Below are positions 1 to 64,000 of a stretch of 64,000 nucleotides of DNA, in pieces; within the stretch, counting starts at the first letter, position 1, and the number at the start of each line of letters is the position of its first letter. The notes beneath the pieces were generated by a model. That model saw nothing but the letters and a program-made list of their open reading frames with translations, was not told the origin of the DNA and did not search any database. Origin of the DNA: Fimbriimonadaceae bacterium. Lineage in GTDB: Bacteria; Armatimonadota; Fimbriimonadia; Fimbriimonadales; Fimbriimonadaceae. The stretch covers positions 620,001-684,000 of the forward strand of contig JAHBTD010000002.1 of NCBI GenBank assembly GCA_019638775.1, given 5' to 3'. The position numbers and the translations under genes are program-made.

Positions 1-844
1 CTAACAACTCCTCATTCGTGATCGTTTTGCTCCCCTTGAACCCAACGACAGAGCCCGTCTTCGACTTGTGTTCCATAACATCCTTTAGTCGAAGACCACT
101 CGCGCTGAAAATGCCTCCCCTTGAATCGCTCACTGCAACGACCGTAGAACCGAACATCGAAGTCACTAATTCGTGCGCGTGCATACCCGCGTTCCCATAT
201 CCTTGGATTGCGACCTTGGCGGTTGATAGATCAACTCCTACAGCCTTTGCGGCTTCTCGGAGCGTATACATCCCTCCCCGCGCCGTAGCGTCTCCTCGAC
301 CTGGAGAACCGCCGAGCTCAAGAGGCTTGCCAGTGATGATTCCAGGCGCATGATGTCCGTTCATCTTCTCGTACTCGTCCATCATCCACGCCATGATCTG
401 CGGGGTTGTGTAAACGTCGGGCGCAGGCACGTCCACGACCGGGCCGATCTTGTGTCCGACCGCACGCATGTATCCCCGGCTCAGCCGCTCAAGCTCCCCT
501 TCCGAAAGCTCCTTGGGGTTGCAGATCACGCCGCCCTTGCCCCCGCCGAGGGGAATGTCGACGACCGCCGTCTTCCAGGTCATCCACGCCGACAGCGCAC
601 GGACGGTATCCACCGTCTCTTCCGGGTGGAAGCGGATGCCGCCTTTGCACGGGCCACGCGCATCGTTGTACTGCACGCGAAAACCCTTGAAAACTCGGGT
701 GGAGCCGTCGTCCATACGCACGGGAATCTGCACATGAAGCTCCATCATTGGCTCGCGCAGGAGTTGGTGGACGTTTGGGGGAAGATTGAGGAGTTCTGCT
801 GCTTGGTCTAGCTGCGCTTGGGCGATGGCAAACGGGTTTTGCAT
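1..844 (-). CDS. gdhA: Glu/Leu/Phe/Val dehydrogenase, glutamate dehydrogenase type (partial, C-terminus off window)
   Basis: NAD(P)-dependent oxidative deamination of glutamate (or the reverse), a cytosolic link between nitrogen and central carbon metabolism. The reverse-strand reading starts at ATG 844 with [19 protein letters not shown] and runs in one open frame to the window edge (281 codons). It contains [11 protein letters not shown], the substrate-binding Lys region, then PLGGGKGGV, the glycine-rich motif with the catalytic Lys of the family, and later IQGYGNAG, the dinucleotide-binding turn. The frame stays open upstream of 844, so a longer N-terminus is not excluded, but known members start close to this point. 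The dimerised catalytic half is complete; most of the NAD-binding half is cut off. Glutamate rather than leucine specificity is inferred from overall similarity. Confidence 0.9.
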
Positions 845-1080
845 GTCGCTCTGCAGAATACTATCTTCCCGAGTTTCTAGGCGTGGACTATGGTCTTTTG
901 AATGGGGGCATCCTTCCCTTCCCCCTGCGAAGCGAGGGGGAAGGGGCAGGGGGTGGGGGTTCCGGCCTAAGCTCGCGGCACATCGTGCGCAACCCCCATC
1001 CCTCAGTTCACTTCGTTCGCAGGTCCCTTCCCCCTAAACGCAGGGGGAAGGGATGACTGCCGCGACATCTTGAACGTGCA

Positions 1081-1125
1081 GGAGGGACACTGTCCTCAGT
1101 GTCCAAAGGCTCTCGGTCATCGAGG
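1081..1125 (+). repeat. 45-bp direct repeat, copy 1, with internal hairpin
   Basis: A 45-base sequence found again, identical, at 1343-1387. It holds a perfect 8-bp stem (GGACACTG at 1085-1092, CAGTGTCC at 1097-1104) around a TCCT loop. Confidence 0.85.
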
Positions 1126-1342
1126 ACGATGACCCTCCAGCCTAGTCCAGAGGATGCAGCGACCCAATCCTTCCCTCCCCAGTGGGGAGGGACCAGTGAG
1201 CGAAGCGAACTGAGGGCGGGGTTATAGGCTTTCGGCACCCTCCCCGCACGCGGGATCTTCGACACCCCGTTCTCTTCGTTCACGGCCTCTCCCTCAAGGG
1301 AGAGGAATCTGCAGGCGCAGACCGTCTGCTTGCCATTGCGCT

Positions 1343-1387
1343 GGAGGGACACTGTCCTCAGTGTCCAAAGGCTCTCGGTCATCGAGG
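1343..1387 (+). repeat. 45-bp direct repeat, copy 2, with internal hairpin
   Basis: Identical to 1081-1125, including the GGACACTG/CAGTGTCC hairpin (1347-1366). It ends 10 bp from the ABC transporter stop codon, so it lies at the 3' end of that leftward transcript. Confidence 0.85.
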
Positions 1388-1397
1388 TCGATGGCCC

Positions 1398-3242
1398 CTA
1401 CTCACCCACCGACGCAGGCTCGCTCGTCTTCTCATCGCCTTCGTCGAAGAACTGATCCTTGCTGAGCCGTGCATAGACCCCTTTCTTCGCCAGCAGCTCC
1501 TGATGCGTGCCGCTTTCCACGACCCGTCCCTTCTCCAGAACGAGAATCTGATCGGCGGCGACGATGGTCGAAAGCCGGTGGGCGATCGCAAAGGTGGTCC
1601 GGTCCTCCATCAGCTTCGACAGCGACCCCTGAATGAGCCTTTCCGAATGCGTGTCCAGCGCGGATGTCGCCTCATCGAGGATAAGAATCTTCGGATTTTT
1701 GAGGATCGAGCGGGCGATGGAGATGCGCTGCTTTTCGCCTCCGCTCAGCTTGTAGCCGCGCTCGCCTACAACCGTGTCGTAGCCTTCGGGGAGCGAAGAG
1801 ATGTGGTCATGAATCGCAGCGGCCTTGCAGGCCTCCACAAGCTCTTCGTCGGTGGCGTCGGGCTTGGCGATGCGCAGATTCTCCTTGATCGTGGTATGCA
1901 AAAGGTAGGTCTCCTGCGTCACCACACCGTAAAGCTTGCCCAGCGAATCGACCTTGTAGTCGCGCAGGTCCACACCGTCCAAAAGCACCTGCCCCTGGTC
2001 CGGGTCGTAGAGTCGGGGGATGAGATAAGTGAGCGTGGTCTTTCCCGCTCCGCTGTGCCCGACCAGCGCGATCAGCTGTCCCGGCTTGGCGTCGAAGCTG
2101 ACATCGCTGAGCGTGTTCGACTCCTGCCCCTCCTCGTACTTGAACGAGACGTTCCGAAACTCGATCTCGCCCTTCACGCGATCCATATCCACGTCTCTGG
2201 CCCCTTCGACGTCCTTGACGTCGCGCGGGAGGTCCATGTACTCGAAGATGCGGGAGAACAGCGCAAACGAGCTCATGATCTCGACCTGCGCGCCCATCAA
2301 AGCGGTCAGGGGGAAGAAGAGCCGCACCTGCAGACCGGTAAACGCGACCAGCATACCGACGGTGATGCTCGTGTCTCCATTGCGGATCAGGAGCAACCCC
2401 GCCAGCCAGTACACCAAGGCGGGCGCGAGCTGGGTGATGAGCCGGATCATCCCGAAGAAAAGGTACATCACGATGGACGCCTTCACCTGCCAGCGCGCAA
2501 GCTCCTTGTTCTCTTTGTCGAACCGCTCCATCATCACGCGGGCATCGCCGGAGGTTTTGGTGAGGAGCATTCCGCTGACGGAAAGCGTCTCCTGCATCAT
2601 CGAGTTCAGTTCGCTGGTCTGTTCCTGCACACCCGTGCGAACGTTCCTGGCATAGTCGCCGACCTTCTGCCCGATCACTGCGAAGAACGGCACCATTCCC
2701 ACGCTCAGCAGGGTGAGCCTCCAGTCCATGATGAACATCGCCGTTGCCGTGGAGATGACGATCGCGATGTTCGAAAGCTGGTCGGTGAAGGTGTTGCTGA
2801 CGACGGTCTGAACTCCGGCAACGTCGCTGATGAGGCGGGTCTGGATGTCGCCCGTGCGCGTGTTCGTGAAGAACTTGAGCGACATGCTCTGCAGGTGGGT
2901 AAAGAGCTTCAGACGAAGATCGCACATGATCTTCTGCCCGATCACCACGCTCCAATAGCCGTACAGCAGCGTCATGCCCGCGCCCGCGAGGACGACCAGA
3001 ACGGTCATGAGCGAATAGGTGGCGATGACGTTCAGGTTCTTATACTGAATGCCGTCGTCGATGATGATCTGGACGAAGTAGGGCGGAACGATACCCAGCA
3101 GAACGCCGATCAGAACGGCGATGCCGGTAAGGATCACGTCGCGCTTATAGGGCAAAAACAGCCCGAAAACGCGGCGCATGATCGCGCGGTCAACCTTCGC
3201 CGGCTGCTCACCCCCCGAGCTTCCGCCGCCGTTTCGAATCAA
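1398..3242 (-). CDS. ABC transporter, permease/ATP-binding fusion (MsbA/BmrA-type exporter half)
   Basis: A homodimer-type exporter subunit of about 614 residues: an N-terminal six-helix membrane domain, starting around FLPYKRDVILTGIAVLIGVL, followed by one nucleotide-binding domain. Seen in the ATPase: Walker A GHSGAGKTT, signature LSGGEKQ, Walker B ILILDEATSALD and the H-loop AHRLSTI. Family members export lipids, drugs or peptides; the substrate cannot be read from sequence. The frame is open up to ATG 3410, but that start would overlap the divergent gene at 3328. I chose TTG 3242 because GAGG lies 8 nt before it and the protein then begins like its relatives. It stands alone, followed by the hairpin-repeat block. 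Confidence 0.9.
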   Translation of the reverse strand: MIRNGGGSSGGEQPAKVDRAIMRRVFGLFLPYKRDVILTGIAVLIGVLLGIVPPYFVQIIIDDGIQYKNLNVIATYSLMTVLVVLAGAGMTLLYGYWSVVIGQKIMCDLRLKLFTHLQSMSLKFFTNTRTGDIQTRLISDVAGVQTVVSNTFTDQLSNIAIVISTATAMFIMDWRLTLLSVGMVPFFAVIGQKVGDYARNVRTGVQEQTSELNSMMQETLSVSGMLLTKTSGDARVMMERFDKENKELARWQVKASIVMYLFFGMIRLITQLAPALVYWLAGLLLIRNGDTSITVGMLVAFTGLQVRLFFPLTALMGAQVEIMSSFALFSRIFEYMDLPRDVKDVEGARDVDMDRVKGEIEFRNVSFKYEEGQESNTLSDVSFDAKPGQLIALVGHSGAGKTTLTYLIPRLYDPDQGQVLLDGVDLRDYKVDSLGKLYGVVTQETYLLHTTIKENLRIAKPDATDEELVEACKAAAIHDHISSLPEGYDTVVGERGYKLSGGEKQRISIARSILKNPKILILDEATSALDTHSERLIQGSLSKLMEDRTTFAIAHRLSTIVAADQILVLEKGRVVESGTHQELLAKKGVYARLSKDQFFDEGDEKTSEPASVGE

Positions 3243-3315
3243 AGAATCACCCTCATATACGTTCGCTGAGACTACCCGGCGCCGAAGCAAGGCACTGGGA
3301 CACTTGTCTACTGAG

Positions 3316-3321
3316 TAAGAT
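3316..3321 (+). promoter_or_regulatory. -10-like TAAGAT 6 nt before the start codon
   Basis: TAAGAT, then AGGAAG, then ATG 3328. The spacing fits a leaderless or near-leaderless transcript, although AGGAAG could also act as a weak ribosome-binding site. Confidence 0.5.
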
Positions 3322-3327
3322 AGGAAG

Positions 3328-4266
3328 ATGCTTGCCTTGCTCGCCCTAATGCTCTCCGCGCCAAGCTTGGACGAGAAAGCCCTCATCGACATTCTCAGCG
3401 ACGTGACCAAGGCCGACGGCTATCGCTATGCCGCCAAGGACGACAAGGGCGCAGGGCTGGACTGTCTCAAAGTCGAGCAGGTCGGCCCCAAGAGCTACAT
3501 CGGCGTACACCATTCGCTCAAAGACGGCGTGTTCGAGCTGCGCCTAGTCGAATCGAGCGATCTGCTGAACTGGAAGCACGTCGTCACTCTCGACTCCCAC
3601 GCGCATCAAGGGACGATCTACCGGTACGGCAAGCGGTGGATTCTGGCCTGGGAGAAGGACGGTCCGGAAGGCAACTGGATTCACGTTGCGGGGTACGACA
3701 GCCTGGATCGGCTGCAGTCGGCCCAGCCCGCCAAGACGTTCGACATTCCGCGCACGCTCTCTCCAGCCGCTGAGGGAACGCCCAACATCCGCCCGCAAAG
3801 CCGGGACCTGCCCTGGGAGGAGACCCTGCTGGAGATCGGCTTCCACTACTATCGAAACCGGGACGTGGACCGTCAGGCTTCGGGCACGCTGGCTGGGTTT
3901 AAGGATTGGCAATGCAAGCCGTTTGCCGTTTGGAATGAGGCGCTGGAATCGACCTATCGCGGCAACATCGGGGACCGCGACCAGTTCGCCTATGGCGGTC
4001 GGAGAGTGACGATTTTGGAGGGGCAGCTGAGGAAGCACGACTGGGCGTCCTGGCGAATTCTTCTGCTTAAGGAGTCTGGGGAGTGGCAGCAGCTTGCCAT
4101 CAAGTCTCACAAGGGCTCGACCTCTTTCGCCAATCCGTCGGTCACTTCTCTCACCCTGCCAAACGGCAAGCCGGGTATGGCCGTCTCCTACTTCGTGCCG
4201 AGCCAGGGTTCAGCAGAAGGAGAGTCGGGCGAGTTGGTTTTCTATCGGGAGTTGGCGGGAGACTGA
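3328..4266 (+). CDS. secreted protein, GH43-like five-bladed propeller suspected
   Basis: 312 residues with a very short hydrophobic N-terminus (MLALLALMLSAPSL) that may be a signal peptide. Phrases such as SSDLLNWKHV, a basic-aromatic strand (RYGKRWILAWEKD) and NIRPQSRDLPW recall the blades of five-bladed beta-propeller glycosidase-like proteins (GH43/GH32 superfamily), where a Ser-x-Asp-Leu-x-x-Trp turn is common. I cannot place catalytic acids with confidence, so enzyme activity is not claimed. It is divergent from the ABC exporter, with starts 85 bp apart. Function unknown; an extracellular glycan-related role is an inference. Confidence 0.6.
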   Translation: MLALLALMLSAPSLDEKALIDILSDVTKADGYRYAAKDDKGAGLDCLKVEQVGPKSYIGVHHSLKDGVFELRLVESSDLLNWKHVVTLDSHAHQGTIYRYGKRWILAWEKDGPEGNWIHVAGYDSLDRLQSAQPAKTFDIPRTLSPAAEGTPNIRPQSRDLPWEETLLEIGFHYYRNRDVDRQASGTLAGFKDWQCKPFAVWNEALESTYRGNIGDRDQFAYGGRRVTILEGQLRKHDWASWRILLLKESGEWQQLAIKSHKGSTSFANPSVTSLTLPNGKPGMAVSYFVPSQGSAEGESGELVFYRELAGD

Positions 4267-4375
4267 CAGGTGGTTGGCAAGTTGTTGGCAGGTTGCTCAG
4301 CGACAGATCGCTTTCGTGCTCGCACCCATCGTTCATCGTTCGCCCCTCATCCCTCATCCCTCATCGTTCATCGTT
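4267..4375. repeat. heptanucleotide tandem repeats between two genes
   Basis: Positions 4327-4375 read as seven consecutive heptamers: CATCGTT twice, CGCCCCT, CATCCCT twice, CATCGTT twice. Just upstream (4268-4310) a GTTGGCA-like unit recurs with less regularity. Comparable 7-bp arrays lie at 5535-5562 and 10739-10766. Confidence 0.85.
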
Positions 4376-4428
4376 CAGAACCGCCGCCCTTACCACCCTT
4401 ACTCCTTACACCCCTTACAAACAAGCGG

Positions 4429-4434
4429 TACCCT
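4429..4434 (+). promoter_or_regulatory. -10-like TACCCT 6 nt before pdxH
   Basis: TACCCT is followed by six pyrimidines (TTCCCC) and ATG 4441. No Shine-Dalgarno sequence is possible in that spacer, which supports a leaderless mRNA. Confidence 0.55.
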
Positions 4435-4440
4435 TTCCCC

Positions 4441-5079
4441 ATGAGCGGAGACGCCTATATCGGCGCGCGGAAGGAATACGCCAGTCTGAGCCTGGACGAA
4501 TCTATGCTCGGGCCGGACCCCATCCTGATGCTCCGCGAATGGATCGAGGCCGCACGTCAGACCGGACATCCCGAACCTTCCGCGATGTGCCTGGGCACGG
4601 TGAGCCACGACGGACAGCCTAGCGGGCGGATGCTCCTCCTGCGCGGGCTGGACCACGGACTCATCTTCTACACCAACTACCAAAGCCGCAAGGCGGAGGA
4701 GCTTTCCGGCAACGGGCGAGCCTGCATGACCTTTTGGTGGCCTGAGATGGAGCGGCAGGTTCGGGTGGAGGGACGTGTCGAAAAGGTGGCAGCAGCAGAG
4801 TCGGACGCCTACTTTGCGAGCCGACCCTACGAAAGCCAGGTCGCTTCGGCGGCAAGCCCGCAAAGCAGACCAATCGCTTCAAGGATAGAGCTTGAAAAGT
4901 TGGTCGAGGAGCTGAGTGAGGCAAGCACAGATTCGGTGCCACGCCCGGAAAACTGGGGCGGCTATCGGCTCATACCGAGCCTGTTTGAGTTCTGGCAAGG
5001 CCGCCCAGCAAGGCTGCACGACCGTTTTGAGTATCGGCTGCACGGAAACGGCTGGGTGATTCAACGGCTAGCTCCGTAG
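4441..5079 (+). CDS. pdxH: pyridoxamine 5'-phosphate oxidase
   Basis: FMN-dependent oxidation of pyridoxine or pyridoxamine 5'-phosphate to pyridoxal 5'-phosphate, the last step of cytosolic vitamin B6 synthesis and salvage. The 212-residue product has the family landmarks in order: AMCLGTVSHDGQPSGRMLLLR, the FMN-binding strand with RxxLL(R), then FYTNYQSRKAEEL, WWPEMERQVRVEG, SRPYESQ, and the C-terminal dimerisation/active-site region WGGYRLIPSLFEFWQG followed by RLHDRFEYR. The length matches E. coli PdxH (218). I chose ATG 4441 because the in-frame extension to 4270 would translate the heptad repeats. No other B6 gene is adjacent. Confidence 0.95.
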   Translation: MSGDAYIGARKEYASLSLDESMLGPDPILMLREWIEAARQTGHPEPSAMCLGTVSHDGQPSGRMLLLRGLDHGLIFYTNYQSRKAEELSGNGRACMTFWWPEMERQVRVEGRVEKVAAAESDAYFASRPYESQVASAASPQSRPIASRIELEKLVEELSEASTDSVPRPENWGGYRLIPSLFEFWQGRPARLHDRFEYRLHGNGWVIQRLAP

Positions 5080-5113
5080 CCCAAGCCGGATACAGATGAA
5101 GTCGAGCACATGC

Positions 5114-5524
5114 TTATCTCGCTGGGCCAATCACCAACTCCTGCTCGAGAACATGCTGTTCAATTGCGCGCTCTTGAGCCTCTTCTTCGCTCTCGGGCCA
5201 CATCTCAAAAGGGCCACCCTGAGCCGGACTTGTGCTCATCATCCAGCGTCCCGTCACCTCATAGCCGTTCCACTTTCCAATGTAAATGAACGGATATCCG
5301 ACTTGGTTTTCGTTTCGAGTGACGCGTGTGTACCGACGAACGATATTTACCATCTGGTCCGAAGGGTCGTATTCACCCTCAAGGTTGAAGTCGCCATCGA
5401 CATCGGTACCTTCGCCCACAAAGTGGTTCCCCGAGAAGAGGATCATGATCTTCTCAGTGAGACGAAACCCCTCCTGAATCGATTGCCCGACCCAGGGTCC
5501 TGAATGGCTGGTGAATTCTTTCAT
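5114..5524 (-). CDS. small conserved protein, unknown function
   Basis: 136 residues, no signal peptide. It begins MKEFTSHSGPWVGQSIQEG and alternates short polar strands and aromatics (GPWVGQSIQEGFRL, GNHFVGEGTDVDGDF, WNGYEVTGRWMM). This resembles small beta-barrel proteins in which a Trp-x-Gly-x-Ser strand opens the barrel and a GxGxDxxGxF strand follows, similar to many short uncharacterised proteins. It lies 70 bp downstream of the glycosylase gene on the same strand, with a heptad repeat in the gap. Its 3' end faces pdxH, 34 bp away. I do not recognise a function. Confidence 0.65.
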   Translation of the reverse strand: MKEFTSHSGPWVGQSIQEGFRLTEKIMILFSGNHFVGEGTDVDGDFNLEGEYDPSDQMVNIVRRYTRVTRNENQVGYPFIYIGKWNGYEVTGRWMMSTSPAQGGPFEMWPESEEEAQERAIEQHVLEQELVIGPAR

Positions 5525-5534
5525 AAGTTTGTTG

Positions 5535-5562
5535 GGCGTTAGGCGTTAGGCGTTAGGCGTTG
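5535..5562. repeat. (GGCGTTA)4 heptad repeat
   Basis: Three perfect GGCGTTA units and one with a final G, in the spacer between two leftward genes. It has the same 7-bp period as 4327-4375. Confidence 0.85.
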
Positions 5563-5594
5563 GGCCTTGGGCCTCACGCCCCACGTCTGATCGC

Positions 5595-6503
5595 TCACCC
5601 CTCCCCCACCAACCCCTCCACCGTCTTCGGCCAATCGTCCTTCAGCAGGCGCGACAGAGATCGGTCGGCGAGCAGGCGTCCCTCGTTTTGACATACGGCG
5701 CAATAGTTTGTCTCGTTCTCGGCATACCGAATGCGCTGAATCGGCTTGCCGCAAACCGGACAAGGCTTGCCGTACTTCCCGTGCGCGGCAAAATCCGGGC
5801 GAAAGGCCGTGATCTTCCCCTTTCCTGGGAATTTTCCCTTGAACTGCCTGCGCAGGACGTCGGTCCAGTGAACCAGCGTCTCCTGCGTCGCTTTGTAGAG
5901 CGTTTCGATTTCTGGGTCTTTGAGGGCATGCGTCAGCCGAACAGGCGAAAGCCGCGCCGCATGAAGGATTTCGTCGGAGTAGGCGTTGCCAATGCCGCTA
6001 AAGGCTTTGGGGTTGGTGAGGGCTCTTTTCAGGGTTCGGTTTTCCCTCGTCAATGCATGTCGAAACTCATCGAGCGAGCACTCCAACGGCTCGATCCCGC
6101 CGGGGTCGAGCGCGGGCAGCTCTTCCCTGCTCTTCAAAATCCAGAGCGAGGCGCGGTGGTGGGTGCTGACCTCTGTGAGAAGCAGGTGCGAGCTGGGGAA
6201 TTCGACCACCGCGAGTGTGCTCTTCCCTCCCGGTCGGAAGCTTTTTGGCGGCGTGTCGAACCACAGCAGCCGCCCCGAGATCATGAGGTGAAGAACCAGC
6301 AGGCTCCCGCTGTGGAAGCTGACGACGATCTTCTTGCCCAGCCGCTCAACCCCGGTCACCCACTGGCCTTCAAGGTCCTTCGAGCTAGGCGAAACGGTCT
6401 TGAGAAGCGACGGGCTGAAGATGCGGAGCCGCTCCAGCGGCTGCCCGACGATGCGCTCCCCCAACGCTTCGACGTAGATGGTGATATCAGGCAGCTCAGG
6501 CAT
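5595..6503 (-). CDS. Fpg/Nei family DNA glycosylase-AP lyase
   Basis: Base-excision repair enzyme that removes oxidised bases and nicks the abasic site. The N-terminus MPELPD provides the catalytic Pro after Met removal and the general-acid Glu. Most Fpg proteins read PELPEV; PELPDI is closer to Nei-like members. Further evidence: the central helix-two-turn-helix region NPKAFSGIGNAYSDEILHAA and a C-terminal zinc finger with four Cys (CPVC near 253-256, CAVC near 273-276). The finger loop carries GRLLADRSLSRLL where Fpg has the usual terminal Arg. 302 residues, slightly longer than E. coli Fpg. It starts 17 bp after the KAP-LRR gene. GATAAT about 16 nt before the ATG may be its own -10. Fpg versus Nei substrate preference is uncertain. 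Confidence 0.88.
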   Translation of the reverse strand: MPELPDITIYVEALGERIVGQPLERLRIFSPSLLKTVSPSSKDLEGQWVTGVERLGKKIVVSFHSGSLLVLHLMISGRLLWFDTPPKSFRPGGKSTLAVVEFPSSHLLLTEVSTHHRASLWILKSREELPALDPGGIEPLECSLDEFRHALTRENRTLKRALTNPKAFSGIGNAYSDEILHAARLSPVRLTHALKDPEIETLYKATQETLVHWTDVLRRQFKGKFPGKGKITAFRPDFAAHGKYGKPCPVCGKPIQRIRYAENETNYCAVCQNEGRLLADRSLSRLLKDDWPKTVEGLVGEG

Positions 6504-6520
6504 GAGGCAATGGAGAGAAA

Positions 6521-9010
6521 TTATCGGATATCATGGATAATGACGCCTTTCTTGACGAGGGCTTTGTAGCCGTCGGTCAATGACAGCCTGTCGATCTGGG
6601 TATGGGAAAGGTAAAGCTCCTTTAATTCGGTCAGGGATGCGAGCGCAGAGAGGTCAGTAACCTGCGTACCATAAAGATAAAGTGTCCTGAGTTGGGTCAG
6701 ATCGGAAAGCGCGGAAACGTCAGAAACCGATGTCCCGGAAAGGGACAGCGCAATAAGTTGGGTCAGAAAAGAAAGCGCAGTGACATCAGAAACCTGAGTC
6801 TCCGAAATATTAAGCCACTGCAACCGTGTCAGAGAGGTAAGCGCTAAGACATCAGCAAACCGAGTTTTGTGAAGGTAAAGCTCGTTAAGCAAGGTTAGGG
6901 AAGAAAGCGCAGAAACGTCAGAAACCCGCGTATAGGAAAGATCGAGCTTCCGCAATTGGGTCAGGGTGGAAAGCGCAGAAACGTCAGAAACCCGCGTATA
7001 GGAAAGATCGAGGTTCTCCAGCCGGGTAAGAGAGGCAAGCGCGGAAACGTCAGAAACCCGCGTATAGGAAAGATTGAGGTTCTCCATCCGGGTCAGGGAG
7101 GCAAGCGCGGAAACGTCCGAAACAGGCGTGTCTTGAAGGTCAAGCGTCTGCAGCTGTGTCAGGGAGGCAAGCACGGAAACGTCCAAAACAGGAGTCCCGG
7201 AAAGGTGAAGCGTCTGCAACTGGCTAAGGAAGGAAAGCCCGGAAAGGTTCGAGACCTGAGTCCCGGAAAGGTGAAGCGTCTGCAACTGGCTAAGGAAGGA
7301 AAATGACTCAAGAATGGAGTCAGACACTTCCTCGTCGAACTCAAGATTAAGAACCATGATGCGCTTGGCATCGTCAACTGTGATTACGCTCGGCGCTACC
7401 TGTAAGGACCTCGCAAGAAATGGACGCAATATTTCCAGCCTCTCCTCATCCGTAAGTTCGCGAGTTCTAGGGACCGAAGCCTCCTCACCTTCTTCTTCAG
7501 GAAACTGGATGCGGGCAAGGTATCCGAGCAACTCCACATAAAGAAACGGCTTGTATTCGCGGTGCGCTTTTGCTACCGCATCTAGATGCCGCTCTCTGTT
7601 TTCAGCCTCAGTCGACTCTTTATCACCCGCCTTTTTCGTGCCCTGATTATGGCGAACAGGCTCAGAGATCTCATCTGGAGTGGTGCGGGCCACTTCGCTC
7701 GACCTATGGACTAAGTAAAGCGATTTCCCGCCACCAGCGACAGCGCGACTCCAAGCGCGGAGGAAATTGCGGCCTGATCGATGGAGGATCAGTTCAGTTG
7801 GGTCAGGGCAGGTTTCACATCCAGCTTCAGTGCACAGCTTCTTCGTATCAAGACCCGAACAAACCTGTCGGATCAAAGCATCCTGCATCCCCTGCGCCAG
7901 CAGGAGCGAGCGGTCGCTGCTTTCCACATCTTGTGCCCCCTGTCTGCCCGTCCCGACGATCGCCGAGTTGATCGCACGGACAACCGCGCGCGGATTGAGC
8001 CCTGCCATTCCCTGCAACACGTCCTTGACGATTCCGCGATGCTCCTCAGAAAGCTCAAGCCAGAAAGGCATACCTTCAAGCTGCGCCGTCACAAACTTGA
8101 CGACGGCATGGTCGCTAGGCGGGATGTGAACCTCAACCTGGAACATTTTGTCCAGATATTGCTTAGCCTTCGCTTCCATCCCGTCCTTCAGGCGTACTTC
8201 ACCAACCATGTCCTCATAACGCTTGGTGACGATGGCGTCGATCACCAACTTGTCCACGCCAACGATAAAGACCACATTGGGGATGTTCAAGTACAGTTTG
8301 ATCGCCTCAAGTACCTGCAGCGCGATGTTCGGCAGGCAACGGTCAAGATCGTCGATGAAGATGACCATGCGCGAGTTTTTCTCGGAATAGTAAAGCTTAA
8401 TCCACTCTGCCAAGGCGTGCTCGAAAGCATTGAAATAAGCGGCCTGCGGAGTGACGTGCTTGCTGTATTCATCCATGATGCCACTGAGGGCTTCCTTCAT
8501 GTCGAGGGTGGCCGATGCTCCCAATGAATCGGAAGGGTCACTGACTTTCGCTTCAAGCTGCAGGCTACCGAGAGTTCGCACAAATGCCCCACCTAGAAAG
8601 GCCCCAAAACGCCTAGCGGCTTTGAGCGCTTTCTCGGTATTAGAGTCTCCGAATTTGACCGAAGCAATGATGACCTCCGCAATCAGGCCCTTCCAAACGT
8701 CTTCCTGCTCTTGGTATTTCCAAGGGTGAAACCAGCAGGTGTCCACTTTCACTCCCGCGTCTTTGCTTTTCCCTTTGAGGAAGGCATCCATCCACGCCAT
8801 CGCAGAAGTCTTGCCCGTGCCCCAACCGCCGCTGAACATGACGGAAAAGGGTGTCTTGGTCTTGGGGTCAAGAATCGCTTCCCACACGGGCTGCAGCCGC
8901 CGCTCCAGCTCAAATTGTTCTGCCTCAAGCGCTTCATTGACACGAAGCGCAGAATCATTTAGAAGAATCAGTCTCCTCTTTTGTCCCTTTCTGTTCACCG
9001 CCCCATCCAT
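6521..9010 (-). CDS. KAP-family P-loop NTPase with C-terminal leucine-rich repeats
   Basis: 829 residues from ATG 9010. The N-terminal half is a KAP-type STAND-like NTPase: Walker A GGWGTGKTS (61-69), the family signature WFHPWKYQEQEDVW near 93-106, and Walker B VIFIDDLDRC with DDLDR at 220-224. A Cys-containing segment (LCTEAGCETC) and a charged linker follow. The last 260 residues hold about eleven 22-residue leucine-rich repeats of the type LxxLTxLxxLxLSxTxVSDVSA. KAP proteins couple ATP hydrolysis to membrane or assembly events and include the phage-exclusion protein PifA. An NTPase plus repeat sensor is the layout of NLR-like immune receptors. No membrane helix is obvious inside the NTPase, unlike classical KAP proteins. 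The longer start at 9040 is rejected because TATAAT lies exactly 6 nt before ATG 9010. Antiviral sensing is an inference. Confidence 0.85.
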   Translation of the reverse strand: MDGAVNRKGQKRRLILLNDSALRVNEALEAEQFELERRLQPVWEAILDPKTKTPFSVMFSGGWGTGKTSAMAWMDAFLKGKSKDAGVKVDTCWFHPWKYQEQEDVWKGLIAEVIIASVKFGDSNTEKALKAARRFGAFLGGAFVRTLGSLQLEAKVSDPSDSLGASATLDMKEALSGIMDEYSKHVTPQAAYFNAFEHALAEWIKLYYSEKNSRMVIFIDDLDRCLPNIALQVLEAIKLYLNIPNVVFIVGVDKLVIDAIVTKRYEDMVGEVRLKDGMEAKAKQYLDKMFQVEVHIPPSDHAVVKFVTAQLEGMPFWLELSEEHRGIVKDVLQGMAGLNPRAVVRAINSAIVGTGRQGAQDVESSDRSLLLAQGMQDALIRQVCSGLDTKKLCTEAGCETCPDPTELILHRSGRNFLRAWSRAVAGGGKSLYLVHRSSEVARTTPDEISEPVRHNQGTKKAGDKESTEAENRERHLDAVAKAHREYKPFLYVELLGYLARIQFPEEEGEEASVPRTRELTDEERLEILRPFLARSLQVAPSVITVDDAKRIMVLNLEFDEEVSDSILESFSFLSQLQTLHLSGTQVSNLSGLSFLSQLQTLHLSGTPVLDVSVLASLTQLQTLDLQDTPVSDVSALASLTRMENLNLSYTRVSDVSALASLTRLENLDLSYTRVSDVSALSTLTQLRKLDLSYTRVSDVSALSSLTLLNELYLHKTRFADVLALTSLTRLQWLNISETQVSDVTALSFLTQLIALSLSGTSVSDVSALSDLTQLRTLYLYGTQVTDLSALASLTELKELYLSHTQIDRLSLTDGYKALVKKGVIIHDIR
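6578..7310 (-). repeat. 66-bp tandem repeats encoding the leucine-rich repeats
   Basis: About eleven in-frame units of 66 bp. Several neighbours between roughly 6900 and 7130 are almost identical, recurring as the reverse complement of gaaacgtcagaaacccgcg. Such similarity suggests recent duplication or homogenisation within the array. Confidence 0.85.
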
Positions 9011-9275
9011 TGGACTATTATACGAGCGGCACAACGACACCCATCATAGATTCAATGAGTCTAGCTTGTAAACGGCATAAGGTTATCTGTGTTCGTTTTC
9101 CAGCATCTGGCCCAATTTCCAAATCTTAACTGGCAATTTCACCAGAAACCCCGACGATAAGGACCAATTGGCACGAAGTTCGCGTCTCAATCTCCCGGGA
9201 ACATCTATCAATCTGATAGACTTACCCTGTTAGATTGCCCCGATGACGTGGGAATTAAAAAGGTTGGTTGGATAT
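9011..9275. other. 265-bp divergent spacer with a 7-bp inverted repeat
   Basis: This spacer lies between the KAP-LRR and PEP-CTERM starts. TCTATCA (9204-9210) and TGATAGA (9214-9220) form a perfect inverted repeat around ATC, a possible operator or small hairpin upstream of the rightward gene. Apart from that and the -10 at 9017-9022 I see nothing in it. Confidence 0.4.
9017..9022 (-). promoter_or_regulatory. consensus -10 TATAAT 6 nt before the KAP-LRR start
   Basis: Read on the minus strand: TATAAT, AGTCCA, ATG 9010. The initiating A would be at or next to the ATG, so the mRNA is probably leaderless. No good -35 is visible at 17 bp. Confidence 0.65.
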
Positions 9276-9926
9276 ATGAAAAGGAATCTTATTTTTGGTG
9301 CAATGATGGTGTTGTTCGCAGCGCCGGCAATGTCTCACGCATTGAGTTTTAGTTTTGTGAGCGAGCCGGGTAACCCGAGCGCACTGATTCGATTTGATGG
9401 CGACAACGCTCGCACGATCACTTTCCCTGCTGCGGGCAACGGCTTTGACTTTGTCGTTGGCAACTCCAGCAACGGAGCGCTCAACGGTCTGAAGGGCAAT
9501 ATCGGCGGCACGTTTACGGTTGGTGCGATCACGATCAATGGAAGCGTACAAACTGCTCCAGTCAGCGGAACGGGATCTTTCAGCATCTTCGATGGTTTGG
9601 ACACGCTCACGGCAGACCTGAACTGGCAGGACGTCTTTACGTTCGGCACGCAGTCCGGTTTGAACGTCAACGGAAACACTAACCTGTCGAATATCAGCTA
9701 CACAGGATCAAACGCCGGTTTAATCGAGTTTGTAAACTCGAACACTCACACGGTGACGCTTTCGACACAGTTCATCCCTGGAAAGACGCTGACGCAGTTG
9801 ATGGCCCAGGGTGCCGTGCACGAGAATACTTACTCAGGAACATTCAACGCGGTCCCTGAACCCGCAACCATGGCGATCCTTGGTGTAGGCGCGCTCGCGC
9901 TGATCCGCCGACGCCGAAGCAAGTAA
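9276..9926 (+). CDS. PEP-CTERM sorting-domain secreted protein
   Basis: 216 residues. Signal peptide MKRNLIFGAMMVLFAAPAMSHA, then a Ser/Thr/Asn-rich beta-strand body (FSFVSEPGNPSALIRFDGDN, NLSNISYTGSN). The C-terminal sorting signal is VPEPATMAILGVGALALIRRRRSK: PEP motif, hydrophobic helix, basic tail. In this system an exosortase-type enzyme cuts and processes exported proteins; no exosortase gene is in the window. ATG 9276 is preferred to 9243 because the signal peptide then begins MKRN. There is no strong ribosome-binding site. An intrinsic terminator follows. The body is unrecognised; it may be a surface or matrix protein. Confidence 0.85.
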   Translation: MKRNLIFGAMMVLFAAPAMSHALSFSFVSEPGNPSALIRFDGDNARTITFPAAGNGFDFVVGNSSNGALNGLKGNIGGTFTVGAITINGSVQTAPVSGTGSFSIFDGLDTLTADLNWQDVFTFGTQSGLNVNGNTNLSNISYTGSNAGLIEFVNSNTHTVTLSTQFIPGKTLTQLMAQGAVHENTYSGTFNAVPEPATMAILGVGALALIRRRRSK

Positions 9927-9948
9927 GCAATCTGCAATTCACTTGAAA

Positions 9949-9977
9949 GCCGGATGCTAATGGCATCCGGCTTTTTT
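9949..9977 (+). terminator. intrinsic terminator after PEP-CTERM gene
   Basis: Perfect 9-bp stem GCCGGATGC (9949-9957) / GCATCCGGC (9963-9971) with a 5-nt loop, followed by six T. Confidence 0.9.
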
Positions 9978-10122
9978 GATGCCATGCTCCGCCTTCGCGC
10001 AACTTTCACGCTGTTTCACGGTCGGTTCGTAGACTCCTTTGCAGAGGCAGAAGTCAAACATGCCCTTGCGGCTGGCGATGGCGACCGCCGAATTTTGTTC
10101 TTGTGAATTTCGAGGAGGAGTT

Positions 10123-10710
10123 ATGAAAAAAGTTATCTTGATAGCAATCGGCACGGTCGCTGCGGCAGCTTCGCAGGCAGCTTGGGTGCAATGGTCGGGC
10201 AACGGCCACTTCTACGACGTGGTGCTCATCTCTGGCCCTGATCGATCTTGGGGAGCGGCAAGCGCTGCCGCGCAAGGAATGGTCGCGCCAAACGGCATGA
10301 GTGGAACTCTAGCGACGATTACCTCAGCCGCAGAAAACGCCTTTGTGTTTTCGCTCGCCGATGCGCCGCAATTCTGGGCGATCGACGGCGCAGGCAACAA
10401 CGAAGGTCCGTACCTTGGCGGCTTTCAAGTGCCCGGATCTTCCGAGCCAATCGGCGGCTGGTCTTGGGTGACCGGCGAGGCTTGGGGCTTTTCTTCCTGG
10501 GCAGGCGGAGAGCCGAACAACTGGGGAGGAGCGGAAGACTGGCTCTCGTTCTTTGCTCAAGGCAATAACCGACTTGCAACCTGGAACGACGTAGGCAATG
10601 CACCGAGCTCCGTTCACACGGCTTTTGTGGTGGAGGCCGTGCCCGAGCCTGCTACGATGGCAGTTCTTGGTTTTGGCGCATTGGCGTTGCTACGAAAAAG
10701 GAAGAGATAA
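10123..10710 (+). CDS. PEP-CTERM protein with C-type lectin-like domain
   Basis: 195 residues. ATG 10123 follows GAGGAGGAG by 2-4 nt, a very strong ribosome-binding site, so the frame upstream to 10039 is not used. Signal peptide MKKVILIAIGTVAAAASQA. The body has C-type lectin-like features without the Cys pairs: WGAASAAAQGM (first helix), GTLATITSAAENAFVFSL, WAIDGAGNNEG, WSWVTGEAWGFSSWAGGEPNN, then ATWNDVGN, which matches the WND calcium-site strand. The C-terminus is VPEPATMAVLGFGALALLRK plus a basic tail. It is probably a surface lectin-like protein; sugar binding is inferred from EPN and WND motifs only. Confidence 0.87.
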   Translation: MKKVILIAIGTVAAAASQAAWVQWSGNGHFYDVVLISGPDRSWGAASAAAQGMVAPNGMSGTLATITSAAENAFVFSLADAPQFWAIDGAGNNEGPYLGGFQVPGSSEPIGGWSWVTGEAWGFSSWAGGEPNNWGGAEDWLSFFAQGNNRLATWNDVGNAPSSVHTAFVVEAVPEPATMAVLGFGALALLRKRKR

Positions 10711-10738
10711 GCTTCTTTCCATCTCAGACTTTCTATAT

Positions 10739-10766
10739 CTGATAGCTGATAGCTGCTGGCCGACAG
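10739..10766. repeat. CTGATAG-type heptad repeat
   Basis: CTGATAG twice, then CTGCTGG and CCGACAG in the same 7-bp register, in the spacer after the lectin-like gene. Third heptad array in the first 11 kb. Confidence 0.7.
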
Positions 10767-10786
10767 CTAATGTGCAACCCGCTCCC

Positions 10787-10826
10787 AAACAAAAAGACGG
10801 GCTGTGCTCTTACTGAGCACAGCCCG
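10787..10826 (-). terminator. intrinsic terminator of the RRM gene
   Basis: A 12-bp perfect stem, 10798-10809 with 10815-10826, loop TTACT. On the minus strand it is followed by a T-rich run (10788-10797). It may also stop rightward transcription. Confidence 0.88.
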
Positions 10827-10850
10827 ATTCTCAATTCTATGTGTCGGAAC

Positions 10851-11234
10851 TTACCAGCGTCCGCCGCCGCCCGAACGACCACCGCCGCCCGAACGTCCGC
10901 CGCCACCGTAACCGCCGCCGCCGCCCGAACGTCCGCCGCCGCCGTAGCCGCCGCCTCCGCCCGAACGTCCGCCGCCACCGTAGCCGCCACCACCACCGGA
11001 TCGGGGCTCGCGCGGGCGTGCCTCGTTCACAGTGATTGTACGACCGTCAATGGTGCTGTTGTTCTTGTCGGCAACGGCTGCCTCAAGCTGATCGGCATCG
11101 ATGTCGACGAAGCCGAAGCCGCGACCCTCGATGATGCGAGCGTTTGTGCCGCCGTATGCGCTGAAATGATTCACGAGATCGGACTCGGAAGTGGAGTACG
11201 GAAGATTTCCGACGTAAAGTGTCTTTGTTGCCAT
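10851..11234 (-). CDS. glycine-rich RNA-binding protein, single RRM
   Basis: 127 residues. One RNA-recognition motif fills residues 3-75: RNP2 LYVGNL at 6-11 and RNP1 RGFGFVDI at about 38-45. The tail is a low-complexity run of repeated GYGGGGRSGGG units. Related Gly-rich RRM proteins of cyanobacteria and other bacteria bind RNA and are often cold-induced; a role as RNA chaperone is inferred. The CAGGAGG ribosome-binding site lies 8 nt before the ATG. A hairpin sits further up in the leader (11262-11298). The repeated tail is encoded by near-identical 33-bp units, so its length may vary between strains. Confidence 0.92.
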   Translation of the reverse strand: MATKTLYVGNLPYSTSESDLVNHFSAYGGTNARIIEGRGFGFVDIDADQLEAAVADKNNSTIDGRTITVNEARPREPRSGGGGGYGGGGRSGGGGGYGGGGRSGGGGGYGGGGRSGGGGRSGGGGRW

Positions 11235-11261
11235 GGTATGGCCTCCTGATATTTTATTGTT

Positions 11262-11298
11262 CCGGTTCTGTGGGCATTGAGTTCGTAGTGAGAACCGG
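11262..11298 (-). promoter_or_regulatory. leader hairpin upstream of the RRM gene
   Basis: Perfect 8-bp inverted repeat CCGGTTCT (11262-11269) / AGAACCGG (11291-11298) with a 21-nt loop, ending about 27 nt before the start codon and just above the ribosome-binding site. A possible target for autoregulation or temperature control. Confidence 0.4.
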
Positions 11299-11416
11299 CC
11301 GTTAGGCAGAAGGCTTCAAGCGAATTCCAAGGCTGTGAATCGTAACGCTGCGATGGTACCAGAACAGTGAAGAAAAGTCTCTAGGGTCAGCATGGGTCTA
11401 ACAACCCTGGAGCCAG

Positions 11417-12715
11417 CTAGAGTTTGCGACTGAACCAGTCTTCGGGAAAGGGCTTGTTCCCAAAAATGAGCTGGCCAAGCCGCCACCTTGCGTCAGTCGA
11501 GTAAATACGCTTAGAGTCCCGAGCTAACTTCCAAACTGCTGAGAAAGCACGAACGTCATCGATCATACATACGATATTGCAAGCGAATAATTGAATCTGC
11601 TCGTCTGACGAATCGATCATTGGCTGAAGCAGGGGAATGACTTTGACCCCAAAATTCGCGAGTATCCTTTGGAGGGACCAAGGATCGCCGCGTCCCAGAC
11701 GCAAAGCCTGTACCATTGCAGGTGCAAGTTTGAAGTTCGGGTACAGGGCAAGTGCGTCCGAGACGTGGCTGCCAATCGCTGACTCTTCTGGACTGTTCAA
11801 AAGAGCTTTCTCAAGAGTCTTGTGCGCCTTGTCGCTACCCATCGCGGCAAGTCCTTCTGCCGCACCAAGCTCAGCCTTCCATAGGTACTCTTCCAAAATC
11901 GGAATCTGCTCGTCTCCACCTGCCATTCCTAAGGCAAGGAGGTCGGCTCCGACATTACGCTTATCCACTCTCCTTAACACTGCAGAGATCACCCGCTTAT
12001 CGCCAGTAGCTGCTGCTGCCAGGATCGCTGCAGACGATACTTGTATGTCGGGGTCTTGCTCATATAGAGCAATCAGTTTCGAGGCTAAGCCGCTGTCTGG
12101 GATATGTTGCAACGCCTGCGCGGCTCGGTAGCGAATAGTCTTATTCCTGCTTTCCAAAGCAAGTCTCAATTCTGGGACAGCGATTTTGCCGTATCGACCA
12201 AGCGCTATAGCTGCGACAAGGCCTGTACTGTGCGAAATAGATACAGCATGAAGGCTGTCATAAGTATCGAAAGCAGGGTCCCTGGCAAGGCGCTCGATAA
12301 GCAAGGGAATGCCCTCCTCTGCTTTGCAATTTGCAAGGACGTCCATCGCCAGCAGTTCATTGCGCCCCGCTTCAAGTTCGAGAATTGCTATCTGGACGGC
12401 GCGTGGGTCCTTCAACACACCCAAGCCGCACATCCCCGCTAGCTGATCTTCCTTGTCTGAAGATGATAGAAGACTGGCAAAAAGCTTGGGTGCTTCAGGC
12501 GGGCCGATCATGGCGAGAGCTCTGGCGCAGCCAATTTTTTTACCCGGACGAGTGCCTCGAAGTACTGCTTCAAGCGGCTCGATAGCCTTCGCACCGTACT
12601 TTGCGACGGTCTTGTCATTGGGATACGCCTTACAGAGATTGTCGACCTCCGCGTTGAACTGCGTCTGAGAAAGCGCCAGAAAGAAACAGGCAGTTGCAGT
12701 TGCGGCAGTTCCCAT
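11417..12715 (-). CDS. secreted HEAT-repeat protein
   Basis: About 432 residues from ATG 12715, which has GGGAG five nt upstream; an ATG four codons earlier is possible. Short signal peptide (MGTAATATACFFLALSQ). The rest is a chain of helical HEAT/PBS-lyase-like repeats, for example AKYGAKAIEPLEAVL, KIGCARALAMIGPPEAPKLF, YGKIAVPELRLALE, TIRYRAAQALQHIPDSG and AAILAAAATGDKRVISAVLRR. Such solenoids bind protein partners. No enzyme domain is seen. It stands between the RRM gene (downstream, same strand) and the divergent carboxypeptidase. Partner unknown. Confidence 0.75.
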   Translation of the reverse strand: MGTAATATACFFLALSQTQFNAEVDNLCKAYPNDKTVAKYGAKAIEPLEAVLRGTRPGKKIGCARALAMIGPPEAPKLFASLLSSSDKEDQLAGMCGLGVLKDPRAVQIAILELEAGRNELLAMDVLANCKAEEGIPLLIERLARDPAFDTYDSLHAVSISHSTGLVAAIALGRYGKIAVPELRLALESRNKTIRYRAAQALQHIPDSGLASKLIALYEQDPDIQVSSAAILAAAATGDKRVISAVLRRVDKRNVGADLLALGMAGGDEQIPILEEYLWKAELGAAEGLAAMGSDKAHKTLEKALLNSPEESAIGSHVSDALALYPNFKLAPAMVQALRLGRGDPWSLQRILANFGVKVIPLLQPMIDSSDEQIQLFACNIVCMIDDVRAFSAVWKLARDSKRIYSTDARWRLGQLIFGNKPFPEDWFSRKL

Positions 12716-12850
12716 GATGGCTCCCATTTAGCAGACGGTCCAGCAAGCTAAGCGTTCTGCCAACCAATCCTCCACTCTCAGATATGGTACAGGAAACACG
12801 TAGAACCAAGCACAGCGAACAAGCCGTTCCAAATCCGAAGCCGAGCTAAG

Positions 12851-12856
12851 TAAACT
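12851..12856 (+). promoter_or_regulatory. -10-like TAAACT 6 nt before the S10 peptidase
   Basis: TAAACT, CCACGC, ATG 12863. There is no Shine-Dalgarno sequence, so a leaderless transcript is likely. Confidence 0.55.
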
Positions 12857-12862
12857 CCACGC

Positions 12863-14314
12863 ATGCCCGAAGACACCAAGCCCGCCGAGGCCAAGGAAGA
12901 GAAGAAGGAAGACACCTACCCCCTCGACACCGAGAAGGACCCCGTCGTCACCGAACACAAGCTAGGAAGCCTGGAGTACACCGCCACCGCCGGAATGCTC
13001 CCGCTCAAAAACGAATTCGGCGAGACGGAAGCCGGCATCTTCTTCATGGCCTACACCAAGAAGGGCGTGAAGGACCCCGCCAAACGACCGCTGATGTTCA
13101 GCTTCAACGGTGGCCCGGGCTCGTCGTCGGTCTGGCTCCACCTCGGCGCGGTCGGCCCCAAGCGCGTCAAGATGATGCCCGACGGGGACATGCCTTCCCC
13201 GCCCTTCGAGCTGGTAGACAACCCCGAAGGCTGGCTGGAGCACACCGATCTGGTGTTCATCGACCCGGTCGGAACCGGGTTCAGCCGCCCGGCAAAGAAG
13301 GACGGCGGCAAGAAGTATTGGAGCCTTGAGGGAGATGTGGAGTCGATCGGCGAATTCATCCGGCTGTATCTGACCCGCTACAAGCGGTGGGCTTCCCCGC
13401 TGTACCTGGTCGGGGAGAGCTACGGCACCACGCGAGCGGCGGGGCTTTCGGGGCACCTGATCGACAAGGGGATCGCCTTCAACGGCATTGTGCTGGTGAG
13501 CAGCATCCTCAACTTCCAGACCGCCCGCTTCAACAAGGGCAACGACCTTCCCTACCTGCTGTTCCTGCCCACCTACACGGCGACGGCCTGGTATCACAAA
13601 AAGCTTTCGGGCAATCGGTCGCTCGAAGCCGTGCTCAAGGAGGCCGAAGCCTTCGTCGAGAACGATTATCTGATCGCCCTTGCCAAGGGCGACTCCATCC
13701 CCGAGGCACAACGGAAGCGGATCGTGCAGAAGCTGGTTCAGCTGACCGGGTTGAGCCGGGCATACATCGAAGCCACCGACCTGCGCGTAAACATCCACCG
13801 CTTCTGCAAGCAGCTGTTGCGCGATCAGAAGCGCACGGTTGGACGCCTCGACAGTCGCTTCAAGGGGATCGACGAGAATGCTTCTACCGAAAACCCAGAG
13901 CACGACCCTTCCATGTCGATGATCCTGCCTCCGTATACGGCGATGATCAACGACTATCTGCGGCGGGATTTGGGCTGGGAATCGGACGTGCCGTACTACG
14001 TGTTCAACCCCGGCGAGCTGTGGAAGAACTGGACCTACGGCGACGCGGCTGCCGGACACCCAGACACGAGCGAGGCCCTGCGGTCGGCGCTGTCCAAAAA
14101 CCCGCACATGAGGGTGTTTGTGGCGTCGGGCTACTACGACCTGGCAACGCCGTACTATGCGACCGAGTACACGCTGGCCCACCTCGGCCTGGACCCGTCG
14201 CTGAGGAAGAACATCAGCACGGCGTACTACGAAGCCGGACACATGATGTATATCGACGAAGGGTGCCTGGCGAAGTTTAAGAAGGATGTCGCAGGTTTCT
14301 TGGAAGGGAAATAA
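12863..14314 (+). CDS. serine carboxypeptidase-like protein (peptidase S10)
   Basis: 483 residues. The alpha/beta-hydrolase carboxypeptidase fold is clear: oxyanion-loop motif FNGGPGSSSVW, nucleophile GESYGTTR (Ser186), acid SGYYDLATP (Asp426) and base EAGHMMY (His460), all in the order of S10 enzymes that release C-terminal residues. S10 enzymes are normally exported, but this protein starts MPEDTKPAEAKEEKKEDTYP with no signal peptide. The start at 12863 is fixed by a -10-like box 6 nt upstream. It may act in the cytosol or leave by another route. Downstream is a hairpin repeat and a convergent DinB-like gene. Confidence 0.9.
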   Translation: MPEDTKPAEAKEEKKEDTYPLDTEKDPVVTEHKLGSLEYTATAGMLPLKNEFGETEAGIFFMAYTKKGVKDPAKRPLMFSFNGGPGSSSVWLHLGAVGPKRVKMMPDGDMPSPPFELVDNPEGWLEHTDLVFIDPVGTGFSRPAKKDGGKKYWSLEGDVESIGEFIRLYLTRYKRWASPLYLVGESYGTTRAAGLSGHLIDKGIAFNGIVLVSSILNFQTARFNKGNDLPYLLFLPTYTATAWYHKKLSGNRSLEAVLKEAEAFVENDYLIALAKGDSIPEAQRKRIVQKLVQLTGLSRAYIEATDLRVNIHRFCKQLLRDQKRTVGRLDSRFKGIDENASTENPEHDPSMSMILPPYTAMINDYLRRDLGWESDVPYYVFNPGELWKNWTYGDAAAGHPDTSEALRSALSKNPHMRVFVASGYYDLATPYYATEYTLAHLGLDPSLRKNISTAYYEAGHMMYIDEGCLAKFKKDVAGFLEGK

Positions 14315-14465
14315 GAGTCGACTCCCTTCCTTTCACTTTTTCGGATAAGATGGGCACCCCTCAACCGTGAGCCTCCCTGCACCTTATCTTCGCTTCGCGC
14401 ACACTTGCCTCCAGCTCAAATGCGGGAGAAATACAGTCGTTTGCCAAGTGTGCTAACTGGATCAG

Positions 14466-14504
14466 TGCCACCCCCACCTCAATCCTCCCCCATCGAGGGG
14501 GAGG
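14466..14504. repeat. hairpin module of the intergenic repeat family
   Basis: GCCACCCCCA-like arm followed by a hairpin, CCTCCCCC (14484-14491) / GGGGGAGG (14497-14504), loop ATCGA. It matches half of the paired element at 45174-45337. It sits between two convergent genes and may act as a terminator. Confidence 0.75.
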
Positions 14505-14507
14505 AAG

Positions 14508-14990
14508 TTAATTTGGGAATCCAGGCGCGGTCTTTGTCAAATGCGCTTGACCCTGGTGATAGCCGGGATGGTAGGCCATACGGGCAAAGGCGCCGGTGCC
14601 GTCGATAATCGGTCCGAGGGCGCTCGTGATCTGCACGGCACGGATGTCTGGAGCAAGGTTCTCGATGTGCGCCTCGACCAGCTTTCGTCCCTCATCCAGC
14701 GCCCACGAAATGCGGTCGGGCGTGATCTCGTCGGGAGAAAAAGGGAACGGATTGTCGTTAACGACGCCATCGGTAGAGGCGGATTTCACACGGGCAAGCT
14801 CACCTTCTGGAGTTTGTCCAAGCAGCTGGGACATGAAAGAAACCTCAACTCCGGCGACGTGGATGGCCATTTCTCCAATCGTGAGCGCATCGTCATGAAG
14901 TCGCCAGTTAAGCTGCTCCTGCGTGAGGCCAATGACTGTATCGTCGAATCGCCCCCGAACCAGCCGCCAAGTTTCGCCAAAGTCGCTCAT
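14508..14990 (-). CDS. DinB-like four-helix protein
   Basis: 160 residues. DinB/YfiT fold signs: a first helix ending in MAIHVAGVE (metal-ligand His) and a late helix with YHPGYHQGQ, where two His usually complete the metal site. Relatives include bacillithiol or mycothiol S-transferases and many of unknown role. Start at ATG 14990, with TACCTT six nt upstream. A second, only distantly similar DinB-like protein is at 33547. The thiol partner is unknown. Confidence 0.8.
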   Translation of the reverse strand: MSDFGETWRLVRGRFDDTVIGLTQEQLNWRLHDDALTIGEMAIHVAGVEVSFMSQLLGQTPEGELARVKSASTDGVVNDNPFPFSPDEITPDRISWALDEGRKLVEAHIENLAPDIRAVQITSALGPIIDGTGAFARMAYHPGYHQGQAHLTKTAPGFPN

Positions 14991-14996
14991 ATGGAA

Positions 14997-15002
14997 AAGG
15001 TA
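14997..15002 (-). promoter_or_regulatory. -10-like TACCTT 6 nt before the DinB-like gene
   Basis: Minus strand: TACCTT, TTCCAT, ATG 14990. AGGAGG overlaps the hexamer's 5' side but is too far from the ATG to be the main ribosome-binding site if transcription starts at the ATG. Confidence 0.5.
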
Positions 15003-15058
15003 CCTCCTGGTCGAATCGGCGCACCGCGATCCGCAATCTCGTCCTAAGAAATCCGCCG

Positions 15059-15064
15059 TACAAT
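15059..15064 (+). promoter_or_regulatory. -10-like TACAAT 6 nt before the small membrane protein
   Basis: TACAAT, GAAGTC, ATG 15071, the same geometry as elsewhere in the window. Confidence 0.5.
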
Positions 15065-15070
15065 GAAGTC

Positions 15071-15253
15071 ATGCAGAGAGTGATGCAGATCTTCGCGATT
15101 ATATTTTTTCTCTTTCTTGGGGCTACGGCTGCGATCTCCTCCCTGCAATATCGTGACGGGCGCTGGCACCCACAAGGCTGGTTGGTACTTACAATCGTCT
15201 GTCTTGGTCTTGCCTACTACACAGCCACTCTGAAACCTAACCGGCGCTACTGA
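15071..15253 (+). CDS. small two-helix membrane protein
   Basis: 60 residues: helix 1 about 6-24 (QIFAIIFFLFLGATAAISS), a polar loop (LQYRDGRWHPQG), helix 2 about 36-52 (WLVLTIVCLGLAYYTATL) and a basic end KPNRRY. No family recognised. The good promoter-like hexamer and a sensible membrane pattern support it as real. The next gene begins 52 bp on with its own -10-like box. Confidence 0.6.
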   Translation: MQRVMQIFAIIFFLFLGATAAISSLQYRDGRWHPQGWLVLTIVCLGLAYYTATLKPNRRY

Positions 15254-15279
15254 AATCCTTGTGCGGATCGCTTCTGAAG

Positions 15280-15285
15280 TAGAAT
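15280..15285 (+). promoter_or_regulatory. -10-like TAGAAT with short leader
   Basis: TAGAAT lies 20 nt before ATG 15306, with CAGAGG between them. Here the mRNA has a leader, in contrast to the leaderless cases. Confidence 0.45.
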
Positions 15286-15305
15286 CCGGTCAGAGGTATT
15301 TCCAA

Positions 15306-16097
15306 ATGAAACTGATTTTCTTACTTGTCATCGTTTCTATCGCCTGCATTGCAGGTTCGCAGGACTGGGCAAAGAGCAAGGTAGACGCTTCACCGAGACA
15401 CCAAGAATGGGTGGAGATGAAGTACGGAAGCCGAACGGTTAAGTCGTTTGTGGTCTACCCAGAGCGGAAGGACAAGGCCACGGTAGTCGTTCTCATTCAC
15501 GAGATTTTTGGCATGACCGACTGGGTGATGTCGGTCGCTGATGAACTTGCCGCTGCAGGATACATTGCGGTTGCTCCCGACTTCCTTTCGGGGATGGGCC
15601 CTGGTGGTGGACGAAGCGATTCCTTCGATGCGGGTAAAGCACGGGAAGCTGTAAGTGGGCTCTTCCCTGATCAAGTGACGGGCGATCTCAATGCAGCTTG
15701 CGATTATGCAAAGAAGATTCCGAGCGCAAACGGAAAGGTCGCCGTCGCCGGATTCTGCTGGGGCGGGAGCCAGACTTTCAGATTTGCGACCAATCGTAGT
15801 GACCTCTCGGGAGCTTTCGTTTTTTATGGTACGGGCCCGACCGATAAGGCTTCTATCGACAAAATCACATGCCCGGTCTACGGGTTCTATGGTGGGAACG
15901 ACAATCGTGTAAACGCGACGATTCCCGACAGCGAAAAGGTGATGAAGGAGTGCGGCAAGACATTTCAACCCGTGATCTACGAAGGCGCAGGACATGGTTT
16001 TATGCGAGCAGGGCAGCAACCGGATGCCCAAGAGGCCAACAAGAAAGGCCGTGAAGCAGGTTGGAAGCGCTGGCTAGAACTGCTTGGCAAGATGTAG
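15306..16097 (+). CDS. secreted dienelactone hydrolase family protein
   Basis: 263 residues from ATG 15306 (AGAGG upstream). The N-terminus MKLIFLLVIVSIACIAGS is a signal peptide, so the enzyme acts outside the cytosol. Alpha/beta hydrolase of the dienelactone hydrolase family: LIHEIFGM (oxyanion region), nucleophile GFCWGGS with Cys151, acid YGGNDN (Asp199), base GAGHGF (His230). The Cys nucleophile is diagnostic for the family rather than Ser hydrolases. The substrate is unknown; exported members may cleave ester or lactone compounds. It is followed by a strong bidirectional terminator. Confidence 0.9.
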   Translation: MKLIFLLVIVSIACIAGSQDWAKSKVDASPRHQEWVEMKYGSRTVKSFVVYPERKDKATVVVLIHEIFGMTDWVMSVADELAAAGYIAVAPDFLSGMGPGGGRSDSFDAGKAREAVSGLFPDQVTGDLNAACDYAKKIPSANGKVAVAGFCWGGSQTFRFATNRSDLSGAFVFYGTGPTDKASIDKITCPVYGFYGGNDNRVNATIPDSEKVMKECGKTFQPVIYEGAGHGFMRAGQQPDAQEANKKGREAGWKRWLELLGKM

Positions 16098-16122
16098 TGC
16101 CACTTTGCTGATGGACAGAAAC

Positions 16123-16160
16123 AGTAGGCCCCTAAGTTGAACTCAACTTAGGGGCCTACT
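16123..16160. terminator. bidirectional terminator-like palindrome
   Basis: A perfect 18-bp inverted repeat, 16123-16140 with 16143-16160, between convergent genes. A short T-rich tail follows on the plus side (AAGCTTTTG). One of the longest perfect palindromes in the window. Confidence 0.8.
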
Positions 16161-16182
16161 AAGCTTTTGAAGCGGTCAATCC

Positions 16183-16665
16183 CTATCCGCCAAAATCCCA
16201 GGGCTCGTTAGTGGGGAGTTCCTGAGAATACGTGATTCTCCAGCCATTTGCGGTCCACTTCATCGTCTCGGCAAACCGCATTGTCACCTTCATAGGTACC
16301 CACTTGCCATTATCCTGTGTCTTATAGGTCAGCTCCATCTCAACCCATGCCACAGCCTCTGGGCCCTGCCTGCGCACGTGCTTGACGGCTGTCTTCGTTT
16401 TGACGTCTCGAAGCACTCTGAAAAACATCTCAAGCTGATCTTTGGACTCGGTGTACGTCATCCGATTGCCTTCCGTGTCCACGCCGACAAATCCCTTGTC
16501 CAGATAGGACATGAGGCCTTTGACATCCTTTTTCGCGACCATGCCGTCCCAGCTTGCATAAAGCTTCTGCATGTCCTTGCGAAGGACTGCGTCTTCTGCC
16601 TGTCCAAAGCTGCTGACAGCGAGGACAGCCAAGAGAAGGCTCATTGCTATTCTTACTTTTTTCAT
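16183..16665 (-). CDS. secreted NTF2/SnoaL-like protein
   Basis: 160 residues from ATG 16665, which has AAGGAG 8-9 nt upstream; an in-frame start at 16692 is rejected. Signal peptide MKKVRIAMSLLLAVLAVSSFGQA. The mature part looks like the NTF2 cone fold: an initial helix pair (LRKDMQKLYASWDGMVAKKD, GLMSYLDKGFVGVD), then long strands (AWVEMELTYKTQDNGKW, MRFAETMKWTANGWRITYSQ). The closing W-x-x-NGW-RI strand is typical of SnoaL-like and DUF4440 proteins. No catalytic residues can be assigned; a ligand-binding role is inferred. Confidence 0.75.
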   Translation of the reverse strand: MKKVRIAMSLLLAVLAVSSFGQAEDAVLRKDMQKLYASWDGMVAKKDVKGLMSYLDKGFVGVDTEGNRMTYTESKDQLEMFFRVLRDVKTKTAVKHVRRQGPEAVAWVEMELTYKTQDNGKWVPMKVTMRFAETMKWTANGWRITYSQELPTNEPWDFGG

Positions 16666-16754
16666 TGAGGGTCTCCTTAACTGCATAAGCATAACTTGTA
16701 CTTAGCATTTTGAAAAGCGCTGACAAAGTAAGTCAGCTGCACTTATGAGATCTT

Positions 16755-17636
16755 TCAATTCTTGCGCTGAGAGGGCGGCACTCTGGCAATCTCCGGAATG
16801 TTTGGCAAGCCTTCTCTGGGCTTCATCGAGGCTTCGAGGGCTCCACATGAAACAAAACTGTCAATCACCGAAGTGCTGTAACCCAACGGTCCTTTCAGCT
16901 CGGCGAGTAACTCGGATTCGGTGAGCTTCCTCTCTTCCAAACCACCGGCGGTGAGCTCAAACTTATGGTTTCCGCTAAAGACAATCATCCGATCCGGTTC
17001 GTTGCGGCGAATGTATAGGCGATCGTTGAAGATACTCTGCTCGCGGGAGCGTTCGTAGTTTGCGTGATACACCTCTTCTGGGACTGCCCATTCAAGCATC
17101 TTGAACACGATCATCTGGGGCAGCGGCGGCGCAACAGACCAGATATAGAAGCTATTGCCGTCTGGGTCCACTTCGCTGTGATAGACAGGGTCGCTTTGAA
17201 TGTGCTCTTCTCCCCGATTGAGCGGCAGTGGTACGAGCGTATGCATCGAAGAATCAAGCAGCCACTGAACTCCGTCGAGCTTCACGATGACTGTGCCGTG
17301 GTTATCCGTGCCCATATCCCAAACGGATGCTGTGGCGCGTCGAGCATCAAAACCTGCGCCTTTGAATAGCTCGTAGCAAGCGTTTGTTGCCGACCAGCAG
17401 GTGCCACCAGTGTTGTGTTCAAGCCAGTTCTCGAAGAATTCATTGGCTGTATTGCCCGGTAAGGGCCCTGGATTGCCTGTTCGCAGTGCAATCAGCTTGA
17501 GAATATTGTCAGCCGGAACATGAAGACACCAAGCTCGATACAACTCTTGAAGCCCCTCAAAATCCTTCTCGGGCCGGGTATGAAAACCCAGCTTATTCAG
17601 GATAAAGGCCAAAGGCGTTGCTGAAGAACTTGGCAT
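16755..17636 (-). CDS. arylamine N-acetyltransferase-like protein
   Basis: 293 residues. The Cys-His-Asp triad of the NAT family is in place: GGTCWSATNACYELFKGAGF (Cys80), DNHGTVIVKLDG (His113) and WLLDSS (Asp128). NATs transfer acetyl or other acyl groups from CoA to aromatic amines; homologues close amide bonds in natural product synthesis. The usual R-G-G-x-C-x-E is changed to TGGTCWS. The protein is longer at the C-terminus (KPREGLPNIPEIARVPPSQR). It stands alone between two small secreted-protein genes. Acceptor unknown. Confidence 0.82.
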   Translation of the reverse strand: MPSSSATPLAFILNKLGFHTRPEKDFEGLQELYRAWCLHVPADNILKLIALRTGNPGPLPGNTANEFFENWLEHNTGGTCWSATNACYELFKGAGFDARRATASVWDMGTDNHGTVIVKLDGVQWLLDSSMHTLVPLPLNRGEEHIQSDPVYHSEVDPDGNSFYIWSVAPPLPQMIVFKMLEWAVPEEVYHANYERSREQSIFNDRLYIRRNEPDRMIVFSGNHKFELTAGGLEERKLTESELLAELKGPLGYSTSVIDSFVSCGALEASMKPREGLPNIPEIARVPPSQRKN

Positions 17637-17755
17637 AACTCTTTGACGACACCAGGCATAAGCACGCAGTAGCTCTGGGACGCACGACCCACAGGTCGAC
17701 TGCTTTCGGCATTACATGATTCGATTGATACCACTGCCCTGCACAGGAAAAAAAC

Positions 17756-18115
17756 TTACTTTGCCTTGTCGTCCCATGTTATCTTGAATTTGGCCTTAAA
17801 GGGTGAGACACGGTCGTCGATTTCGATTAGCTGGACAGTCACTCCATTGCTTTCAAATTCTTCAAACCTTTGGCTGGGCTGGCAGTACTTTGCACCCTTG
17901 GAGCATTGAATCTCGAAATCACCCCCAGTGTCCCCTCCTGCATACCAAAGTTTTGCTCGTCCGCCAGCGATAACGACTGTTGAGCCAAGAGTCATCGTGG
18001 CTACCTGAGGGCTTTTGGCAAACGTACCGAGTTGAAGTCGCTTCGCTGCGAAGAACGGAACAGCAACTGTGAAAAGTACAGCGCCGACGAGGATAATAAC
18101 AAGTTTCGAGCCCAT
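17756..18115 (-). CDS. membrane-anchored small protein, unknown
   Basis: 119 residues: an N-terminal anchor (MGSKLVIILVGAVLFTVAVPFFAA), then a small probably beta-rich outer domain with two Cys (QCSKGAKYC) that could pair. Strands such as AKLWYAGGDTGGDFEIQ and FKAKFKITWDD suggest an immunoglobulin-like or jelly-roll sandwich. Family not recognised. It reads toward the NAT-like gene, with 119 bp between them. Confidence 0.55.
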   Translation of the reverse strand: MGSKLVIILVGAVLFTVAVPFFAAKRLQLGTFAKSPQVATMTLGSTVVIAGGRAKLWYAGGDTGGDFEIQCSKGAKYCQPSQRFEEFESNGVTVQLIEIDDRVSPFKAKFKITWDDKAK

Positions 18116-18262
18116 TTCTTACACCTGAAATGAATTGTCGGCATTCTTGAGTCAGCCTCATAACCCCGAATGTGCCCGTTCCACTGGTTAGAAAACAGGA
18201 CGACATATCAATTTTCACCATCGGTGCAATCGCCTCCACAAGTGATACGTCATCATTACTGT

Positions 18263-18979
18263 ATGCTTACCGCCGCGATATGCCTATTTACAGTCGGGAT
18301 GGATCTTCCCAGTAATCCCAGCTTTGACTACTCTGGAGTGCCCAGCCTTCCGGGAGTGGCTCTCAAGTCCCACGGGGTTCAGATCGATATGTCGAAGGAC
18401 AAGACATCGACCGTAACGAGCACCACCGTCTTCAAGAATGAGAGCACAGCTCCTGTGACTGTCACCCTGACCATCCCGCGCCGCAGGGTCGGCGACGACA
18501 AGTCGGGGAATCCGACCTTCACCGTTGATGCAAAGTGGGACAATCTCCCGATGACGCTTGCTATGCCTGCAATGGCGCTGAGCGGAGAGAAGATTGGTCC
18601 AGAAGAATATTTCTATAAGAACGATCTCACCAAAAACGTGACCTTCAAAGCCGGGCAGACAAGCTCGCTGAAGATCAGCTATACGCTTCCGTTTGGGCGT
18701 TGTGGATATGAACAGAAGCAGAAGATGACGGGCTATGCCTTTGACACTTCGAATATGATCGGATTGTTGAGCATCTCTTACCGGTATGGCGGACCGACGG
18801 TCTTCCACTTGCCAGAGGCGTTTCCGAAGGATTGGGGATGGCAGATCGGCACCAAGGGAGCTTTCGTTCGCAAAGAGAATTTCAAGCCCAGCGGTGAGCT
18901 TACATACATCACGTTCTATCCGGGCGGATTCGACAACATCGGCGGCGGCAAACGCGGTGGCGGTGGTGGAGGCAGATAG
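18263..18979 (+). CDS. secreted protein with VIT-like strand region, Gly-rich tail
   Basis: 238 residues from ATG 18263; the frame is open to 18170 but the upstream part lacks a signal. Signal peptide MLTAAICLFTVGMDLPSN. The body has paired strands (VALKSHGVQIDMSKDKTSTV, TTVFKNESTAPVTVTLTIPR, SLKISYTLPFG) that recall the VIT-like sandwich, where F-x-N-x-x-x-x-P-v-x-v-x-x-x-x-P is common. It ends in GGGKRGGGGGGR. Function unknown. It is divergent from the small membrane-anchored protein at 17756-18115. Confidence 0.6.
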   Translation: MLTAAICLFTVGMDLPSNPSFDYSGVPSLPGVALKSHGVQIDMSKDKTSTVTSTTVFKNESTAPVTVTLTIPRRRVGDDKSGNPTFTVDAKWDNLPMTLAMPAMALSGEKIGPEEYFYKNDLTKNVTFKAGQTSSLKISYTLPFGRCGYEQKQKMTGYAFDTSNMIGLLSISYRYGGPTVFHLPEAFPKDWGWQIGTKGAFVRKENFKPSGELTYITFYPGGFDNIGGGKRGGGGGGR

Positions 18980-19033
18980 TTCTTTACGAATCTCTGCGCT
19001 TGAGTTAGACTGACATCATTCTTGGAGGACAAG

Positions 19034-19525
19034 ATGAAAAAATTGATTGCACTCTTTTGTGTGGCTATCGCCACTTGCGCTTATGCCGGTCCAGCCCCCG
19101 ATGCAAAGACGGCCTTTGAAGCTTTGAAGAAGCTTGAGGGGTCTTGGGCAGGAAAGATGGATGGTGGAATGGAAGCTAAGGTCATCTACAAGCTGACGGG
19201 TGGTGGTTCGGCTCTCGTCGAAACTCTTGCACCCGGCACTGAGTACGAAATGGTCAGCGTTTATCACCTGGACAACAACGACCTGCTCATGACGCATTAC
19301 TGCGCAGCAGGCAACCAACCCACGATGAAGTACAAGCCAGGCAAAGATACAAAGACTATCGACTTTGAATTCCTGCGTGGATCAAACATGAAAGCGTCAG
19401 ACATGCATATGCACAGCCTGACCATTAAGATGATCTCAGACGACAAGATGGAATGCAACTGGACCAGCTACGACAAGGGAAAAGCTGCTGGTACGGCGAA
19501 GTTTGAGTACACCCGGGTCAAGTAA
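19034..19525 (+). CDS. secreted DUF1579/lipocalin-like protein
   Basis: 163 residues from ATG 19034, preceded by TTGGAGGACAAG, a clear ribosome-binding site that excludes the earlier ATG. Signal peptide MKKLIALFCVAIATCAYA. The mature part opens EALKKLEGSWAGKMDGGMEA, the L-x-G-x-W turn of lipocalin-like and DUF1579 proteins, and continues as alternating strands (VIYKLTGGGSALVETL, MTHYCAAGNQP). It probably forms a small barrel that binds a hydrophobic ligand. Partner unknown. Confidence 0.7.
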   Translation: MKKLIALFCVAIATCAYAGPAPDAKTAFEALKKLEGSWAGKMDGGMEAKVIYKLTGGGSALVETLAPGTEYEMVSVYHLDNNDLLMTHYCAAGNQPTMKYKPGKDTKTIDFEFLRGSNMKASDMHMHSLTIKMISDDKMECNWTSYDKGKAAGTAKFEYTRVK

Positions 19526-19579
19526 GCGGCTCCATCTTTGATTGATCAACGATTCCAGAAGGATGCCAGCGACCAACGC

Positions 19580-20326
19580 TCAGGCGTTCGATTCATTCTG
19601 CGCCTCTTGATCCAAATGTTCAAGAGGCGCGGGAGAGCGTGACGCCACTGACGAATGCTGCCTGAGCATAATCGCCAGTTCTCCAACGATCCCCTCAAGC
19701 TTTTTGCGTCTCTTGCGGGAAAACATTTGATGGAAACCATAACCTATCGCAACGCTTCCACCAACAAGAAGAGATGTCGTTAGCGCTACGATTGAAATCG
19801 CCGTTCCAAGACTAAGAAGTAAAGAGCATACGACACCGGCACCTACCAGTAATGAGCCAATTAAGGCGGTCGTCAGACAACCGATGTTTGGCGAGTGCTG
19901 CGCCTCTAACCTAAATCGTGTACGTCCATTCTGCTCACGGGTTCGAAGGGTCAACTCTCGAATAATCCAGTTATTCCATTCCCGCGTTTTGCCTTCGATC
20001 CGGGTGAAGCCCTCAAACTGATTAAACGAAGTTAGGGCGGTGATGACGTCAGTCCAAAGTTCCTCATCCATGTCACCATCGATGGTCTCATCCAAAAGCA
20101 CAAAAGCACCCTTGTTCGGAGCGACGAGAAGCGGCGTCTGCTTGTCGTAATTTAGAGCGGCCCGAGTAACGGCCGACTCGTCAATCCCAAGTTCGGCGGC
20201 TATCTTTTGAAGCTCGTGCAGCGTTACACCTTCGCTTTCGGTCGGCTTTCCGTCCCTACCCTCAGATTCAGCAAGACGGGACAAAATTGCCGCAACCTCA
20301 CTTTCGCTGTAACGCCTTTCACCCAT
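19580..20326 (-). CDS. two-helix membrane protein with N-terminal SHOCT-like region
   Basis: 248 residues. The first 60 residues look like a helical bundle of regulator type (YSESEVAAILSRLAESEG, VTLHELQKIAAELGIDESAV). A mixed middle domain with WNNWIIRELTLRTREQNGRT follows, then a double hydrophobic segment about 150-200 (LTTALIGSLLVGAGVVCSLL, AISIVALTTSLLVGGSVAIG) and a basic cytosolic tail. The N-terminal segment resembles a region often found in membrane-associated bacterial proteins before a two-helix hairpin. TACGGT lies 5 nt before ATG 20326. Function not recognised. Confidence 0.65.
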   Translation of the reverse strand: MGERRYSESEVAAILSRLAESEGRDGKPTESEGVTLHELQKIAAELGIDESAVTRAALNYDKQTPLLVAPNKGAFVLLDETIDGDMDEELWTDVITALTSFNQFEGFTRIEGKTREWNNWIIRELTLRTREQNGRTRFRLEAQHSPNIGCLTTALIGSLLVGAGVVCSLLLSLGTAISIVALTTSLLVGGSVAIGYGFHQMFSRKRRKKLEGIVGELAIMLRQHSSVASRSPAPLEHLDQEAQNESNA

Positions 20327-20331
20327 CTTTC

Positions 20332-20337
20332 ACCGTA
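20332..20337 (-). promoter_or_regulatory. -10-like TACGGT 5 nt before the start codon
   Basis: Minus strand: TACGGT, GAAAG, ATG 20326. Fits the window's TANNNT/start geometry. Confidence 0.45.
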
Positions 20338-20480
20338 TCCAAACCACTACCTTATCAGGCCAACGATACCGGAATCACGCTGGTTGTAAAAACATTTGAG
20401 ATGTGCGGCAACCTTCTGAACAAATCTTCTAAGTTTGCACACTCACATTCTGATAGTGCATCCAACCCTTGGAGAGAAAA

Positions 20481-21560
20481 ATGAGATATCTTTTGTTCGC
20501 CCTGATCTTCGCCGCCCTTATCGGTTGCGGCAATTCGACAGAACCTGCCCCTGACAGTGGTGGCGGCAAGGCTGGTGGTCCAGACGTTAAGGTCGGCACT
20601 GAAGGCACCAGCATGAACAAGCCGATTGACGGCCTTCAGCGCTATGCGCTGGGAGCTCCGATCACCGAAGGCAACGTCACGGTCGTCCCTGTTTTGCTTG
20701 TGTCAAACAACGAGCAGGAGCATCAGGAAGATTACATGTCACTTGCTGAAGCCAAGAAGCTTGGGCTCGTTGAGATAAGTGAGCTTGGTGGAGGCGGTCA
20801 AGTGAGCCACCTCATGGTTCACAACATGGGCAAGAAACCGCTGCTTCTCCTCGCTGGAGAGCTCATGCTAGGAGGTCAGCAAGATCGTGTCGTCGCAAAA
20901 GACACCGTTGTCCCTCCGGGCGAGCAGATGAAAGTCCCCGTCTTTTGCGTCGAGGAAGGTCGCTGGCAAGGGGGAAAGAATTTTGAGTATTCGAGCTCAA
21001 TGGTTCCCAATTCGGTTCGTGACGACGTCATGAAAGGCGAGCAAAGTGAAGTGTGGCGCAGCGTGCACGGATACAACCAGGCGGTTGGCGGATCGGCAGA
21101 TACAAGCAGCGTTCGTGGTGGCCAATTTGCCAAACAGGTTCAGGAGCGCGTTGACGCTGACATCAGCGCCTTTCTTAAAGCTCTGGACGGTCAGAAGGAT
21201 GCTGTCGGGATCGTGTACATTGCCAACGGAGAGATTCAGAGCTTCGACCTGTTTGGCAGCTCTTCCCTTCTCAAGGCCAGTCAGGAGTCCTTACTAAAAG
21301 GGTTCCTTGCCGATGCTGCTGCAAGGCCATCGGATAAAGCAAAGAACGCCGACCTAAAATCGGTTGAAGCTTTTATCAAAGAATCCTTACTTGGCAACCG
21401 CAACCAGACAACTCTTGCCGGACGAAGCGCTGGCTGGAACGTGAGTGGAACGAACGTCACAGGAGCAGAGACAACTGTCGAGACGGCATCAAGACCCGCA
21501 TTAGGTGCAGCTGTTGAGCAGAAGGATCTCCTGCACGGCAGCTACACTCCAAAGAAATAG
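20481..21560 (+). CDS. DUF6569 (ARPP-1) family lipoprotein
   Basis: 359 residues from ATG 20481 (GGAGAG upstream). Lipoprotein signal MRYLLFALIFAALIGC, with Cys16 the likely lipidated residue, then a Ser/Gly/Pro linker. The body matches the ARPP-1/DUF6569 pattern: NVTVVPVLLVSNN, YMSLAEAKKLGLVEI, VSHLMVHNMGKKPLLLLAGE, then GQQDRVVAKDTVVPPGEQ and VPVFCVEEGRW. This domain was named for its association with ADP-ribosylglycohydrolase and rhodanese-phosphatase proteins; its biochemical role is unknown. Export as a lipoprotein is unexpected for a domain linked to nucleotide metabolism. It is alone here, with no ADP-ribose gene next to it. Confidence 0.8.
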   Translation: MRYLLFALIFAALIGCGNSTEPAPDSGGGKAGGPDVKVGTEGTSMNKPIDGLQRYALGAPITEGNVTVVPVLLVSNNEQEHQEDYMSLAEAKKLGLVEISELGGGGQVSHLMVHNMGKKPLLLLAGELMLGGQQDRVVAKDTVVPPGEQMKVPVFCVEEGRWQGGKNFEYSSSMVPNSVRDDVMKGEQSEVWRSVHGYNQAVGGSADTSSVRGGQFAKQVQERVDADISAFLKALDGQKDAVGIVYIANGEIQSFDLFGSSSLLKASQESLLKGFLADAAARPSDKAKNADLKSVEAFIKESLLGNRNQTTLAGRSAGWNVSGTNVTGAETTVETASRPALGAAVEQKDLLHGSYTPKK

Positions 21561-21648
21561 AGATCACGTAGCGTTGTGCTGTGGTTTTTGGTGCTTTCCA
21601 AACAGAGAAATACTGTTGCCAGAACACCTTCAATGTGAATGCTTCGAC

Positions 21649-21677
21649 AACGGGGCCACTTTTTCAAGTGACCCCGT
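21649..21677. terminator. terminator-like hairpin between convergent genes
   Basis: AACGGGGCCACTT (21649-21661) pairs with AAGTGACCCCGTT (21666-21678 region) with one mismatch around a short T-rich loop. It lies between the lipoprotein gene and the convergent protease gene. Confidence 0.6.
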
Positions 21678-21699
21678 TCGGATTATTCAATGAGTTGCC

Positions 21700-22890
21700 C
21701 TAAGCAGACTTCTTACGGCGGCGGCGGGCCAAAGCTACCAAGCCCAAACCAAGCACAGCCATCGTTGCTGGCTCAGGAACGGGCGACGCACCACCCAGCA
21801 ACAGGTCATAGTCACCAGGGGCCATACCACTCACGCCGAGATAGAAAGTTCCAGTGTATGGAGCGCTGTAGTTCCAGATGAGAGAGTCCGTGCTGTAAGT
21901 GCTTCCACTCGTCATGAACATGTCGCCGCTGAACTTAATGTCGGTATTGCTGAACAACACCGAACCACCTGCATCAATCAGCGTGATGGTTGTGTTCGTT
22001 GGCGATCCGTGCGTTAGGTGGGAGAAGGTATTCGCAATGATGGACGTCCCGATGGTCGTCTCGAACTTATAGAGATCAAGTTGACCCGGGGTGCTCGTCT
22101 TGCCCGTGATGTTCACAGCAGAGATGCCAGTTAGCGGCAATGTGGAGCCGAAAACTGATTGTGCCGTCGCAAGCGTGTCTTTCGGGCCCAGCGCCTCAGC
22201 TACCGTCGTGCCCAATGTTGGAGCCACACCGTCTGCAAACTCCAGCTTCATTTTCTCAAGCAAACCGAAGGAGCGAGGGGAGCCTCGGCGAAGACTGGTT
22301 AATCCGGTCGCACCGGTCGCCATCATATGGTCATTCTGCTGACCCGTGACTCCAAGGTAACCCGGGGCGGCAATGGTAGGGTCCCCATAACAATCGAAGT
22401 GCTGCAAGCCCAGGTTGTGACCGAGTTCATGCGTTGCCGTACCAGCGATCGCGACAGCGAGTCTTTCTATGTTCTCTGCCCGCGTAAACATGCTCTTGAA
22501 GATCATGTCGTCGAAGTTCTTGAGATACATATACGATATATCGTCTTTATGTGCGTTTCTCCAGTCCAATCGTGTTGCCATCCCGTAGGTGGACGTGGAC
22601 GCAGTTGACGCTCCGAACTTGATCCACTCGAACGGACTTGAGGGTGTAGTTTCCTTAAAAACGACGGTATAGCCCATATAGTGAGCCTCCATCGCCGCCT
22701 TGACTGTGTGCTTAAAGTAGAGAAAGTCGGAGGCGGTGAGAGCATCTTCAGGAGCTGTGTATCCCGCTGCTTCCCACGCTGCCACAATGTTCGGCGCCGC
22801 ATCAGTCCAATCGAGGTAAACATCGATTGCAGGTGAGAGCGTCGCCAACCCAGCAAGGGCACCACAAGCCAAATATTTCGTTAATTTCAT
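21700..22890 (-). CDS. PEP-CTERM secreted zinc metalloprotease (matrixin-like)
   Basis: 396 residues from ATG 22890 (GGTGG upstream; the frame to 23040 lacks a signal). Signal peptide MKLTKYLACGALAGLATLSPA. The protease domain has the extended zinc motif HELGHNLGLQH (His154, Glu155, His158, His164) and a later Met-turn candidate NDHMMATG, as in metzincins. A C-terminal beta domain about 280-365 resembles prepeptidase or pre-sorting domains (DLYKFETTIGTSIIANTFSH, GTFYLGVSGMAPGDYDLLLG). The sorting signal is VPEPATMAVLGLGLVALARR plus a basic end. Probably a surface-retained endopeptidase. Confidence 0.88.
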   Translation of the reverse strand: MKLTKYLACGALAGLATLSPAIDVYLDWTDAAPNIVAAWEAAGYTAPEDALTASDFLYFKHTVKAAMEAHYMGYTVVFKETTPSSPFEWIKFGASTASTSTYGMATRLDWRNAHKDDISYMYLKNFDDMIFKSMFTRAENIERLAVAIAGTATHELGHNLGLQHFDCYGDPTIAAPGYLGVTGQQNDHMMATGATGLTSLRRGSPRSFGLLEKMKLEFADGVAPTLGTTVAEALGPKDTLATAQSVFGSTLPLTGISAVNITGKTSTPGQLDLYKFETTIGTSIIANTFSHLTHGSPTNTTITLIDAGGSVLFSNTDIKFSGDMFMTSGSTYSTDSLIWNYSAPYTGTFYLGVSGMAPGDYDLLLGGASPVPEPATMAVLGLGLVALARRRRKKSA

Positions 22891-23043
22891 AGTAGACCAC
22901 CATGAATCCAGGCGCTCCCCGAGCCTGAAAGTTGCCTTTCGCAACATGTTCCAGCTCAGTGTATAGGATTTTCCTGAGCTTGCCAACCGTGAAATTACCA
23001 GGTGGTCAACGATGTACACTCCATTAATCGGCGGAAGCAAGGT

Positions 23044-23880
23044 CTAGGGTTTGTAGACCACACCCTGCCGAGCCATGAGCTCATCCATGTCGATCCGACG
23101 AGCTTCCTTTGCCGTCTCTTTTGGGATATCCAGAATCACGACTTTCGAGAAGTCGCCTTTCCGAAAGAGCAGCATCTTCTTAGCCTTGAGGTCGCATACT
23201 TGGCTGTACCAGCTGATCGACTTCCCTTTCGTGGAGTTAAAGGGCATCGTGTCCTCAAGAAGGGAACGCACCGAATCCGTGGTCACACTACTCTGCAGAC
23301 CAAGGACGGATTGGCACTTGTTGTATCGCCAGCAAGAAATCTTATCTTTGGGCGTCTCGCTTGTCCGGAAGTTAGTGCCTACCTGAAAATCGGCCGTGCC
23401 CCGATAGGTGATGGCATTGCGTTCGACGATTGCCGACGCGCCAGTTGCGTCGCCGATCACCATCTGGCCAGCCGAAAGTCCAACCCAGTCGTAAAGCTGG
23501 ATCATGCTGATCACCTCTGCCACCGTTGCGCAGGAACCAATAAACTGCTCAGCTAATCCGATGCCTGCTTTGGTCTTCCCAGCAGGTCCCTCGTCCTTCT
23601 GAGGCAGGGCGTTATAGTCGTAGAAAATGCCAGCCTCGTTCATTCCTGCCTGGGCTGTTAGCGGGAAGCTGTTGTAGCCAAACGTGACGAAACCGTACTT
23701 GACCTTCTCATTCTTTGGTTGAAACCGGACCCAGTGCTTGTCATAAGGCACCTCGTTCGACATATCTTCGTTGGCACCCATCAGCACCTGACCATTGCGA
23801 GCGACAAGGAAGATCGTACAAGCCAGCGTGTTGACATAGCCAAACGCAAGTAATCCTAAAGCCAAGAGACGCAGCATCAT
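23044..23880 (-). CDS. secreted N-terminal-nucleophile amidohydrolase (choloylglycine/C45-like)
   Basis: 278 residues from ATG 23880. Signal peptide MMLRLLALGLLAFGYVNTLA ends right before Cys21 of CTIFLVARNGQ, so cleavage would expose Cys as the N-terminal nucleophile. ANEDMS and YGFVTFGYNSFPLTAQAGMN with NEAGIFYDYN follow the pattern of linear-amide C-N hydrolases (penicillin V acylase, bile-salt hydrolase, acid ceramidase-like). It probably hydrolyses N-acyl amides outside the cytosol. TACAGT sits 6 nt before the first of two ATG codons, which decides the start against the track start at 23895. Confidence 0.82.
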   Translation of the reverse strand: MMLRLLALGLLAFGYVNTLACTIFLVARNGQVLMGANEDMSNEVPYDKHWVRFQPKNEKVKYGFVTFGYNSFPLTAQAGMNEAGIFYDYNALPQKDEGPAGKTKAGIGLAEQFIGSCATVAEVISMIQLYDWVGLSAGQMVIGDATGASAIVERNAITYRGTADFQVGTNFRTSETPKDKISCWRYNKCQSVLGLQSSVTTDSVRSLLEDTMPFNSTKGKSISWYSQVCDLKAKKMLLFRKGDFSKVVILDIPKETAKEARRIDMDELMARQGVVYKP

Positions 23881-23886
23881 TCTTTC

Positions 23887-23892
23887 ACTGTA
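23887..23892 (-). promoter_or_regulatory. -10-like TACAGT 6 nt before the Ntn-hydrolase start
   Basis: Minus strand: TACAGT, GAAAGA, ATG 23880. Confidence 0.5.
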
Positions 23893-24003
23893 CACCGTAG
23901 TAGATGCCTATTCGGTACCTAGTAAAGAAATCACATGTGCTCAAGCGCTTCGCTGCGCTCAAAGCCGTGCTTGGCCCTGTTTTCCTTCTTATAGCGCTTG
24001 TGG

Positions 24004-24363
24004 TCAATGAGCCTGCCTGTCCACACCCATCTGTCCCGGAGGGCTGAGCAAGTCAATGATATGCGTTTCCTCGATGGCATCAACACCGTGCGGAAAATTC
24101 GAAGGAAGAACGACCACGTTTCCGCCTGTAACTTCCACTTCGCGATAGCCGGGTTGGTCGGGATCGCCCAAGCGCCACAGGACTCGCCCAGAGACGACAT
24201 AAGCGATCTGCTCGCTCTCATGGTGGTGGGTGGCAATATGGCAACCCGCCTCCAGTGTCACATGGGCAAAGAGAATCCTTTCTCCTCGAACACGTCGAAG
24301 ATGGATTTTGGGAACAGGTTGCTCGTGGCGCACATCGTCCAGATTGTAGATGGTAGCTTCCAT
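24004..24363 (-). CDS. cupin domain protein
   Basis: 119 residues, a single small cupin. Motif 1: GCHIATHHHESEQIAYVVSG, with three His and a Glu as metal ligands; motif 2: PSNFPHGVDAIEE, with the fourth His. ATLEAG-type strands surround them. Such one-domain cupins act as small dioxygenases, isomerases or effector sensors; the substrate cannot be told. No clear promoter hexamer, but CAAGG lies just before ATG 24363. Next to a DUF1801 gene on the same strand, 106 bp upstream. Confidence 0.85.
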   Translation of the reverse strand: MEATIYNLDDVRHEQPVPKIHLRRVRGERILFAHVTLEAGCHIATHHHESEQIAYVVSGRVLWRLGDPDQPGYREVEVTGGNVVVLPSNFPHGVDAIEETHIIDLLSPPGQMGVDRQAH

Positions 24364-24469
24364 CCTTGAAGTTTGACACTTTCGAATCTAAACGCCAAGT
24401 GGGCTTCCCCGAATCGGCACCATATTGCACACAAATGCAAATCTGGTTCTATTCAAATGAAGACCGTGT

Positions 24470-24925
24470 CTACTTCTTCACATATTGCTTTTCATATTGG
24501 GCTATAAAGTCTGCAACTGGCATCCGGGAGATAGCTCTACCTACAACATCAAGAGCAAGGTCGTCCAACTTCTTGAATCTCACACAGCTCTTACCCATGT
24601 CAAGCTTCTTTCCGGTGGCTTTGTACTCCTTGACAAACCTGCTGGTTGACTCTTCGTCGCAGTAGATGCAAAACAGATAGACCGCCATGTGGTTCTTTTG
24701 GGAGGCTATAGAGGCAAAGGGCAGTGGTTGTTCCGGGTCGCAGTGATAGCCTTTTGGGTAGATGCTATGAGGGACAAAATAGCCGATCATGCCGTACTGC
24801 ATTCCCTCTTCGTAGCCCTCAGGCAGGTGCTTCCTTATCATCTCTCGGACAGTTGAAATCGCTTCCAGGCGATCTGCTGGAAGTTCGGCGAGATACTGCT
24901 CAACGGTCGCGGCCTTGCTTGTCAT
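24470..24925 (-). CDS. DUF1801 (YdhG-like) protein
   Basis: 151 residues. The opening TVEQYLAELPADRLEAISTV with REMIRKHLPEGYEEGMQYGM is the hallmark of the DUF1801/YdhG family, followed by MAVYLFCIYCDEESTSRFVK, GKKLDMGKSCVRFKKLDDL and a C-terminal helix. The iron-chaperone frataxin-like fold has been assigned to relatives, but the function is not settled. TAAAAC lies 6 nt before ATG 24925, one base off the TANNNT pattern. Confidence 0.87.
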   Translation of the reverse strand: MTSKAATVEQYLAELPADRLEAISTVREMIRKHLPEGYEEGMQYGMIGYFVPHSIYPKGYHCDPEQPLPFASIASQKNHMAVYLFCIYCDEESTSRFVKEYKATGKKLDMGKSCVRFKKLDDLALDVVGRAISRMPVADFIAQYEKQYVKK

Positions 24926-25252
24926 GAGCTTGTTTTACCCGCTTTCGACCTACCATGATGGCTCACGTCAGCATGGAGAAGGGCGGAGGTTTTTTACGAG
25001 CCTCAGCTCGTAGTAACACGACCTCCAACGACTTGATCTATCCTAGTTTAGCGTCTATTCCTGGAAGACTCATAATGCCCTTGTTGTCTGGTATGGCCTG
25101 TTACCTGCAAGCGTCTGGAGTTTAAGAATTCCCGCATATTTGCCAGGTTTAACATTACGTGTCCTTAACATCATCGTTTTGGCACTAAGCGTGTATTAAA
25201 CTCTCCCCAGGTTGCGTGGTAGCAACTCGATATGGTGCGGCTTATGCTTAAT
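24926..25252. other. 327-bp AT-richer intergenic region
   Basis: No reading frame with coding character. A small hairpin ACGAGC/GCTCGT lies near 24998-25013. The region becomes AT-rich toward the Gly/Cys-rich protein gene and probably holds its promoter, but I could not pick a convincing -35/-10 pair. Confidence 0.4.
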
Positions 25253-26281
25253 ATGAAACTTATACGTCAGGCTTTGCTCCTGACCTGTTTAACAATAGGA
25301 GCAATCTTTTCATCAGATGCGGTGGCTTCGGATTTTAACACTGCCATCGCTGGACGCGTGTTCTGCGACGCGAACTGCAACAAGAAGATCGACGTCGACG
25401 AAGACGACCTTCTTATGAAGGTCAAAGTTCAACTTTACAACAGCAGCGGACAGTTGCTGGCAACAACGACTCCCGAGATTTACGGTGGCACGTACATTTT
25501 TCCGAACCTTACTCCGGGACAGAAGTACTTTGTACGAGTCGTTGTCCCCTACGGCTCCGAAGCCGTGAAGGCCTATCCTTCGCCCGCCTCGGTCGGCGTG
25601 GATAAAAGAACGATCTCGGTGATCGTTGTTAATTCGGGCGAAACCTACTACCCCAACGACTTCCTTTTGAAGTGCTGCACGGTAGGGTTTAACCAGTGCG
25701 AATGGGGCTATGATCGCTGCGGATTCTCTCCGATTGACCTCGTTCGAGGCTCATTCGACGAACTCTTCCCGAACGGTCTTACGATTGGTGGTGACAAGAC
25801 TCTAACTTTCACCAGCTATCGAGCTGTGCTGAAGTTCCTACCCTCCACAGGCACGCCGAAGGCTCTTCCGAGCTCTAAGGTTGACCCCAACGACCGGTAT
25901 GAGAACGACTTAGCGGGGAACGTTCTTGCTCTTGCTCTTAACGTTGCTGCTTCTGACGCAGGATTGACGATTGAAGGATATGGCGACCGCGTTATGCCGA
26001 TGGGCAAGTTCCAAGGCTATACCGTTCGCGAAGTTCTCGCGATCGCAAATCAAGTGCTCGGAGGCAATTCTGGCGTCCTCCCAGCAGGGGTCAGCATCAA
26101 GGATCTGAACAGGACCCTTGAGTCGATCAACGACTTCTCTTCTTGCTACGGCGGATGCGGTGGTCGAAGCAACAACTGCGGCGGCAGAGGCTGGAAAGGC
26201 TGCGGCGGTAGCGGTGGCTGGGGCCACGGTAGCGGCGGCGGTAACGGCTGCGGCGGCGGATACGGCGGAGGCTGGTGGTAA
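25253..26281 (+). CDS. secreted SdrD-B-like protein with Gly/Cys-rich tail
   Basis: About 342 residues from ATG 25253; two in-frame ATG codons (25232, 25244) lie just upstream and the choice is uncertain. Signal peptide MKLIRQALLLTCLTIGAIFS ending near VASD. Residues about 35-120 form an SdrD B/Cna-B-like repeat: IAGRVFCDANCNKKIDVDED, then LYNSSGQLLATT, GTYIFPNLTPGQKYFVRV. A middle domain of about 150 residues follows. The last 50 residues are almost only Gly, Ser, Asn, Trp and Cys (CGGRSNNCGGRGWKGCGG). Probably a surface adhesin or cross-linked coat protein; the Cys may form disulphides. Confidence 0.75.
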   Translation: MKLIRQALLLTCLTIGAIFSSDAVASDFNTAIAGRVFCDANCNKKIDVDEDDLLMKVKVQLYNSSGQLLATTTPEIYGGTYIFPNLTPGQKYFVRVVVPYGSEAVKAYPSPASVGVDKRTISVIVVNSGETYYPNDFLLKCCTVGFNQCEWGYDRCGFSPIDLVRGSFDELFPNGLTIGGDKTLTFTSYRAVLKFLPSTGTPKALPSSKVDPNDRYENDLAGNVLALALNVAASDAGLTIEGYGDRVMPMGKFQGYTVREVLAIANQVLGGNSGVLPAGVSIKDLNRTLESINDFSSCYGGCGGRSNNCGGRGWKGCGGSGGWGHGSGGGNGCGGGYGGGWW

Positions 26282-26332
26282 CAACCACCGGCCTTCGGGC
26301 CTTTGCAGGCTATCTGCTGTGAGGACATTACT

Positions 26333-26965
26333 ATGAGAAATTTGATTCTTTCGACTTCAACGATTGCCGCATTGGCAATTACTGCTGCTGCAAATGCTGT
26401 TACTGTTCAAATGTTCGACCACACCGGCACGAACGCAAACAGTCTTTTTCTGATTGCTTACAACAGTGTTCCGAAAACAGTTACGGCGACGCCGTATAAC
26501 GTCAAGATCGATGGCAGCCCTATCGTTGGTTACTGTGTCGATCTCGACCATCAGGCAGCGACAAATCAGACGTATCCAGCTAACGCTCTTTCTGCAATCG
26601 GTACATACGGCGCGATGGGCGGCAAGCTTGGCTATATCTACAACACGTATCACACACCAGCAATCGATCTCGATCATCAGATCGCAGTACAGGTTGCTCT
26701 TTGGGAAGTGCGATACGATGCGACATACAATCTTGATGCTGGAGCCTTCAAGCAGATTTCGCTTAACTCGACAGTCAAGGGCTATGCGCAGGCGATCCTC
26801 AATGATCTCTCTGCAAACCCTACATTCTCGAATGAAGCGATCATCTATCGCGCAACCGATGGACAAAAGCAGGACATCATTGGTCCTGTACCGGAGCCGG
26901 CAAGTCTTGCGGTGCTTGGCGTTGGTGCACTGGCTATGCTACGTCGGCGAAGAAGCAAGAAGTAG
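26333..26965 (+). CDS. PEP-CTERM protein with thioester-domain-like motifs
   Basis: 210 residues from ATG 26333 (GAGGAC upstream). Signal peptide MRNLILSTSTIAALAITAAANA. The body has IVGYCVDLDHQAATNQTY near 63-80 and HQIAVQVALWEVRYDAT near 125-142. These resemble the two halves of bacterial thioester domains, where a Cys in Y-C-x-D and a Gln in x-Q-x-A-L/I-W form an internal bond used for covalent attachment. The C-terminus VPEPASLAVLGVGALAMLRR plus RRSKK is the PEP-CTERM signal. The thioester is inferred by pattern only. It follows the Gly/Cys-rich gene by 51 bp and may share its transcript. Confidence 0.78.
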   Translation: MRNLILSTSTIAALAITAAANAVTVQMFDHTGTNANSLFLIAYNSVPKTVTATPYNVKIDGSPIVGYCVDLDHQAATNQTYPANALSAIGTYGAMGGKLGYIYNTYHTPAIDLDHQIAVQVALWEVRYDATYNLDAGAFKQISLNSTVKGYAQAILNDLSANPTFSNEAIIYRATDGQKQDIIGPVPEPASLAVLGVGALAMLRRRRSKK

Positions 26966-26992
26966 ATTCTGAACCTTGGTGTTCGGTGCTTG

Positions 26993-27025
26993 AGGACGCT
27001 CCGCTTGCAGAGCGTCCTTTGCTTT
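26993..27025 (+). terminator. intrinsic terminator after PEP-CTERM gene
   Basis: AGGACGCTC (26993-27001) pairs with GAGCGTCCT (27010-27018), loop of 8 nt, followed by TTGCTTTG. Confidence 0.8.
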
Positions 27026-27043
27026 GAATCAACTAGAGTCTTC

Positions 27044-28072
27044 TTAGCAGTTGAACAGCAGTGAGTCTCGTTCTTTCCAAGACAGAAGACTTTGATCCAG
27101 GCGCGAAAGCTCTGTCTTGATAATTTCCCTTTCACGATCTCGCTGCGGCTCCCAGTTGGCAATCCCAAACGTGAACCTAATCAAGCGATGAATGAGCGCC
27201 CCGCCAAGCTGGCTGATGAGTTCCTCTCTTTCAATTTCTACACCATGTGATTGCAGGTTGGTTAGATAACTTTGGAAGACTTGGTCACGATCTTCAGGCT
27301 CGCAGATGCTAAACACTATCTCTGTAAAATCTAAGACGGCAGGTCCCTTTGATACACGCGCCCAGTCTAAAATCACTGGCTGTCGGCTAACACTTTCAAA
27401 GAGAACGTTGTCCAGGTGCAAATCTCCATGTAGCAAGGTTTGCCCTCCGCTGGCTAACCTCTCCCGGACTTTGTCCTGTAACCGCATTGGATCGCATATC
27501 AGCGCTTTCACCTGGTCGCCAATCATTAATCCGTACTTCTCTTGGAATCGCTCATTTCGAGCTTCATACCAGTCCGGCTGTCGATTGAGAATCGGTATGG
27601 AAGGAAGCCAGTCAGCGCTGTCTAGGGTCGATGCTTGCCACCACTTGGCATGAAAGGCTGAGATGGCATCGACTAAATTGAGGGAGTCCTGCAATTTGAG
27701 GCAGTGCAGGCAGTTGCCTTGCTCCGCCTCCACAAAGTCCTCCAAGACCACAACTCCTCGCCCTAACTCTCTGTCTAATTTGGCGAAGTAACAGGCTGGC
27801 ACTCGTAAGCCAGGGTCAGCGCCAAACTTCCGATAGAATTCAACTTCTCGATCTCCGCCTTGCCCATCGGTCGACCACAGTTTGACAATCACTGACTCAG
27901 GCGAACCCGTTCCGACAAGATTGCAGCGAAAAACTATGCTCGCAAGGCCGTATTCTTCACCTATTTGTTGTGTGCTATTAAGCTCAACATTCTCTAGACC
28001 TAGGGCGCAGGAAAGCCACTCGGACGTGATGTCCGAATGGCTAACTGGAACTGTTGTATCGCTGTCAGTCAA
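27044..28072 (-). CDS. APH/ChoK-like phosphotransferase
   Basis: 342 residues. Small-molecule kinase fold of the aminoglycoside phosphotransferase/EcKinase group: nucleotide Lys in SVIVKLWS, catalytic loop LLHGDLHLDNVLFE with Asp and Asn, and metal-binding VILDWARVSKGPAVLDFTEI where DWA replaces the usual DFG/DWE. It phosphorylates an unknown small molecule; resistance is not implied. Starts at TTG 28072, two bases after the upstream stop at 28075, so translation is probably coupled to that gene. Terminal part is charged (EPQRDREREIIKTEL). Confidence 0.85.
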   Translation of the reverse strand: MTDSDTTVPVSHSDITSEWLSCALGLENVELNSTQQIGEEYGLASIVFRCNLVGTGSPESVIVKLWSTDGQGGDREVEFYRKFGADPGLRVPACYFAKLDRELGRGVVVLEDFVEAEQGNCLHCLKLQDSLNLVDAISAFHAKWWQASTLDSADWLPSIPILNRQPDWYEARNERFQEKYGLMIGDQVKALICDPMRLQDKVRERLASGGQTLLHGDLHLDNVLFESVSRQPVILDWARVSKGPAVLDFTEIVFSICEPEDRDQVFQSYLTNLQSHGVEIEREELISQLGGALIHRLIRFTFGIANWEPQRDREREIIKTELSRLDQSLLSWKERDSLLFNC

Positions 28073-28074
28073 AT

Positions 28075-28653
28075 TCAGTTCAGCATCGAAACGGTCTCAG
28101 CGGCTTTAGGCCAAAGCCAACCAAAGACCCCACCGGTAACAGCTGCGTAAATAATCCCATCCACAAGGTAAGGCATAAACATCTTATTGCCGCCGTACCA
28201 GATGATCATCGGCATCCAACCGAGTCCGTGAGCAAGAAACGCAGCGACGCCGCAGAATCGAAAGACATCCATAAAGGTATGTGCTGTTCCCGCAGGCAAC
28301 CCGTTCCAACCCAAGAATGCGATCAATATCCCGACAACAACATAAAAGAGAAAAGTAAGGCCAAGATTCCTGCCCATATTGACCGGCCCCGGGAAGACAG
28401 TTAGGATTCCAATCGGGCCCTTATTCATCTTCTCAACAACTTCCGGGTCCTTCATCGTTGCGTGGTCGCAGTAAGGAAACATGTATGTGGTTGCAGGAAT
28501 GCCTTCAACTGCACCCATGATCTTGTCCTCATCGGGTAGACGTTCAAAGTCTTTCTTATGCAGGGGAATCACCATATGAGTGATCGCGCTCGTGATGAAA
28601 ACAATTACAGACGACACCAGAATCGGCATCCAAAGTTCGGAAAGAAACTGCAT
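28075..28653 (-). CDS. four-helix membrane protein, unknown
   Basis: 192 residues: helix 1 about 8-28 (WMPILVSSVIVFITSAITHM), a cytosolic or outer loop of about 70 residues with PDEDKIMGAVEGI and PATTYMFPYCDH, then three helices (NLGLTFLFYVVVGILIAFLG, FCGVAAFLAHGLGWMPMIIW, LVDGIIYAAVTGGVFGWLW). Similar conserved membrane proteins occur widely without known function. A strong ribosome-binding site, AGGAGGAGAACG, precedes the ATG. It forms a two-gene operon with the kinase downstream. Confidence 0.75.
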   Translation of the reverse strand: MQFLSELWMPILVSSVIVFITSAITHMVIPLHKKDFERLPDEDKIMGAVEGIPATTYMFPYCDHATMKDPEVVEKMNKGPIGILTVFPGPVNMGRNLGLTFLFYVVVGILIAFLGWNGLPAGTAHTFMDVFRFCGVAAFLAHGLGWMPMIIWYGGNKMFMPYLVDGIIYAAVTGGVFGWLWPKAAETVSMLN

Positions 28654-28751
28654 CGTTCTCCTCCTGATAGGGATAGTCGTCCCTATCCAATATAGGGACG
28701 ACAGGCAGCATCGTGAAGGAGCAGCGAAGCAGATTTGTACCAGTTCAAATA

Positions 28752-28788
28752 CAAAAACGGCTTCTCAGCATCTCTGCTCAGAAGCCGT
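28752..28788 (-). terminator. intrinsic terminator of the VOC gene
   Basis: ACGGCTTCT (28757-28765) pairs with AGAAGCCGT (28780-28788); inner bases extend the stem with one mismatch. Five T follow on the minus strand. Confidence 0.85.
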
Positions 28789-28807
28789 CCTTATCTGAAG
28801 AATCAGA

Positions 28808-29224
28808 TCAGCCTTCGCTCGCGTCCTTGAACAGCCAGATATGAGCGCCTTGCGGGTCCATGATCATCGCCATGCGCCCAACGGTTGGCACGTCAATCGG
28901 GGGGACAACGACTTTTGCTCCATGCTGTTCACACGTCGCCAAGCTTGCGTCGAGATCATCGACAGCTGTGTACGTTGCCCAGTGCGGCGGAACGTTCTCC
29001 ATCCCCGGGGTTTGCAGCGTGTCCATCACGCCACAAACCGGCACATCATTTTTGGTTAGCATATGATAAGTGCCCATCGGGCCCATATCCATTGATTTCG
29101 TCCCAAAGCCCAGAGCCTTGGTATAGAAGTCGATAGTCGCGCTGCCGTTCGGACTGTACACTTCATGCCAAACGAACGTTCTGCCTTGAGCCAACGCGTA
29201 TTGATCTTGGGTTTCGGTTGCCAT
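28808..29224 (-). CDS. VOC-fold (glyoxalase/bleomycin-resistance family) protein
   Basis: 138 residues, a tandem beta-alpha-beta-beta-beta unit of vicinal-oxygen-chelate proteins. It opens TFVWHEVYSPNGSATIDFYTKALGF, giving the first metal-ligand His and the D-F-Y-T helix, and contains PHWATYTAVDDLDASLATCE with HGAKVVVPPIDV in the second half, ending MIMDPQGAHIWLFKDA. This layout matches VOC members often annotated as small lactoylglutathione lyase-like proteins of unknown substrate. TAGAAT lies 5 nt before ATG 29224. Confidence 0.87.
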   Translation of the reverse strand: MATETQDQYALAQGRTFVWHEVYSPNGSATIDFYTKALGFGTKSMDMGPMGTYHMLTKNDVPVCGVMDTLQTPGMENVPPHWATYTAVDDLDASLATCEQHGAKVVVPPIDVPTVGRMAMIMDPQGAHIWLFKDASEG

Positions 29225-29229
29225 GTCTC

Positions 29230-29235
29230 ATTCTA
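29230..29235 (-). promoter_or_regulatory. -10-like TAGAAT 5 nt before the VOC gene
   Basis: Minus strand: TAGAAT, GAGAC, ATG 29224. Confidence 0.5.
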
Positions 29236-29282
29236 CGATGGATCGGAGATTGGCGTCGGCATTTTTTGTAACCTGGGCGGAG

Positions 29283-31139
29283 CTAAAGCGAAAAATAGAA
29301 CTTTGCGCCCTTACCAACCGACCCCTCAGCCCCAACCCGGCCTCCGTGCCTTACTAAGATTCGTCGCACGGTGGCTAGTCCAACACCGGTCCCCTCAAAT
29401 TCGTCAGCGCTGTGGAGCCGCTGGAAAGCCCCGAAGAGTTTGTCTACGTATTGCATGTCGAATCCGACGCCGTTGTCCTGAATGTAGTAGGTGAGATTCC
29501 CATCAAGCATCTCTGTGCCGAAATCAATCCTGGCTTCGGGTTCATCACGCGTGTACTTCCAAGCGTTGCCTAAAAGATTCTCAACAACGATGCGAGTCAT
29601 CTGAGGGTCCGCTTCAATGCAGACGTCCTTCTGGATGTTGAAGACAGCCTTTCGATGAGGCTCTGAGTCTTTGAGATCGGAAGCAATCTCTTGCACCAAC
29701 TCAGTCAGGTTGACGCGCTTTGGTTCAATTTGCGATCTTGAAAGTCGAGATAAGTCAAGCAGCGCTTCAATGAGTTTGCCCATTCTTTGGGCGGCCGCCC
29801 TAATCCGGCGCAGATGTTCCAACCCTTGGTCATCGAGCTTGGAGGCATAGTCGTATTCCAAGGCGCTGGCGAAACCATCAATCGCTCTGAGGGGAGTTCG
29901 TAAGTCATGAGAAACAGAGTAGTTGAACGACTCCAGTTCATGATTCGCTTCATTTAGCTTGCGCGTGCGATCTACAACCCGATCTTCAAGCTCCTGTGTA
30001 AGCCTCATTATCTCCGCCTCAGCGAGTTTTCGAGCTGTGATGTCGCGTGTGACGCCCAGCAGGGCTGTGACATTTCCGTCAGCATCTCGAAGCGGCGTCG
30101 CATGAGTTTCAAGCCACCGCTGTGTGCCTTGTCGCCCCACCACTTGAAATTCAAGCGTTCCGCTTTCACCAGCCAGAACTCGTTTGTGAAGATCGCCGAA
30201 CGAAGCATGATATTCGGGCAGGATGTACTCGGTTAAAGGACATGACCTAGCCTCGACCAGCGATTCAACCTCAAGCATTGCTAAGCCTGCCGGGTTCATT
30301 TCTATGAGAACGCCATCTGGACCGACGACTTTCACACACTCTGGCTCAGTCTGAACAATTGCACGGAGCCGCTCTTCACGCGCCCGAACCTCTTCTTCTG
30401 CACGCTTACGTGCCGTAATATCGACTGCAGAGATGAGAACTTGCTCTACGTTGCCGTCCTCGTCGAGCAAAGGGCTGTAAATGCTGTCAAGCTCAAGCAA
30501 ATCTCCACCCGGAAGAATGCCCTGAATATCTCCACGTACAACTTCACCACGCACTGCCCGCTCAATCATGTCCTTGACTACGAGCCTCACGGAGTCGGAA
30601 AACCATGGACTATCGGCAAAAACTTTTCCTATCACATCCTCGCGTGACAATCCCAGGGCTTCTAAGGGGCGTCTATTACAATCCAGCAACACACCATCCT
30701 TCGACACGACACCCACATAGGTGAACATCCCGTCAAGTATTTGGCGCAGCCTGCGCTCCTTCTCCTGAAGTTCTTTTAAGGAACGCTCACGCTCGCGTCG
30801 TCGTAGGGATTGGATTCGCTGAGCAACGATACAGGCGATAAGAACTGCACCCACAAGAACTATCAGCAAAAGCTGAAGTTGTCGCTCGCGCCTCGCTATG
30901 TCAAGCTTTTGAGGATCGTACGCGAGCGCTCTAAGGTCAGCACTAGCGGGTGTAACACCTGCAAACTGAAAGTGTTTGTCTATCCGCAACTGACCTCTAA
31001 CCATCTCCTGGGCTGAAGCATAAAGTGGAGATAGCAGGAACAATCCTATAGCAATGGCGATCTTCGCGGCATCAGAGATTCGAAGCCCTTTGAAAGATCC
31101 CCATCTGCTCTCCCATAGTGAACCGCACCGCTTTAACAA
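29283..31139 (-). CDS. membrane sensor histidine kinase with two PAS domains
   Basis: 618 residues from TTG 31139, which has GGAGGG 4 nt upstream. Order: signal-anchor helix about 26-43, a short outer loop of about 45 residues, transmembrane helix about 88-107, coiled coil, PAS 1 about 131-245, PAS 2 about 255-372, coiled coil, dimerisation/phosphoacceptor domain NYSVSHDLRTPLRAIDGFAS (His411), then the ATPase domain with N-box NLLGNAWKYT, G1 DNGVGFD and G2 GTGVGLATV. It matches the phytochrome-type HWE-free HisKA group. No partner regulator is adjacent; the single-domain regulator at 61116 is far away. The tiny outer loop suggests that PAS domains sense an internal or membrane signal. Confidence 0.9.
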   Translation of the reverse strand: MLKRCGSLWESRWGSFKGLRISDAAKIAIAIGLFLLSPLYASAQEMVRGQLRIDKHFQFAGVTPASADLRALAYDPQKLDIARRERQLQLLLIVLVGAVLIACIVAQRIQSLRRRERERSLKELQEKERRLRQILDGMFTYVGVVSKDGVLLDCNRRPLEALGLSREDVIGKVFADSPWFSDSVRLVVKDMIERAVRGEVVRGDIQGILPGGDLLELDSIYSPLLDEDGNVEQVLISAVDITARKRAEEEVRAREERLRAIVQTEPECVKVVGPDGVLIEMNPAGLAMLEVESLVEARSCPLTEYILPEYHASFGDLHKRVLAGESGTLEFQVVGRQGTQRWLETHATPLRDADGNVTALLGVTRDITARKLAEAEIMRLTQELEDRVVDRTRKLNEANHELESFNYSVSHDLRTPLRAIDGFASALEYDYASKLDDQGLEHLRRIRAAAQRMGKLIEALLDLSRLSRSQIEPKRVNLTELVQEIASDLKDSEPHRKAVFNIQKDVCIEADPQMTRIVVENLLGNAWKYTRDEPEARIDFGTEMLDGNLTYYIQDNGVGFDMQYVDKLFGAFQRLHSADEFEGTGVGLATVRRILVRHGGRVGAEGSVGKGAKFYFSL

Positions 31140-31270
31140 TCGCCCTCCATTCGTTTGTATACGTTACTTCGATGGAGGTGTCCCATTTCCTTCCAAACGC
31201 ACACAAAATGCGCAAAATGGGTCACATATGAAAAAGAGTTCAACGGGGGTCAGAATAACGTGAAAACCCG

Positions 31271-32074
31271 CTATTTCGCCTCGTAATCCCAGCTCACCAT
31301 ACTTTGCTTTTTAGGTTGAAAAACCCAGAGTTCAATGCTTTCGACAGACGACTCTTTCTCTTGTAATACAGGAGTTGACACTAGATACCAGGTTGCAAAG
31401 TATTCACCAAGGGGCAGACCGCCAACGAGTTTTGGCTCGTAGAACTCAGGAAGCAGAATGTCCGCCAAAGCAGTCGGCTCCACCCATGAAAAACCACCGA
31501 TGTCTTTCCAGTGCCGCGTTTGAACTCGTGGTCCATTCTTAATATGAGTAGTGACGTAACGAACCTTCTCATAATTTTCAGGCATTCGACCATGTGTTGG
31601 GACGTAACCGAATATCGGATCAAGCGTCTGTGACATGGGGAGCTTGCGGCCGTTGAGGGTGATCTGGAAACGAACGTTGTCCAGGGTCGAGGCGTTGGCT
31701 GAATCGGAGGGGCTACCATCGAGGAGGTCGAGCTTCGGAAACGCGCTGAGCCTGACAACGAACCAATGGTTCCCCTCTAACTCAGCCTTAATCTTATCCC
31801 ATCTTGCCGCGACCTTCGATGGAGTCCACTTCTCTTCTGCAGCCAGGTAGCCCAGCCAACGGCTCATGAGCGCGGGTGATAACCGAAGAACTTCGTCAAC
31901 ATCGCGCCGAATCTTCCCATCGAACCACTGCCCAAAGGCCTTGCGATCATCCATCAATACGCGATCAAGCCCTTTACCCGCCTTGAACACCGATACGCCG
32001 CGTACGAGTTCGTGCGGAATCGGAGCTTCTGGAAAAGCCGTCAGGAGTGTTACAGCAAGGATTGGGACAAACAT
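31271..32074 (-). CDS. secreted protein, unknown function
   Basis: 267 residues with signal peptide MFVPILAVTLLTAFPEAP. Features: FKAGKGLDRVLMDDRKAFGQ, a helical region PALMSRWLGYLAAEEKWTPS, a repeat-free sandwich-like part with DNVRFQITLNGRKLPM, and GGLPLGEYFATWYLVSTPVL. No family recognised. It lies downstream of dihydroorotase in the divergent direction (43 bp between starts) and ends 131 bp before the kinase gene start. Confidence 0.6.
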   Translation of the reverse strand: MFVPILAVTLLTAFPEAPIPHELVRGVSVFKAGKGLDRVLMDDRKAFGQWFDGKIRRDVDEVLRLSPALMSRWLGYLAAEEKWTPSKVAARWDKIKAELEGNHWFVVRLSAFPKLDLLDGSPSDSANASTLDNVRFQITLNGRKLPMSQTLDPIFGYVPTHGRMPENYEKVRYVTTHIKNGPRVQTRHWKDIGGFSWVEPTALADILLPEFYEPKLVGGLPLGEYFATWYLVSTPVLQEKESSVESIELWVFQPKKQSMVSWDYEAK

Positions 32075-32105
32075 GGCTCCCTAGAATTGTCGGCACGTTG
32101 AGGGA

Positions 32106-32111
32106 TAGAAT
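32106..32111 (+). promoter_or_regulatory. -10-like TAGAAT 6 nt before a GTG start
   Basis: TAGAAT, CATACG, GTG 32118. Shows that the geometry also applies to GTG starts. Confidence 0.55.
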
Positions 32112-32117
32112 CATACG

Positions 32118-33452
32118 GTGCGTTACGATCTTCTCATTCGCGGCGGGACCGTTTATTCTTCTGAGTTGTCTCAAAAGGCAGACATCGGAGTCATTGACGG
32201 AAAAATTGTAGAACTTGGCGACCTGAAACAGTCGGATGCCGAGACAGTTCTTGATGCGACGGGTCTTGCCGTTCTGCCTGGAATAATCGACACACAGGTT
32301 CACTTTCGCGAGCCCGGTATGGAGCATAAAGAGGATCTGCACACAGGTTCACGCGCCGCCATTGCAGGTGGAGTTACGACTGTCTTTGAGATGCCCAACA
32401 CCAGTCCGACTACTACGACCAGGTCAGCATTAGAGGACAAACTCAGCCGAGCATCAGGACGGATGTTCTGCAATTTTGGCTTTTTTGTTGGGGCGTCGTC
32501 GGAAAATGCTGATGAGCTCACAGAACTAGAAAGGCTCCCCGGCACTCCCGGGGTCAAAATCTTTATGGGAAGTTCGACCGGCACCCTGCTCGTCGGCGAT
32601 GACGACACTTTGCGGCGTGTCTTGAAAAGCGGCAAGGGTCGTTGCCCTATCCACGCTGAGGACAGTTATCGGCTCGAAGAGCGTAAGTCTTTGATGAGCG
32701 ATAATCCCCATCCCCGCGAGCATCCGTTCCTGCGCGACCCGGAGTGTGCGCGCCTTGCAACCGAACGGATTTTGCGGCTATCGGAGGAGACGGGCCGCCC
32801 CGTCCACGTCCTGCACCTTTCCACGGCTGACGAAATTCCACTTATCCAGGAAGCCAAGAAAAGAGGGCTGAACAACACGGTAGAAGCTACTCCGCAGCAT
32901 CTGTATTTTGCTGCTCCTGAGATCTACGACCGGCTCGGTACGTTTGCCCAGATGAATCCCCCGCTTCGCGAATCACATCACAGAGATGCCCTCAGGCAGG
33001 CTATGAAGGACGGATTCTTTGACGTAATCGGCAGCGATCACGCCCCTCACACAATCCAGGAAAAGCAGCAGTCCTATCCCAAGAGTCCGAGCGGGATGCC
33101 TGGCGTTCAAACGATTCTCCCTGTGATGATGACGCTCGCCAAACAAACGCAAATTCTCGACATCCACCAATTCATCAAGCTATCTTGCGAGAACCCCACA
33201 AAGCTCTACGGGATCAAGAGCAAGGGCTTCTTGAAGCCTGGATACGATGCGGACATTGTCATCGCCGATCTGAACAAAACCTGGTCGCCAAGCAAGAATT
33301 GGCTGCAAAGTAAATGCGGCTGGAGCCCTTATGAAGGGGAGCTGCTCACGGGTTGGCCGATCCATGTGGTTGTGAATGGCAACTTGTCGGTCGTTGAGAT
33401 GGAGATTCAAGGATCACCCCTTGGGAAGATGGTTGAGTTTGACTGGAAGTAG
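32118..33452 (+). CDS. pyrC: dihydroorotase (class I-like amidohydrolase)
   Basis: 444 residues. Cyclises carbamoyl-aspartate to dihydroorotate in pyrimidine synthesis. Amidohydrolase landmarks: IIDTQVHFREPG, carboxylated Lys147 in GVKIFMGSSTG, His179 (PIHAED), His233 (VLHLSTAD) and Asp307 (GSDHAPHT). In the first metal motif the usual H-x-H is Q-x-H (Gln60, His62), a variant I recall from some bacterial dihydroorotases, so it is not by itself a sign of decay. Allantoinase or hydantoinase activity cannot be excluded. No other pyr gene is adjacent. GTG start at 32118, supported by a -10-like box. Confidence 0.85.
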   Translation: MRYDLLIRGGTVYSSELSQKADIGVIDGKIVELGDLKQSDAETVLDATGLAVLPGIIDTQVHFREPGMEHKEDLHTGSRAAIAGGVTTVFEMPNTSPTTTTRSALEDKLSRASGRMFCNFGFFVGASSENADELTELERLPGTPGVKIFMGSSTGTLLVGDDDTLRRVLKSGKGRCPIHAEDSYRLEERKSLMSDNPHPREHPFLRDPECARLATERILRLSEETGRPVHVLHLSTADEIPLIQEAKKRGLNNTVEATPQHLYFAAPEIYDRLGTFAQMNPPLRESHHRDALRQAMKDGFFDVIGSDHAPHTIQEKQQSYPKSPSGMPGVQTILPVMMTLAKQTQILDIHQFIKLSCENPTKLYGIKSKGFLKPGYDADIVIADLNKTWSPSKNWLQSKCGWSPYEGELLTGWPIHVVVNGNLSVVEMEIQGSPLGKMVEFDWK

Positions 33453-33546
33453 GAGAATTGACATCACCGCATCTGATAACCATCCAGCCTCAAGCAATAC
33501 CTGCCAGACTTCACGATTCAGCAACAAGTAACATACGCCTACTGCC

Positions 33547-34017
33547 ATGGAAACCCCTTACCTGCCCGAAAAGGATATCGACCTCAAGGAGTCTATCGTT
33601 CAAGGATTTCAATATGACCTCTGGGCGAATCGACTTTGGCTTCAAGCGCTCGGGAATTTCAAGAACCTCGACCGACCGCAAGCGGTGATCGAGCACATCC
33701 TGGGCGCCCAGCGAGTTTGGTTGAGCAGGATTGGCTACCACACCGAGCAGACGGGTGAAGACCTTACACTCGAAAAGCTATTTGAGCTAGTCAACGATGT
33801 CTGGACAACGGTCCTCAAAGAGCACGAGCTGAGCACCCACATCACTTATCAAAACATGGAAGGGGTCACGTTTACGAACTCTATCGCCCAAATCATGCGG
33901 CATGTCATCAATCACGGCACCTACCACCGCGGCCACCTTCGTGGACTAGCGATGGCTGAGGGCATAGAAGACTTCCCTGAAACAGATTTGATTCGTTGGT
34001 TCCGTGAGTTTGACTAG
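33547..34017 (+). CDS. DinB family protein
   Basis: 156 residues. The helix YDLWANRLWLQALGN with PQAVIEHILGAQRVWLSRIG gives the first His; MRHVINHGTYHRGHLRGLAM gives the H-x-x-x-H pair near the C-terminus. This is the canonical DinB metal site and fits thiol-dependent S-transferase-type members. It follows dihydroorotase by 94 bp. Substrate unknown; more canonical than the DinB-like protein at 14508. Confidence 0.88.
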   Translation: METPYLPEKDIDLKESIVQGFQYDLWANRLWLQALGNFKNLDRPQAVIEHILGAQRVWLSRIGYHTEQTGEDLTLEKLFELVNDVWTTVLKEHELSTHITYQNMEGVTFTNSIAQIMRHVINHGTYHRGHLRGLAMAEGIEDFPETDLIRWFREFD

Positions 34018-34133
34018 TGAGACATCCGGCGACAAATTAGGTTTGTAACGAGTATTCGTCGAAAAGCGAAAGTGGATGCCCAAGCGCTTCACGCCCATGA
34101 CCATCCACCTCTGCCCGGTATCCTATATCCGGT

Positions 34134-34739
34134 ATGCCCAAGCTCGTTCTCATCCGCCATGGACAGTCTCTCTGGAACCTCGAAAACCGCTTTACCGGCT
34201 GGGTTGACGTACCACTCACGGCTGGTGGAGAGGAGGAAGCCCGTAAAGCCGCCGAGCGATTGGGCGATCTGCGCTTTGACGTCGCTTACACCAGTGCATT
34301 GCGAAGAGCCCAAGATACGCTTAGGCTGATTCTTGAAGCCCATGGCTGGAGTACACCCGTCATACGCGACCAAGCCCTCAACGAGCGGCACTATGGAGAC
34401 TTGCAAGGGCTAAACAAGGACGACACCCGCGCCCGCTATGGCGACGAACAGGTTCACGTCTGGCGTCGTAGCTACGACACGCCCCCACCCAACGGCGAAG
34501 CGTTGAAGAACACCGCAGAACGCACCCTTCCCTTCTTCGATCGCTGCATCATGGGTGACATCCGACAGGGCAAGAATGTACTTGTAGTCGCGCACGGCAA
34601 TTCAAACCGCTCGATTGTGATGAAGCTGGACAATCTGACCGGCGAAGAAGTCATGAAGGTCGAATTGGGCACGGGAGTCCCGCTCGTTTACGATCTTGAG
34701 ACTGACGGAACGGTCAACAACAAGGCGATCTTAGAGTAA
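34134..34739 (+). CDS. gpmA: 2,3-bisphosphoglycerate-dependent phosphoglycerate mutase
   Basis: Interconverts 2- and 3-phosphoglycerate in glycolysis. 201 residues: phosphohistidine motif LIRHGQSLWNLENRFTGWVD (His9), DVAYTSALRRAQDTL, LNERHYGDLQGLNK (catalytic Glu) and VVAHGNSNRSI (second His). R-F-T-G-W and the N-E-R-H-Y-G block are specific for cofactor-dependent mutases rather than general histidine phosphatases. It is shorter than E. coli GpmA (250) by loss of C-terminal and loop segments, like other compact bacterial forms. The next gene starts 2 bp after its stop. Confidence 0.93.
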   Translation: MPKLVLIRHGQSLWNLENRFTGWVDVPLTAGGEEEARKAAERLGDLRFDVAYTSALRRAQDTLRLILEAHGWSTPVIRDQALNERHYGDLQGLNKDDTRARYGDEQVHVWRRSYDTPPPNGEALKNTAERTLPFFDRCIMGDIRQGKNVLVVAHGNSNRSIVMKLDNLTGEEVMKVELGTGVPLVYDLETDGTVNNKAILE

Positions 34740-34741
34740 CG

Positions 34742-35164
34742 ATGAAGATGACAATCGGCGTTCGGGTTCTGGGCGGATCCCAAGTTGGCTGTGTTGCTGG
34801 CATCCTGATTGCTGCCGGATTCTATAGCATTTACTGGTCTCCACAAGAGCGATTCAACGACATTCAACTTTTCCAACTCATGCTCAACTCGGTGATGCCC
34901 GGTGCGCTCTTTGGGATTGTCCTTGGAATCTGGGTTGCATTTCAAAAAAAGACTCTGATCGCTTCGGTTGGCTCTTTCCTGTTTGGAGTTATCTCCATGT
35001 TCACTGCGGCACCGATTGGCCATGCGTTGACGACGGAGCCGACGAATACCGTGTTCCTACCCGTAATCGCTGTCCATATGATTGTTGGGGCAATTATTAT
35101 CCCTCTGATCGTCCCGGAGTGGTGGAAAAAGAAGGCGACGTTAGCTAAGGATATAACGAATTGA
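34742..35164 (+). CDS. four-helix membrane protein, unknown
   Basis: 140 residues, starting 2 bp after the gpmA stop and so probably co-transcribed and coupled. Hydrophobic segments near 10-30, 48-65, 72-92 and 103-123 (GSQVGCVAGILIAAGFYSIY, VMPGALFGIVLGIWVAFQK, ASVGSFLFGVISMFTAAPIG, VIAVHMIVGAIIIPLIVPEW). A basic C-terminus WWKKKATLAKDITN. No family recognised. Confidence 0.7.
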   Translation: MKMTIGVRVLGGSQVGCVAGILIAAGFYSIYWSPQERFNDIQLFQLMLNSVMPGALFGIVLGIWVAFQKKTLIASVGSFLFGVISMFTAAPIGHALTTEPTNTVFLPVIAVHMIVGAIIIPLIVPEWWKKKATLAKDITN

Positions 35165-35205
35165 GTTGAGTCTAACGCTTCGACTCAAGTAGAATCAGCA
35201 ATCGA

Positions 35206-36501
35206 ATGGAAGCAACTCCGAGCCTGCTCAACGCGGTTCACCTCGCCACAAAGAAACTCTCCAGCAGCGGCAATATTGACGCCCTGCTGCAGGACGTCTT
35301 GGCCATATGTGTCGAGGCGGTAGGCGCGGTAGGAGGCACCATCTACATTCATGACCCGAGCAACAAACGGCTCAAATTCCAACACGTGCTTCCCGCCGAG
35401 ATTTTGCACAAGCTGCCAACAGCCGACATCCCTGACAACTATGGTGCCGCTGGCAAGGTCTTCCAATCACGCAAAACTGCAATCACAATTCTCGATCAGC
35501 GCCCAAGCTCGCAGCTGTCCTCCTTTGAGGAGGCTACCGGAGTCAAGATCGAGTCGCTTATCACCGTTCCTTTGACGATGGCTGACGAAGAACCCCTCGG
35601 TGTGGTTCAGCTTATCAACAAGCGCGAAGGCTCGTTCGACGATGTTGATGCTTCGGTTCTGGAAACAATCTCAGCCGTTTCATCGATGGCTGTTTTGAAC
35701 CATCGCCTTACCGACGAAGCCACGCGAGCTTCCACTCTCTTAGGAATGGGCAAGGTTAGCCACGACATTGGCAACCTTGCGGCTAGCTTGTACGCCAACA
35801 TCTCTTTCTCCGACCTTGCGATGGAGGGCCTCCGTGAGCACCTCGCCCACCAAACCGAAGCTGAAATGGCGATTATGTACGCCGAATCGCTTCAGTCGAT
35901 GTTGCAAGAGCTCAAGGATTCCGTTGACCGAATTGTGGGCTACTCCCGACTGATCAGTGATTTGTCGGTGGGTCGACAGCTTCGTCCGAACAAGCATCTC
36001 GCAACGCTTGCGCAGACGATCCAGACGTCAGCGGCCTACCTGGAGAGCGAAGGCCGGAAAAACCACGTTGGCATTATCTACGACATTCAAGAAAATGCCC
36101 CCGCAACCAAGCACGATGAGCTTTACATCTTCCGCATCGTCCAAAACCTTGTCGGGAATGCGGTCAAAGCGGTGAAAGAAACCGTCCCTGACGATTGGGC
36201 AAACCAGGTCGGTGAAGATGAGGACACGCTTTTCGGCGAAGTTATCGTTTCGTATCGATTCATCGATAACATGCATCGTATCGAAGTTCGAGATACTGGC
36301 CCCGGGATGGCAAAGGACGTAGCCGAAACCATCCTTCGGGGCACTGCCAGAAGCCAATGGGCTAAGGGCAGCGGCTCCGGTTGGGGAACGAAGATCGTGC
36401 TTGAGCTCGCGGCAACACACAACGCCAAAGTAGAGATCGACAGTGAACCCGGCAGAGGCACATCCTTCATTATCTCTCTTCCCCACGATCCTGGTCCATA
36501 G
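35206..36501 (+). CDS. cytosolic GAF-domain sensor histidine kinase-like protein
   Basis: 431 residues, no membrane segment. A GAF domain fills about 10-165 (GNIDALLQDVLAICVEAVGA, LITVPLTMADEEPLGVVQLI). A helical segment with GKVSHDIGNLAASLYANISF places a possible phosphoacceptor at His186, with D-I-G-N instead of the common E-L-R-T-P. The C-terminal ATPase domain has N-box QNLVGNAVKAVKE and G1 RDTGPGMAKD, and ends SEPGRGTSFIISLP. H-D-I-x-N resembles kinases of the H-D-x-x-N type used in nitrogen or phage-shock-like control. It is followed by LCP and prepilin-like genes on the same strand. Confidence 0.85.
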   Translation: MEATPSLLNAVHLATKKLSSSGNIDALLQDVLAICVEAVGAVGGTIYIHDPSNKRLKFQHVLPAEILHKLPTADIPDNYGAAGKVFQSRKTAITILDQRPSSQLSSFEEATGVKIESLITVPLTMADEEPLGVVQLINKREGSFDDVDASVLETISAVSSMAVLNHRLTDEATRASTLLGMGKVSHDIGNLAASLYANISFSDLAMEGLREHLAHQTEAEMAIMYAESLQSMLQELKDSVDRIVGYSRLISDLSVGRQLRPNKHLATLAQTIQTSAAYLESEGRKNHVGIIYDIQENAPATKHDELYIFRIVQNLVGNAVKAVKETVPDDWANQVGEDEDTLFGEVIVSYRFIDNMHRIEVRDTGPGMAKDVAETILRGTARSQWAKGSGSGWGTKIVLELAATHNAKVEIDSEPGRGTSFIISLPHDPGP

Positions 36502-36629
36502 AGGTTCCCCACACTACAGACGGCTCCGGGAAAGATAGGCCCGTGCCTAGCCAGTAATCCCCAGTGCTTATCCTTGAGTGCCATAATGAGGAACGCGCGG
36601 CTATTGTCTGCGCGTTAGTTTTTGTAGCC

Positions 36630-37622
36630 ATGCCGGAGAAGCAAGCGAAAAAGATTCCTACCCGCGCCAAGAAAATCCTTGGTGGAATCGCCTATGGACT
36701 CTTTTGTGCGATCGCTCTTGCCGTCGGAACGGGCGCTGGATTCGTGGGTCAAAGCCAGACATTTCAGGATCTCGTCGTCGGCATGATCACCAACCGACAA
36801 CCTGAGGACGTCTTCTCCCGCGACCATCTTACTGTTCTCGTTCTGGGCTGCGACGTTGATCTCTCCAAAGGCGGCAAGAAGGTCCTGCGTGAGAAGGCTC
36901 GAAGCGACATGATGCTCGTCGTCAAGTTCGACTTCAAGAACAACCGCGTTGGTGGCGTCTCCATCCCTCGCGACTTGGAAGTCGCTGTTTCTGGCTATCG
37001 TTCACAAAAAATCAACGCCTACCATGCCATTGGAGGACCGGAGCTAGCCAAGCAGGCTGCAGGTTTCGTTCTGGATGTTCCTATCGACCGGGTTGTAACC
37101 ATCGACTACGAAGCGTTCAAAGAGATGGTCGACATGGTCGGTGGAGTTGAACTCTTCGTGGCAAAGCGAATGAAGTATTCCGATAAGGCCGGTGGTCTTT
37201 TTATCGATCTGGAGCCCGGACGCCAAAAGCTCGACGGCTACAAAGCGATGGGCTACGTAAGGTTCCGCCACTCGGACAGCGACTTCATGCGCATGCAGCG
37301 CCAGAAAGAATTCATGATCGCTTTCAAAACGGCTATCCAGTCGCACATGAGCCAGTTGCCCAAGATCATCGACAAGGGCGCGGAGGTGTTGGACGGAGAC
37401 CTGACGACTCGCGAACTGAACGCGCTCGGTCTCTTCCTAAAAGGGCTTCCAAACGAAAACATTAAGATGGGCGCTGTCCCCGTCACCGATGGCAGTGGCA
37501 CGAACCTGAATCTCGATCTCTCTAAGCTTCGTCTGGTTCTTGAAGAGAACTATATGATCCCAAAGACGACAACGGTTTCAGGCAACCTCACACCCGAACT
37601 TGAGGGGAACACCCCACTTTGA
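36630..37622 (+). CDS. LytR-CpsA-Psr (LCP) family protein
   Basis: 330 residues from ATG 36630; a longer frame from 36564 lacks support. One N-terminal membrane anchor (ILGGIAYGLFCAIALAVGTG), then the LCP catalytic domain: LTVLVLGCDVD, KARSDMMLVVKFDFKNNRVG, GVSIPRDLEV with the Asp-Arg pairs that hold the lipid pyrophosphate, INAYHAIGG, IDYEAFKEMVDMVGGVEL and YVRFRHSDSDFMRMQRQ. LCP proteins transfer glycopolymers from lipid carriers to the cell wall or to proteins, outside the membrane. Its stop overlaps the next start by 4 bp (TTGA), so they form one operon. Confidence 0.92.
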   Translation: MPEKQAKKIPTRAKKILGGIAYGLFCAIALAVGTGAGFVGQSQTFQDLVVGMITNRQPEDVFSRDHLTVLVLGCDVDLSKGGKKVLREKARSDMMLVVKFDFKNNRVGGVSIPRDLEVAVSGYRSQKINAYHAIGGPELAKQAAGFVLDVPIDRVVTIDYEAFKEMVDMVGGVELFVAKRMKYSDKAGGLFIDLEPGRQKLDGYKAMGYVRFRHSDSDFMRMQRQKEFMIAFKTAIQSHMSQLPKIIDKGAEVLDGDLTTRELNALGLFLKGLPNENIKMGAVPVTDGSGTNLNLDLSKLRLVLEENYMIPKTTTVSGNLTPELEGNTPL

Positions 37623-38455
37623 GCATTAACGAGACCGCCGACACAGCTTCAGAGGATAGTCCTCGGTCTGGCTACATGGGCCGTAAGGAGGTCAAGATCA
37701 TTGGACTCGTCCTTGTCGCATTCCTTCTCCTTCTGTATCCAATCTATAACCTGATGGTTGGCGATGCCCAGCGTCATATCTGCCAGAACAACCTTGGGCA
37801 AATCATGAAGGCGATCAACATCTACGCGATCGACAACAATGACCGTTTTCCCATCATCTCGGCGATGGACTATGAGGGACATCCACAGATCGAGGTTGAC
37901 AACTCGATCTACACGTGGATGTCGGCGATTAAGGACAACCTTGCCCCCAGAGCAAGCTTTCTATGCCCGACTGCCTCTGACGCCGAACTTGTCACAAACA
38001 ACGCTACAGGCGGTCACTTCGTATCGGCATATGGCATGTATCTGCCTTATTCGGGAGCGGATATGAATCGTGTCAATAACCCTGGCAACACCGTCTTGAT
38101 CACTGAGACTTCGAATCTTGGTGCAAACGGTGTCTATAACCCCGTCCCGCTTATTGCGTCCAATGGAAAGCCGAGTATCTTTGATGGTCATGTGATCGGC
38201 TGGGATAGCAGCGAGAAGATCCCCATCGGACCAGACCTCGTAGAGCAGCCTTCTCTTGACGCGAGATTTGTCACACGGCTCGCCTTCCCCAATACGAAGT
38301 CGGGCAACTTCCTCGACAATGCCGGACAACGGCACTCGAAAGGGATCAACGCACTTACCGTAAGCGGAACGCTGATCTACATCAATCCGCCGATGGCCCA
38401 ATTGAATCGGACAGGCGCGAACGGACAGATCAGCGGTCTGTGGTCAATCGACTAA
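37619..38455 (+). CDS. prepilin-like (DUF1559/H-X9-DG type) membrane-anchored protein
   Basis: 278 residues from TTG 37619, overlapping the LCP stop; GAGGGG lies about 10 nt upstream. A polar N-terminal tail of 25 residues is followed by one helix (KIIGLVLVAFLLLLYPIYNL) and an outer domain starting GDAQRHICQNNLGQIMKAIN with IYAIDNNDRFP, the typical type II pseudopilin-like region of the large planctomycete and armatimonad DUF1559 family. Near the end AGQRHSKGINALTVSGTLIY matches H-x9-DG with Ser in place of Asp. No prepilin cleavage site (G|FTLIE) is seen, so it probably stays as a single-pass protein. Function unknown. Confidence 0.72.
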   Translation: MSINETADTASEDSPRSGYMGRKEVKIIGLVLVAFLLLLYPIYNLMVGDAQRHICQNNLGQIMKAINIYAIDNNDRFPIISAMDYEGHPQIEVDNSIYTWMSAIKDNLAPRASFLCPTASDAELVTNNATGGHFVSAYGMYLPYSGADMNRVNNPGNTVLITETSNLGANGVYNPVPLIASNGKPSIFDGHVIGWDSSEKIPIGPDLVEQPSLDARFVTRLAFPNTKSGNFLDNAGQRHSKGINALTVSGTLIYINPPMAQLNRTGANGQISGLWSID

Positions 38456-38468
38456 GAACCGTCGCCCC

Positions 38469-40448
38469 TCACTTTTGGGCGACGGCAGATCCGACCGCTT
38501 TCGCGTGGTTCTCTTGCAGGAATTCCAAGAACGGAGTCTTCTTGTCGGCGCCGCTCGGATAGCCCATCTGGGCGACCTTCTCCTCGGTTCCCGGCTTGAG
38601 GATGAGGTAGTTGGGCAGAGTCGGCTCTCCAGCTAGCCTATCCTGAAGGCCGCCAAGCTCCTCTTCTCTTCCTTTCTGATCCACATAGATGCGGACGAGT
38701 GTGTACTTCTCGAACTCTTTCTCCACATCGGCGAGCGGGAAGACGCGATCTTCCATATCTCGGCAGTTTGTACACGTCCATCCAGTGAAGTCGATTAGTA
38801 TTGGCTTGCCGCTCGCCTTGGAATCGGCAACTGCCTTGGCAAAGTCATTTGTAATCCACTCCGGCCCCTCATGCTTGGCGCTGTAGCGGCCGTAGTCCGA
38901 CGGGGGGAGGAGTCCAGTGACAACGCCTAGACTTGCCCCATTTAATGCCGCGATACACCAAATACCTAAGCCAACCGTGGCTACTCCAAAGATACGTCGG
39001 ACAGAGCCAATCTTCGATGAAGTGTCCTTCGGTAGTAGCAACCATCCCCAAAGATAGAGCCCTGCAATCAGGAAGAGAGCTGCCCAGATCGAAAGGAAGA
39101 CTGGACGGGTGAGGATTTGCCATTGGTAAACCAAGTCGATGTTTGAGATGAACTTGAGTGCTGCAGCGAGTTCCAGAAAGCCCATGAAAGCCTTCACGGT
39201 GACCATCCATGAACCGGACTTTGGCAACTTCTTTAAAAATTGCGGAAACACGGCTAGCATAAAGAAAGGAATCGAAAGAGCAAGGCTAAAGCCGATCATC
39301 CCTACCGCTGGATACAGCCGATCACCTGAAGCAGCCCCCGCCAGGAGAGCGCCCACAACCGGGACTGTACAAGTGAAACTTGTGATGGCAAAGGTGAGGC
39401 CCATAAGGAACGGTCCAAGGATTGCACCGCCTTTCGAGTTCATATTGCTGACCCTTGTAACGAGGCCGCTGGGAAGCACCAACTCGAAAACGCCAAAAAG
39501 GCTTATAGCAAGGACTATGAATAGGAGAGCCAAACCGGCGTTTACCCACGGATTCCTGGCCAACTCTTGTGTACCCGCCGGTCCCAAAGCAATCGTGACT
39601 GCTAGTCCAAGAACCGTAAAGGAGGCGATGATTCCTAAGCAGTAAATGAGCGCTGTCTTAACAGTAGCCGAGAAAGACCCCTCTGCATTCTTTGAAAAAT
39701 AGCTGATCGTCACAGGGATCATGGGAAAAACGCAAGGCGTAAGCAGGGCGAGAAAACCCGTTGCCAACCCTAACGCAAAAATGCCAAGTAGCGTTTTCGG
39801 CGGCTCCTCAGTCCCAGCAGAGCCACCTCCTCCGCCCGGTGTTGAATCCAAACCCGTCTCGCCGACAACCGAAACATCGGCAAGACTTCCCTTCTCAGTT
39901 CCTTCTTGTGGCTCTTGATCGGGCAGAGTTGTGATAGCGGCAGTATGGTCGGCACGGGTGTCTCCCGCTTCGATATCCAAATCCGTCGTCAGTTCTAAAT
40001 CTCGACGCGGTCGGTCGCAAGAGCTCGCGTCACAAACTTGAGATGTCACATAGACTTTGATCGTGTGGGCGCCACGAGTCCCCTCTTTCACCTTGATGGG
40101 AATAGCGAAGATCGCTTGCTCCTCATAGAAGCCGACATCGATGTTAAAGTTCTTATCGAACTTTATTCCTGGCTTGGGGGCAACGATCGGTCCGTTCATC
40201 TCGACCGGACTCTCCGGGTCAATCTTGAAGTCTGTACCTTGCGGTCCACCCTCTTGTCCGATCTGATAGGCGTGCCAACCCTCCTGCAAATCGATTGTAA
40301 GGATGATCTGCGCCGATTCGCCAGCACGAACGAAGTCACGGTCGAGCTTGATCGACCAAGTCGCGAAAGGCGAAGGGGGCGTCTGACTTACTCCAAAGGA
40401 GGCGATGAGGGTCAGAAGCAGGATGGAGAGGATTTTAAATCGGTTCAT
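38469..40448 (-). CDS. dsbD: thiol:disulphide interchange protein DsbD
   Basis: 659 residues from ATG 40448. Moves electrons from cytosolic thioredoxin across the membrane to periplasmic disulphide reductases. Signal peptide MNRFKILSILLLTLIASFGVS, N-terminal DsbD-alpha domain (VTSQVCDASSCDRPRRDLEL carries a Cys pair), a linker rich in Gly, eight membrane helices with LTPCVFPMIPVTISYFSKNA and TSFTCTVPVVGALLAGAASG (the two transmembrane Cys), and a C-terminal thioredoxin domain with FTGWTCTNCRDMEDR (CxxC). All three redox-active pairs are visible. It is the last gene of a leftward operon after GT4. Confidence 0.93.
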   Translation of the reverse strand: MNRFKILSILLLTLIASFGVSQTPPSPFATWSIKLDRDFVRAGESAQIILTIDLQEGWHAYQIGQEGGPQGTDFKIDPESPVEMNGPIVAPKPGIKFDKNFNIDVGFYEEQAIFAIPIKVKEGTRGAHTIKVYVTSQVCDASSCDRPRRDLELTTDLDIEAGDTRADHTAAITTLPDQEPQEGTEKGSLADVSVVGETGLDSTPGGGGGSAGTEEPPKTLLGIFALGLATGFLALLTPCVFPMIPVTISYFSKNAEGSFSATVKTALIYCLGIIASFTVLGLAVTIALGPAGTQELARNPWVNAGLALLFIVLAISLFGVFELVLPSGLVTRVSNMNSKGGAILGPFLMGLTFAITSFTCTVPVVGALLAGAASGDRLYPAVGMIGFSLALSIPFFMLAVFPQFLKKLPKSGSWMVTVKAFMGFLELAAALKFISNIDLVYQWQILTRPVFLSIWAALFLIAGLYLWGWLLLPKDTSSKIGSVRRIFGVATVGLGIWCIAALNGASLGVVTGLLPPSDYGRYSAKHEGPEWITNDFAKAVADSKASGKPILIDFTGWTCTNCRDMEDRVFPLADVEKEFEKYTLVRIYVDQKGREEELGGLQDRLAGEPTLPNYLILKPGTEEKVAQMGYPSGADKKTPFLEFLQENHAKAVGSAVAQK

Positions 40449-40491
40449 AACGGACGCAAACATTAAACCCTGCGAGCGGTACAAGGTTCCC

Positions 40492-41544
40492 TTATAAGGA
40501 CGTGTAGACCTGCTCCATACGCTCGGCAAAATGGGCAATGGTAAATTCGTCCTGATGCCGTTTACGTGCCGCGGCGGACATCTCGTTCCATTCGTCTTTG
40601 CTCTTCGACTTTAGTCTGAAAGCCGCTTTAGCAAGTTCTTGAGCATCGCCTTTTTCAGACAAATAGCCCGTTATCCCTTCATCCACAAGCTCGGGCAAAC
40701 CTCCGCTAATCGAACCCAGAATCGGCACTCCCACGGAGAGAGCTTCCAGGGCAGAGTAAGGAAACGCCTCTTCCCAAACGCTGGGAATGGCGACAGCGTC
40801 CATCGCCGACATCGCGTTCGCCACGTTATCAACAAAACCCCGGAACTGAACCTTCGATGGATGAGTTTCGGCCAACCTCTTAAGTTCGGGCTCTTGCGGG
40901 CCGGACCCAAAAATCTGAATGGAGACCTCTTCAGGCAGAAACTCGGCGCTGTTGATGAGCGTGTCGACTCCCTTCTCGGGCACGAGCCTGCCAAAGAACC
41001 CGATCGCGAACTTATCGTTCAGCCCCAACGACGATCTCGCAGCCTCTCGCTTTTGAGTTGGTACAAGCCCAGGCACCCCAGCCTTTGCCACAGTCATCCG
41101 TTCTGCAGGGATGCCAGATTCAGTAAGGATACGCTGAACAGCATCTGAGACTGGAACGATATGCTCGAACAGCCCCAAGTATCGCTTCACCTTTGTTGCA
41201 GACCAAGGCAGAACCACATGCCGGGTCATAAGCACTCGCTGTTGCTTTGCAATTCTTGCGGCTATGGCAGGCACAACGAAGTCAGGTGAGAAATGAACGT
41301 GAAAAACATCGAAGTTCTCTTTTCTCAGCAACCTGAGGTACTTAGGTAACAGCGAGAGCTGAAACTGCCGTTTGAGGGCGACGTTGTGATGCGTACCCAC
41401 TGCTTTTTGATTGAGTGGGCTTCCTTTTGGGCATGTGACGTGAACCTCATGCCCCCGCTCGACAAGCCCTTCTGCAAGGTAGACCACGTAGCGCTCGATC
41501 CCGCCCCAGTCGAATAAAGAACTCCCGACCTGTAGGATCTTCAC
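40492..41544 (-). CDS. GT4-family glycosyltransferase
   Basis: 350 residues from GTG 41544. GT-B fold retaining transferase: N-terminal MKILQVGSSLFDWGGIERYV (the glycine loop), VGFFGRLVPEKGVDTLINSA-type central strand read as IGFFGRLVPEKGVDTLI, and the nucleotide-sugar motif WEEAFPYSALEALSVGVPIL with the E-x7-E pair. It adds a sugar to a lipid or polymer precursor at the cytosolic face; donor and acceptor unknown. Seven nt after the esterase gene and 43 bp before dsbD, so probably co-transcribed with both. Confidence 0.9.
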   Translation of the reverse strand: MKILQVGSSLFDWGGIERYVVYLAEGLVERGHEVHVTCPKGSPLNQKAVGTHHNVALKRQFQLSLLPKYLRLLRKENFDVFHVHFSPDFVVPAIAARIAKQQRVLMTRHVVLPWSATKVKRYLGLFEHIVPVSDAVQRILTESGIPAERMTVAKAGVPGLVPTQKREAARSSLGLNDKFAIGFFGRLVPEKGVDTLINSAEFLPEEVSIQIFGSGPQEPELKRLAETHPSKVQFRGFVDNVANAMSAMDAVAIPSVWEEAFPYSALEALSVGVPILGSISGGLPELVDEGITGYLSEKGDAQELAKAAFRLKSKSKDEWNEMSAAARKRHQDEFTIAHFAERMEQVYTSL

Positions 41545-41551
41545 GTTTGCC

Positions 41552-42454
41552 TCAGAGCTTGGCTAAGAGCCAATCACGGTTGTTGTGGATCATGTCTGGG
41601 AACCAGTCATGACCAACCTCATATCGACGCAAAACCTTCTCGCCTGCCAAGGATTCATAGATCGACTCGACGACCGGAGGTCGACAAGACGGATCTTTTT
41701 CTCCGAGCGAGACATGTGTTGGGACACCACAAAACACAGCTTGGTTAAGCGTATCGAAGTAAGAAACGGTATGCAGCACTCGCTCTAAACCGAGTGGAAT
41801 CGTATCAGCGTAGTCTGTGATTTCTTTGAGCGGATAGCGATAAACCTGCTTGCCGAGTGTGTCGTTCATCGCCCCGAAAAACGGCATGTCTGCGCACACG
41901 GCCTTGACGATTGAGCACCAAGCGCCTAGCCAAACCGCAAACCCCGCCCCTTGGCTCATGCCCATAGCAGCAATTCGGTCCTCGTCGACTTCAAACTGCG
42001 CCTGAAAAACGCGTGTCGCAATGTAGGCGTTCTGAAACATGGTGCGGAAGATGAATGTTTGCGGGTCTTCAATCCCCTCGGAAAAGTAGCCCCTCTCCAT
42101 CCGGTAAGTCTCCTGATGAAAAGCGTCGTGGCCAAAGAAATTGAAGCTCATGCTGACAAACCCATCGCGGGTGCCAAACTCATTCGGGAGCAAAGATTCG
42201 CGGCCATAGGGCGGTATCCAGACAAAGCCAGGAGCCTTTCGAACACCCTCCGGTATCGCGATCCACCCGTGAAGCTGTGCCTCGTGCATGCCCAAAAAGT
42301 CGATTCGTTCGACGCGGAATCCAGGCAGGTCGAAATCGTTGGCCATGGACCGCCTGTAATCTAGGCGTGCTGCTTTAGCTTCACTAGCCGCCTCCAACCA
42401 GAATGATTCGATGTCCTCTGGGAGATAGGGCTTGTAGGGCGCGTAGTCGCTCAT
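41552..42454 (-). CDS. acetyl xylan esterase (AXE1)-like alpha/beta hydrolase
   Basis: 300 residues from ATG 42454, whose ATGA overlaps the stop of the NIL gene. The AXE1/cephalosporin-C deacetylase pattern is clear: DFDLPGFRVERIDFLGMHEA, PGFVWIPPYGRESLLPN, nucleophile AAMGMSQGAGFAVWLGAWCS, acid SLGEKDPSCRPP and base YEVGHDWFPDM. Such enzymes remove acetyl groups from sugars or antibiotics. No signal peptide, so it acts in the cytosol, perhaps on precursors handled by the glycosyltransferase that follows. Confidence 0.85.
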   Translation of the reverse strand: MSDYAPYKPYLPEDIESFWLEAASEAKAARLDYRRSMANDFDLPGFRVERIDFLGMHEAQLHGWIAIPEGVRKAPGFVWIPPYGRESLLPNEFGTRDGFVSMSFNFFGHDAFHQETYRMERGYFSEGIEDPQTFIFRTMFQNAYIATRVFQAQFEVDEDRIAAMGMSQGAGFAVWLGAWCSIVKAVCADMPFFGAMNDTLGKQVYRYPLKEITDYADTIPLGLERVLHTVSYFDTLNQAVFCGVPTHVSLGEKDPSCRPPVVESIYESLAGEKVLRRYEVGHDWFPDMIHNNRDWLLAKL

Positions 42455-42693
42455 TGCGCGCCGACGGCGCGTTGCTGGGCTTCGATGTGCATCCCTGTGG
42501 TCATGAGCCAAGCCGTCGCGCGTTGAATCTCCTCAACCGGGCCCTCACATTCAATCAAAAGCCAACCGAAATCGGTATCGACATTTGCCTTCTTGATCGT
42601 GACTTTAACATTGAAGTCTCGGCTAAGCTGCCAAATCCAAGGCTTGCCGACCGCTTCCTTCCCTGCGGTGATGCTGATTTCGACTCTCTCCAT
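42451..42693 (-). CDS. stand-alone NIL (ACT-like) domain protein
   Basis: 80 residues from ATG 42693; the frame extends to 42738 without support. The ferredoxin-like NIL fold is seen in WQLSRDFNVKVTIKKANVDT, DFGWLLIECEGPVEEIQRAT and a closing strand. NIL domains usually sit at the C-terminus of methionine ABC transporter ATPases (MetN) or next to ferredoxin domains and bind small effectors. As a single domain it may be a ligand sensor. It overlaps the esterase gene by 4 bp and heads the operon. Confidence 0.75.
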   Translation of the reverse strand: MERVEISITAGKEAVGKPWIWQLSRDFNVKVTIKKANVDTDFGWLLIECEGPVEEIQRATAWLMTTGMHIEAQQRAVGAQ

Positions 42694-42829
42694 GATATAA
42701 GCGCCTTCTGCATGTCGGCAAGTGTGAAAGACTGCCAACTATTCAGTTCATTTTACCGTGAACTAGAACAGATGGAACGGGCTGCCTGTCAAACTTACCT
42801 GCAGGGGAAAGTCCCCGCAAGGTGATTTA

Positions 42830-43687
42830 ATGAATCGAAAGTTGAAAATCGGATTGTTGACCGGTCTAACGACCGCTGTTATCATGTCCTCTGGCTGTGG
42901 AGGAGCAACGAGTGGCTTCAGCCCGTTTTCCTTTGGAGGCTTGATGTTCTACAACTCAGGCAACCTCTTCACAATGCTGCAGAACGGCAGCAATGTGCGC
43001 CCCGGCCCAACGAATGTTTTCCTTGGGTCAATGACGTTTAATCGAAAAATTGTCACGAGTCGTACGATCAGTGGCGTTAGCCAGATAATCATCTGCAATG
43101 CTGACGGTTCGGCAGAGGTTCAACTGACGAACTCAACAGGGGGAAATCTCCGACCTTCGGTTGATCCTAACGGTACGAAGATAGCGTTCATATCTTCTCG
43201 CGATGGCAACAACGAAATCTATGTGATGAACATCGATGGCACAAACCAAACGCGACTGACCAACGACGCAGGTTCTGATTATTTTCCTAGCATCAGCGCT
43301 GACGGAACCAAGATCATTTTCAATTCAGATCGCGACGGAAACGAGGAGGTTTACTCGATCAACGTCAACGGAACCGGTCTGACGAGGCTGACGAACAATG
43401 CGGCGGATGACATCACCCCAGCATGGTCAGAGGACGGTACCGAAATTCTATTCTGTACCGATCGCGATGGCAACTTTGAAATCTATCGCGCTAATGCGAA
43501 CGGTACGTCACCGACTCGCATTACAACTACCGCAGAGGACGAGGTGCATGCTTCCTACAGCATAGACGGATCGCGAATTTTCTACTATGATAGTACGAGC
43601 GAGGTTCGACGCATCAATCCTGACGGTTCGACAAGAGTGACGCTCTCGTCGGGTGGTGGAACAAAGACCGCCTGCTGGGTGTTCTGA
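42830..43687 (+). CDS. TolB-like beta-propeller lipoprotein
   Basis: 285 residues. Lipoprotein signal MNRKLKIGLLTGLTTAVIMS with SSGC lipobox. Six or so PD40 propeller strands of the form ADGTKIIFNSDRDGNEEVYS with TRLTNDA spacers, as in TolB. A paralogue with the same repeats is at 48580, on the other strand. In TolB this propeller binds partners below the outer membrane; here the role is inferred as surface or periplasmic protein binding. Followed by a strong terminator. Confidence 0.88.
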   Translation: MNRKLKIGLLTGLTTAVIMSSGCGGATSGFSPFSFGGLMFYNSGNLFTMLQNGSNVRPGPTNVFLGSMTFNRKIVTSRTISGVSQIIICNADGSAEVQLTNSTGGNLRPSVDPNGTKIAFISSRDGNNEIYVMNIDGTNQTRLTNDAGSDYFPSISADGTKIIFNSDRDGNEEVYSINVNGTGLTRLTNNAADDITPAWSEDGTEILFCTDRDGNFEIYRANANGTSPTRITTTAEDEVHASYSIDGSRIFYYDSTSEVRRINPDGSTRVTLSSGGGTKTACWVF

Positions 43688-43728
43688 TTCCAAAACTCAA
43701 GTTTCTGATTCCGATCAACTAACGCCTG

Positions 43729-43771
43729 CGCCCTGAGACTCTTGCCAAGAGAGTCTTGGGGCGTTCTTTTT
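43729..43771 (+). terminator. intrinsic terminator after TolB-like gene
   Basis: CGCCCTGAGACTCTT (43729-43743) pairs with the complementary arm ending at 43763, with a 2-nt mismatch, and is followed by TTCTTTTTT. Confidence 0.82.
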
Positions 43772-43847
43772 TCAATCTGCACACTGGCCGCATCACAGTG
43801 CGTGGTGCACGTGGGCCTGAGTCGAACACAACTTCCCCGTTTCGCCG

Positions 43848-43853
43848 TATAAT
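43848..43853 (+). promoter_or_regulatory. consensus -10 TATAAT of leuA
   Basis: TATAAT 34 nt before ATG 43888. A ribosome-binding site GAAGGGA sits 8 nt before the ATG, so this gene has a true leader. No clear -35 at 17 bp. Confidence 0.6.
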
Positions 43854-43887
43854 CTGAGTAACTCAACTCATTCCCGAAGGGACAACT

Positions 43888-45030
43888 ATGGCTGACCGAG
43901 TACTTGTTTTTGACACTACATTGCGTGATGGCGAGCAGAGCCCAGGAGTTCACCTGAATATGTCCGAGAAGCTGGAGATTGGGCACGCTCTCGTTGACCT
44001 TGGTGTGGACATTATCGAAGCAGGATTCCCTGTCAGTTCACCTGGCGACTTCGAAGCCTGCCAAACCCTTGCTCGCGAACTTCGCGGGGTCCAGATTTGT
44101 GGCCTCACTCGTGCTCGTGCGAACGATATTGACGTTGCAGGAGAAGCCATTAAACCCGCCGAGAATCCCCGGATTCACACAGGACTTGGTGTCAGCGACA
44201 ACCATCTTGAGCACAAGTTGAGAATGACGCGTGAACAGGCGCTGGAGGTTGGGGTCAATGCCGTCAAGCACGCACGAAGATACACCGACAACATTGAGTA
44301 CTTCATGGAGGATTCCGGTCGCGCCGACCCGGCTTACGTTTACCAAGTCGTGGAGGCGGTCATCGCGGCGGGTGCAACCACGATTAATGTTCCGGACACA
44401 ACCGGATACACCTACCCCAACGAGTATTACCACCTCATCAAGGGGATCCGCGAGAACGTCCCCAATGCAGACAAGGCCATCTTTAGCTGTCACTGCCACA
44501 ACGACCTTGGCATGGCAACAGCGAATACGCTTGCTGGAGTGATGGGCGGAGCACGCCAAGTCGAGGTGACCGTGAACGGCATCGGTGAGCGAGCGGGCAA
44601 CACTTCACTCGAAGAGGTTGTGATGGCGCTCTATATCCGCAAGGACTATTTTAAGTGTGAGACTGCTGTCGAGACGAGCAAGCTACTCCCGATTTCGCGG
44701 ATGGTCTCTCGCCTCACCGGAATGGTGGTTCAACGCAACAAAGCAGTTGTCGGAGCCAATGCCTACGCACACAGCTCGGGCATCCACCAGGATGGCGTTC
44801 TCAAAGAGCGCAGCACCTATGAGATTATCGATCCTCACTTGGTGGGAGCCGAAAAGTCGGAGATCATTTTGACGGCGCGTTCAGGTAGGCATGGGCTAAA
44901 GCACAGGCTTGCCGAGCTTGGGTTTAACTTCACCGATGAACGGTTTGAGGACATCTATGGCAAGTTCATCGCCGCTGCGGATGAGAAGGATGAGATCGGG
45001 GACGAAGATTTGCGCATGCTTGTGAGTTGA
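43888..45030 (+). CDS. leuA: 2-isopropylmalate synthase, catalytic part only
   Basis: Condenses acetyl-CoA with 2-oxoisovalerate, the first step of leucine synthesis. 380 residues: TIM-barrel motif [52 protein letters not shown], metal site HCHNDLGMA and [11 protein letters not shown], then the linker region [20 protein letters not shown] and [14 protein letters not shown]. It stops after [10 protein letters not shown], where full-length LeuA (about 500-550) continues into the leucine-binding regulatory domain. That domain is absent in all frames downstream, so feedback inhibition by leucine is probably lost. Homocitrate or citramalate synthase are alternatives; the linker favours LeuA. Confidence 0.88.
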
Positions 45031-45173
45031 ACTTTGGGCTCATACACTATCCCGCATAGTCGAGCTTGTACTTCAATCAGGATCTCTTCAGTGCCTCAGG
45101 GGCCAAAAGCTTCTATCCTTGGTTTGGCGCAACCTCCAGGTATGAGGCTACAACCTCAATCCAATAGAGACGT

Positions 45174-45337
45174 CATCCTCCTCCTTGACGGGGGAGGAAA
45201 GAGGTGGGGGTGGCGTGTATCGAACGCCAAAGTCCGGCATAGAACTTCTCGGCAACTCTTGCCCAGCACAAGCCAACACCTGCAGCAAGAGCAACTGCCA
45301 CCCCCATCCCGACCTTCCCCCGTCAAGGGGGAAGGGG
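45174..45337. repeat. paired hairpin element (inverted repeat of about 42 bp)
   Basis: Left arm 45174-45215 and right arm 45297-45340 are imperfect inverted copies. Each arm contains a hairpin, CCTCCTCC/GGGGGAGG on the left and CCTTCCCCC/GGGGGAAGG with GTCAA loop (45313-45335) on the right, plus a GGTGGGGGTGGC or GCCACCCCCA block facing inward. About 80 bp lie between. Same family as 905-1061 and 14466-14504. Confidence 0.85.
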
Positions 45338-45357
45338 ACGATGTTAGGTGTTGTTGA

Positions 45358-45675
45358 CTGGGTCAGGTCCATCACGTCCTGTATGCAGGATTTGCCGAGC
45401 CTATCTACAGCTCATCCAACGAGTTCTTCAGTTCTGCGGTGGACTACCCTATGCCGCAGACCGGCAACATCGTTATTCTTCAGCCTGGGGAATCAAAGGT
45501 TCTACGGCGTCAGGTACAGCTAAATCCCGCGACTTCAATGGGCACACACATCCTGGTCTTTGGGCTGGATATCCCCGAATACTTGGGATACCACGATCCA
45601 GTGCCTAACCCTCCGAAAACGCATGTCAAGCCTGTGTATGCCCCAATAAGAGTATCGATTTTGAAGCTCCTCTGA
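45358..45675 (+). pseudogene. gene remnant without a start, 3' part of an unknown gene
   Basis: One open frame, from just after TGA 45355-45357, of 105 codons. It reads like real protein (GQVHHVLYAGFAEPIYSSSN, PMPQTGNIVILQPGESKVLR, THILVFGLDIPEYLGYHDPV) but has no ATG, and its first in-frame GTG is internal (45439). The frame begins 17 bp after a hairpin repeat, as if the element had replaced the 5' end. A short protein starting at GTG 45439 is the alternative. Family not recognised. Confidence 0.45.
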
Positions 45676-45726
45676 ACTACACAAGCAATATGGTCGTGTC
45701 CTACAGATCGCTTCGGCAAAGCCCAT

Positions 45727-45732
45727 CATAAT
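45727..45732 (+). promoter_or_regulatory. -10-like CATAAT 6 nt before the SRAP gene
   Basis: CATAAT, GCTCCT, ATG 45739, one base from the consensus. Confidence 0.45.
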
Positions 45733-45738
45733 GCTCCT

Positions 45739-46296
45739 ATGTGCTCCGTGATTTGGACACTCCAAAAGTCGAATGCAGAGCAACGGCGCAAGCGGCCATC
45801 GGAATCTGCAGAGCTGATTTTGCCCAAGCAGCAAGTCATCGACGCTTCTTGGGGCTTCAAGGAGAGCTTTGACGACAAGCCGAAACTCGTGATCAATGCA
45901 CGGTCGGAGACGATCACTGAGAAGGAGATGTTTCGTCCGTACATCGGTTTTGGTCGGGCGGTTGTGCGAGTCTCCAAGTTTGGCGATTGGGAGCGCTATT
46001 CTCACAAGGAGAAGCTGCTTTGGGAGTTCACACCCACAAACGCCGAAGAATTTCAACTCGCATGTCTGTGGCGAATGCAGGATGGAAAACCCGAGTTTGT
46101 CATCCTTACGACGACTTCCAATGAACTTTACGAGCGCGTAGGTGACCGGATGCCGTGCGTGTTGACCGACCAAGATTCGGCGCTATGGCTTGGAGAGGAC
46201 ACGGAAAAGGCCCTTGATGCACTGCACACCTTCCCTGCTGAGGGAATGCGGGCTGTACACGAAGAGCCTTTGCAAGAATCTCTATTCGAGATTTAG
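45739..46296 (+). CDS. divergent SRAP (HMCES/YedK-like) protein
   Basis: 185 residues, short for the family (about 220). SRAP proteins cross-link to abasic sites in single-stranded DNA through Cys2 and are linked to the SOS response. Here Cys2 is kept (MCSVIWTL), and NARSETITEKEMFRPY keeps the Asn of the N-A-R-x-E-T motif, as does WGFKESFDDKP. The catalytic Glu of the (F/Y)-Y-E-W motif is Asp in SKFGDWERYS, and the His of I-H-D-R-M-P is Gly in RVGDRMPCVL. So two of the residues that control cross-link chemistry are changed. Assignment rests on motif order; the activity may differ. Confidence 0.72.
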   Translation: MCSVIWTLQKSNAEQRRKRPSESAELILPKQQVIDASWGFKESFDDKPKLVINARSETITEKEMFRPYIGFGRAVVRVSKFGDWERYSHKEKLLWEFTPTNAEEFQLACLWRMQDGKPEFVILTTTSNELYERVGDRMPCVLTDQDSALWLGEDTEKALDALHTFPAEGMRAVHEEPLQESLFEI

Positions 46297-46307
46297 GTCA
46301 GCGTGGG

Positions 46308-47048
46308 TTAATGACCGCTACCGTGGCCGCCACCCTTTCCATTTCCGCCGCCTTTGCCTTGACCTTTACCGCCCTTCGAGTTACTGCCGCCAGTAGCTTT
46401 CCCCTGACTCTTGCCTTGACCGAAGTTCGGCTTTGTTTGGGTCGAACTCTTCGCGCTGCTCGCTCTTACCGGTTTGTTCGAGTGTTTCTTCCAGTCCGTG
46501 AACTTCACGCCGTGCTTCTTGCTAACGGTATCCCAGTTGTGGGAATGCTTGTACTCTTCGTATATGCTGCGCGGGCTTTTGTTTTTCGCCTTACCGATGA
46601 CGATAGCGCCACAAATGTCTTCTATCTGGGCACCCGATTTTCGCATGCGATCATAGTCGTCATGCTTGGTGCCGAATCGCTGGCGAAACACATCGCGCCA
46701 CACTCTGTCTGAGTCAAAATAGCCTGCATTTCGCATCTTGTTAAAGTCGCCTGGATGGATGCGCAGTTCGTGGGCGATCTGCCCCCAGCCGAGACCTTGC
46801 TGTCGCAGCCGCCAAACCCTGTCTGGTGTCGTATTCATGCGTCGCGAGCCTGAGATAATGCTCGCAAGATCAAAGACTGAATACTTCGAGTCCGTGCGAA
46901 CCTTGCTTATCTCGGTTGTGCTGAATCCATAGCGGTCTGCTAGAACGCCGGTCAGTATCTTCTCAAGAACCGTGTCGGAGTGAGCTTGTGCTGTCAACCC
47001 GAAAAGGACTCCTGCCAATGTTGCTGAAACGAAAAATGGTTTTCGCAT
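46308..47048 (-). CDS. secreted helical protein with repeated R-x-x-G-x-x-W motif, basic Gly tail
   Basis: 246 residues; AAGGAGAACGCAC precedes the ATG. Signal peptide MRKPFFVSATLAGVLFGLTA ending AQAHS. The body has three copies of a helical unit that includes VWRLRQQGLGWGQIAHELRI, YDRMRKSGAQIEDICGAIVI and IYEEYKHSHNWDTVSKKHGV. Such repeats are found in secreted bacterial proteins of unknown function. The last 60 residues are Gly/Lys/Ser-rich (GKGQGKGGGNGKGGGHGSGH). Convergent with the SRAP gene, 11 bp away. Confidence 0.68.
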   Translation of the reverse strand: MRKPFFVSATLAGVLFGLTAQAHSDTVLEKILTGVLADRYGFSTTEISKVRTDSKYSVFDLASIISGSRRMNTTPDRVWRLRQQGLGWGQIAHELRIHPGDFNKMRNAGYFDSDRVWRDVFRQRFGTKHDDYDRMRKSGAQIEDICGAIVIGKAKNKSPRSIYEEYKHSHNWDTVSKKHGVKFTDWKKHSNKPVRASSAKSSTQTKPNFGQGKSQGKATGGSNSKGGKGQGKGGGNGKGGGHGSGH

Positions 47049-47220
47049 GTGCGTTCTCCTTGGTCAATCTTTAGGATCAACCTCCTCAAATCCTTCGACT
47101 CCAAGAATGGGATCGCGGTTCAGATGGCCCACGGGTCCATCATTGTCAACAGCCAGCTTGCGTTCAATCACAGTAGTGATAACAATGAACTAACTGCCCG
47201 TTACTAACGGCATGATCGCA

Positions 47221-48552
47221 CTAAGCCCCTTCGCTGAGAACTGAGGATAGGCGCTTCCGATCGCCCGGCAAAAGAGGAAGTCGATATCGCTCTCTTAGCT
47301 CCATTGCTTTTTCAAGCCATTTGGACGCCTCACCCGATCTCGCCCCAAGCAAAGCTAAGCCCTCGAGTGCATGAACCTGAACAGTGCGAATGCCGTATGT
47401 TTCACAGAACTGCACAAGGTCATTCAGCAACGCTCTTGGTTCCTCTTCCTTGCCTTCAGCGATCAAAATGTAGACTTCGGCTATGCTCATCTGTGAAGCT
47501 AAACGCGCATCAGAGTTTCCACCGGCTAGTGCTTTCGCTGATGCCAGCTTTTCACGTGCTTGCTCGGGCAGTTCTGCAAGCCCGAGATAGATCGCCTCGT
47601 GTACGTTCACGATAGGACTGGGGGGCAACTGAGAAAGCAATCTGAGGGCTCTATCGAAGTCACCGCTATAGCCATAGCAAAGCGCCTCGGCGTGTCGGAA
47701 CCGGTCAACAGCTTCTTTTAGTTTGTGTGTCTCCGCAATCTCTATTGCTCCAGAAAGCAACTTGCAGGCTTTCTCGAAGCGTCCTCTAAAGATCAAGAAT
47801 ATGGCGGCAGAGTGCGCTGCGGCTGTCCAGTCTGACGCGTCCTTCTCTGGCTGCAGTTTGCCAAGCGCTACTTTGGCGGCTGACATCCCTTCTTCACTTC
47901 TGCCTGCCCACATCAGAACAATTGCAAACTGGGATCGCCCCCAGGGCAGCAGGGGATGATCGGCTGGCGCTTCGTGCAAGCTAAGTCGCAAAGCGTCTTC
48001 TACCAGCGGTAGAGGCATATTGGGGATCAATTCACGGCAGGTGTGCAGCATATCCAGTACACGTGTCGGATCCTTGACTATTGTCCACTCCAGTAGAGAA
48101 GCTGCACCACGGGCCGCCTCTCCCAAATCTCCCAGTGGAGCGAAGCTGGCAAGTTCGGATCGATAGGATTCAAAGGCGGGTTCTGGCATCTCTGGCAAAA
48201 GGGCGACGTTGCCTGCGTCCTTTCGGGAGTTGAGGCACTCTAAAGCATCACAAGAAAAATGTTCAAGTGCGAGTCGGCAGACGTCGCGGGTGGCATCAAC
48301 GACATGAACTGGCTCGAAAGCCTCCTTTAAGTCCTTTATCGCTTGACGAAGGCTCTGTTGCTGATTCACTTTTGGCTTGTCAGGCCAAAGTTGCTGTCCG
48401 AGGGATTCGCGCGTTATCGCCAAGCCATCGTTTAGCGCGAGCAGAGCCATCAAGGCTCGCGCTTTGCGAGAGGGGATGACGATCTCTTCGCCCGACGGCG
48501 AAGCCACTCGAAATCCCCCCAGGAGTCGGATTTTCCATACTTCCGATGGCAC
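47221..48552 (-). CDS. BTAD/SARP-like transcriptional regulator with TPR-type helices
   Basis: 443 residues from GTG 48552. N-terminal winged-helix DNA-binding domain of OmpR/SARP type: KIRLLGGFRVASPSGEEIVI, PSRKARALMALLALNDG and LGQQLWPDKPKVNQQQSLRQ with AIKDLKEAF, the pattern that precedes the bacterial transcriptional activation domain. The remaining 330 residues are helical hairpins (YGYSGDFDRALRLLSQLPPS, AELPEQAREKLASAKALAGG) like TPR. SARP-type proteins activate accessory gene clusters. Its own target may be the adjacent TolB-like gene upstream or distant genes. Confidence 0.8.
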   Translation of the reverse strand: MPSEVWKIRLLGGFRVASPSGEEIVIPSRKARALMALLALNDGLAITRESLGQQLWPDKPKVNQQQSLRQAIKDLKEAFEPVHVVDATRDVCRLALEHFSCDALECLNSRKDAGNVALLPEMPEPAFESYRSELASFAPLGDLGEAARGAASLLEWTIVKDPTRVLDMLHTCRELIPNMPLPLVEDALRLSLHEAPADHPLLPWGRSQFAIVLMWAGRSEEGMSAAKVALGKLQPEKDASDWTAAAHSAAIFLIFRGRFEKACKLLSGAIEIAETHKLKEAVDRFRHAEALCYGYSGDFDRALRLLSQLPPSPIVNVHEAIYLGLAELPEQAREKLASAKALAGGNSDARLASQMSIAEVYILIAEGKEEEPRALLNDLVQFCETYGIRTVQVHALEGLALLGARSGEASKWLEKAMELRERYRLPLLPGDRKRLSSVLSEGA

Positions 48553-48579
48553 ACGAACAGTATGTGCCGACGCAACACT

Positions 48580-49461
48580 TTATGGGGCAAATTCTGGACT
48601 TCCGTCGTATGCGCCAGGGCGATTCATTAGGCGTTTTTGACCTGTTCCGTTGGCGTTCATCACGTAGATTTCGAAGTTACCGTCGCGGTTGGAGCTAAAG
48701 ATAATCTTTGTCCCGTCGGAATTGTAGGCAGGGTCAAACTCATCGCCACTCGTCGTCGTGAGCCTGGTTTGTCCAGAACCATCACCATTCATCGAATAAA
48801 TCTCGAAGTTTCCGTCCCTATTGCTGTCAAACACGATCTTTCCCGTGGGCGAAAAGGCAGGCTCGTACTCCTCTGCGTCGTTGAAGGTGAGCTGGGTAAC
48901 GTTTGATCCGTCCGCATTCATGACAAAGATCTCCGAATCGTTATCGCGTTCACTGTCAAAAACGATCTTTGTGCCGTCCGCATTCCAAGCGGGGGAGTAA
49001 TCGTCGGCGGCATTGTTGGTCAAGTTGACTGGGTTAGAGCCATCTGCGTTCATCACATAGATTTCGCTGTTCCCATCTCTGCGCGTGGCAAAGGCGATCT
49101 TGGTTCCATCCGGACTGAAAACAGGGTGGTAGTCGTCTGCGAGATTCTTAGAAACATTGAGAACGTTCGATCCATCAACGTTCATCATGTAGATCTCATC
49201 ATTCCCACCCGTATAGCGCTTGAACACGATCTTGGTGCCATCGGGGCTGAAGTTGCCGAATGAATCCGTGTCTGTGTTGTCGGTGAGGGCGGTTACCCCG
49301 CTCCCATCAGAGTTGGCGATCATTATTTCAAAGTCACCATCTGCATTACTGTCGAACCCGATCAGCGTGAGTGTTCCCACGTTTCCGCCGCGTCCACTTC
49401 CTCCACATCCGGCGAGCAACAAGGCCATCAGGCAAACACCAATTAACGATTTGTTTTTCAT
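48580..49461 (-). CDS. TolB-like beta-propeller lipoprotein, paralogue
   Basis: 293 residues. CTGGAGGACAGT precedes the ATG. Lipoprotein signal MKNKSLIGVCLMALLLAGCG (lipobox LAGC). About seven PD40 strands: SPDGTKIVFKRYTGGNDEIY, SPDGTKIAFATRRDGNSEIY, NADGTKIVFDSERDNDSEIF, NSDGTKIIFSSNRDGNFEIY. The Asp/Asn-rich DRDGNxEIY turns could hold calcium. It is homologous to the protein at 42830. The regulator gene begins 27 bp after its stop on the same strand. Confidence 0.88.
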   Translation of the reverse strand: MKNKSLIGVCLMALLLAGCGGSGRGGNVGTLTLIGFDSNADGDFEIMIANSDGSGVTALTDNTDTDSFGNFSPDGTKIVFKRYTGGNDEIYMMNVDGSNVLNVSKNLADDYHPVFSPDGTKIAFATRRDGNSEIYVMNADGSNPVNLTNNAADDYSPAWNADGTKIVFDSERDNDSEIFVMNADGSNVTQLTFNDAEEYEPAFSPTGKIVFDSNRDGNFEIYSMNGDGSGQTRLTTTSGDEFDPAYNSDGTKIIFSSNRDGNFEIYVMNANGTGQKRLMNRPGAYDGSPEFAP

Positions 49462-49550
49462 ACTGTCCTCCAGATATGGAGGTTACAAACCGTGCGTGAA
49501 TTTGCGTGACTCCTACATCGCGTGCCTTTTGCGAAGCAGAGCTGCCAAGT

Positions 49551-49582
49551 AAAAAGCCTCGACTCAATCAATGAGTCGAGGC
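49551..49582 (-). terminator. intrinsic terminator of the 49606 gene
   Basis: GCCTCGACTC (49556-49565) pairs with GAGTCGAGGC (49573-49582), 7-nt loop, with five T following on the minus strand (49551-49555). Confidence 0.9.
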
Positions 49583-49605
49583 CAGTTTCAAGAGATTTTC
49601 AAAGG

Positions 49606-50136
49606 TTAGGCTGAACGAAGGAGATCCATCCCTACATATCCGGGCAATGTTCCATTGCCATAGATACGGACTTCGTCATACCCTCCAATCGGTCCACAGT
49701 CGTAACCGATCCAAACCCAGCCTGCCATATTTACCGGAGCGGCCACAGGCACTCCGACCGGTAACCCGAATCTATAGAACTGGAAGGTTGCAGTTGTTAC
49801 AACGATGCCCGCGTTGGGCACTCGGAAAACACCGCCAAACCTCTTCCACACTTGTTGGAATCGAATCTGAACGTCTGTCCCGCGACCGAACATGTTGTTC
49901 GGCGCGTCGACCATCGGGAGCAACCCTGGGTTGTTGTTTACAACCAACAGGCCGCCCACATTAAGGCGATTGAACCCTCCGGCGCCAGCATAGCCCGCAA
50001 AGCCTACGTAAGACCCTGGAACCATCGCGTTGAAGTTCTCATTGATCGCACCAGCAAACGGGCCGATCGCGACTTGAGCTCGAACCGAAACAGCGAAAGC
50101 CGCCATTGCGACGAGCAATAGTATGCGTAGTTTCAT
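49606..50136 (-). CDS. secreted protein, unknown (no sorting tail)
   Basis: 176 residues from ATG 50136; GGGGAAAAT is just upstream and the frame to 50283 is not supported. Signal peptide MKLRILLLVAMAAFAVSVRA. The mature part is a Gly/Val/Asn-rich strand protein (GPFAGAINENFNAMVPGSYV, GGVFRVPNAGIVVTTATFQF, VNMAGWVWIGYDCGPIGGYD), similar in style to the bodies of PEP-CTERM proteins but without the sorting signal; it ends at LPGYVGMDLLRSA. Probably an extracellular beta-sandwich. Followed by an excellent terminator. Confidence 0.65.
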   Translation of the reverse strand: MKLRILLLVAMAAFAVSVRAQVAIGPFAGAINENFNAMVPGSYVGFAGYAGAGGFNRLNVGGLLVVNNNPGLLPMVDAPNNMFGRGTDVQIRFQQVWKRFGGVFRVPNAGIVVTTATFQFYRFGLPVGVPVAAPVNMAGWVWIGYDCGPIGGYDEVRIYGNGTLPGYVGMDLLRSA

Positions 50137-50502
50137 ATTTTCCCCAATTGGCGCCAACACAGTCAGCGCTCCAATCTTGATAACTCCACGACAATGCCAG
50201 GTGTTCGCAAAATTTATGTGTTCTGCAAGAAATGCCACGCCCAAGCCGTTGTTTACAGGCAGGTGCCTCCGACGTGCAACCAAAGGGATTCGACAAACAC
50301 GTTCGACATTAAGAGGCCAGTTCTGTATAATAATGCCTAAACACTCGCCGACAAAAATCGGGTGCGTTCATCGTCTGAGTCATTAAGTTATTTATTTCTT
50401 GAAATTGAGACAATTGTTATCGTGCTTGCGAGGAAAGAAAGGCGTCAAATGAAAACTCTAAAATACTCGTAAATTCTGTATCATGCGATTGGGGAGAGAA
50501 AA
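50137..50502. other. 366-bp AT-rich intergenic region
   Basis: The first part is the upstream region of the leftward gene. No frame with coding character is seen apart from a 17-codon ATG reading right after the promoter at 50303-50331. The right part is AT-rich. Base composition differs from the flanking genes. Confidence 0.5.
50303..50331 (+). promoter_or_regulatory. near-consensus sigma-70 promoter, TCGACA-N17-TATAAT
   Basis: TCGACA (50303-50308), 17-bp spacer, TATAAT (50326-50331). It points at the orphan gene at 50503 and would give a leader of about 165 nt. The best -35/-10 match I found in the window. Confidence 0.65.
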
Positions 50503-50997
50503 GTGTCAAAGCTTGTCATAAAAAACATTTCTGAGATTGTTTTTACACCGAGGAAGCCTACCGTCATCCATTTGAGCTTGAAGCAATGGAGCGAGGCTCG
50601 CAAAGATTTCCGTAGCGGAAATCGTATTCCACGCAATGGAAGCGCTATTGCGCTCATTCCAGACAGCGAGGGTGGAGCCTACGTTCTGCCGTACTGTAGT
50701 GAAGCTGAACCAGAATCGGAATTTATCGTCAAGCCTAAGTATGACCCTGACGAAAGAGCGCTTTCTTACACATGTATGAGACATGGTGAAAGTCTCGTTG
50801 AGAAAAATGTTAAGATTGCCATCAGCAAACGGCGACGTAGACGGCAGTGCAACATAGCGATAACAACAGCTGGTTCCCCACGTTTTAAGTGTTTGAGCAT
50901 TAGTTGTAAAGGAAGATGCCACATTGAGGCTAAAGAGTTTAAAGTTGCAAGTGGAAAATCCATCTATCTTATATATTGTGTATGCTCGAAGGGATGA
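50503..50997 (+). CDS. orphan Cys-rich small protein in an AT-rich island
   Basis: 164 residues from GTG 50503, with GGGGAGAGAAAA just before it. Cytosolic: N-terminal strand region SKLVIKNISEIVFTPRKPTV, a helix LSLKQWSEARKDFRSG, then a basic stretch (ISKRRRRRQCN) and a Cys-rich end (CLSISCKGRC, YCVCSKG) that could bind a metal. AT-rich codons unlike the neighbours suggest recent transfer. The antisense frame 50506-51000 is equally long but has no ribosome-binding site. Family not recognised. Confidence 0.5.
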   Translation: MSKLVIKNISEIVFTPRKPTVIHLSLKQWSEARKDFRSGNRIPRNGSAIALIPDSEGGAYVLPYCSEAEPESEFIVKPKYDPDERALSYTCMRHGESLVEKNVKIAISKRRRRRQCNIAITTAGSPRFKCLSISCKGRCHIEAKEFKVASGKSIYLIYCVCSKG

Positions 50998-51221
50998 CAT
51001 ATTAATATTACTATAATTTTATTATATGTTTGTATTAGAGCAAATATTTAATCATCCCTAAGTTGACGATTGTCCTACCCTACGTTTCCCATCTTTGCCT
51101 GCAGCGTTCGGCAGAATTACACGCTGAACCCGTCTAGACAAGATAGTGGAGACGATGGCGCTTGGCTCTGGCGCGAGTACTAAAGAATCAGTACCAGCTG
51201 AGGACATTCTCTTTCCGTTCA

Positions 51222-52592
51222 ATGCGTCATAGCTCTGTGAGATACATTGGCGTGCTATTGACTGCTTCGGTACTGTCGGGAATCTTGTTGGCAGCAGCAT
51301 TGCCACCATGTGGTCTGACGCTCTTGGGCTGGGTCTGCTTGGTTCCCTTACTCATGGCGGTGCGTGGGCGTGGATTACTTTGGGGATTCTTAGGAGGGCT
51401 GCTCACTCTCTTCGTCACCTGTCTTGTTGCCCAATCAGGAGTTTTCTACGAGAGGCCACATTGGGACGGAGAAGCCTCATGGATTGCAACTTCATGCATG
51501 TTTTTTGGGTTCGCCATCTCCATTACAGCTGGCGCTTGGGGCGAGGATCGAAATGGCAAGAAACCACTTTGGTGGTTTGCCGCGCTTGCAGTATCCCTTG
51601 AGGCATGTTTGCTAGTACTTTTACCAGGACATCTTGCACTCACTCAACACGGAAGCCCCTTTGTCCTTATAGCTGCCGTCGGGGGCATTTGGATGATTTC
51701 GTTCTTCTTGTGGTGGGTGAATTTGTGGCTTACTGTTTCTGTTTGCGGAAAATCTAATGTTCCAGCATTTGTTGCTTCACTGCTCATTCTTGTCAGTGCT
51801 ATTGATTGGAGAACCGAACCTTCATCGAATGGCATTCGCGTGGCCCTGATACAAACCGAGACATTAGACAGAGAACTGATTATTCCACTGCATGAAAAAG
51901 CCAGCAGTAAGGGTGCCGGACTTGTCATCTGGCCGGAATATAGTGGGGCAGCTATGTCTCCGATAGGCAGCGTTAGGGGTCTTAAGGAGATTTCATCGAA
52001 CACAACGTCGGCATTTGTTACAACGTTTTCCGACGACACAGGACCTCTGCCCCACAATGTTGCGGTCCTCTTCACCAATGGTGAAGAGACGGGCCGCTAC
52101 GCCAAGCGGAAACTCTTTGGGTCAGAAGCTGCGAATCATATCCCCGGCTCAAAACCATCAGCCGCGAGCTTGAGCACAAATCGAATCGGCCTCAACATCT
52201 GCTTCGACTCCTGCTTCCCTTGGGTGATGCGCGACACAGCGCAGATAGAAGGGGTCAACGTTATAGCCCTCCCGAACCTCGATCCAGAGTCTCCACACCA
52301 CTTTCTCGCCGCTGTGCACTCTGCTTTCACGTCCATCCGAGCTGCTGAATTGGGGATGCCTATCGTTCGGGCGGACGTGCGCGCGCACTCCATGATCGTC
52401 AATGCTTGGGGCCAAATCATCACTGAATGCCCACCAGACGAAGCAGTTGTTGCGAGCGCGGTAGGACCTGCCCACCCTACGCCTGCTCGGTATCTTGGAG
52501 ATTGGTTCCTCTACCTCTGTGTGCTAATCGTAATCGGCCACCCAGTCTTCAAACGAATGCAAAAACAACGCACTGCACAAACATACAGTTAG
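51222..52592 (+). CDS. apolipoprotein N-acyltransferase-like protein (Lnt type)
   Basis: 456 residues from ATG 51222; the open frame begins at TTG 51162. Four to six N-terminal membrane helices (VLLTASVLSGILLAAALPPC, LLWGFLGGLLTLFVTCLVAQ) are followed by an outer nitrilase domain: WPEYSG with the catalytic Glu, GRYAKRKLFG with the Lys, NICFDSCFPW with the Cys. These match the E-K-C triad of Lnt, which adds a third acyl chain to lipoproteins. Only one final helix (WFLYLCVLIVIGHPVF). The window has at least three lipoprotein genes as possible substrates. Similarity to E. coli Lnt is limited, so a related amidase function is possible. Confidence 0.78.
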   Translation: MRHSSVRYIGVLLTASVLSGILLAAALPPCGLTLLGWVCLVPLLMAVRGRGLLWGFLGGLLTLFVTCLVAQSGVFYERPHWDGEASWIATSCMFFGFAISITAGAWGEDRNGKKPLWWFAALAVSLEACLLVLLPGHLALTQHGSPFVLIAAVGGIWMISFFLWWVNLWLTVSVCGKSNVPAFVASLLILVSAIDWRTEPSSNGIRVALIQTETLDRELIIPLHEKASSKGAGLVIWPEYSGAAMSPIGSVRGLKEISSNTTSAFVTTFSDDTGPLPHNVAVLFTNGEETGRYAKRKLFGSEAANHIPGSKPSAASLSTNRIGLNICFDSCFPWVMRDTAQIEGVNVIALPNLDPESPHHFLAAVHSAFTSIRAAELGMPIVRADVRAHSMIVNAWGQIITECPPDEAVVASAVGPAHPTPARYLGDWFLYLCVLIVIGHPVFKRMQKQRTAQTYS

Positions 52593-52604
52593 CGTTCGGC
52601 TTCA

Positions 52605-53612
52605 TCATTCAGCAAGTTCGTCCAGTTCCGCAAAAGTCGCAAGGTCAGGCGAAATCCAACCCTTGCGCGCTTCCCAAGTCATTATCCTGTCCTTTGAGTA
52701 AAAAAGTCGGACGAGGTATCTCTCCCGACATGCTTCCGTCGCACCGTTGACGGCGTCGATCAAGGAGCTCGGTCTTGCTGCATGAATCCAGCGACGAACG
52801 TATGCCATCCAAAACCGTGTCAGTGTTTCGTGATAGCCTCGGTCAATCGTTTGGACCACGCCATGCGAATCGTTCAGGTTCATGATCCTTTCTCTGAAAG
52901 CCTCTAGAGCTTGTGCGGGTGGTAGATTGAAGCAAAAATAGGCAGCAGAGGAGACATGGGCAGAGTGTGTCCACTGTTCATGACTCAGCTCACATTCTTC
53001 AAACCTACGGATCAACTCGTGTATCTCGTCCTCGCTTTTGAAGAGAGCGATCGGACGAAGTGAACCCGGAATCTCAACGACCTTACCCAGCTCTTCAACT
53101 CTCCGAAGCGAGAATCCATCACGCTCAATCGACTCATAGTCATGTCCACAATCAGCGAGCCACGTGACGAGGAAAATCAAGGGAACATCGCCGATATTAG
53201 CGACTCGATGAGCGAGAGCGCCGTCTATGTTTTGGATCGCTCCTGGCACCATAGGCTCTATACGGGTGTTCGCACCCCGATCCATCAGGAAGAGACAGCC
53301 CTCTCCCTGTAAAGTCAGGCAAAACTCTCCTCGTTGCGGTTTTTGATGAAAGTGCCCGCGAGTCATGAAGTATTCACTTCCAACCTTGCCTGGCATTAAT
53401 ACGGTTGTGGCGTATAGCATCTGGTCCGAGTTATCGTCAGTCGTTGTTCCGTAAGTTCGATAGACAACGGTTTGCGGGTTCATCGCAAGTCGAGCTGCCT
53501 CGTCGGCAAATGCCCCCTGCATCTGCCCAACAGTCCTTTCGCCAAGAACTATTCCCTCACCGGAAATCGTGCCGGTGAGCATGTCAAGACTCGCAATTGA
53601 CGCCATCTCCAT
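52605..53612 (-). CDS. cupin-type phosphoglucose isomerase fused to an uncharacterised His-motif domain
   Basis: 335 residues. Residues about 10-185 form a cupin glucose-6-phosphate isomerase of the archaeal type: SEYFMTRGHFHQKPQRGEFC with His87, His89 and Glu96, GALAHRVANIGDVPLIFLVT with His135, then CGHDYESIERDGFSLRRVEE. It would interconvert glucose- and fructose-6-phosphate with a metal. Residues about 190-335 are a separate helical domain with QWTHSAHVSSAAYFCFNL (H216, H219) and DRGYHETLTRFWMAYVRRW (H261), a pattern I know only from uncharacterised proteins. Single-domain cupin isomerases are about 190 residues, so this is a fusion. TAGAAT lies 7 nt before ATG 53612. Confidence 0.8.
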   Translation of the reverse strand: MEMASIASLDMLTGTISGEGIVLGERTVGQMQGAFADEAARLAMNPQTVVYRTYGTTTDDNSDQMLYATTVLMPGKVGSEYFMTRGHFHQKPQRGEFCLTLQGEGCLFLMDRGANTRIEPMVPGAIQNIDGALAHRVANIGDVPLIFLVTWLADCGHDYESIERDGFSLRRVEELGKVVEIPGSLRPIALFKSEDEIHELIRRFEECELSHEQWTHSAHVSSAAYFCFNLPPAQALEAFRERIMNLNDSHGVVQTIDRGYHETLTRFWMAYVRRWIHAARPSSLIDAVNGATEACRERYLVRLFYSKDRIMTWEARKGWISPDLATFAELDELAE

Positions 53613-53653
53613 CGGGCATATTCTAACCCTGCAAATAGCGGTACATTCGGGAC
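53613..53653. promoter_or_regulatory. 41-bp divergent promoter region, leaderless in both directions
   Basis: ATTCTA (53620-53625), read as TAGAAT on the minus strand, is 7 nt from ATG 53612. TACATT (53642-53647) is 6 nt from ATG 53654. The two -10 boxes are 16 bp apart, so there is no room for leaders. Confidence 0.6.
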
Positions 53654-54463
53654 ATGCCTACGCCGATCTACGTTGTCGATGCTTTCACCAAAGAGCCGTT
53701 CAGCGGCAACCCTGCCGGTATTTGCATCCTTGAAAATCCCGCGAAGGATAACTGGATGCAGCTCGTTGCAGCAGAGATGAAGCATGCAGAAACCGCTTTT
53801 CTCTATCGCGATGGCGAAGTTTGGAATCTACGCTGGTTCACCCCAGAAGTTGAGGTTGATCTTTGCGGACACGCAACCCTTGCTTCGGCGCACATCCTCT
53901 ATGAGACAGGTAGGGCAACGCATGACGAAGTTCTGGGCTTCTCAACAAAATCTGGACTCTTAACCGCAGAACGCATGCACGGTGATCAGATTATGTTGGA
54001 CTTCCCTACCGAGGAGCCCATTCAGTCAGCATCCGAGCTGCACGAACAGATGCAACTTGCTTTGCAAACCTCCGGAATCAAGGAGATACGTAAGAATCGA
54101 ATGGACTGGTTTGTGGTGTTTGAAACCGCCAGCCAAGTCCGGGCGCTTCAGCCAGACTTTGCTAAAGTTCGAGACCTCGGCATGCGGGCTGTGATTGCCA
54201 CGGCCCAGTCGGACGATTCGACCTATGACTTCATCTCCAGGCTCTTTGCTCCGCAATCAGGTATTGAAGAAGATCCCGTAACGGGCTCTGCGCATTGTGC
54301 CCTTGCGCCCTATTGGGGCGCGATCTTGAACAAGACTGATATGACCGGTTTTCAGGCATCCTCTCGTGGAGGCTATGTGAGCGTGGAGTGGCGAGGAGAC
54401 CGCACGTCTTTGATAGGCGACGCGGTCACAATTCTCTCTGGTGAGTTTCATGGCAGCAGGTGA
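53654..54463 (+). CDS. PhzF family isomerase/epimerase
   Basis: 269 residues. PhzF fold, two similar halves: VDAFTKEPFSGNPAGICILE, then HAETAFL with catalytic Glu46, WFTPEVEVDLCGHATLASAH, and in the second half EDPVTGSAHCALAPYW. It isomerises small acids in phenazine and other pathways; most homologues are of unknown substrate. There is no phenazine cluster here. The next gene overlaps its 3' end by 14 bp. Confidence 0.9.
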   Translation: MPTPIYVVDAFTKEPFSGNPAGICILENPAKDNWMQLVAAEMKHAETAFLYRDGEVWNLRWFTPEVEVDLCGHATLASAHILYETGRATHDEVLGFSTKSGLLTAERMHGDQIMLDFPTEEPIQSASELHEQMQLALQTSGIKEIRKNRMDWFVVFETASQVRALQPDFAKVRDLGMRAVIATAQSDDSTYDFISRLFAPQSGIEEDPVTGSAHCALAPYWGAILNKTDMTGFQASSRGGYVSVEWRGDRTSLIGDAVTILSGEFHGSR

Positions 54464-54935
54464 CATCACTTTTCGAAGCGTTCCTCCAAATGATGCCTTT
54501 GGGATCGCGGCGGCTCATGCTCTCTTTCTCGAGTACCAGAAGGAGGTCGGCTTTGATGTGTGCTTTCAGGGGTTTGCTGAAGAACTGGCCTCTCTTCCCG
54601 GCCTGTACAGCCCTCCCAAGGGGCTCCTCGTTGTAGCCTTCTTCGGATGCGAAGAGATGGGATGCGGTGCATTGCGTGACCTGGGCGACGGGATTGCTGA
54701 ACTGAAGCGGGTTTACGTTAACCCAAAAAATCGCCGAAACAGGTTAGGGAGGGATATCTCTAGCTTCCTGATTCGCAAAGCTAGAGAACTCGGCTATAGT
54801 GCAGTTAGGCTCGAAACACTCCCTCAGATGTCGAGTGCCGTGAAACTCTACGATAGCCTTGGGTTCGTAAGAATCTCATCCTATTACGAACAGCCAATCG
54901 CTAATGCGATCTATATGGAAAAACTCCTTTCCTAG
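54450..54935 (+). CDS. GNAT family N-acetyltransferase
   Basis: 161 residues from ATG 54450 (GGTGAG upstream), overlapping phzF-like by 14 bp, so the two are translated from one mRNA. GNAT fold: LLVVAFFGCEEMGCGALRDL (strands 2-3), ELKRVYVNPKNRRNRLGRDI (motif A, with the R-x-x-x-x-G-x-G/A loop degenerate as RRNRLGRD), FLIRKARELGYSAVRLETLP and AVKLYDSLGFVRISSY (motif B). Acetyl acceptor unknown. Confidence 0.87.
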   Translation: MAAGDITFRSVPPNDAFGIAAAHALFLEYQKEVGFDVCFQGFAEELASLPGLYSPPKGLLVVAFFGCEEMGCGALRDLGDGIAELKRVYVNPKNRRNRLGRDISSFLIRKARELGYSAVRLETLPQMSSAVKLYDSLGFVRISSYYEQPIANAIYMEKLLS

Positions 54936-54964
54936 TGGCGCAAATCAAGCTGATAGATTCGTCT

Positions 54965-57919
54965 TTAGGCTATACGCATTGTCAACTGCCCGCCTGCCCG
55001 CCCAACATAGCAGATCGTCAGCCCCTTTCCTCGCTCGGCCTTGAATATGATGATCATGTTGCCCTTGCGCATGAAAAAGAAGCTCTCATTGCCTTTCATC
55101 GGAATATCAACCCTTCCAAAAGGCTGCCGATTAAAGTTCTGACCTATCGTCACCAAGAGCTCCTGCAGTCGACCAGGTTCTAGCTTCTCCTTTATCCTAT
55201 CGATTGCGCCTCTCATCTCTGCTTCAATCCACCAATAGTAGATGGTCGCCGCGAGTCCAACCAGCGCTTGTGCCGCTCCAGCCGCGGTGGTCTGTCCACT
55301 GGAACTGTTCATCATCCACTGATGGAGGGCCTCAGCAAAACCTTCGGCGATAGACCCGGAAATATCGATTCCTGCCCCAAGGCTGTCCTTCAAATCTTCG
55401 ATCAGCTTCTCACCATCACCTGATATAAGGCCCTTGCCCATCATGTCCTTTAGCCAATCGTCAAACGCCTTCGCTCGCTCCTCAGCCTCCTTAGCTTGGC
55501 GTTCGGCCTGTGCCTTTTGCGCCTCAGCAGCAGCTTGACGAGCCTTTCGCTCGGTCTCGGCTTGCTGTCGCGCACGGTCTGCAGCAAGCTTTCGAGCTGT
55601 CTCTTCAGCCTGTCGCTGTTGTTCAGCGAGTTGATCGGCAGTGCCCTGGGCTGCTTCAGCCGCATCCTTTGCAGCCTTTGCGTTCTGTCGGTGTTGCTCG
55701 GCTGCTTTCTTCAACTCCTCTTCAAGCTGCATCTTCGCGTTGGCGAGATCTCTAATCTGGTTGGCGTATAGCTGCAGGTCCTTTGAGGTCTTCGGGCAAT
55801 GCTGAGTCAGAGCTTGGAAGAACCGCTCAAGTCTGCTTCTCAAGTTGGCACGGCCCTCGATGTACGACCGGATTCGCTCCAGAATCTCACGGAACTTGTG
55901 ACAGAGCACATCAATCTCCGACTCTTTGACTTCAGCAGCTTGGGCATTTGCCGCAGCGACCTGAGCCTTCTTAGCCGCTTCCTCCATCTCTGCGCAATGC
56001 TCCTTGCATGCCTTGACCTTAGCCTCAAGGTCTTCGATCTCCTTTTTCTTGTCCGCTAGCTTTTTGGCAAGATCGCGCTTTTTCCTGCGGGCATCATTGA
56101 TCTTTTGGCTCTGCGGCGAGCCGAAGTTGTTGATCTGATTTGGCCCATCGTGGACAAATCCCCACCGGATGATGCCCACCCCAGCATCAAAAGTCGCCCG
56201 GCCCGTCCAACCGTCCGCCAGGAAGGTGGCCTGAACATCGGCAGCAAGGTCCGTCATCTGCTTCTCGATGTCCTTTTGGTCTTGCTTGGCTTTGTCGAGA
56301 GCCTTTTGAAGGGCGTCGCAATCCTCCTTACACTTCTTTGCCGCAGCCTCAACCTCATTTGCCTGCTTTTTAAGGTCGTCCTTATTCGCAGCGCCACCCG
56401 GGCTTGCCTTAATCTTTTCAAGCTCTTTAATGAGTTTGTCCATCTCGAAGAAGCCAGTGCCCATCAGTCTGTCAAGCTCGGCATCAAGCGCTTCCAGATT
56501 GCTCGCCTGCTTCAGGGCTTCACGGGCCTTGCTACGCTCCTCGGCTTCCCTTAGCCACTGTTCTGTCGCCTTTCTATTCCACTCGTCGATTGCCGATTCG
56601 TACTGGACAACCTGATTAAACGTGGCCATGATCATCGAGCTTGTTGTCGTCATCGTGTTGCGGGCAGCCCTCGTGTACTCGCGTTGGACATCGCCATTCC
56701 CGAAGGAAACAGGTGGATCGTCGCTGCCAATGGTAACGGCAATGCCATCCGTTGCGGAGTTTTGTTCGCCTGTGATGGCAGCGGCGAGTACGAACCCCGG
56801 GCCCTCGGGCAATTGAGACGCATTGAGTTGAGCGCTGAAGCCGTCACTCATGTCGAAATCGGTTCCTAGATCGCGCATGAAGCCGCGCAAACTTACATAG
56901 ACAAAGCGCACTAGTACAGGCACCTTCCCTTGTGGGAAGCAAGTAGCCGAGAAGGTTGCAGACTCATTTGCTTTGATCTTGCTTGGGCCGGTCACCTTCA
57001 CGACGATTGGGTCGGGCTCGTCATCGGGGTCGGACACAGAACTCTTCATCGCAGTCTGTAATGAAAGTTCATATCTTCCCGCCCCTATAGCCGTGACCGG
57101 AACTTCGATTCGGAATGCCCCGTTGGCGTCAAGTTTCGACTTGTTCACTTCGATAACTTGCGTGTTGCCACCCTTGAGGCTCACGATGCTGGGACTATTG
57201 TTGGTCAGCACCATCGGGATCGTTTCTGATTGGATGTCGCTTAGACCAAGCAAGCCGATGTTTGCCTGAGTCGATTCTCCAACCTTGATGAGCGGGTCCT
57301 CGATCGAAAACAGGGGTGTCACGACTCGTGTTTCGCATTGAACGGCAGCTTGTGATCCCTCCTGAATGTTGAATTTGAACTTCCCTGTCATCAAGCCGGG
57401 GGGCAGTACATAGCAACTTCTTGGAGATTCCGCCACGACCGTCATCGGCCCCAGTACGGTCGATGCCTTGGTTGATTTTACGTCACCATCAAAGGGTCCG
57501 CTGACGGCGATTGCCGTGCCTCGGGGAACCATCGCGCTTGAACTGTAGTTTGAGGGCGCAGGGCATACGATGGCGCCATCAAGCCGGGCGAGAATACTTC
57601 CCGTTACTACTGGCTTGTTGTCGGTTGTTCGAATGGCCCAGCCGATGGTGAATCCGGACCCCATTCTTGTCGGCTCTCCCAACCCCGCTGAGTTCGTGAT
57701 GATGTACTTTGTTGACGGCTTAAGCGTGCTGCCATCAGCTTCCAATACGACGCCACTGATCCTGTCGCCAGCTTGCGTATCGCCCGGCAAGAAGGCTCGG
57801 AGGTCAACACCATCGATGGTAGTTGAAATGACTTTGCACCCGCCGCGATCCTCAACAACGACACCCTGAAAAGTGTCCTGTCGCAGCAACGTCGCGCCCA
57901 GCAATAGTGTTGTTAGCAT
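54965..57919 (-). CDS. large secreted coiled-coil protein
   Basis: 985 residues from ATG 57919 (a TTG two codons earlier is closer to GGAGG). Short signal MLTTLLLGATLLRQD. Residues about 15-420 are beta-sandwich repeats (YIITNSAGLGEPTRMGSGFT, FRIEVPVTAIGAGRYELSLQ) like surface Ig/PKD folds. From about 440 to 830 it is coiled coil broken by a folded insert near 575-620 (FLADGWTGRATFDAGVGIIR). Two Cys pairs occur in the coils, KKCKEDCDALQ and KACKEHCAEME. It ends in a C-terminal domain about 850-985. It could be a long extracellular stalk or spacer. No known family. Confidence 0.7.
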   Translation of the reverse strand: MLTTLLLGATLLRQDTFQGVVVEDRGGCKVISTTIDGVDLRAFLPGDTQAGDRISGVVLEADGSTLKPSTKYIITNSAGLGEPTRMGSGFTIGWAIRTTDNKPVVTGSILARLDGAIVCPAPSNYSSSAMVPRGTAIAVSGPFDGDVKSTKASTVLGPMTVVAESPRSCYVLPPGLMTGKFKFNIQEGSQAAVQCETRVVTPLFSIEDPLIKVGESTQANIGLLGLSDIQSETIPMVLTNNSPSIVSLKGGNTQVIEVNKSKLDANGAFRIEVPVTAIGAGRYELSLQTAMKSSVSDPDDEPDPIVVKVTGPSKIKANESATFSATCFPQGKVPVLVRFVYVSLRGFMRDLGTDFDMSDGFSAQLNASQLPEGPGFVLAAAITGEQNSATDGIAVTIGSDDPPVSFGNGDVQREYTRAARNTMTTTSSMIMATFNQVVQYESAIDEWNRKATEQWLREAEERSKAREALKQASNLEALDAELDRLMGTGFFEMDKLIKELEKIKASPGGAANKDDLKKQANEVEAAAKKCKEDCDALQKALDKAKQDQKDIEKQMTDLAADVQATFLADGWTGRATFDAGVGIIRWGFVHDGPNQINNFGSPQSQKINDARRKKRDLAKKLADKKKEIEDLEAKVKACKEHCAEMEEAAKKAQVAAANAQAAEVKESEIDVLCHKFREILERIRSYIEGRANLRSRLERFFQALTQHCPKTSKDLQLYANQIRDLANAKMQLEEELKKAAEQHRQNAKAAKDAAEAAQGTADQLAEQQRQAEETARKLAADRARQQAETERKARQAAAEAQKAQAERQAKEAEERAKAFDDWLKDMMGKGLISGDGEKLIEDLKDSLGAGIDISGSIAEGFAEALHQWMMNSSSGQTTAAGAAQALVGLAATIYYWWIEAEMRGAIDRIKEKLEPGRLQELLVTIGQNFNRQPFGRVDIPMKGNESFFFMRKGNMIIIFKAERGKGLTICYVGRAGGQLTMRIA

Positions 57920-58022
57920 GATCAAGAAATCCTCCGATCTCTAACCATTCTAAGCAATTTCGCTGAGGATGTCGAATCTGGCCTGCTGAAGCTGACCATT
58001 CATTCGGAACATTCTCAAAGCA

Positions 58023-58061
58023 CAAAAAGAACAGGTTGTAGACGTAAAGTCTGCAACCTGT
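58023..58061 (-). terminator. intrinsic terminator of the E2 gene
   Basis: ACAGGTTGTAGAC (58031-58043) pairs with GTCTGCAACCTGT (58049-58061) with one G-T pair, loop GTAAA. On the minus strand TTCTTTTTG follows. Confidence 0.85.
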
Positions 58062-58115
58062 CCTCAAAAAGCAGCTATCGTTTCAAACTAACGATAGCGC
58101 CTTCACAGCTGAGAG

Positions 58116-59384
58116 CTACTTATAAAAGTCGAATCCTTCGAGGCGCTTCTTAAACGACTGCAAGAATCGTCCGGCAAGGAGACCATCGATGATCCGGTGA
58201 TCGTATGTGAGGACGAAATACATCATCGAGCGCATAGCGATCATGTCGTCCACAATCACGGGCAATTTTTGGATTGCATAAGCGCCACCAATCGCGGCTT
58301 GGGGAGCATTGATCATCGGCGTACCGAACAAGGCACCGTAGCTGCCGGGATTAGTTAAAGTAAACGTGCCGCCTTGCACATCCGTAACCTGCAGTGTATT
58401 GTTGCGAGCCTTCTTGGCAATAGCTTCCAGGTCACGCGCTATCTCCACTAGGGACTTCTTGTGACAATCGCGAATGACCGGGACAATCAAGCCCTCATCG
58501 CCCTTCTCACCCAATGAGACGGCGCATCCCATGTGAACACCGTTTGTGTAAACCACGTTGCCCTCTTGCAGGCTTGCATTCACCATTCGGAACTCCAGCA
58601 AGGCTTCCGTAAGCGCCTTGATAAAGAACGGCGTATAGGTCAACTTGACTCCGTTTGCCGACTGGAAAGCGTCCTTGTTCGATTCTCGGAACTTGACAAG
58701 ATTGGTGACATCGATCTGGATGACCGTGCTGACTGTTGGTACTTGGCTGCTGCGCACCATAGCTTCAGCAATCATCTTGCGCATACCAACCAAAGGCACG
58801 ACTTCTTGATCCGGACCTGCTGCGATTGGCGCGGGCTTTGCCGAAAGGTTGGGCATAGCCGTGCCGCCTTGACGACCACCAGAGATATAGGCTTCAAGGT
58901 CTTTCTTGGTTACCCGATTGCCGCTTCCCGAACCTTGAATTGTCGACAATTCGGCATCTGAGATTCCTCGCTCTTTAGCTATCGCTCGCACGACAGGCGT
59001 GTACCAGACACGACCGTTCGGTCCAACAGCAGGAGCAGCGGGTTCCGGAGTACTTGGGGTTTCATTAACCTGGGGTTTTGGCTCAGGCTTGGCCTCTGCC
59101 TTCTTGGTTTCAGGCGCCTTGGTCTCAGTTGAAGCTGACGCACCTGTGCCATCGTCGATCGTTCCCATCGCTTCGAAAACCTTGACGGTTGCCCCTTCGG
59201 GGATGATGATCTTTGAGAGAACACCGGTTGCAGGCGCGGGAAGCTCAGTGTTGACCTTGTCGGTCATGATCTCTACGATCGGTTCGTCTTCCTTGACAGC
59301 GTCGCCTTCTTTCTTCAACCAGCGACTCACGGTGCCTTCATGAACGGATTCGCCCAACTCAGGCATGAGAATCTCGACGGCCAT
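58116..59384 (-). CDS. 2-oxo acid dehydrogenase E2, dihydrolipoyl acyltransferase
   Basis: 422 residues. Order: lipoyl domain 1-80 (MPELGESVHEGTVSRWLKKE, lipoylated Lys43 in TDKVNTE), Ala/Pro/Glu-rich linker, peripheral-subunit binding domain about 128-165 (PVVRAIAKERGISDAELSTI), then the catalytic domain with the His-Asp motif YDHRIIDG near 395. It transfers acyl groups from E1 to CoA in the core of pyruvate, branched-chain or oxoglutarate dehydrogenase. D-K-V-N-T-E and a single lipoyl domain fit branched-chain (BkdB) or succinyl (SucB) types. No E1 or E3 gene adjacent. TAAAAT is 5 nt before ATG 59384. Confidence 0.9.
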   Translation of the reverse strand: MAVEILMPELGESVHEGTVSRWLKKEGDAVKEDEPIVEIMTDKVNTELPAPATGVLSKIIIPEGATVKVFEAMGTIDDGTGASASTETKAPETKKAEAKPEPKPQVNETPSTPEPAAPAVGPNGRVWYTPVVRAIAKERGISDAELSTIQGSGSGNRVTKKDLEAYISGGRQGGTAMPNLSAKPAPIAAGPDQEVVPLVGMRKMIAEAMVRSSQVPTVSTVIQIDVTNLVKFRESNKDAFQSANGVKLTYTPFFIKALTEALLEFRMVNASLQEGNVVYTNGVHMGCAVSLGEKGDEGLIVPVIRDCHKKSLVEIARDLEAIAKKARNNTLQVTDVQGGTFTLTNPGSYGALFGTPMINAPQAAIGGAYAIQKLPVIVDDMIAMRSMMYFVLTYDHRIIDGLLAGRFLQSFKKRLEGFDFYK

Positions 59385-59389
59385 GCCCT

Positions 59390-59395
59390 ATTTTA
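59390..59395 (-). promoter_or_regulatory. -10-like TAAAAT 5 nt before the E2 start
   Basis: Minus strand: TAAAAT, AGGGC, ATG 59384. Confidence 0.5.
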
Positions 59396-59551
59396 GCCTT
59401 GCCGAAGTCCGGGTTGCTTGGGTCTGAGAATTTTTGGGAGCGTCGGCTATTGGCTATCCCGTTTTTGACAAGTGGAGGGCGGGTGGTTTTCAGGTTGCCG
59501 TCAGGCAGTGAGCCACTTGCAAACTACCTGTCAACTACCAGCCTACGCTCC

Positions 59552-60490
59552 TCAATCAAACTCAGCCTGCAAGAAGCTCTTCAGGTCTTCCTCGTTGACC
59601 TCGGGCTCACCGGGGGACACGTTGTCCAACTTTCCTTCTTTCATCCATTGCTCAAGCTCATCCACAAGTGCGAACAGGTGATCGAACGAATCAACATAGA
59701 ACAACAATGGCTGATAATGATCGATCTCAAAACATTGGTTCACAACCCACTCCATCTGGAATGGATAGCGCTGAACCTCTGGTGAGTCGATACAGTGCGC
59801 GATCTCGCCATAGGAGCTGAGCAGGCCGCTGCCGTAGACTGATAGTCCCTTGCCGTCGGGCCTCTTCATCAGACCAAACTCGATGGAGAACCAGAAGAAC
59901 CGGGCCATCGCCTTGATGATGCAGCTCAGCTTTCGTGCCTGCTCTTCTCGATCCTTGATCTCGTGTGCAATCTGGGCTGCGGTGTGGGCGCATTCGCCGA
60001 ACCGGACCAGAGTGTCGGCAAACATCTTGTCGGTGTGCATGGGCACGTGCCCGGCGATGTCGTGGAAGATATCCGGCTCGGGCAAATACTCAAGCTTGTC
60101 GGACCGCCGAATCGTGATCGTGGTCGGAAACTCCCGATTACGCAGACAGTCGAAGAAAAGATAGGCTGGCACATATCCGCTGACAGCTTTAGCGCTGAAG
60201 CCGGTCAGGGGCTTCAAGAACTGGTTCACATCGTCGAGATTGGCGACGTAGTCAGGATTGAGACAGAGCCGCGAGATGCCTTCGCGAAAATGCTCGTTGG
60301 CATATTTGTCCCAGCGATCCTGCATTCGGGCGTAGAGCTTGCGCCACGCCTCGTGGTTCTCCTCGTTGTACAGCTCATACGGCTGGCGGATGTAGAGCTC
60401 GCCCTTCGCCTTGGCCTCCTCAATGAAGGGGGCCATGGTCGTTGTCAAACCGGGGCCGTTGGGATCGTATTGGGGGATTGCTTGGGCCAT
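59552..60490 (-). CDS. phhA: phenylalanine 4-monooxygenase (aromatic amino acid hydroxylase)
   Basis: 312 residues. Pterin-dependent hydroxylation of phenylalanine to tyrosine. Non-haem iron ligands: DIFHDIAGHVPMH (His143, His148) and WFSIEFGLMK (Glu204). Other family blocks: PLTGFSAKAVSGYVPAYLFF with FDCLRNREFPTTITIRR, and YGSGLLSSYGEIAHCIDSPE. It keeps the catalytic domain without an ACT regulatory domain, as usual in bacteria. About 15 extra residues lie between the His pair and the Glu compared with the Chromobacterium enzyme. A GAGGAG site lies about 10 nt before the ATG. Tyrosine or tryptophan hydroxylation is less likely. Confidence 0.93.
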   Translation of the reverse strand: MAQAIPQYDPNGPGLTTTMAPFIEEAKAKGELYIRQPYELYNEENHEAWRKLYARMQDRWDKYANEHFREGISRLCLNPDYVANLDDVNQFLKPLTGFSAKAVSGYVPAYLFFDCLRNREFPTTITIRRSDKLEYLPEPDIFHDIAGHVPMHTDKMFADTLVRFGECAHTAAQIAHEIKDREEQARKLSCIIKAMARFFWFSIEFGLMKRPDGKGLSVYGSGLLSSYGEIAHCIDSPEVQRYPFQMEWVVNQCFEIDHYQPLLFYVDSFDHLFALVDELEQWMKEGKLDNVSPGEPEVNEEDLKSFLQAEFD

Positions 60491-60558
60491 CTTCTTCGAC
60501 TCCTCAAGAGTTTCTACGACTATTATGGGCCCGACTCGCAGATTCCTGCCCGAGGACT

Positions 60559-60924
60559 CTATTCTTCGAAGACGCGATTACGCCATTTCGCGATGAAATG
60601 ATGTCCGACCGCGACCAGAATCACGATCAGAGGCATAAGCAGGCTCCCAAGGTGCCCGATCATCATTTTGCGACCGTGATACATCGAACGATATATCTCA
60701 CTTTCGGGCGATGAAGAAACCCAAGTCCAGAAGGGGGAGAATCCAAGAAAGACACCTAAACCACAAATCCCAACTCCGACCCATTTCGCCTTCGATTTTG
60801 CCCCGTCACGCTCTTTCATCGCCCCCACAAAGTACATGAGACCGCCGAAAATCGAAGCAATCAGCGGCAGCAACATCGGCTCAAACCAGTTATTTGGTTC
60901 GGTCAAAGCAAAATACATCTCCAT
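60559..60924 (-). CDS. three-helix membrane protein, unknown
   Basis: 121 residues: helices near 17-36 (MLLPLIASIFGGLMYFVGAM), 47-66 (WVGVGICGLGVFLGFSPFW) and 92-110 (LGSLLMPLIVILVAVGHHFI), with a basic C-terminus KWRNRVFEE. No recognised family. It ends 68 bp from the hydroxylase start on the same strand, so a shared transcript is possible. Confidence 0.65.
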   Translation of the reverse strand: MEMYFALTEPNNWFEPMLLPLIASIFGGLMYFVGAMKERDGAKSKAKWVGVGICGLGVFLGFSPFWTWVSSSPESEIYRSMYHGRKMMIGHLGSLLMPLIVILVAVGHHFIAKWRNRVFEE

Positions 60925-61040
60925 CAGCGTACACCGTTCGTATTGTGGCAGGACATTATGAGAAACGAGGAGCGTTAACCACGACCCTCCAGCTCTACAC
61001 CGGAGAATGGATGCAGTTTCTGTGCCAGGTTCAACATGAA

Positions 61041-61078
61041 AACGAAAATGGACCCGTTCAATATTAACGGGTCCATTT
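61041..61078 (-). terminator. intrinsic terminator of the response regulator gene
   Basis: AAATGGACCCGTT (61046-61058) pairs perfectly with AACGGGTCCATTT (61066-61078), followed on the minus strand by TTCGTTTTC. Confidence 0.88.
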
Positions 61079-61115
61079 CTTCAAGTGGTCGTCGTCGACG
61101 CTCACTCATTAATCT

Positions 61116-61520
61116 TTAGATATCAAATCGCTTCGGTCCGCCGTCGTCGCTTGGGGCTGTGATGCGCTTCACAAACGTCACGAGCTCCATCGGGTTGAAC
61201 GGTTTTGTGAGATACATATCCGCCCCGTAATGGTATCCCTCGAAAACGTCCTTATCCTGAGCCTTCGCGGTCAGCATGATGACCGGAAGATTCTCGGTTT
61301 CTGGGTCGCGCCGCAGGCTTTTTAGGACCTCGAAACCGTCCATGTACGGCATCATTACGTCCAGTACGACGCAATTGGGCTTTTCCGATTTGATTTTTTC
61401 AAGTCCTTCTTTCCCATCAAAGGCAGTGACTACTTGGTAGCCCTGTCTCTCCAGGTTGACCTGAATGAGTCTAACTATGTGTCTCTCGTCATCGCAAACT
61501 AAGATCTTCAGCGGCGGCAT
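61116..61520 (-). CDS. single-domain response regulator
   Basis: 134 residues, one receiver domain. CDDERH holds the acidic pair (Asp10, Asp11), VVLDVMMPYMDGF the phosphoacceptor Asp54, VIMLTAKAQ the Thr and LTKPFNP the Lys. There is no output domain, as in CheY or Spo0F-type relays, so it probably passes phosphate or binds a target. GGAGGAGCATGA precedes the ATG. The nearest complete kinases are at 29283 and 35206. Confidence 0.95.
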   Translation of the reverse strand: MPPLKILVCDDERHIVRLIQVNLERQGYQVVTAFDGKEGLEKIKSEKPNCVVLDVMMPYMDGFEVLKSLRRDPETENLPVIMLTAKAQDKDVFEGYHYGADMYLTKPFNPMELVTFVKRITAPSDDGGPKRFDI

Positions 61521-61624
61521 TCATGCTCCTCCGGGTGCTCGTGCATCCTACCTGATCCATCTTACCAAGTCAATCGGGCCTACTCAAGGCCTGAGCCGCA
61601 TATCGGCGGAAAATCGTTGCCGGG

Positions 61625-61630
61625 TACCCT
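61625..61630 (+). promoter_or_regulatory. -10-like TACCCT 7 nt before a GTG start
   Basis: TACCCT, TCCTTTC, GTG 61638. It decides the start of the FAH-family gene. Confidence 0.5.
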
Positions 61631-61637
61631 TCCTTTC

Positions 61638-62441
61638 GTGAAGCTATGTCGGTTCGAACTCCTCGAAAACCCAGGCACTGCACGTTCCGGATTTTACTAC
61701 GGCGGCAAGGTCTATGAGACGGACGGGCAAGAAGCCATCGCCGTTCACGAATCATCGATCGTTCGTTTTCTTTCTCCTATCGGGACACCCCCGAGCGTAC
61801 GCTTGTTTCATTACATCGGAGCCGGCTTTAGCGAATGGGCGGGTGCAATGTCGGCAAGCGCGGATACTGCCGACCTTGGATTTGCCTACCTCAACGCCGC
61901 CTCTGTCGTGGGGCCAAACCTCATCATCAAGCATCCCTACCCCGACGACATCGGGGTCGTTCCCTGCCTCGCTATCGTCGTGGCAAACCCCGCTGAAAGC
62001 GTAGATCCCGACATCTCGGACGGGCTTCTGCTTGGGCTCATGCCCGCGATGGTGTTCTACTACTCCTCACTTGCTGAAAGTGATCGAATGCGTGGGCTCG
62101 GTCCAGCCCGTTCACACGACATTGCCTGCGTCATCGGCCCTGCACTAACCACACCTGAGGAATTGGAGGACTGTATGCAAGAGACTCCCCACGGCCAGCA
62201 TTACGAGCTTGAATTTGCACTCAAGGTGAACAAGGAGGATGTCGCGGCATTCACCACGGATAAGGACACTTGGACACCCGCCGATCTCATTGCCTACGCA
62301 AGCCGGACTCGGCCTGTGCTGCAAGGAGATATCCTCTTAATCGCGTTAGGCACAGCCGAACTGAAGCAGGGACTGGCCTCGGAAGACGAAGTGATTCTTG
62401 TTTCTGACCGCCTCGGAGCCCTCGGGTGTGTGATTGAATGA
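61638..62441 (+). CDS. fumarylacetoacetate hydrolase (FAH) family protein
   Basis: 267 residues from GTG 61638, giving the usual opening KLCRFE and YYGGKVYETDG. Blocks of the FAH fold: VGPNLIIKHPYPDDI, PCLAIVVANPAESV, GLGPARSHDIACVIGPALTT with the family's G-P-x-(L/I) turn, and GDILLIALG near the end. The usual metal Glu-Glu-Asp set is not clearly kept (E-L-E-F in HYELEFALKVN may be part), so activity is open. Homologues cleave or decarboxylate small keto acids. The in-frame TTG 61617 would overlap the -10-like box. Confidence 0.78.
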   Translation: MKLCRFELLENPGTARSGFYYGGKVYETDGQEAIAVHESSIVRFLSPIGTPPSVRLFHYIGAGFSEWAGAMSASADTADLGFAYLNAASVVGPNLIIKHPYPDDIGVVPCLAIVVANPAESVDPDISDGLLLGLMPAMVFYYSSLAESDRMRGLGPARSHDIACVIGPALTTPEELEDCMQETPHGQHYELEFALKVNKEDVAAFTTDKDTWTPADLIAYASRTRPVLQGDILLIALGTAELKQGLASEDEVILVSDRLGALGCVIE

Positions 62442-62608
62442 ATTCAAACGATTCATTTGAAATCACGATGAACTGAAATTGAACTTTGCCTGCGAATGAT
62501 GAGCCTGCCATGTGACGCTTAAGATAGCCATCATAGCTTCTTTAAACTCATCACTCCCAGCATTCGCTCGTCATCACTCCTCCTTCTTCATTCACAATAG
62601 TGATTCCC

Positions 62609-63835
62609 ATGTCCACTCTCCAAAAATTCACTCTTGAAAACGGCGTTCGCGTTCTTGTCGAGCCCTTCTCCCATGTCCAGTCTGCCGCCATTGGTTTGTG
62701 GTGTAGAACCGGCAGCCGTCATGAGCGAGAAAACGAAGCAGGAATTACTCACCTGATCGAACATATGCTCTTCAAGGGAACCAATACGCGCAACTCGAAA
62801 GAGATCGCTGAGTCCATCGAGGGCCGCGGAGGTGTGCTCAACGCCTTTACCGATAAGGAGATGACCTGTTACTACACACGCGTTCTTAGCGACGATATCG
62901 AGAACGCGGTGGATGTGCTTTCGGACATGATGCTGAACTCAAAACTTGATCCTGACGAGCTTGCTAAGGAGATAGGCGTCGTGCAGGAAGAGATACGGCG
63001 GTCAGAGGATGAGCCCGGTGACCAGGTGCATGAACTGCATTTAGGGGGAAGATGGGGCGAGCATCCCCTTGGAAAGCCCATCATCGGTACTCACGAATCT
63101 GTTGGTGGATTCAAATCCGATGATCTGCGAGCGTATATCGATCGACGATACCGGGGCGAGAACATCATCCTCAGCATTGCTGGCAATGTGAACCCCGAAA
63201 CCTTCAAGTCCCTTGCCGGGGAGAAGCTCAGCGGTGTCGCTTCGGGAGTTGAGGACGAAATCATGCCGCGTCCAAGCGGATCGGCAAACATGAACTACAT
63301 CGAAAAGGATGTCGAGCAGGTTCATTTTTGCATTGGAACAGACGCCACTTCGGTTTACGATCCTCAGCTTTACACCATGGCTGTACTCGACGGAATACTG
63401 GGCGGTGGCATGAGCAGTCGACTTTTCCAAGAGATTCGTGAAAAACGAGGTCTTGCCTACTCCATCGGAAGCTACACACTGAACTACACCGCCGGAGGCG
63501 CATACACCGTTTATGGGGGAACAAGCAAGGAAACTTGGCCCCAAGTTCAGGAACTTATACATGCCGAATTCGAGAGCGTCAAGACGAATGGGTTCGACGC
63601 TGACGAGGTTGAAAGGTGCAAGCGGCACATCAAAGGCAATATTATTCTCGCCTTAGAAGGCATGTCCTCTCGAATGATGCGCAACAGCCGAAATGAGTTG
63701 CTTCATCAACGCGACATTCCGCTGGAAGAGACTATGGCAAAGATCGATTCCGTCACAAATGATGACCTTGTAGAGATTGCCAGAAAGATTTTGAGCGTCG
63801 AAAAGATAAGCACGACTGCTATCGGTCCTGCATAA
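62609..63835 (+). CDS. M16 family zinc peptidase
   Basis: 408 residues from ATG 62609; the frame begins at GTG 62600. Inverted zinc motif GITHLIEHMLFKGT (His48, Glu51, His52), distal Glu region DELAKEIGVVQEEIRRSEDE, and the second domain with GGGMSSRLFQEIREKRGLAY, which shapes the substrate cavity. The length matches YmxG/PqqL-like and mitochondrial-processing-peptidase-like bacterial members (about 410). It processes peptides; cytosolic, with no signal peptide. The next gene starts 1 bp after its stop. Confidence 0.93.
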   Translation: MSTLQKFTLENGVRVLVEPFSHVQSAAIGLWCRTGSRHERENEAGITHLIEHMLFKGTNTRNSKEIAESIEGRGGVLNAFTDKEMTCYYTRVLSDDIENAVDVLSDMMLNSKLDPDELAKEIGVVQEEIRRSEDEPGDQVHELHLGGRWGEHPLGKPIIGTHESVGGFKSDDLRAYIDRRYRGENIILSIAGNVNPETFKSLAGEKLSGVASGVEDEIMPRPSGSANMNYIEKDVEQVHFCIGTDATSVYDPQLYTMAVLDGILGGGMSSRLFQEIREKRGLAYSIGSYTLNYTAGGAYTVYGGTSKETWPQVQELIHAEFESVKTNGFDADEVERCKRHIKGNIILALEGMSSRMMRNSRNELLHQRDIPLEETMAKIDSVTNDDLVEIARKILSVEKISTTAIGPA

Positions 63836-63836
63836 G

Positions 63837-64000
63837 ATGGCTACCGACAAGGCAATCCATATCGATGCTTATGAATGCGCAAGAAAGCTCCTTGAGCTGA
63901 CTTCCAGCGCTCAAAGCGAAGACGCTTTGCTTGCGGAGATTGCTCACATACTCGTCCGAGAATGTGGGGTTGAAGACGTGCATATCTTCATCTCCGACAA
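63837..64000 (+). CDS. start of a probable GAF-domain protein (partial)
   Basis: 54 codons from ATG 63837, one base after the peptidase stop, running off the right edge. Residues ARKLLELTSSAQSEDALLAE and IAHILVRECGVEDVHIFISD look like the first helix and strand of a GAF domain, similar to the start of the sensor at 35206. It is coupled to the M16 gene by spacing. What follows the GAF part is not visible. Confidence 0.6.
   Translation, partial: MATDKAIHIDAYECARKLLELTSSAQSEDALLAEIAHILVRECGVEDVHIFISD

What the first reader, a model, noticed from the sequence alone, without database searches (positions are those of the whole stretch)
6521..9010. KAP P-loop NTPase fused to eleven leucine-rich repeats: candidate NLR-like sensor
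The sequence shows a KAP-type NTPase (GGWGTGKTS, DDLDR) joined by a Cys-containing linker to a C-terminal LRR solenoid. NTPase plus repeat-sensor is the architecture of STAND/NLR immune proteins, and KAP proteins include the phage-exclusion protein PifA. Transmembrane helices normally found in KAP domains are not obvious. The gene has its own consensus -10 and sits alone upstream of a DNA glycosylase, with no typical defence genes around it. An antiviral or signal-sensing role is an inference.
Basis: partly seen in the sequence, partly recalled or inferred. Interest (0 to 1): 0.62.

Follow-up and report, generated by a model that had tools for sequence, protein, structure and literature searches.

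The report
KAP NTPase fused to LRR sensor
The gene encodes a bacterial protein that joins a ring-type ATP-using switch (KAP NTPase) to a leucine-rich-repeat sensor; rare relatives with the same layout are scattered across at least five bacterial groups and one sits inside a prophage, which makes an NLR-like anti-phage role the most likely but still untested reading.

Summary
In detail: window 6521-9010(-) encodes an 829-aa protein with a KAP P-loop NTPase (44-348), a helical linker and eleven 22-residue LRRs (576-817). No TM helix was found. The linker Cys cluster is peculiar to this copy. The protein is not an orphan. It belongs to a well-supported KAP subfamily (11 members, 100/100 support) found in Armatimonadota, Planctomycetota, Hydrogenedentota, Alphaproteobacteria and Desulfobacterales, and rare in each (0.3-1.5% of genomes sampled). 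Eight of 11 members show LRRs; one carries another C-terminal domain; two cannot be read. One LRR member lies among prophage tail and virion genes. KAP proteins at large swap C-terminal sensors (FGE, HEAT, pentapeptide, TPR, LRR); the LRR label changes at least three times on the tree, and two KAP loci carry retroelements that mutate the FGE sensor. The modelled KAP-linker best matches RdrA, the RADAR anti-phage ring ATPase. Best explanation: a single-gene, NLR-like sensor NTPase, probably anti-phage. It is not a STAND/NLR by membership, nor QatA, PifA or RdrA by full-length test. I found no published description of this KAP-LRR subfamily, though KAP replacing STAND in conflict systems is published. 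Antiviral activity and effector mechanism are inference.

The parts
6521..9010 (-). whole KAP-LRR gene, 829 aa plus stop
7967..8881 (-). KAP P-loop NTPase domain (residues 44-348)
   Evidence: Pfam PF07693 E 3.7e-32; genome-level match at C2:627967-628881; modelled core mostly pLDDT 80-95
8804..8830 (-). Walker A GGWGTGKTS (residues 61-69)
   Evidence: G61, W63, G64, G66 and K67 invariant in the subfamily; W63, G64, G66, K67 across the 23 KAPs of A4
8336..8359 (-). Walker B FIDDLDRC (residues 218-225)
   Evidence: F218 and D220-C225 invariant in alignments A2 and A4
8380..8698 (-). helical insertion between strand beta2 and the Walker B strand (residues about 105-210), the region where TM-bearing KAPs have their TM helices; hydrophobic helix FGAFLGGAFVRTLGSLQL at 135-152
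   Evidence: secondary structure; TM peaks of other KAPs in the same region; G140 and L147 invariant; not a TM
7286..7963 (-). helical linker (residues about 350-575), no Pfam family at a meaningful score; Cys cluster C384/C393/C398/C401 private to this copy
6560..7285 (-). eleven 22-residue leucine-rich repeats (residues 576-817)
   Evidence: LRR_4 E 3.1e-42; register; 66-bp tandem repeat; structural matches to internalins and Roco LRR
9017..9072 (-). promoter-like elements: TTTACA-18-TATGAT at 9072-9043 and TATAAT at 9022-9017
   Evidence: direct sequence; consensus matches only

Best explanation
A single-gene, NLR-like sensor NTPase. The C-terminal LRR solenoid binds a ligand, probably a phage or mobile-element product, on its variable concave face. 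Binding releases the KAP NTPase, which assembles with ATP into a ring (six- to eightfold, by analogy with RdrA and QatA). The ring then halts infection, either by itself through the helical insertion in the region where other KAPs have TM segments, or by docking a host effector encoded elsewhere. Shown: domain layout, intact catalytic motifs, subfamily membership, rarity, cross-phylum spread, prophage residence of one relative, sensor swapping among KAPs, retroelement diversification of the sensor at two other KAP loci. Inferred: anti-phage function, ligand, ring formation, effector step.
For: KAP plus 11 LRRs with intact Walker motifs. Subfamily of 11 with 100/100 support, LRRs visible in 8 of the 9 whose C-terminus can be read. 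Strong matches are rare: 1/291 Armatimonadota, 3/392 Planctomycetota, 1/68 of the L135 phylum, 2/337 of the L136 class, 1/297 of the L134 phylum, seed genomes included. A member in G915 lies between a phage tail protein (phrog_1640) and an internal virion protein (phrog_418), next to phrog_376 tail and phrog_894 endolysin genes, on the opposite strand. Among 45 other KAPs: FGE 15, HEAT 5, pentapeptide 3, LRR 2, TPR 1; LRR needs at least 3 changes on the tree. DGR at L233: 20 of 20 TR/VR mismatches at template A; L241: 24 of 36. Fold search top hit is the RdrA ring, E 4e-6. PADLOC/NCBIfam matches to QatA, PDC-S20 and PifA over the NTPase. Literature: KAP can displace STAND in conflict systems (PMC8195603); some DGR targets use KAP (PMC10907252); QatA is heptameric or octameric by mass photometry (PMC13279940).
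Against: No defence gene nearby in the window, and flanks of most relatives looked like housekeeping genes by eye. No recognisable effector domain. No match to the subfamily in viral contigs. RdrA similarity is weak (TM-score about 0.35, 11-17% identity). Concave-face diversification is mild in this copy (pN/pS 0.99 against 0.62 on the convex side). No close relative genome was available for an empty-site test.
Confidence: 0.55

Rival explanations
1. A non-immune signalling or scaffold NTPase: the LRR recognises a host protein or envelope component and the KAP ring organises a complex, as Kidins220 or Roco proteins do in other settings.
For: LRR closest in structure to internalins and to Roco LRR, another LRR-NTPase; genes often next to housekeeping genes by eye; no defence island.
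Against: Rare and patchy presence across phyla, sensor swapping, DGR-diversified sensors in other KAPs, one copy inside a prophage.
Confidence: 0.22
2. A mobile-element gene serving the element: prophage cargo for superinfection exclusion or competition between elements rather than host immunity proper.
For: G915 copy within a prophage structural cluster, opposite strand; phage KAP family phrog_8614 matches P0001 at E 3e-24; PifA, a plasmid exclusion protein, matches over the NTPase.
Against: Only one of the loci read is visibly in a prophage; none found in IMG/VR with the subfamily profile; no phage gene seen around the window gene.
Confidence: 0.13
3. An AAA+-type remodelling or chaperone ATPase whose LRR picks host substrates.
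For: Orc/Cdc6 and clamp-loader-like folds among the structure hits.
Against: KAP-specific motifs; patchy distribution; the top structural hit is a defence ATPase.
Confidence: 0.07

Closest known systems
QatA (KAP NTPase of qatABCD)
   Same: KAP NTPase with a different C-terminal part; NTPase match E 1.2e-30; QatA reported heptameric or octameric (PMC13279940)
   Different: 106.8 bits against a full-length cut-off of 600; no qatB/C/D neighbours; LRR C-terminus; separate clade from the QatA-like rows
RdrA (RADAR ATPase)
   Same: Best structural match of KAP plus linker; RdrA has a helical insertion after beta2/beta3 and an alpha-helical C-terminal lobe (PMC9994260)
   Different: No rdrB; sequence match only marginal (E about 0.01); C-terminal LRR array
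PifA (F-plasmid T7 exclusion, KAP)
   Same: KAP NTPase homology, E 4.7e-15
   Different: Match confined to the NTPase; C-terminus not matched; no TM found here
KAP proteins with DGR-diversified sensors and KAP replacing STAND (PMC10907252, PMC8195603)
   Same: Constant KAP module plus variable C-terminal sensor
   Different: Sensor is an LRR array; no retroelement seen at this gene
STAND/NLR proteins (plant and animal NLRs, Avs, bacterial NLR-like)
   Same: NTPase plus C-terminal repeat sensor
   Different: Different NTPase family; no NB-ARC/NACHT match; no N-terminal effector domain
Chlorobium tepidum Roco (LRR-Roc-COR)
   Same: LRR plus NTPase in one bacterial protein; LRR fold match E 1.2e-17
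   Different: LRR N-terminal to a Roc GTPase-COR; no KAP

Membership tests
KAP P-loop NTPase (PF07693) | Profile match over the gathering score | tested here: met
   112 bits against 20
KAP P-loop NTPase (PF07693) | Walker A and DDxDR Walker B | tested here: met
   61-69 and 218-225, key residues invariant in relatives
KAP P-loop NTPase (PF07693) | TM segments inserted in the NTPase domain (feature of the 2004 description, recalled from memory; the paper was not held) | tested here: not met
   No TM in P0001; most KAPs examined also lack them while a minority have them, so this is not required for the Pfam family
STAND / NLR | STAND-type NTPase (NB-ARC, NACHT, nSTAND) | tested here: not met
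   No such Pfam hit up to E 1
STAND / NLR | C-terminal superstructure-forming repeats as sensor | tested here: met
   11 LRRs; sensing itself not tested
STAND / NLR | N-terminal effector or adaptor domain | tested here: not met
   About 40 residues before the KAP domain, no domain match
STAND / NLR | Ligand-triggered oligomerisation | not testable with these tools
   only analogy to RdrA and QatA rings
QatA | Full-length equivalog score | tested here: not met
   106.8 of 600 bits
QatA | qatB, qatC, qatD neighbours | tested here: not met
   neighbours identified
PifA | Match along the 720-aa PifA profile | tested here: not met
   only positions 31-257 of 720
RdrA / RADAR | RdrA profile and adjacent RdrB deaminase | tested here: not met
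   14.7 of 600 bits; no deaminase neighbour
RdrA / RADAR | AAA+ fold with helical insertion after beta2 and helical C-terminal lobe | tested here: inconclusive
   Top fold hit E 4e-6 but TM-score about 0.35
PDC-S20 candidate defence family | Match along the profile | tested here: inconclusive
   E 5.8e-27 over 37-274 of 464; no curated cut-off given

The most novel reading that the evidence does not exclude
KAP NTPases form a second, STAND-independent NLR-like system in bacteria: a constant ring NTPase with exchangeable sensors (LRR, FGE under retroelement mutagenesis, HEAT, pentapeptide), in which this LRR subfamily is a self-contained receptor whose effector is the helical insertion of the NTPase domain.
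Probability: 0.3. Interest if true: 0.78.

Novelty: new variant of a known kind. Interest (0 to 1): 0.57.

Why it matters
If right, the NBD-LRR layout arose in bacteria on an NTPase family outside STAND, in at least two KAP lineages. It would give a one-gene receptor for testing how LRR recognition is coupled to NTPase ring assembly. It would also tie QatA, PifA, RdrA-like and DGR-KAP systems together under one logic: constant ring, exchangeable sensor. The prediction is cheap to test with one gene and a phage panel.

Tried and rejected
Housekeeping gene: rejected, rare and patchy. Conserved zinc-binding Cys linker: rejected, the cysteines lie in a private insertion. Armatimonadota KAP-LRR proteins as closest kin: rejected; L057, L059, L060, L061, L067 and L073 form a separate clade, and the nearest kin are in other phyla. 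The first tree had P0001 as a long unplaced branch; adding its true relatives settled it. First genome-contig scan with P0001 alone found nothing. Viral contigs scan with the subfamily profile found nothing. Phage collection hits were almost all LRR-only Listeria records. Empty-site test: no shared gene order around the glycosylase in other genera, so no precise site. L229 C-terminal domain: no Pfam match; one marginal PDB sequence hit (P22, E 0.01) is uninformative; TIR-like only by eye. Two scripts read P0001 joined to P0002 for a hydropathy line and a C-terminus line; the homology searches used only the first 360 residues, and the KAP-region hydropathy is unaffected.

Full report
OBSERVATION. 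The minus strand of window 6521-9010 carries one open frame of 829 aa. Pfam finds KAP_NTPase at 44-348 (E 3.7e-32) and LRR_4 (E 3.1e-42) far above their cut-offs. Eleven LRR units follow one another without a gap, 22 residues each, from 576 to 817; the DNA holds a 66-bp tandem array. Walker A (GGWGTGKTS) and Walker B (FIDDLDRC) are intact. There is no TM helix. The gene stands alone: downstream on the same strand is a Fapy-type DNA glycosylase; on the other side are PEP-CTERM proteins, an RRM protein and a HEAT protein. The genome holds two other KAP genes, without LRR motifs.

RELATIVES. A search with the protein in 291 genomes of the phylum gives only distant KAP hits outside the own genome (best 95.6 against 1218 bits). 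The phylum is Armatimonadota: two of its contigs (G257:C62, 8573 bp; G229:C174, 18371 bp) have the lengths of named Armatimonadota records. A profile scan of bacterial and archaeal species genomes found seven close relatives at 36-42% identity over residues 7-375, after which identity drops to about 30%. They come from Desulfobacterales, Hydrogenedentes, two Alphaproteobacteria and three Planctomycetota (two of them Phycisphaerae). Three more (L229, L230, L234) came from profile searches of whole genomes. LRRs are visible in P0001, L134 (cut by contig end), L136 (a short stub), L137, L138, L140, L230 and L234. L135 is cut before the region and L139 is masked. L229 has the same KAP (E 4e-144) but a different 146-aa C-terminus with no Pfam match. 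The 11 KAP domains form one clade with 100/100 support on a long stem. The mix of phyla in the clade, its rarity, and the lack of close copies in neighbouring genera point to horizontal spread (inference).

SENSOR SWAPPING. The remaining KAP proteins carry different C-terminal modules. Of 45 scanned, 15 have an FGE domain (a C-type-lectin-like fold, per PMC10907252), 5 HEAT repeats, 3 pentapeptide repeats, 2 LRRs and 1 TPRs. A second, separate KAP-LRR clade of seven (100/99) is mostly Armatimonadota, and L232 is a third LRR bearer among FGE and pentapeptide kin; well-supported branches force at least three changes of the LRR label. At L233 a reverse transcriptase (PF00078) lies near a KAP and an FGE-like gene; a 113-bp template/variable repeat pair ending near the FGE stop differs at 20 positions, every one an A in the template. 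L241 shows the same layout with 24 of 36 mismatches at A in 100 bp. These are textbook diversity-generating retroelement signs, seen in KAP kin and not at the window gene. PMC10907252 already reports that some DGR targets use KAP NTPases, and PMC8195603 that KAP can displace the STAND NTPase in EAD conflict systems.

PROPHAGE COPY. In L238 (whole-genome handle G915, same class as the alphaproteobacterial L136) the KAP-LRR gene at 6558-8912(+) lies between a tail protein (phrog_1640, 5052-6341(-)) and an internal virion protein (phrog_418, 8909-9676(-)). A tail protein (phrog_376, E 6e-151) and an endolysin (phrog_894) are close by. A single gene of opposite orientation between late structural genes is the usual place of prophage cargo (established knowledge). 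No subfamily member was found among viral contigs.

STRUCTURE AND MECHANISM. With 23 aligned KAPs the NTPase plus linker is modelled at mean pLDDT 76, pTM 0.70. Foldseek ranks RdrA rings first (8hr8, E 4e-6), then Orc/Cdc6; overall TM-scores are low (query-normalised 0.27-0.38 among the top ten), so this is fold-level similarity. RdrA is a heptameric two-layer AAA+ ATPase with a helical insertion after beta2/beta3 and an alpha-helical C-terminal lobe (PMC9994260). QatA, a KAP, was measured as a heptamer or octamer and binds DNA (PMC13279940). P0001 has a helical insertion (about 105-210) between beta2 and the Walker B strand, in the same region where TM-bearing KAPs have their TM segments. The LRR solenoid resembles internalins and Roco LRRs. 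Across the repeats the predicted concave positions vary more (pN/pS 0.99) than the convex ones (0.62); several relatives show the same trend, L137 and L230 do not. This is suggestive, not proof, of selection on a binding face.

The model: LRR binds a ligand, the KAP domain exchanges nucleotide and forms a ring, and the ring blocks infection through its insertion or a docked partner. The first part rests on anatomy; the ring on analogy; the effector step is a guess.

MEMBERSHIP. It is a KAP NTPase by profile. It works like an NLR in layout but is not a STAND protein by the tests made. It is not QatA (106.8 of 600 bits), PifA (NTPase only) or RdrA (14.7 of 600 bits), and has none of their partner genes beside it.

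NOVELTY. New variant of a known kind. The KAP-as-NLR idea and KAP-DGR systems are in print; I found no description of this KAP-LRR subfamily in the papers that could be searched, and the 2004 paper defining the KAP family was not held, so it may already mention LRR fusions.

Noticed in passing
L238:2026-11803: A KAP-LRR gene of the same subfamily sits between tail and internal virion genes of a prophage; a Fapy-type glycosylase gene (41-694) lies at the left edge, as one lies next to the window gene, possibly by chance.
   Followed up: partly
L233:4241-8363 and L241:4572-8426: Diversity-generating retroelements (reverse transcriptase, Avd-like gene by eye, template/variable repeats with mismatches at template A) next to KAP-FGE genes.
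   Followed up: yes
L229:5424-5861(-): Same KAP subfamily but the LRR is replaced by a 146-aa alpha/beta-looking domain without Pfam match; TIR-like only by eye.
   Followed up: partly
L243:8916-12316: In a relative genome (G014) genes that look like phage portal and terminase (by eye) lie directly upstream of the same glycosylase, where the window has the KAP-LRR gene; the spot upstream of this gene differs in the other genomes looked at.
   Followed up: partly
L139:6841-12454: Near another KAP member lie a Doc/Fic-like gene, ClpB and a Cas9-like gene (all by eye).
   Followed up: no
window 9243-9926 and 10039-10710: Two adjacent PEP-CTERM proteins on the other strand next to the KAP-LRR gene.
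   Followed up: no
window 9010-9022: TATAAT ends only 6 nt before the ATG, so transcription from it would give a leaderless message; a second promoter-like pair lies further upstream.
   Followed up: partly
L136:5935-7698: Subfamily member with a stub of one to two LRRs before a stop codon, perhaps a contracted repeat array or a truncation.
   Followed up: no
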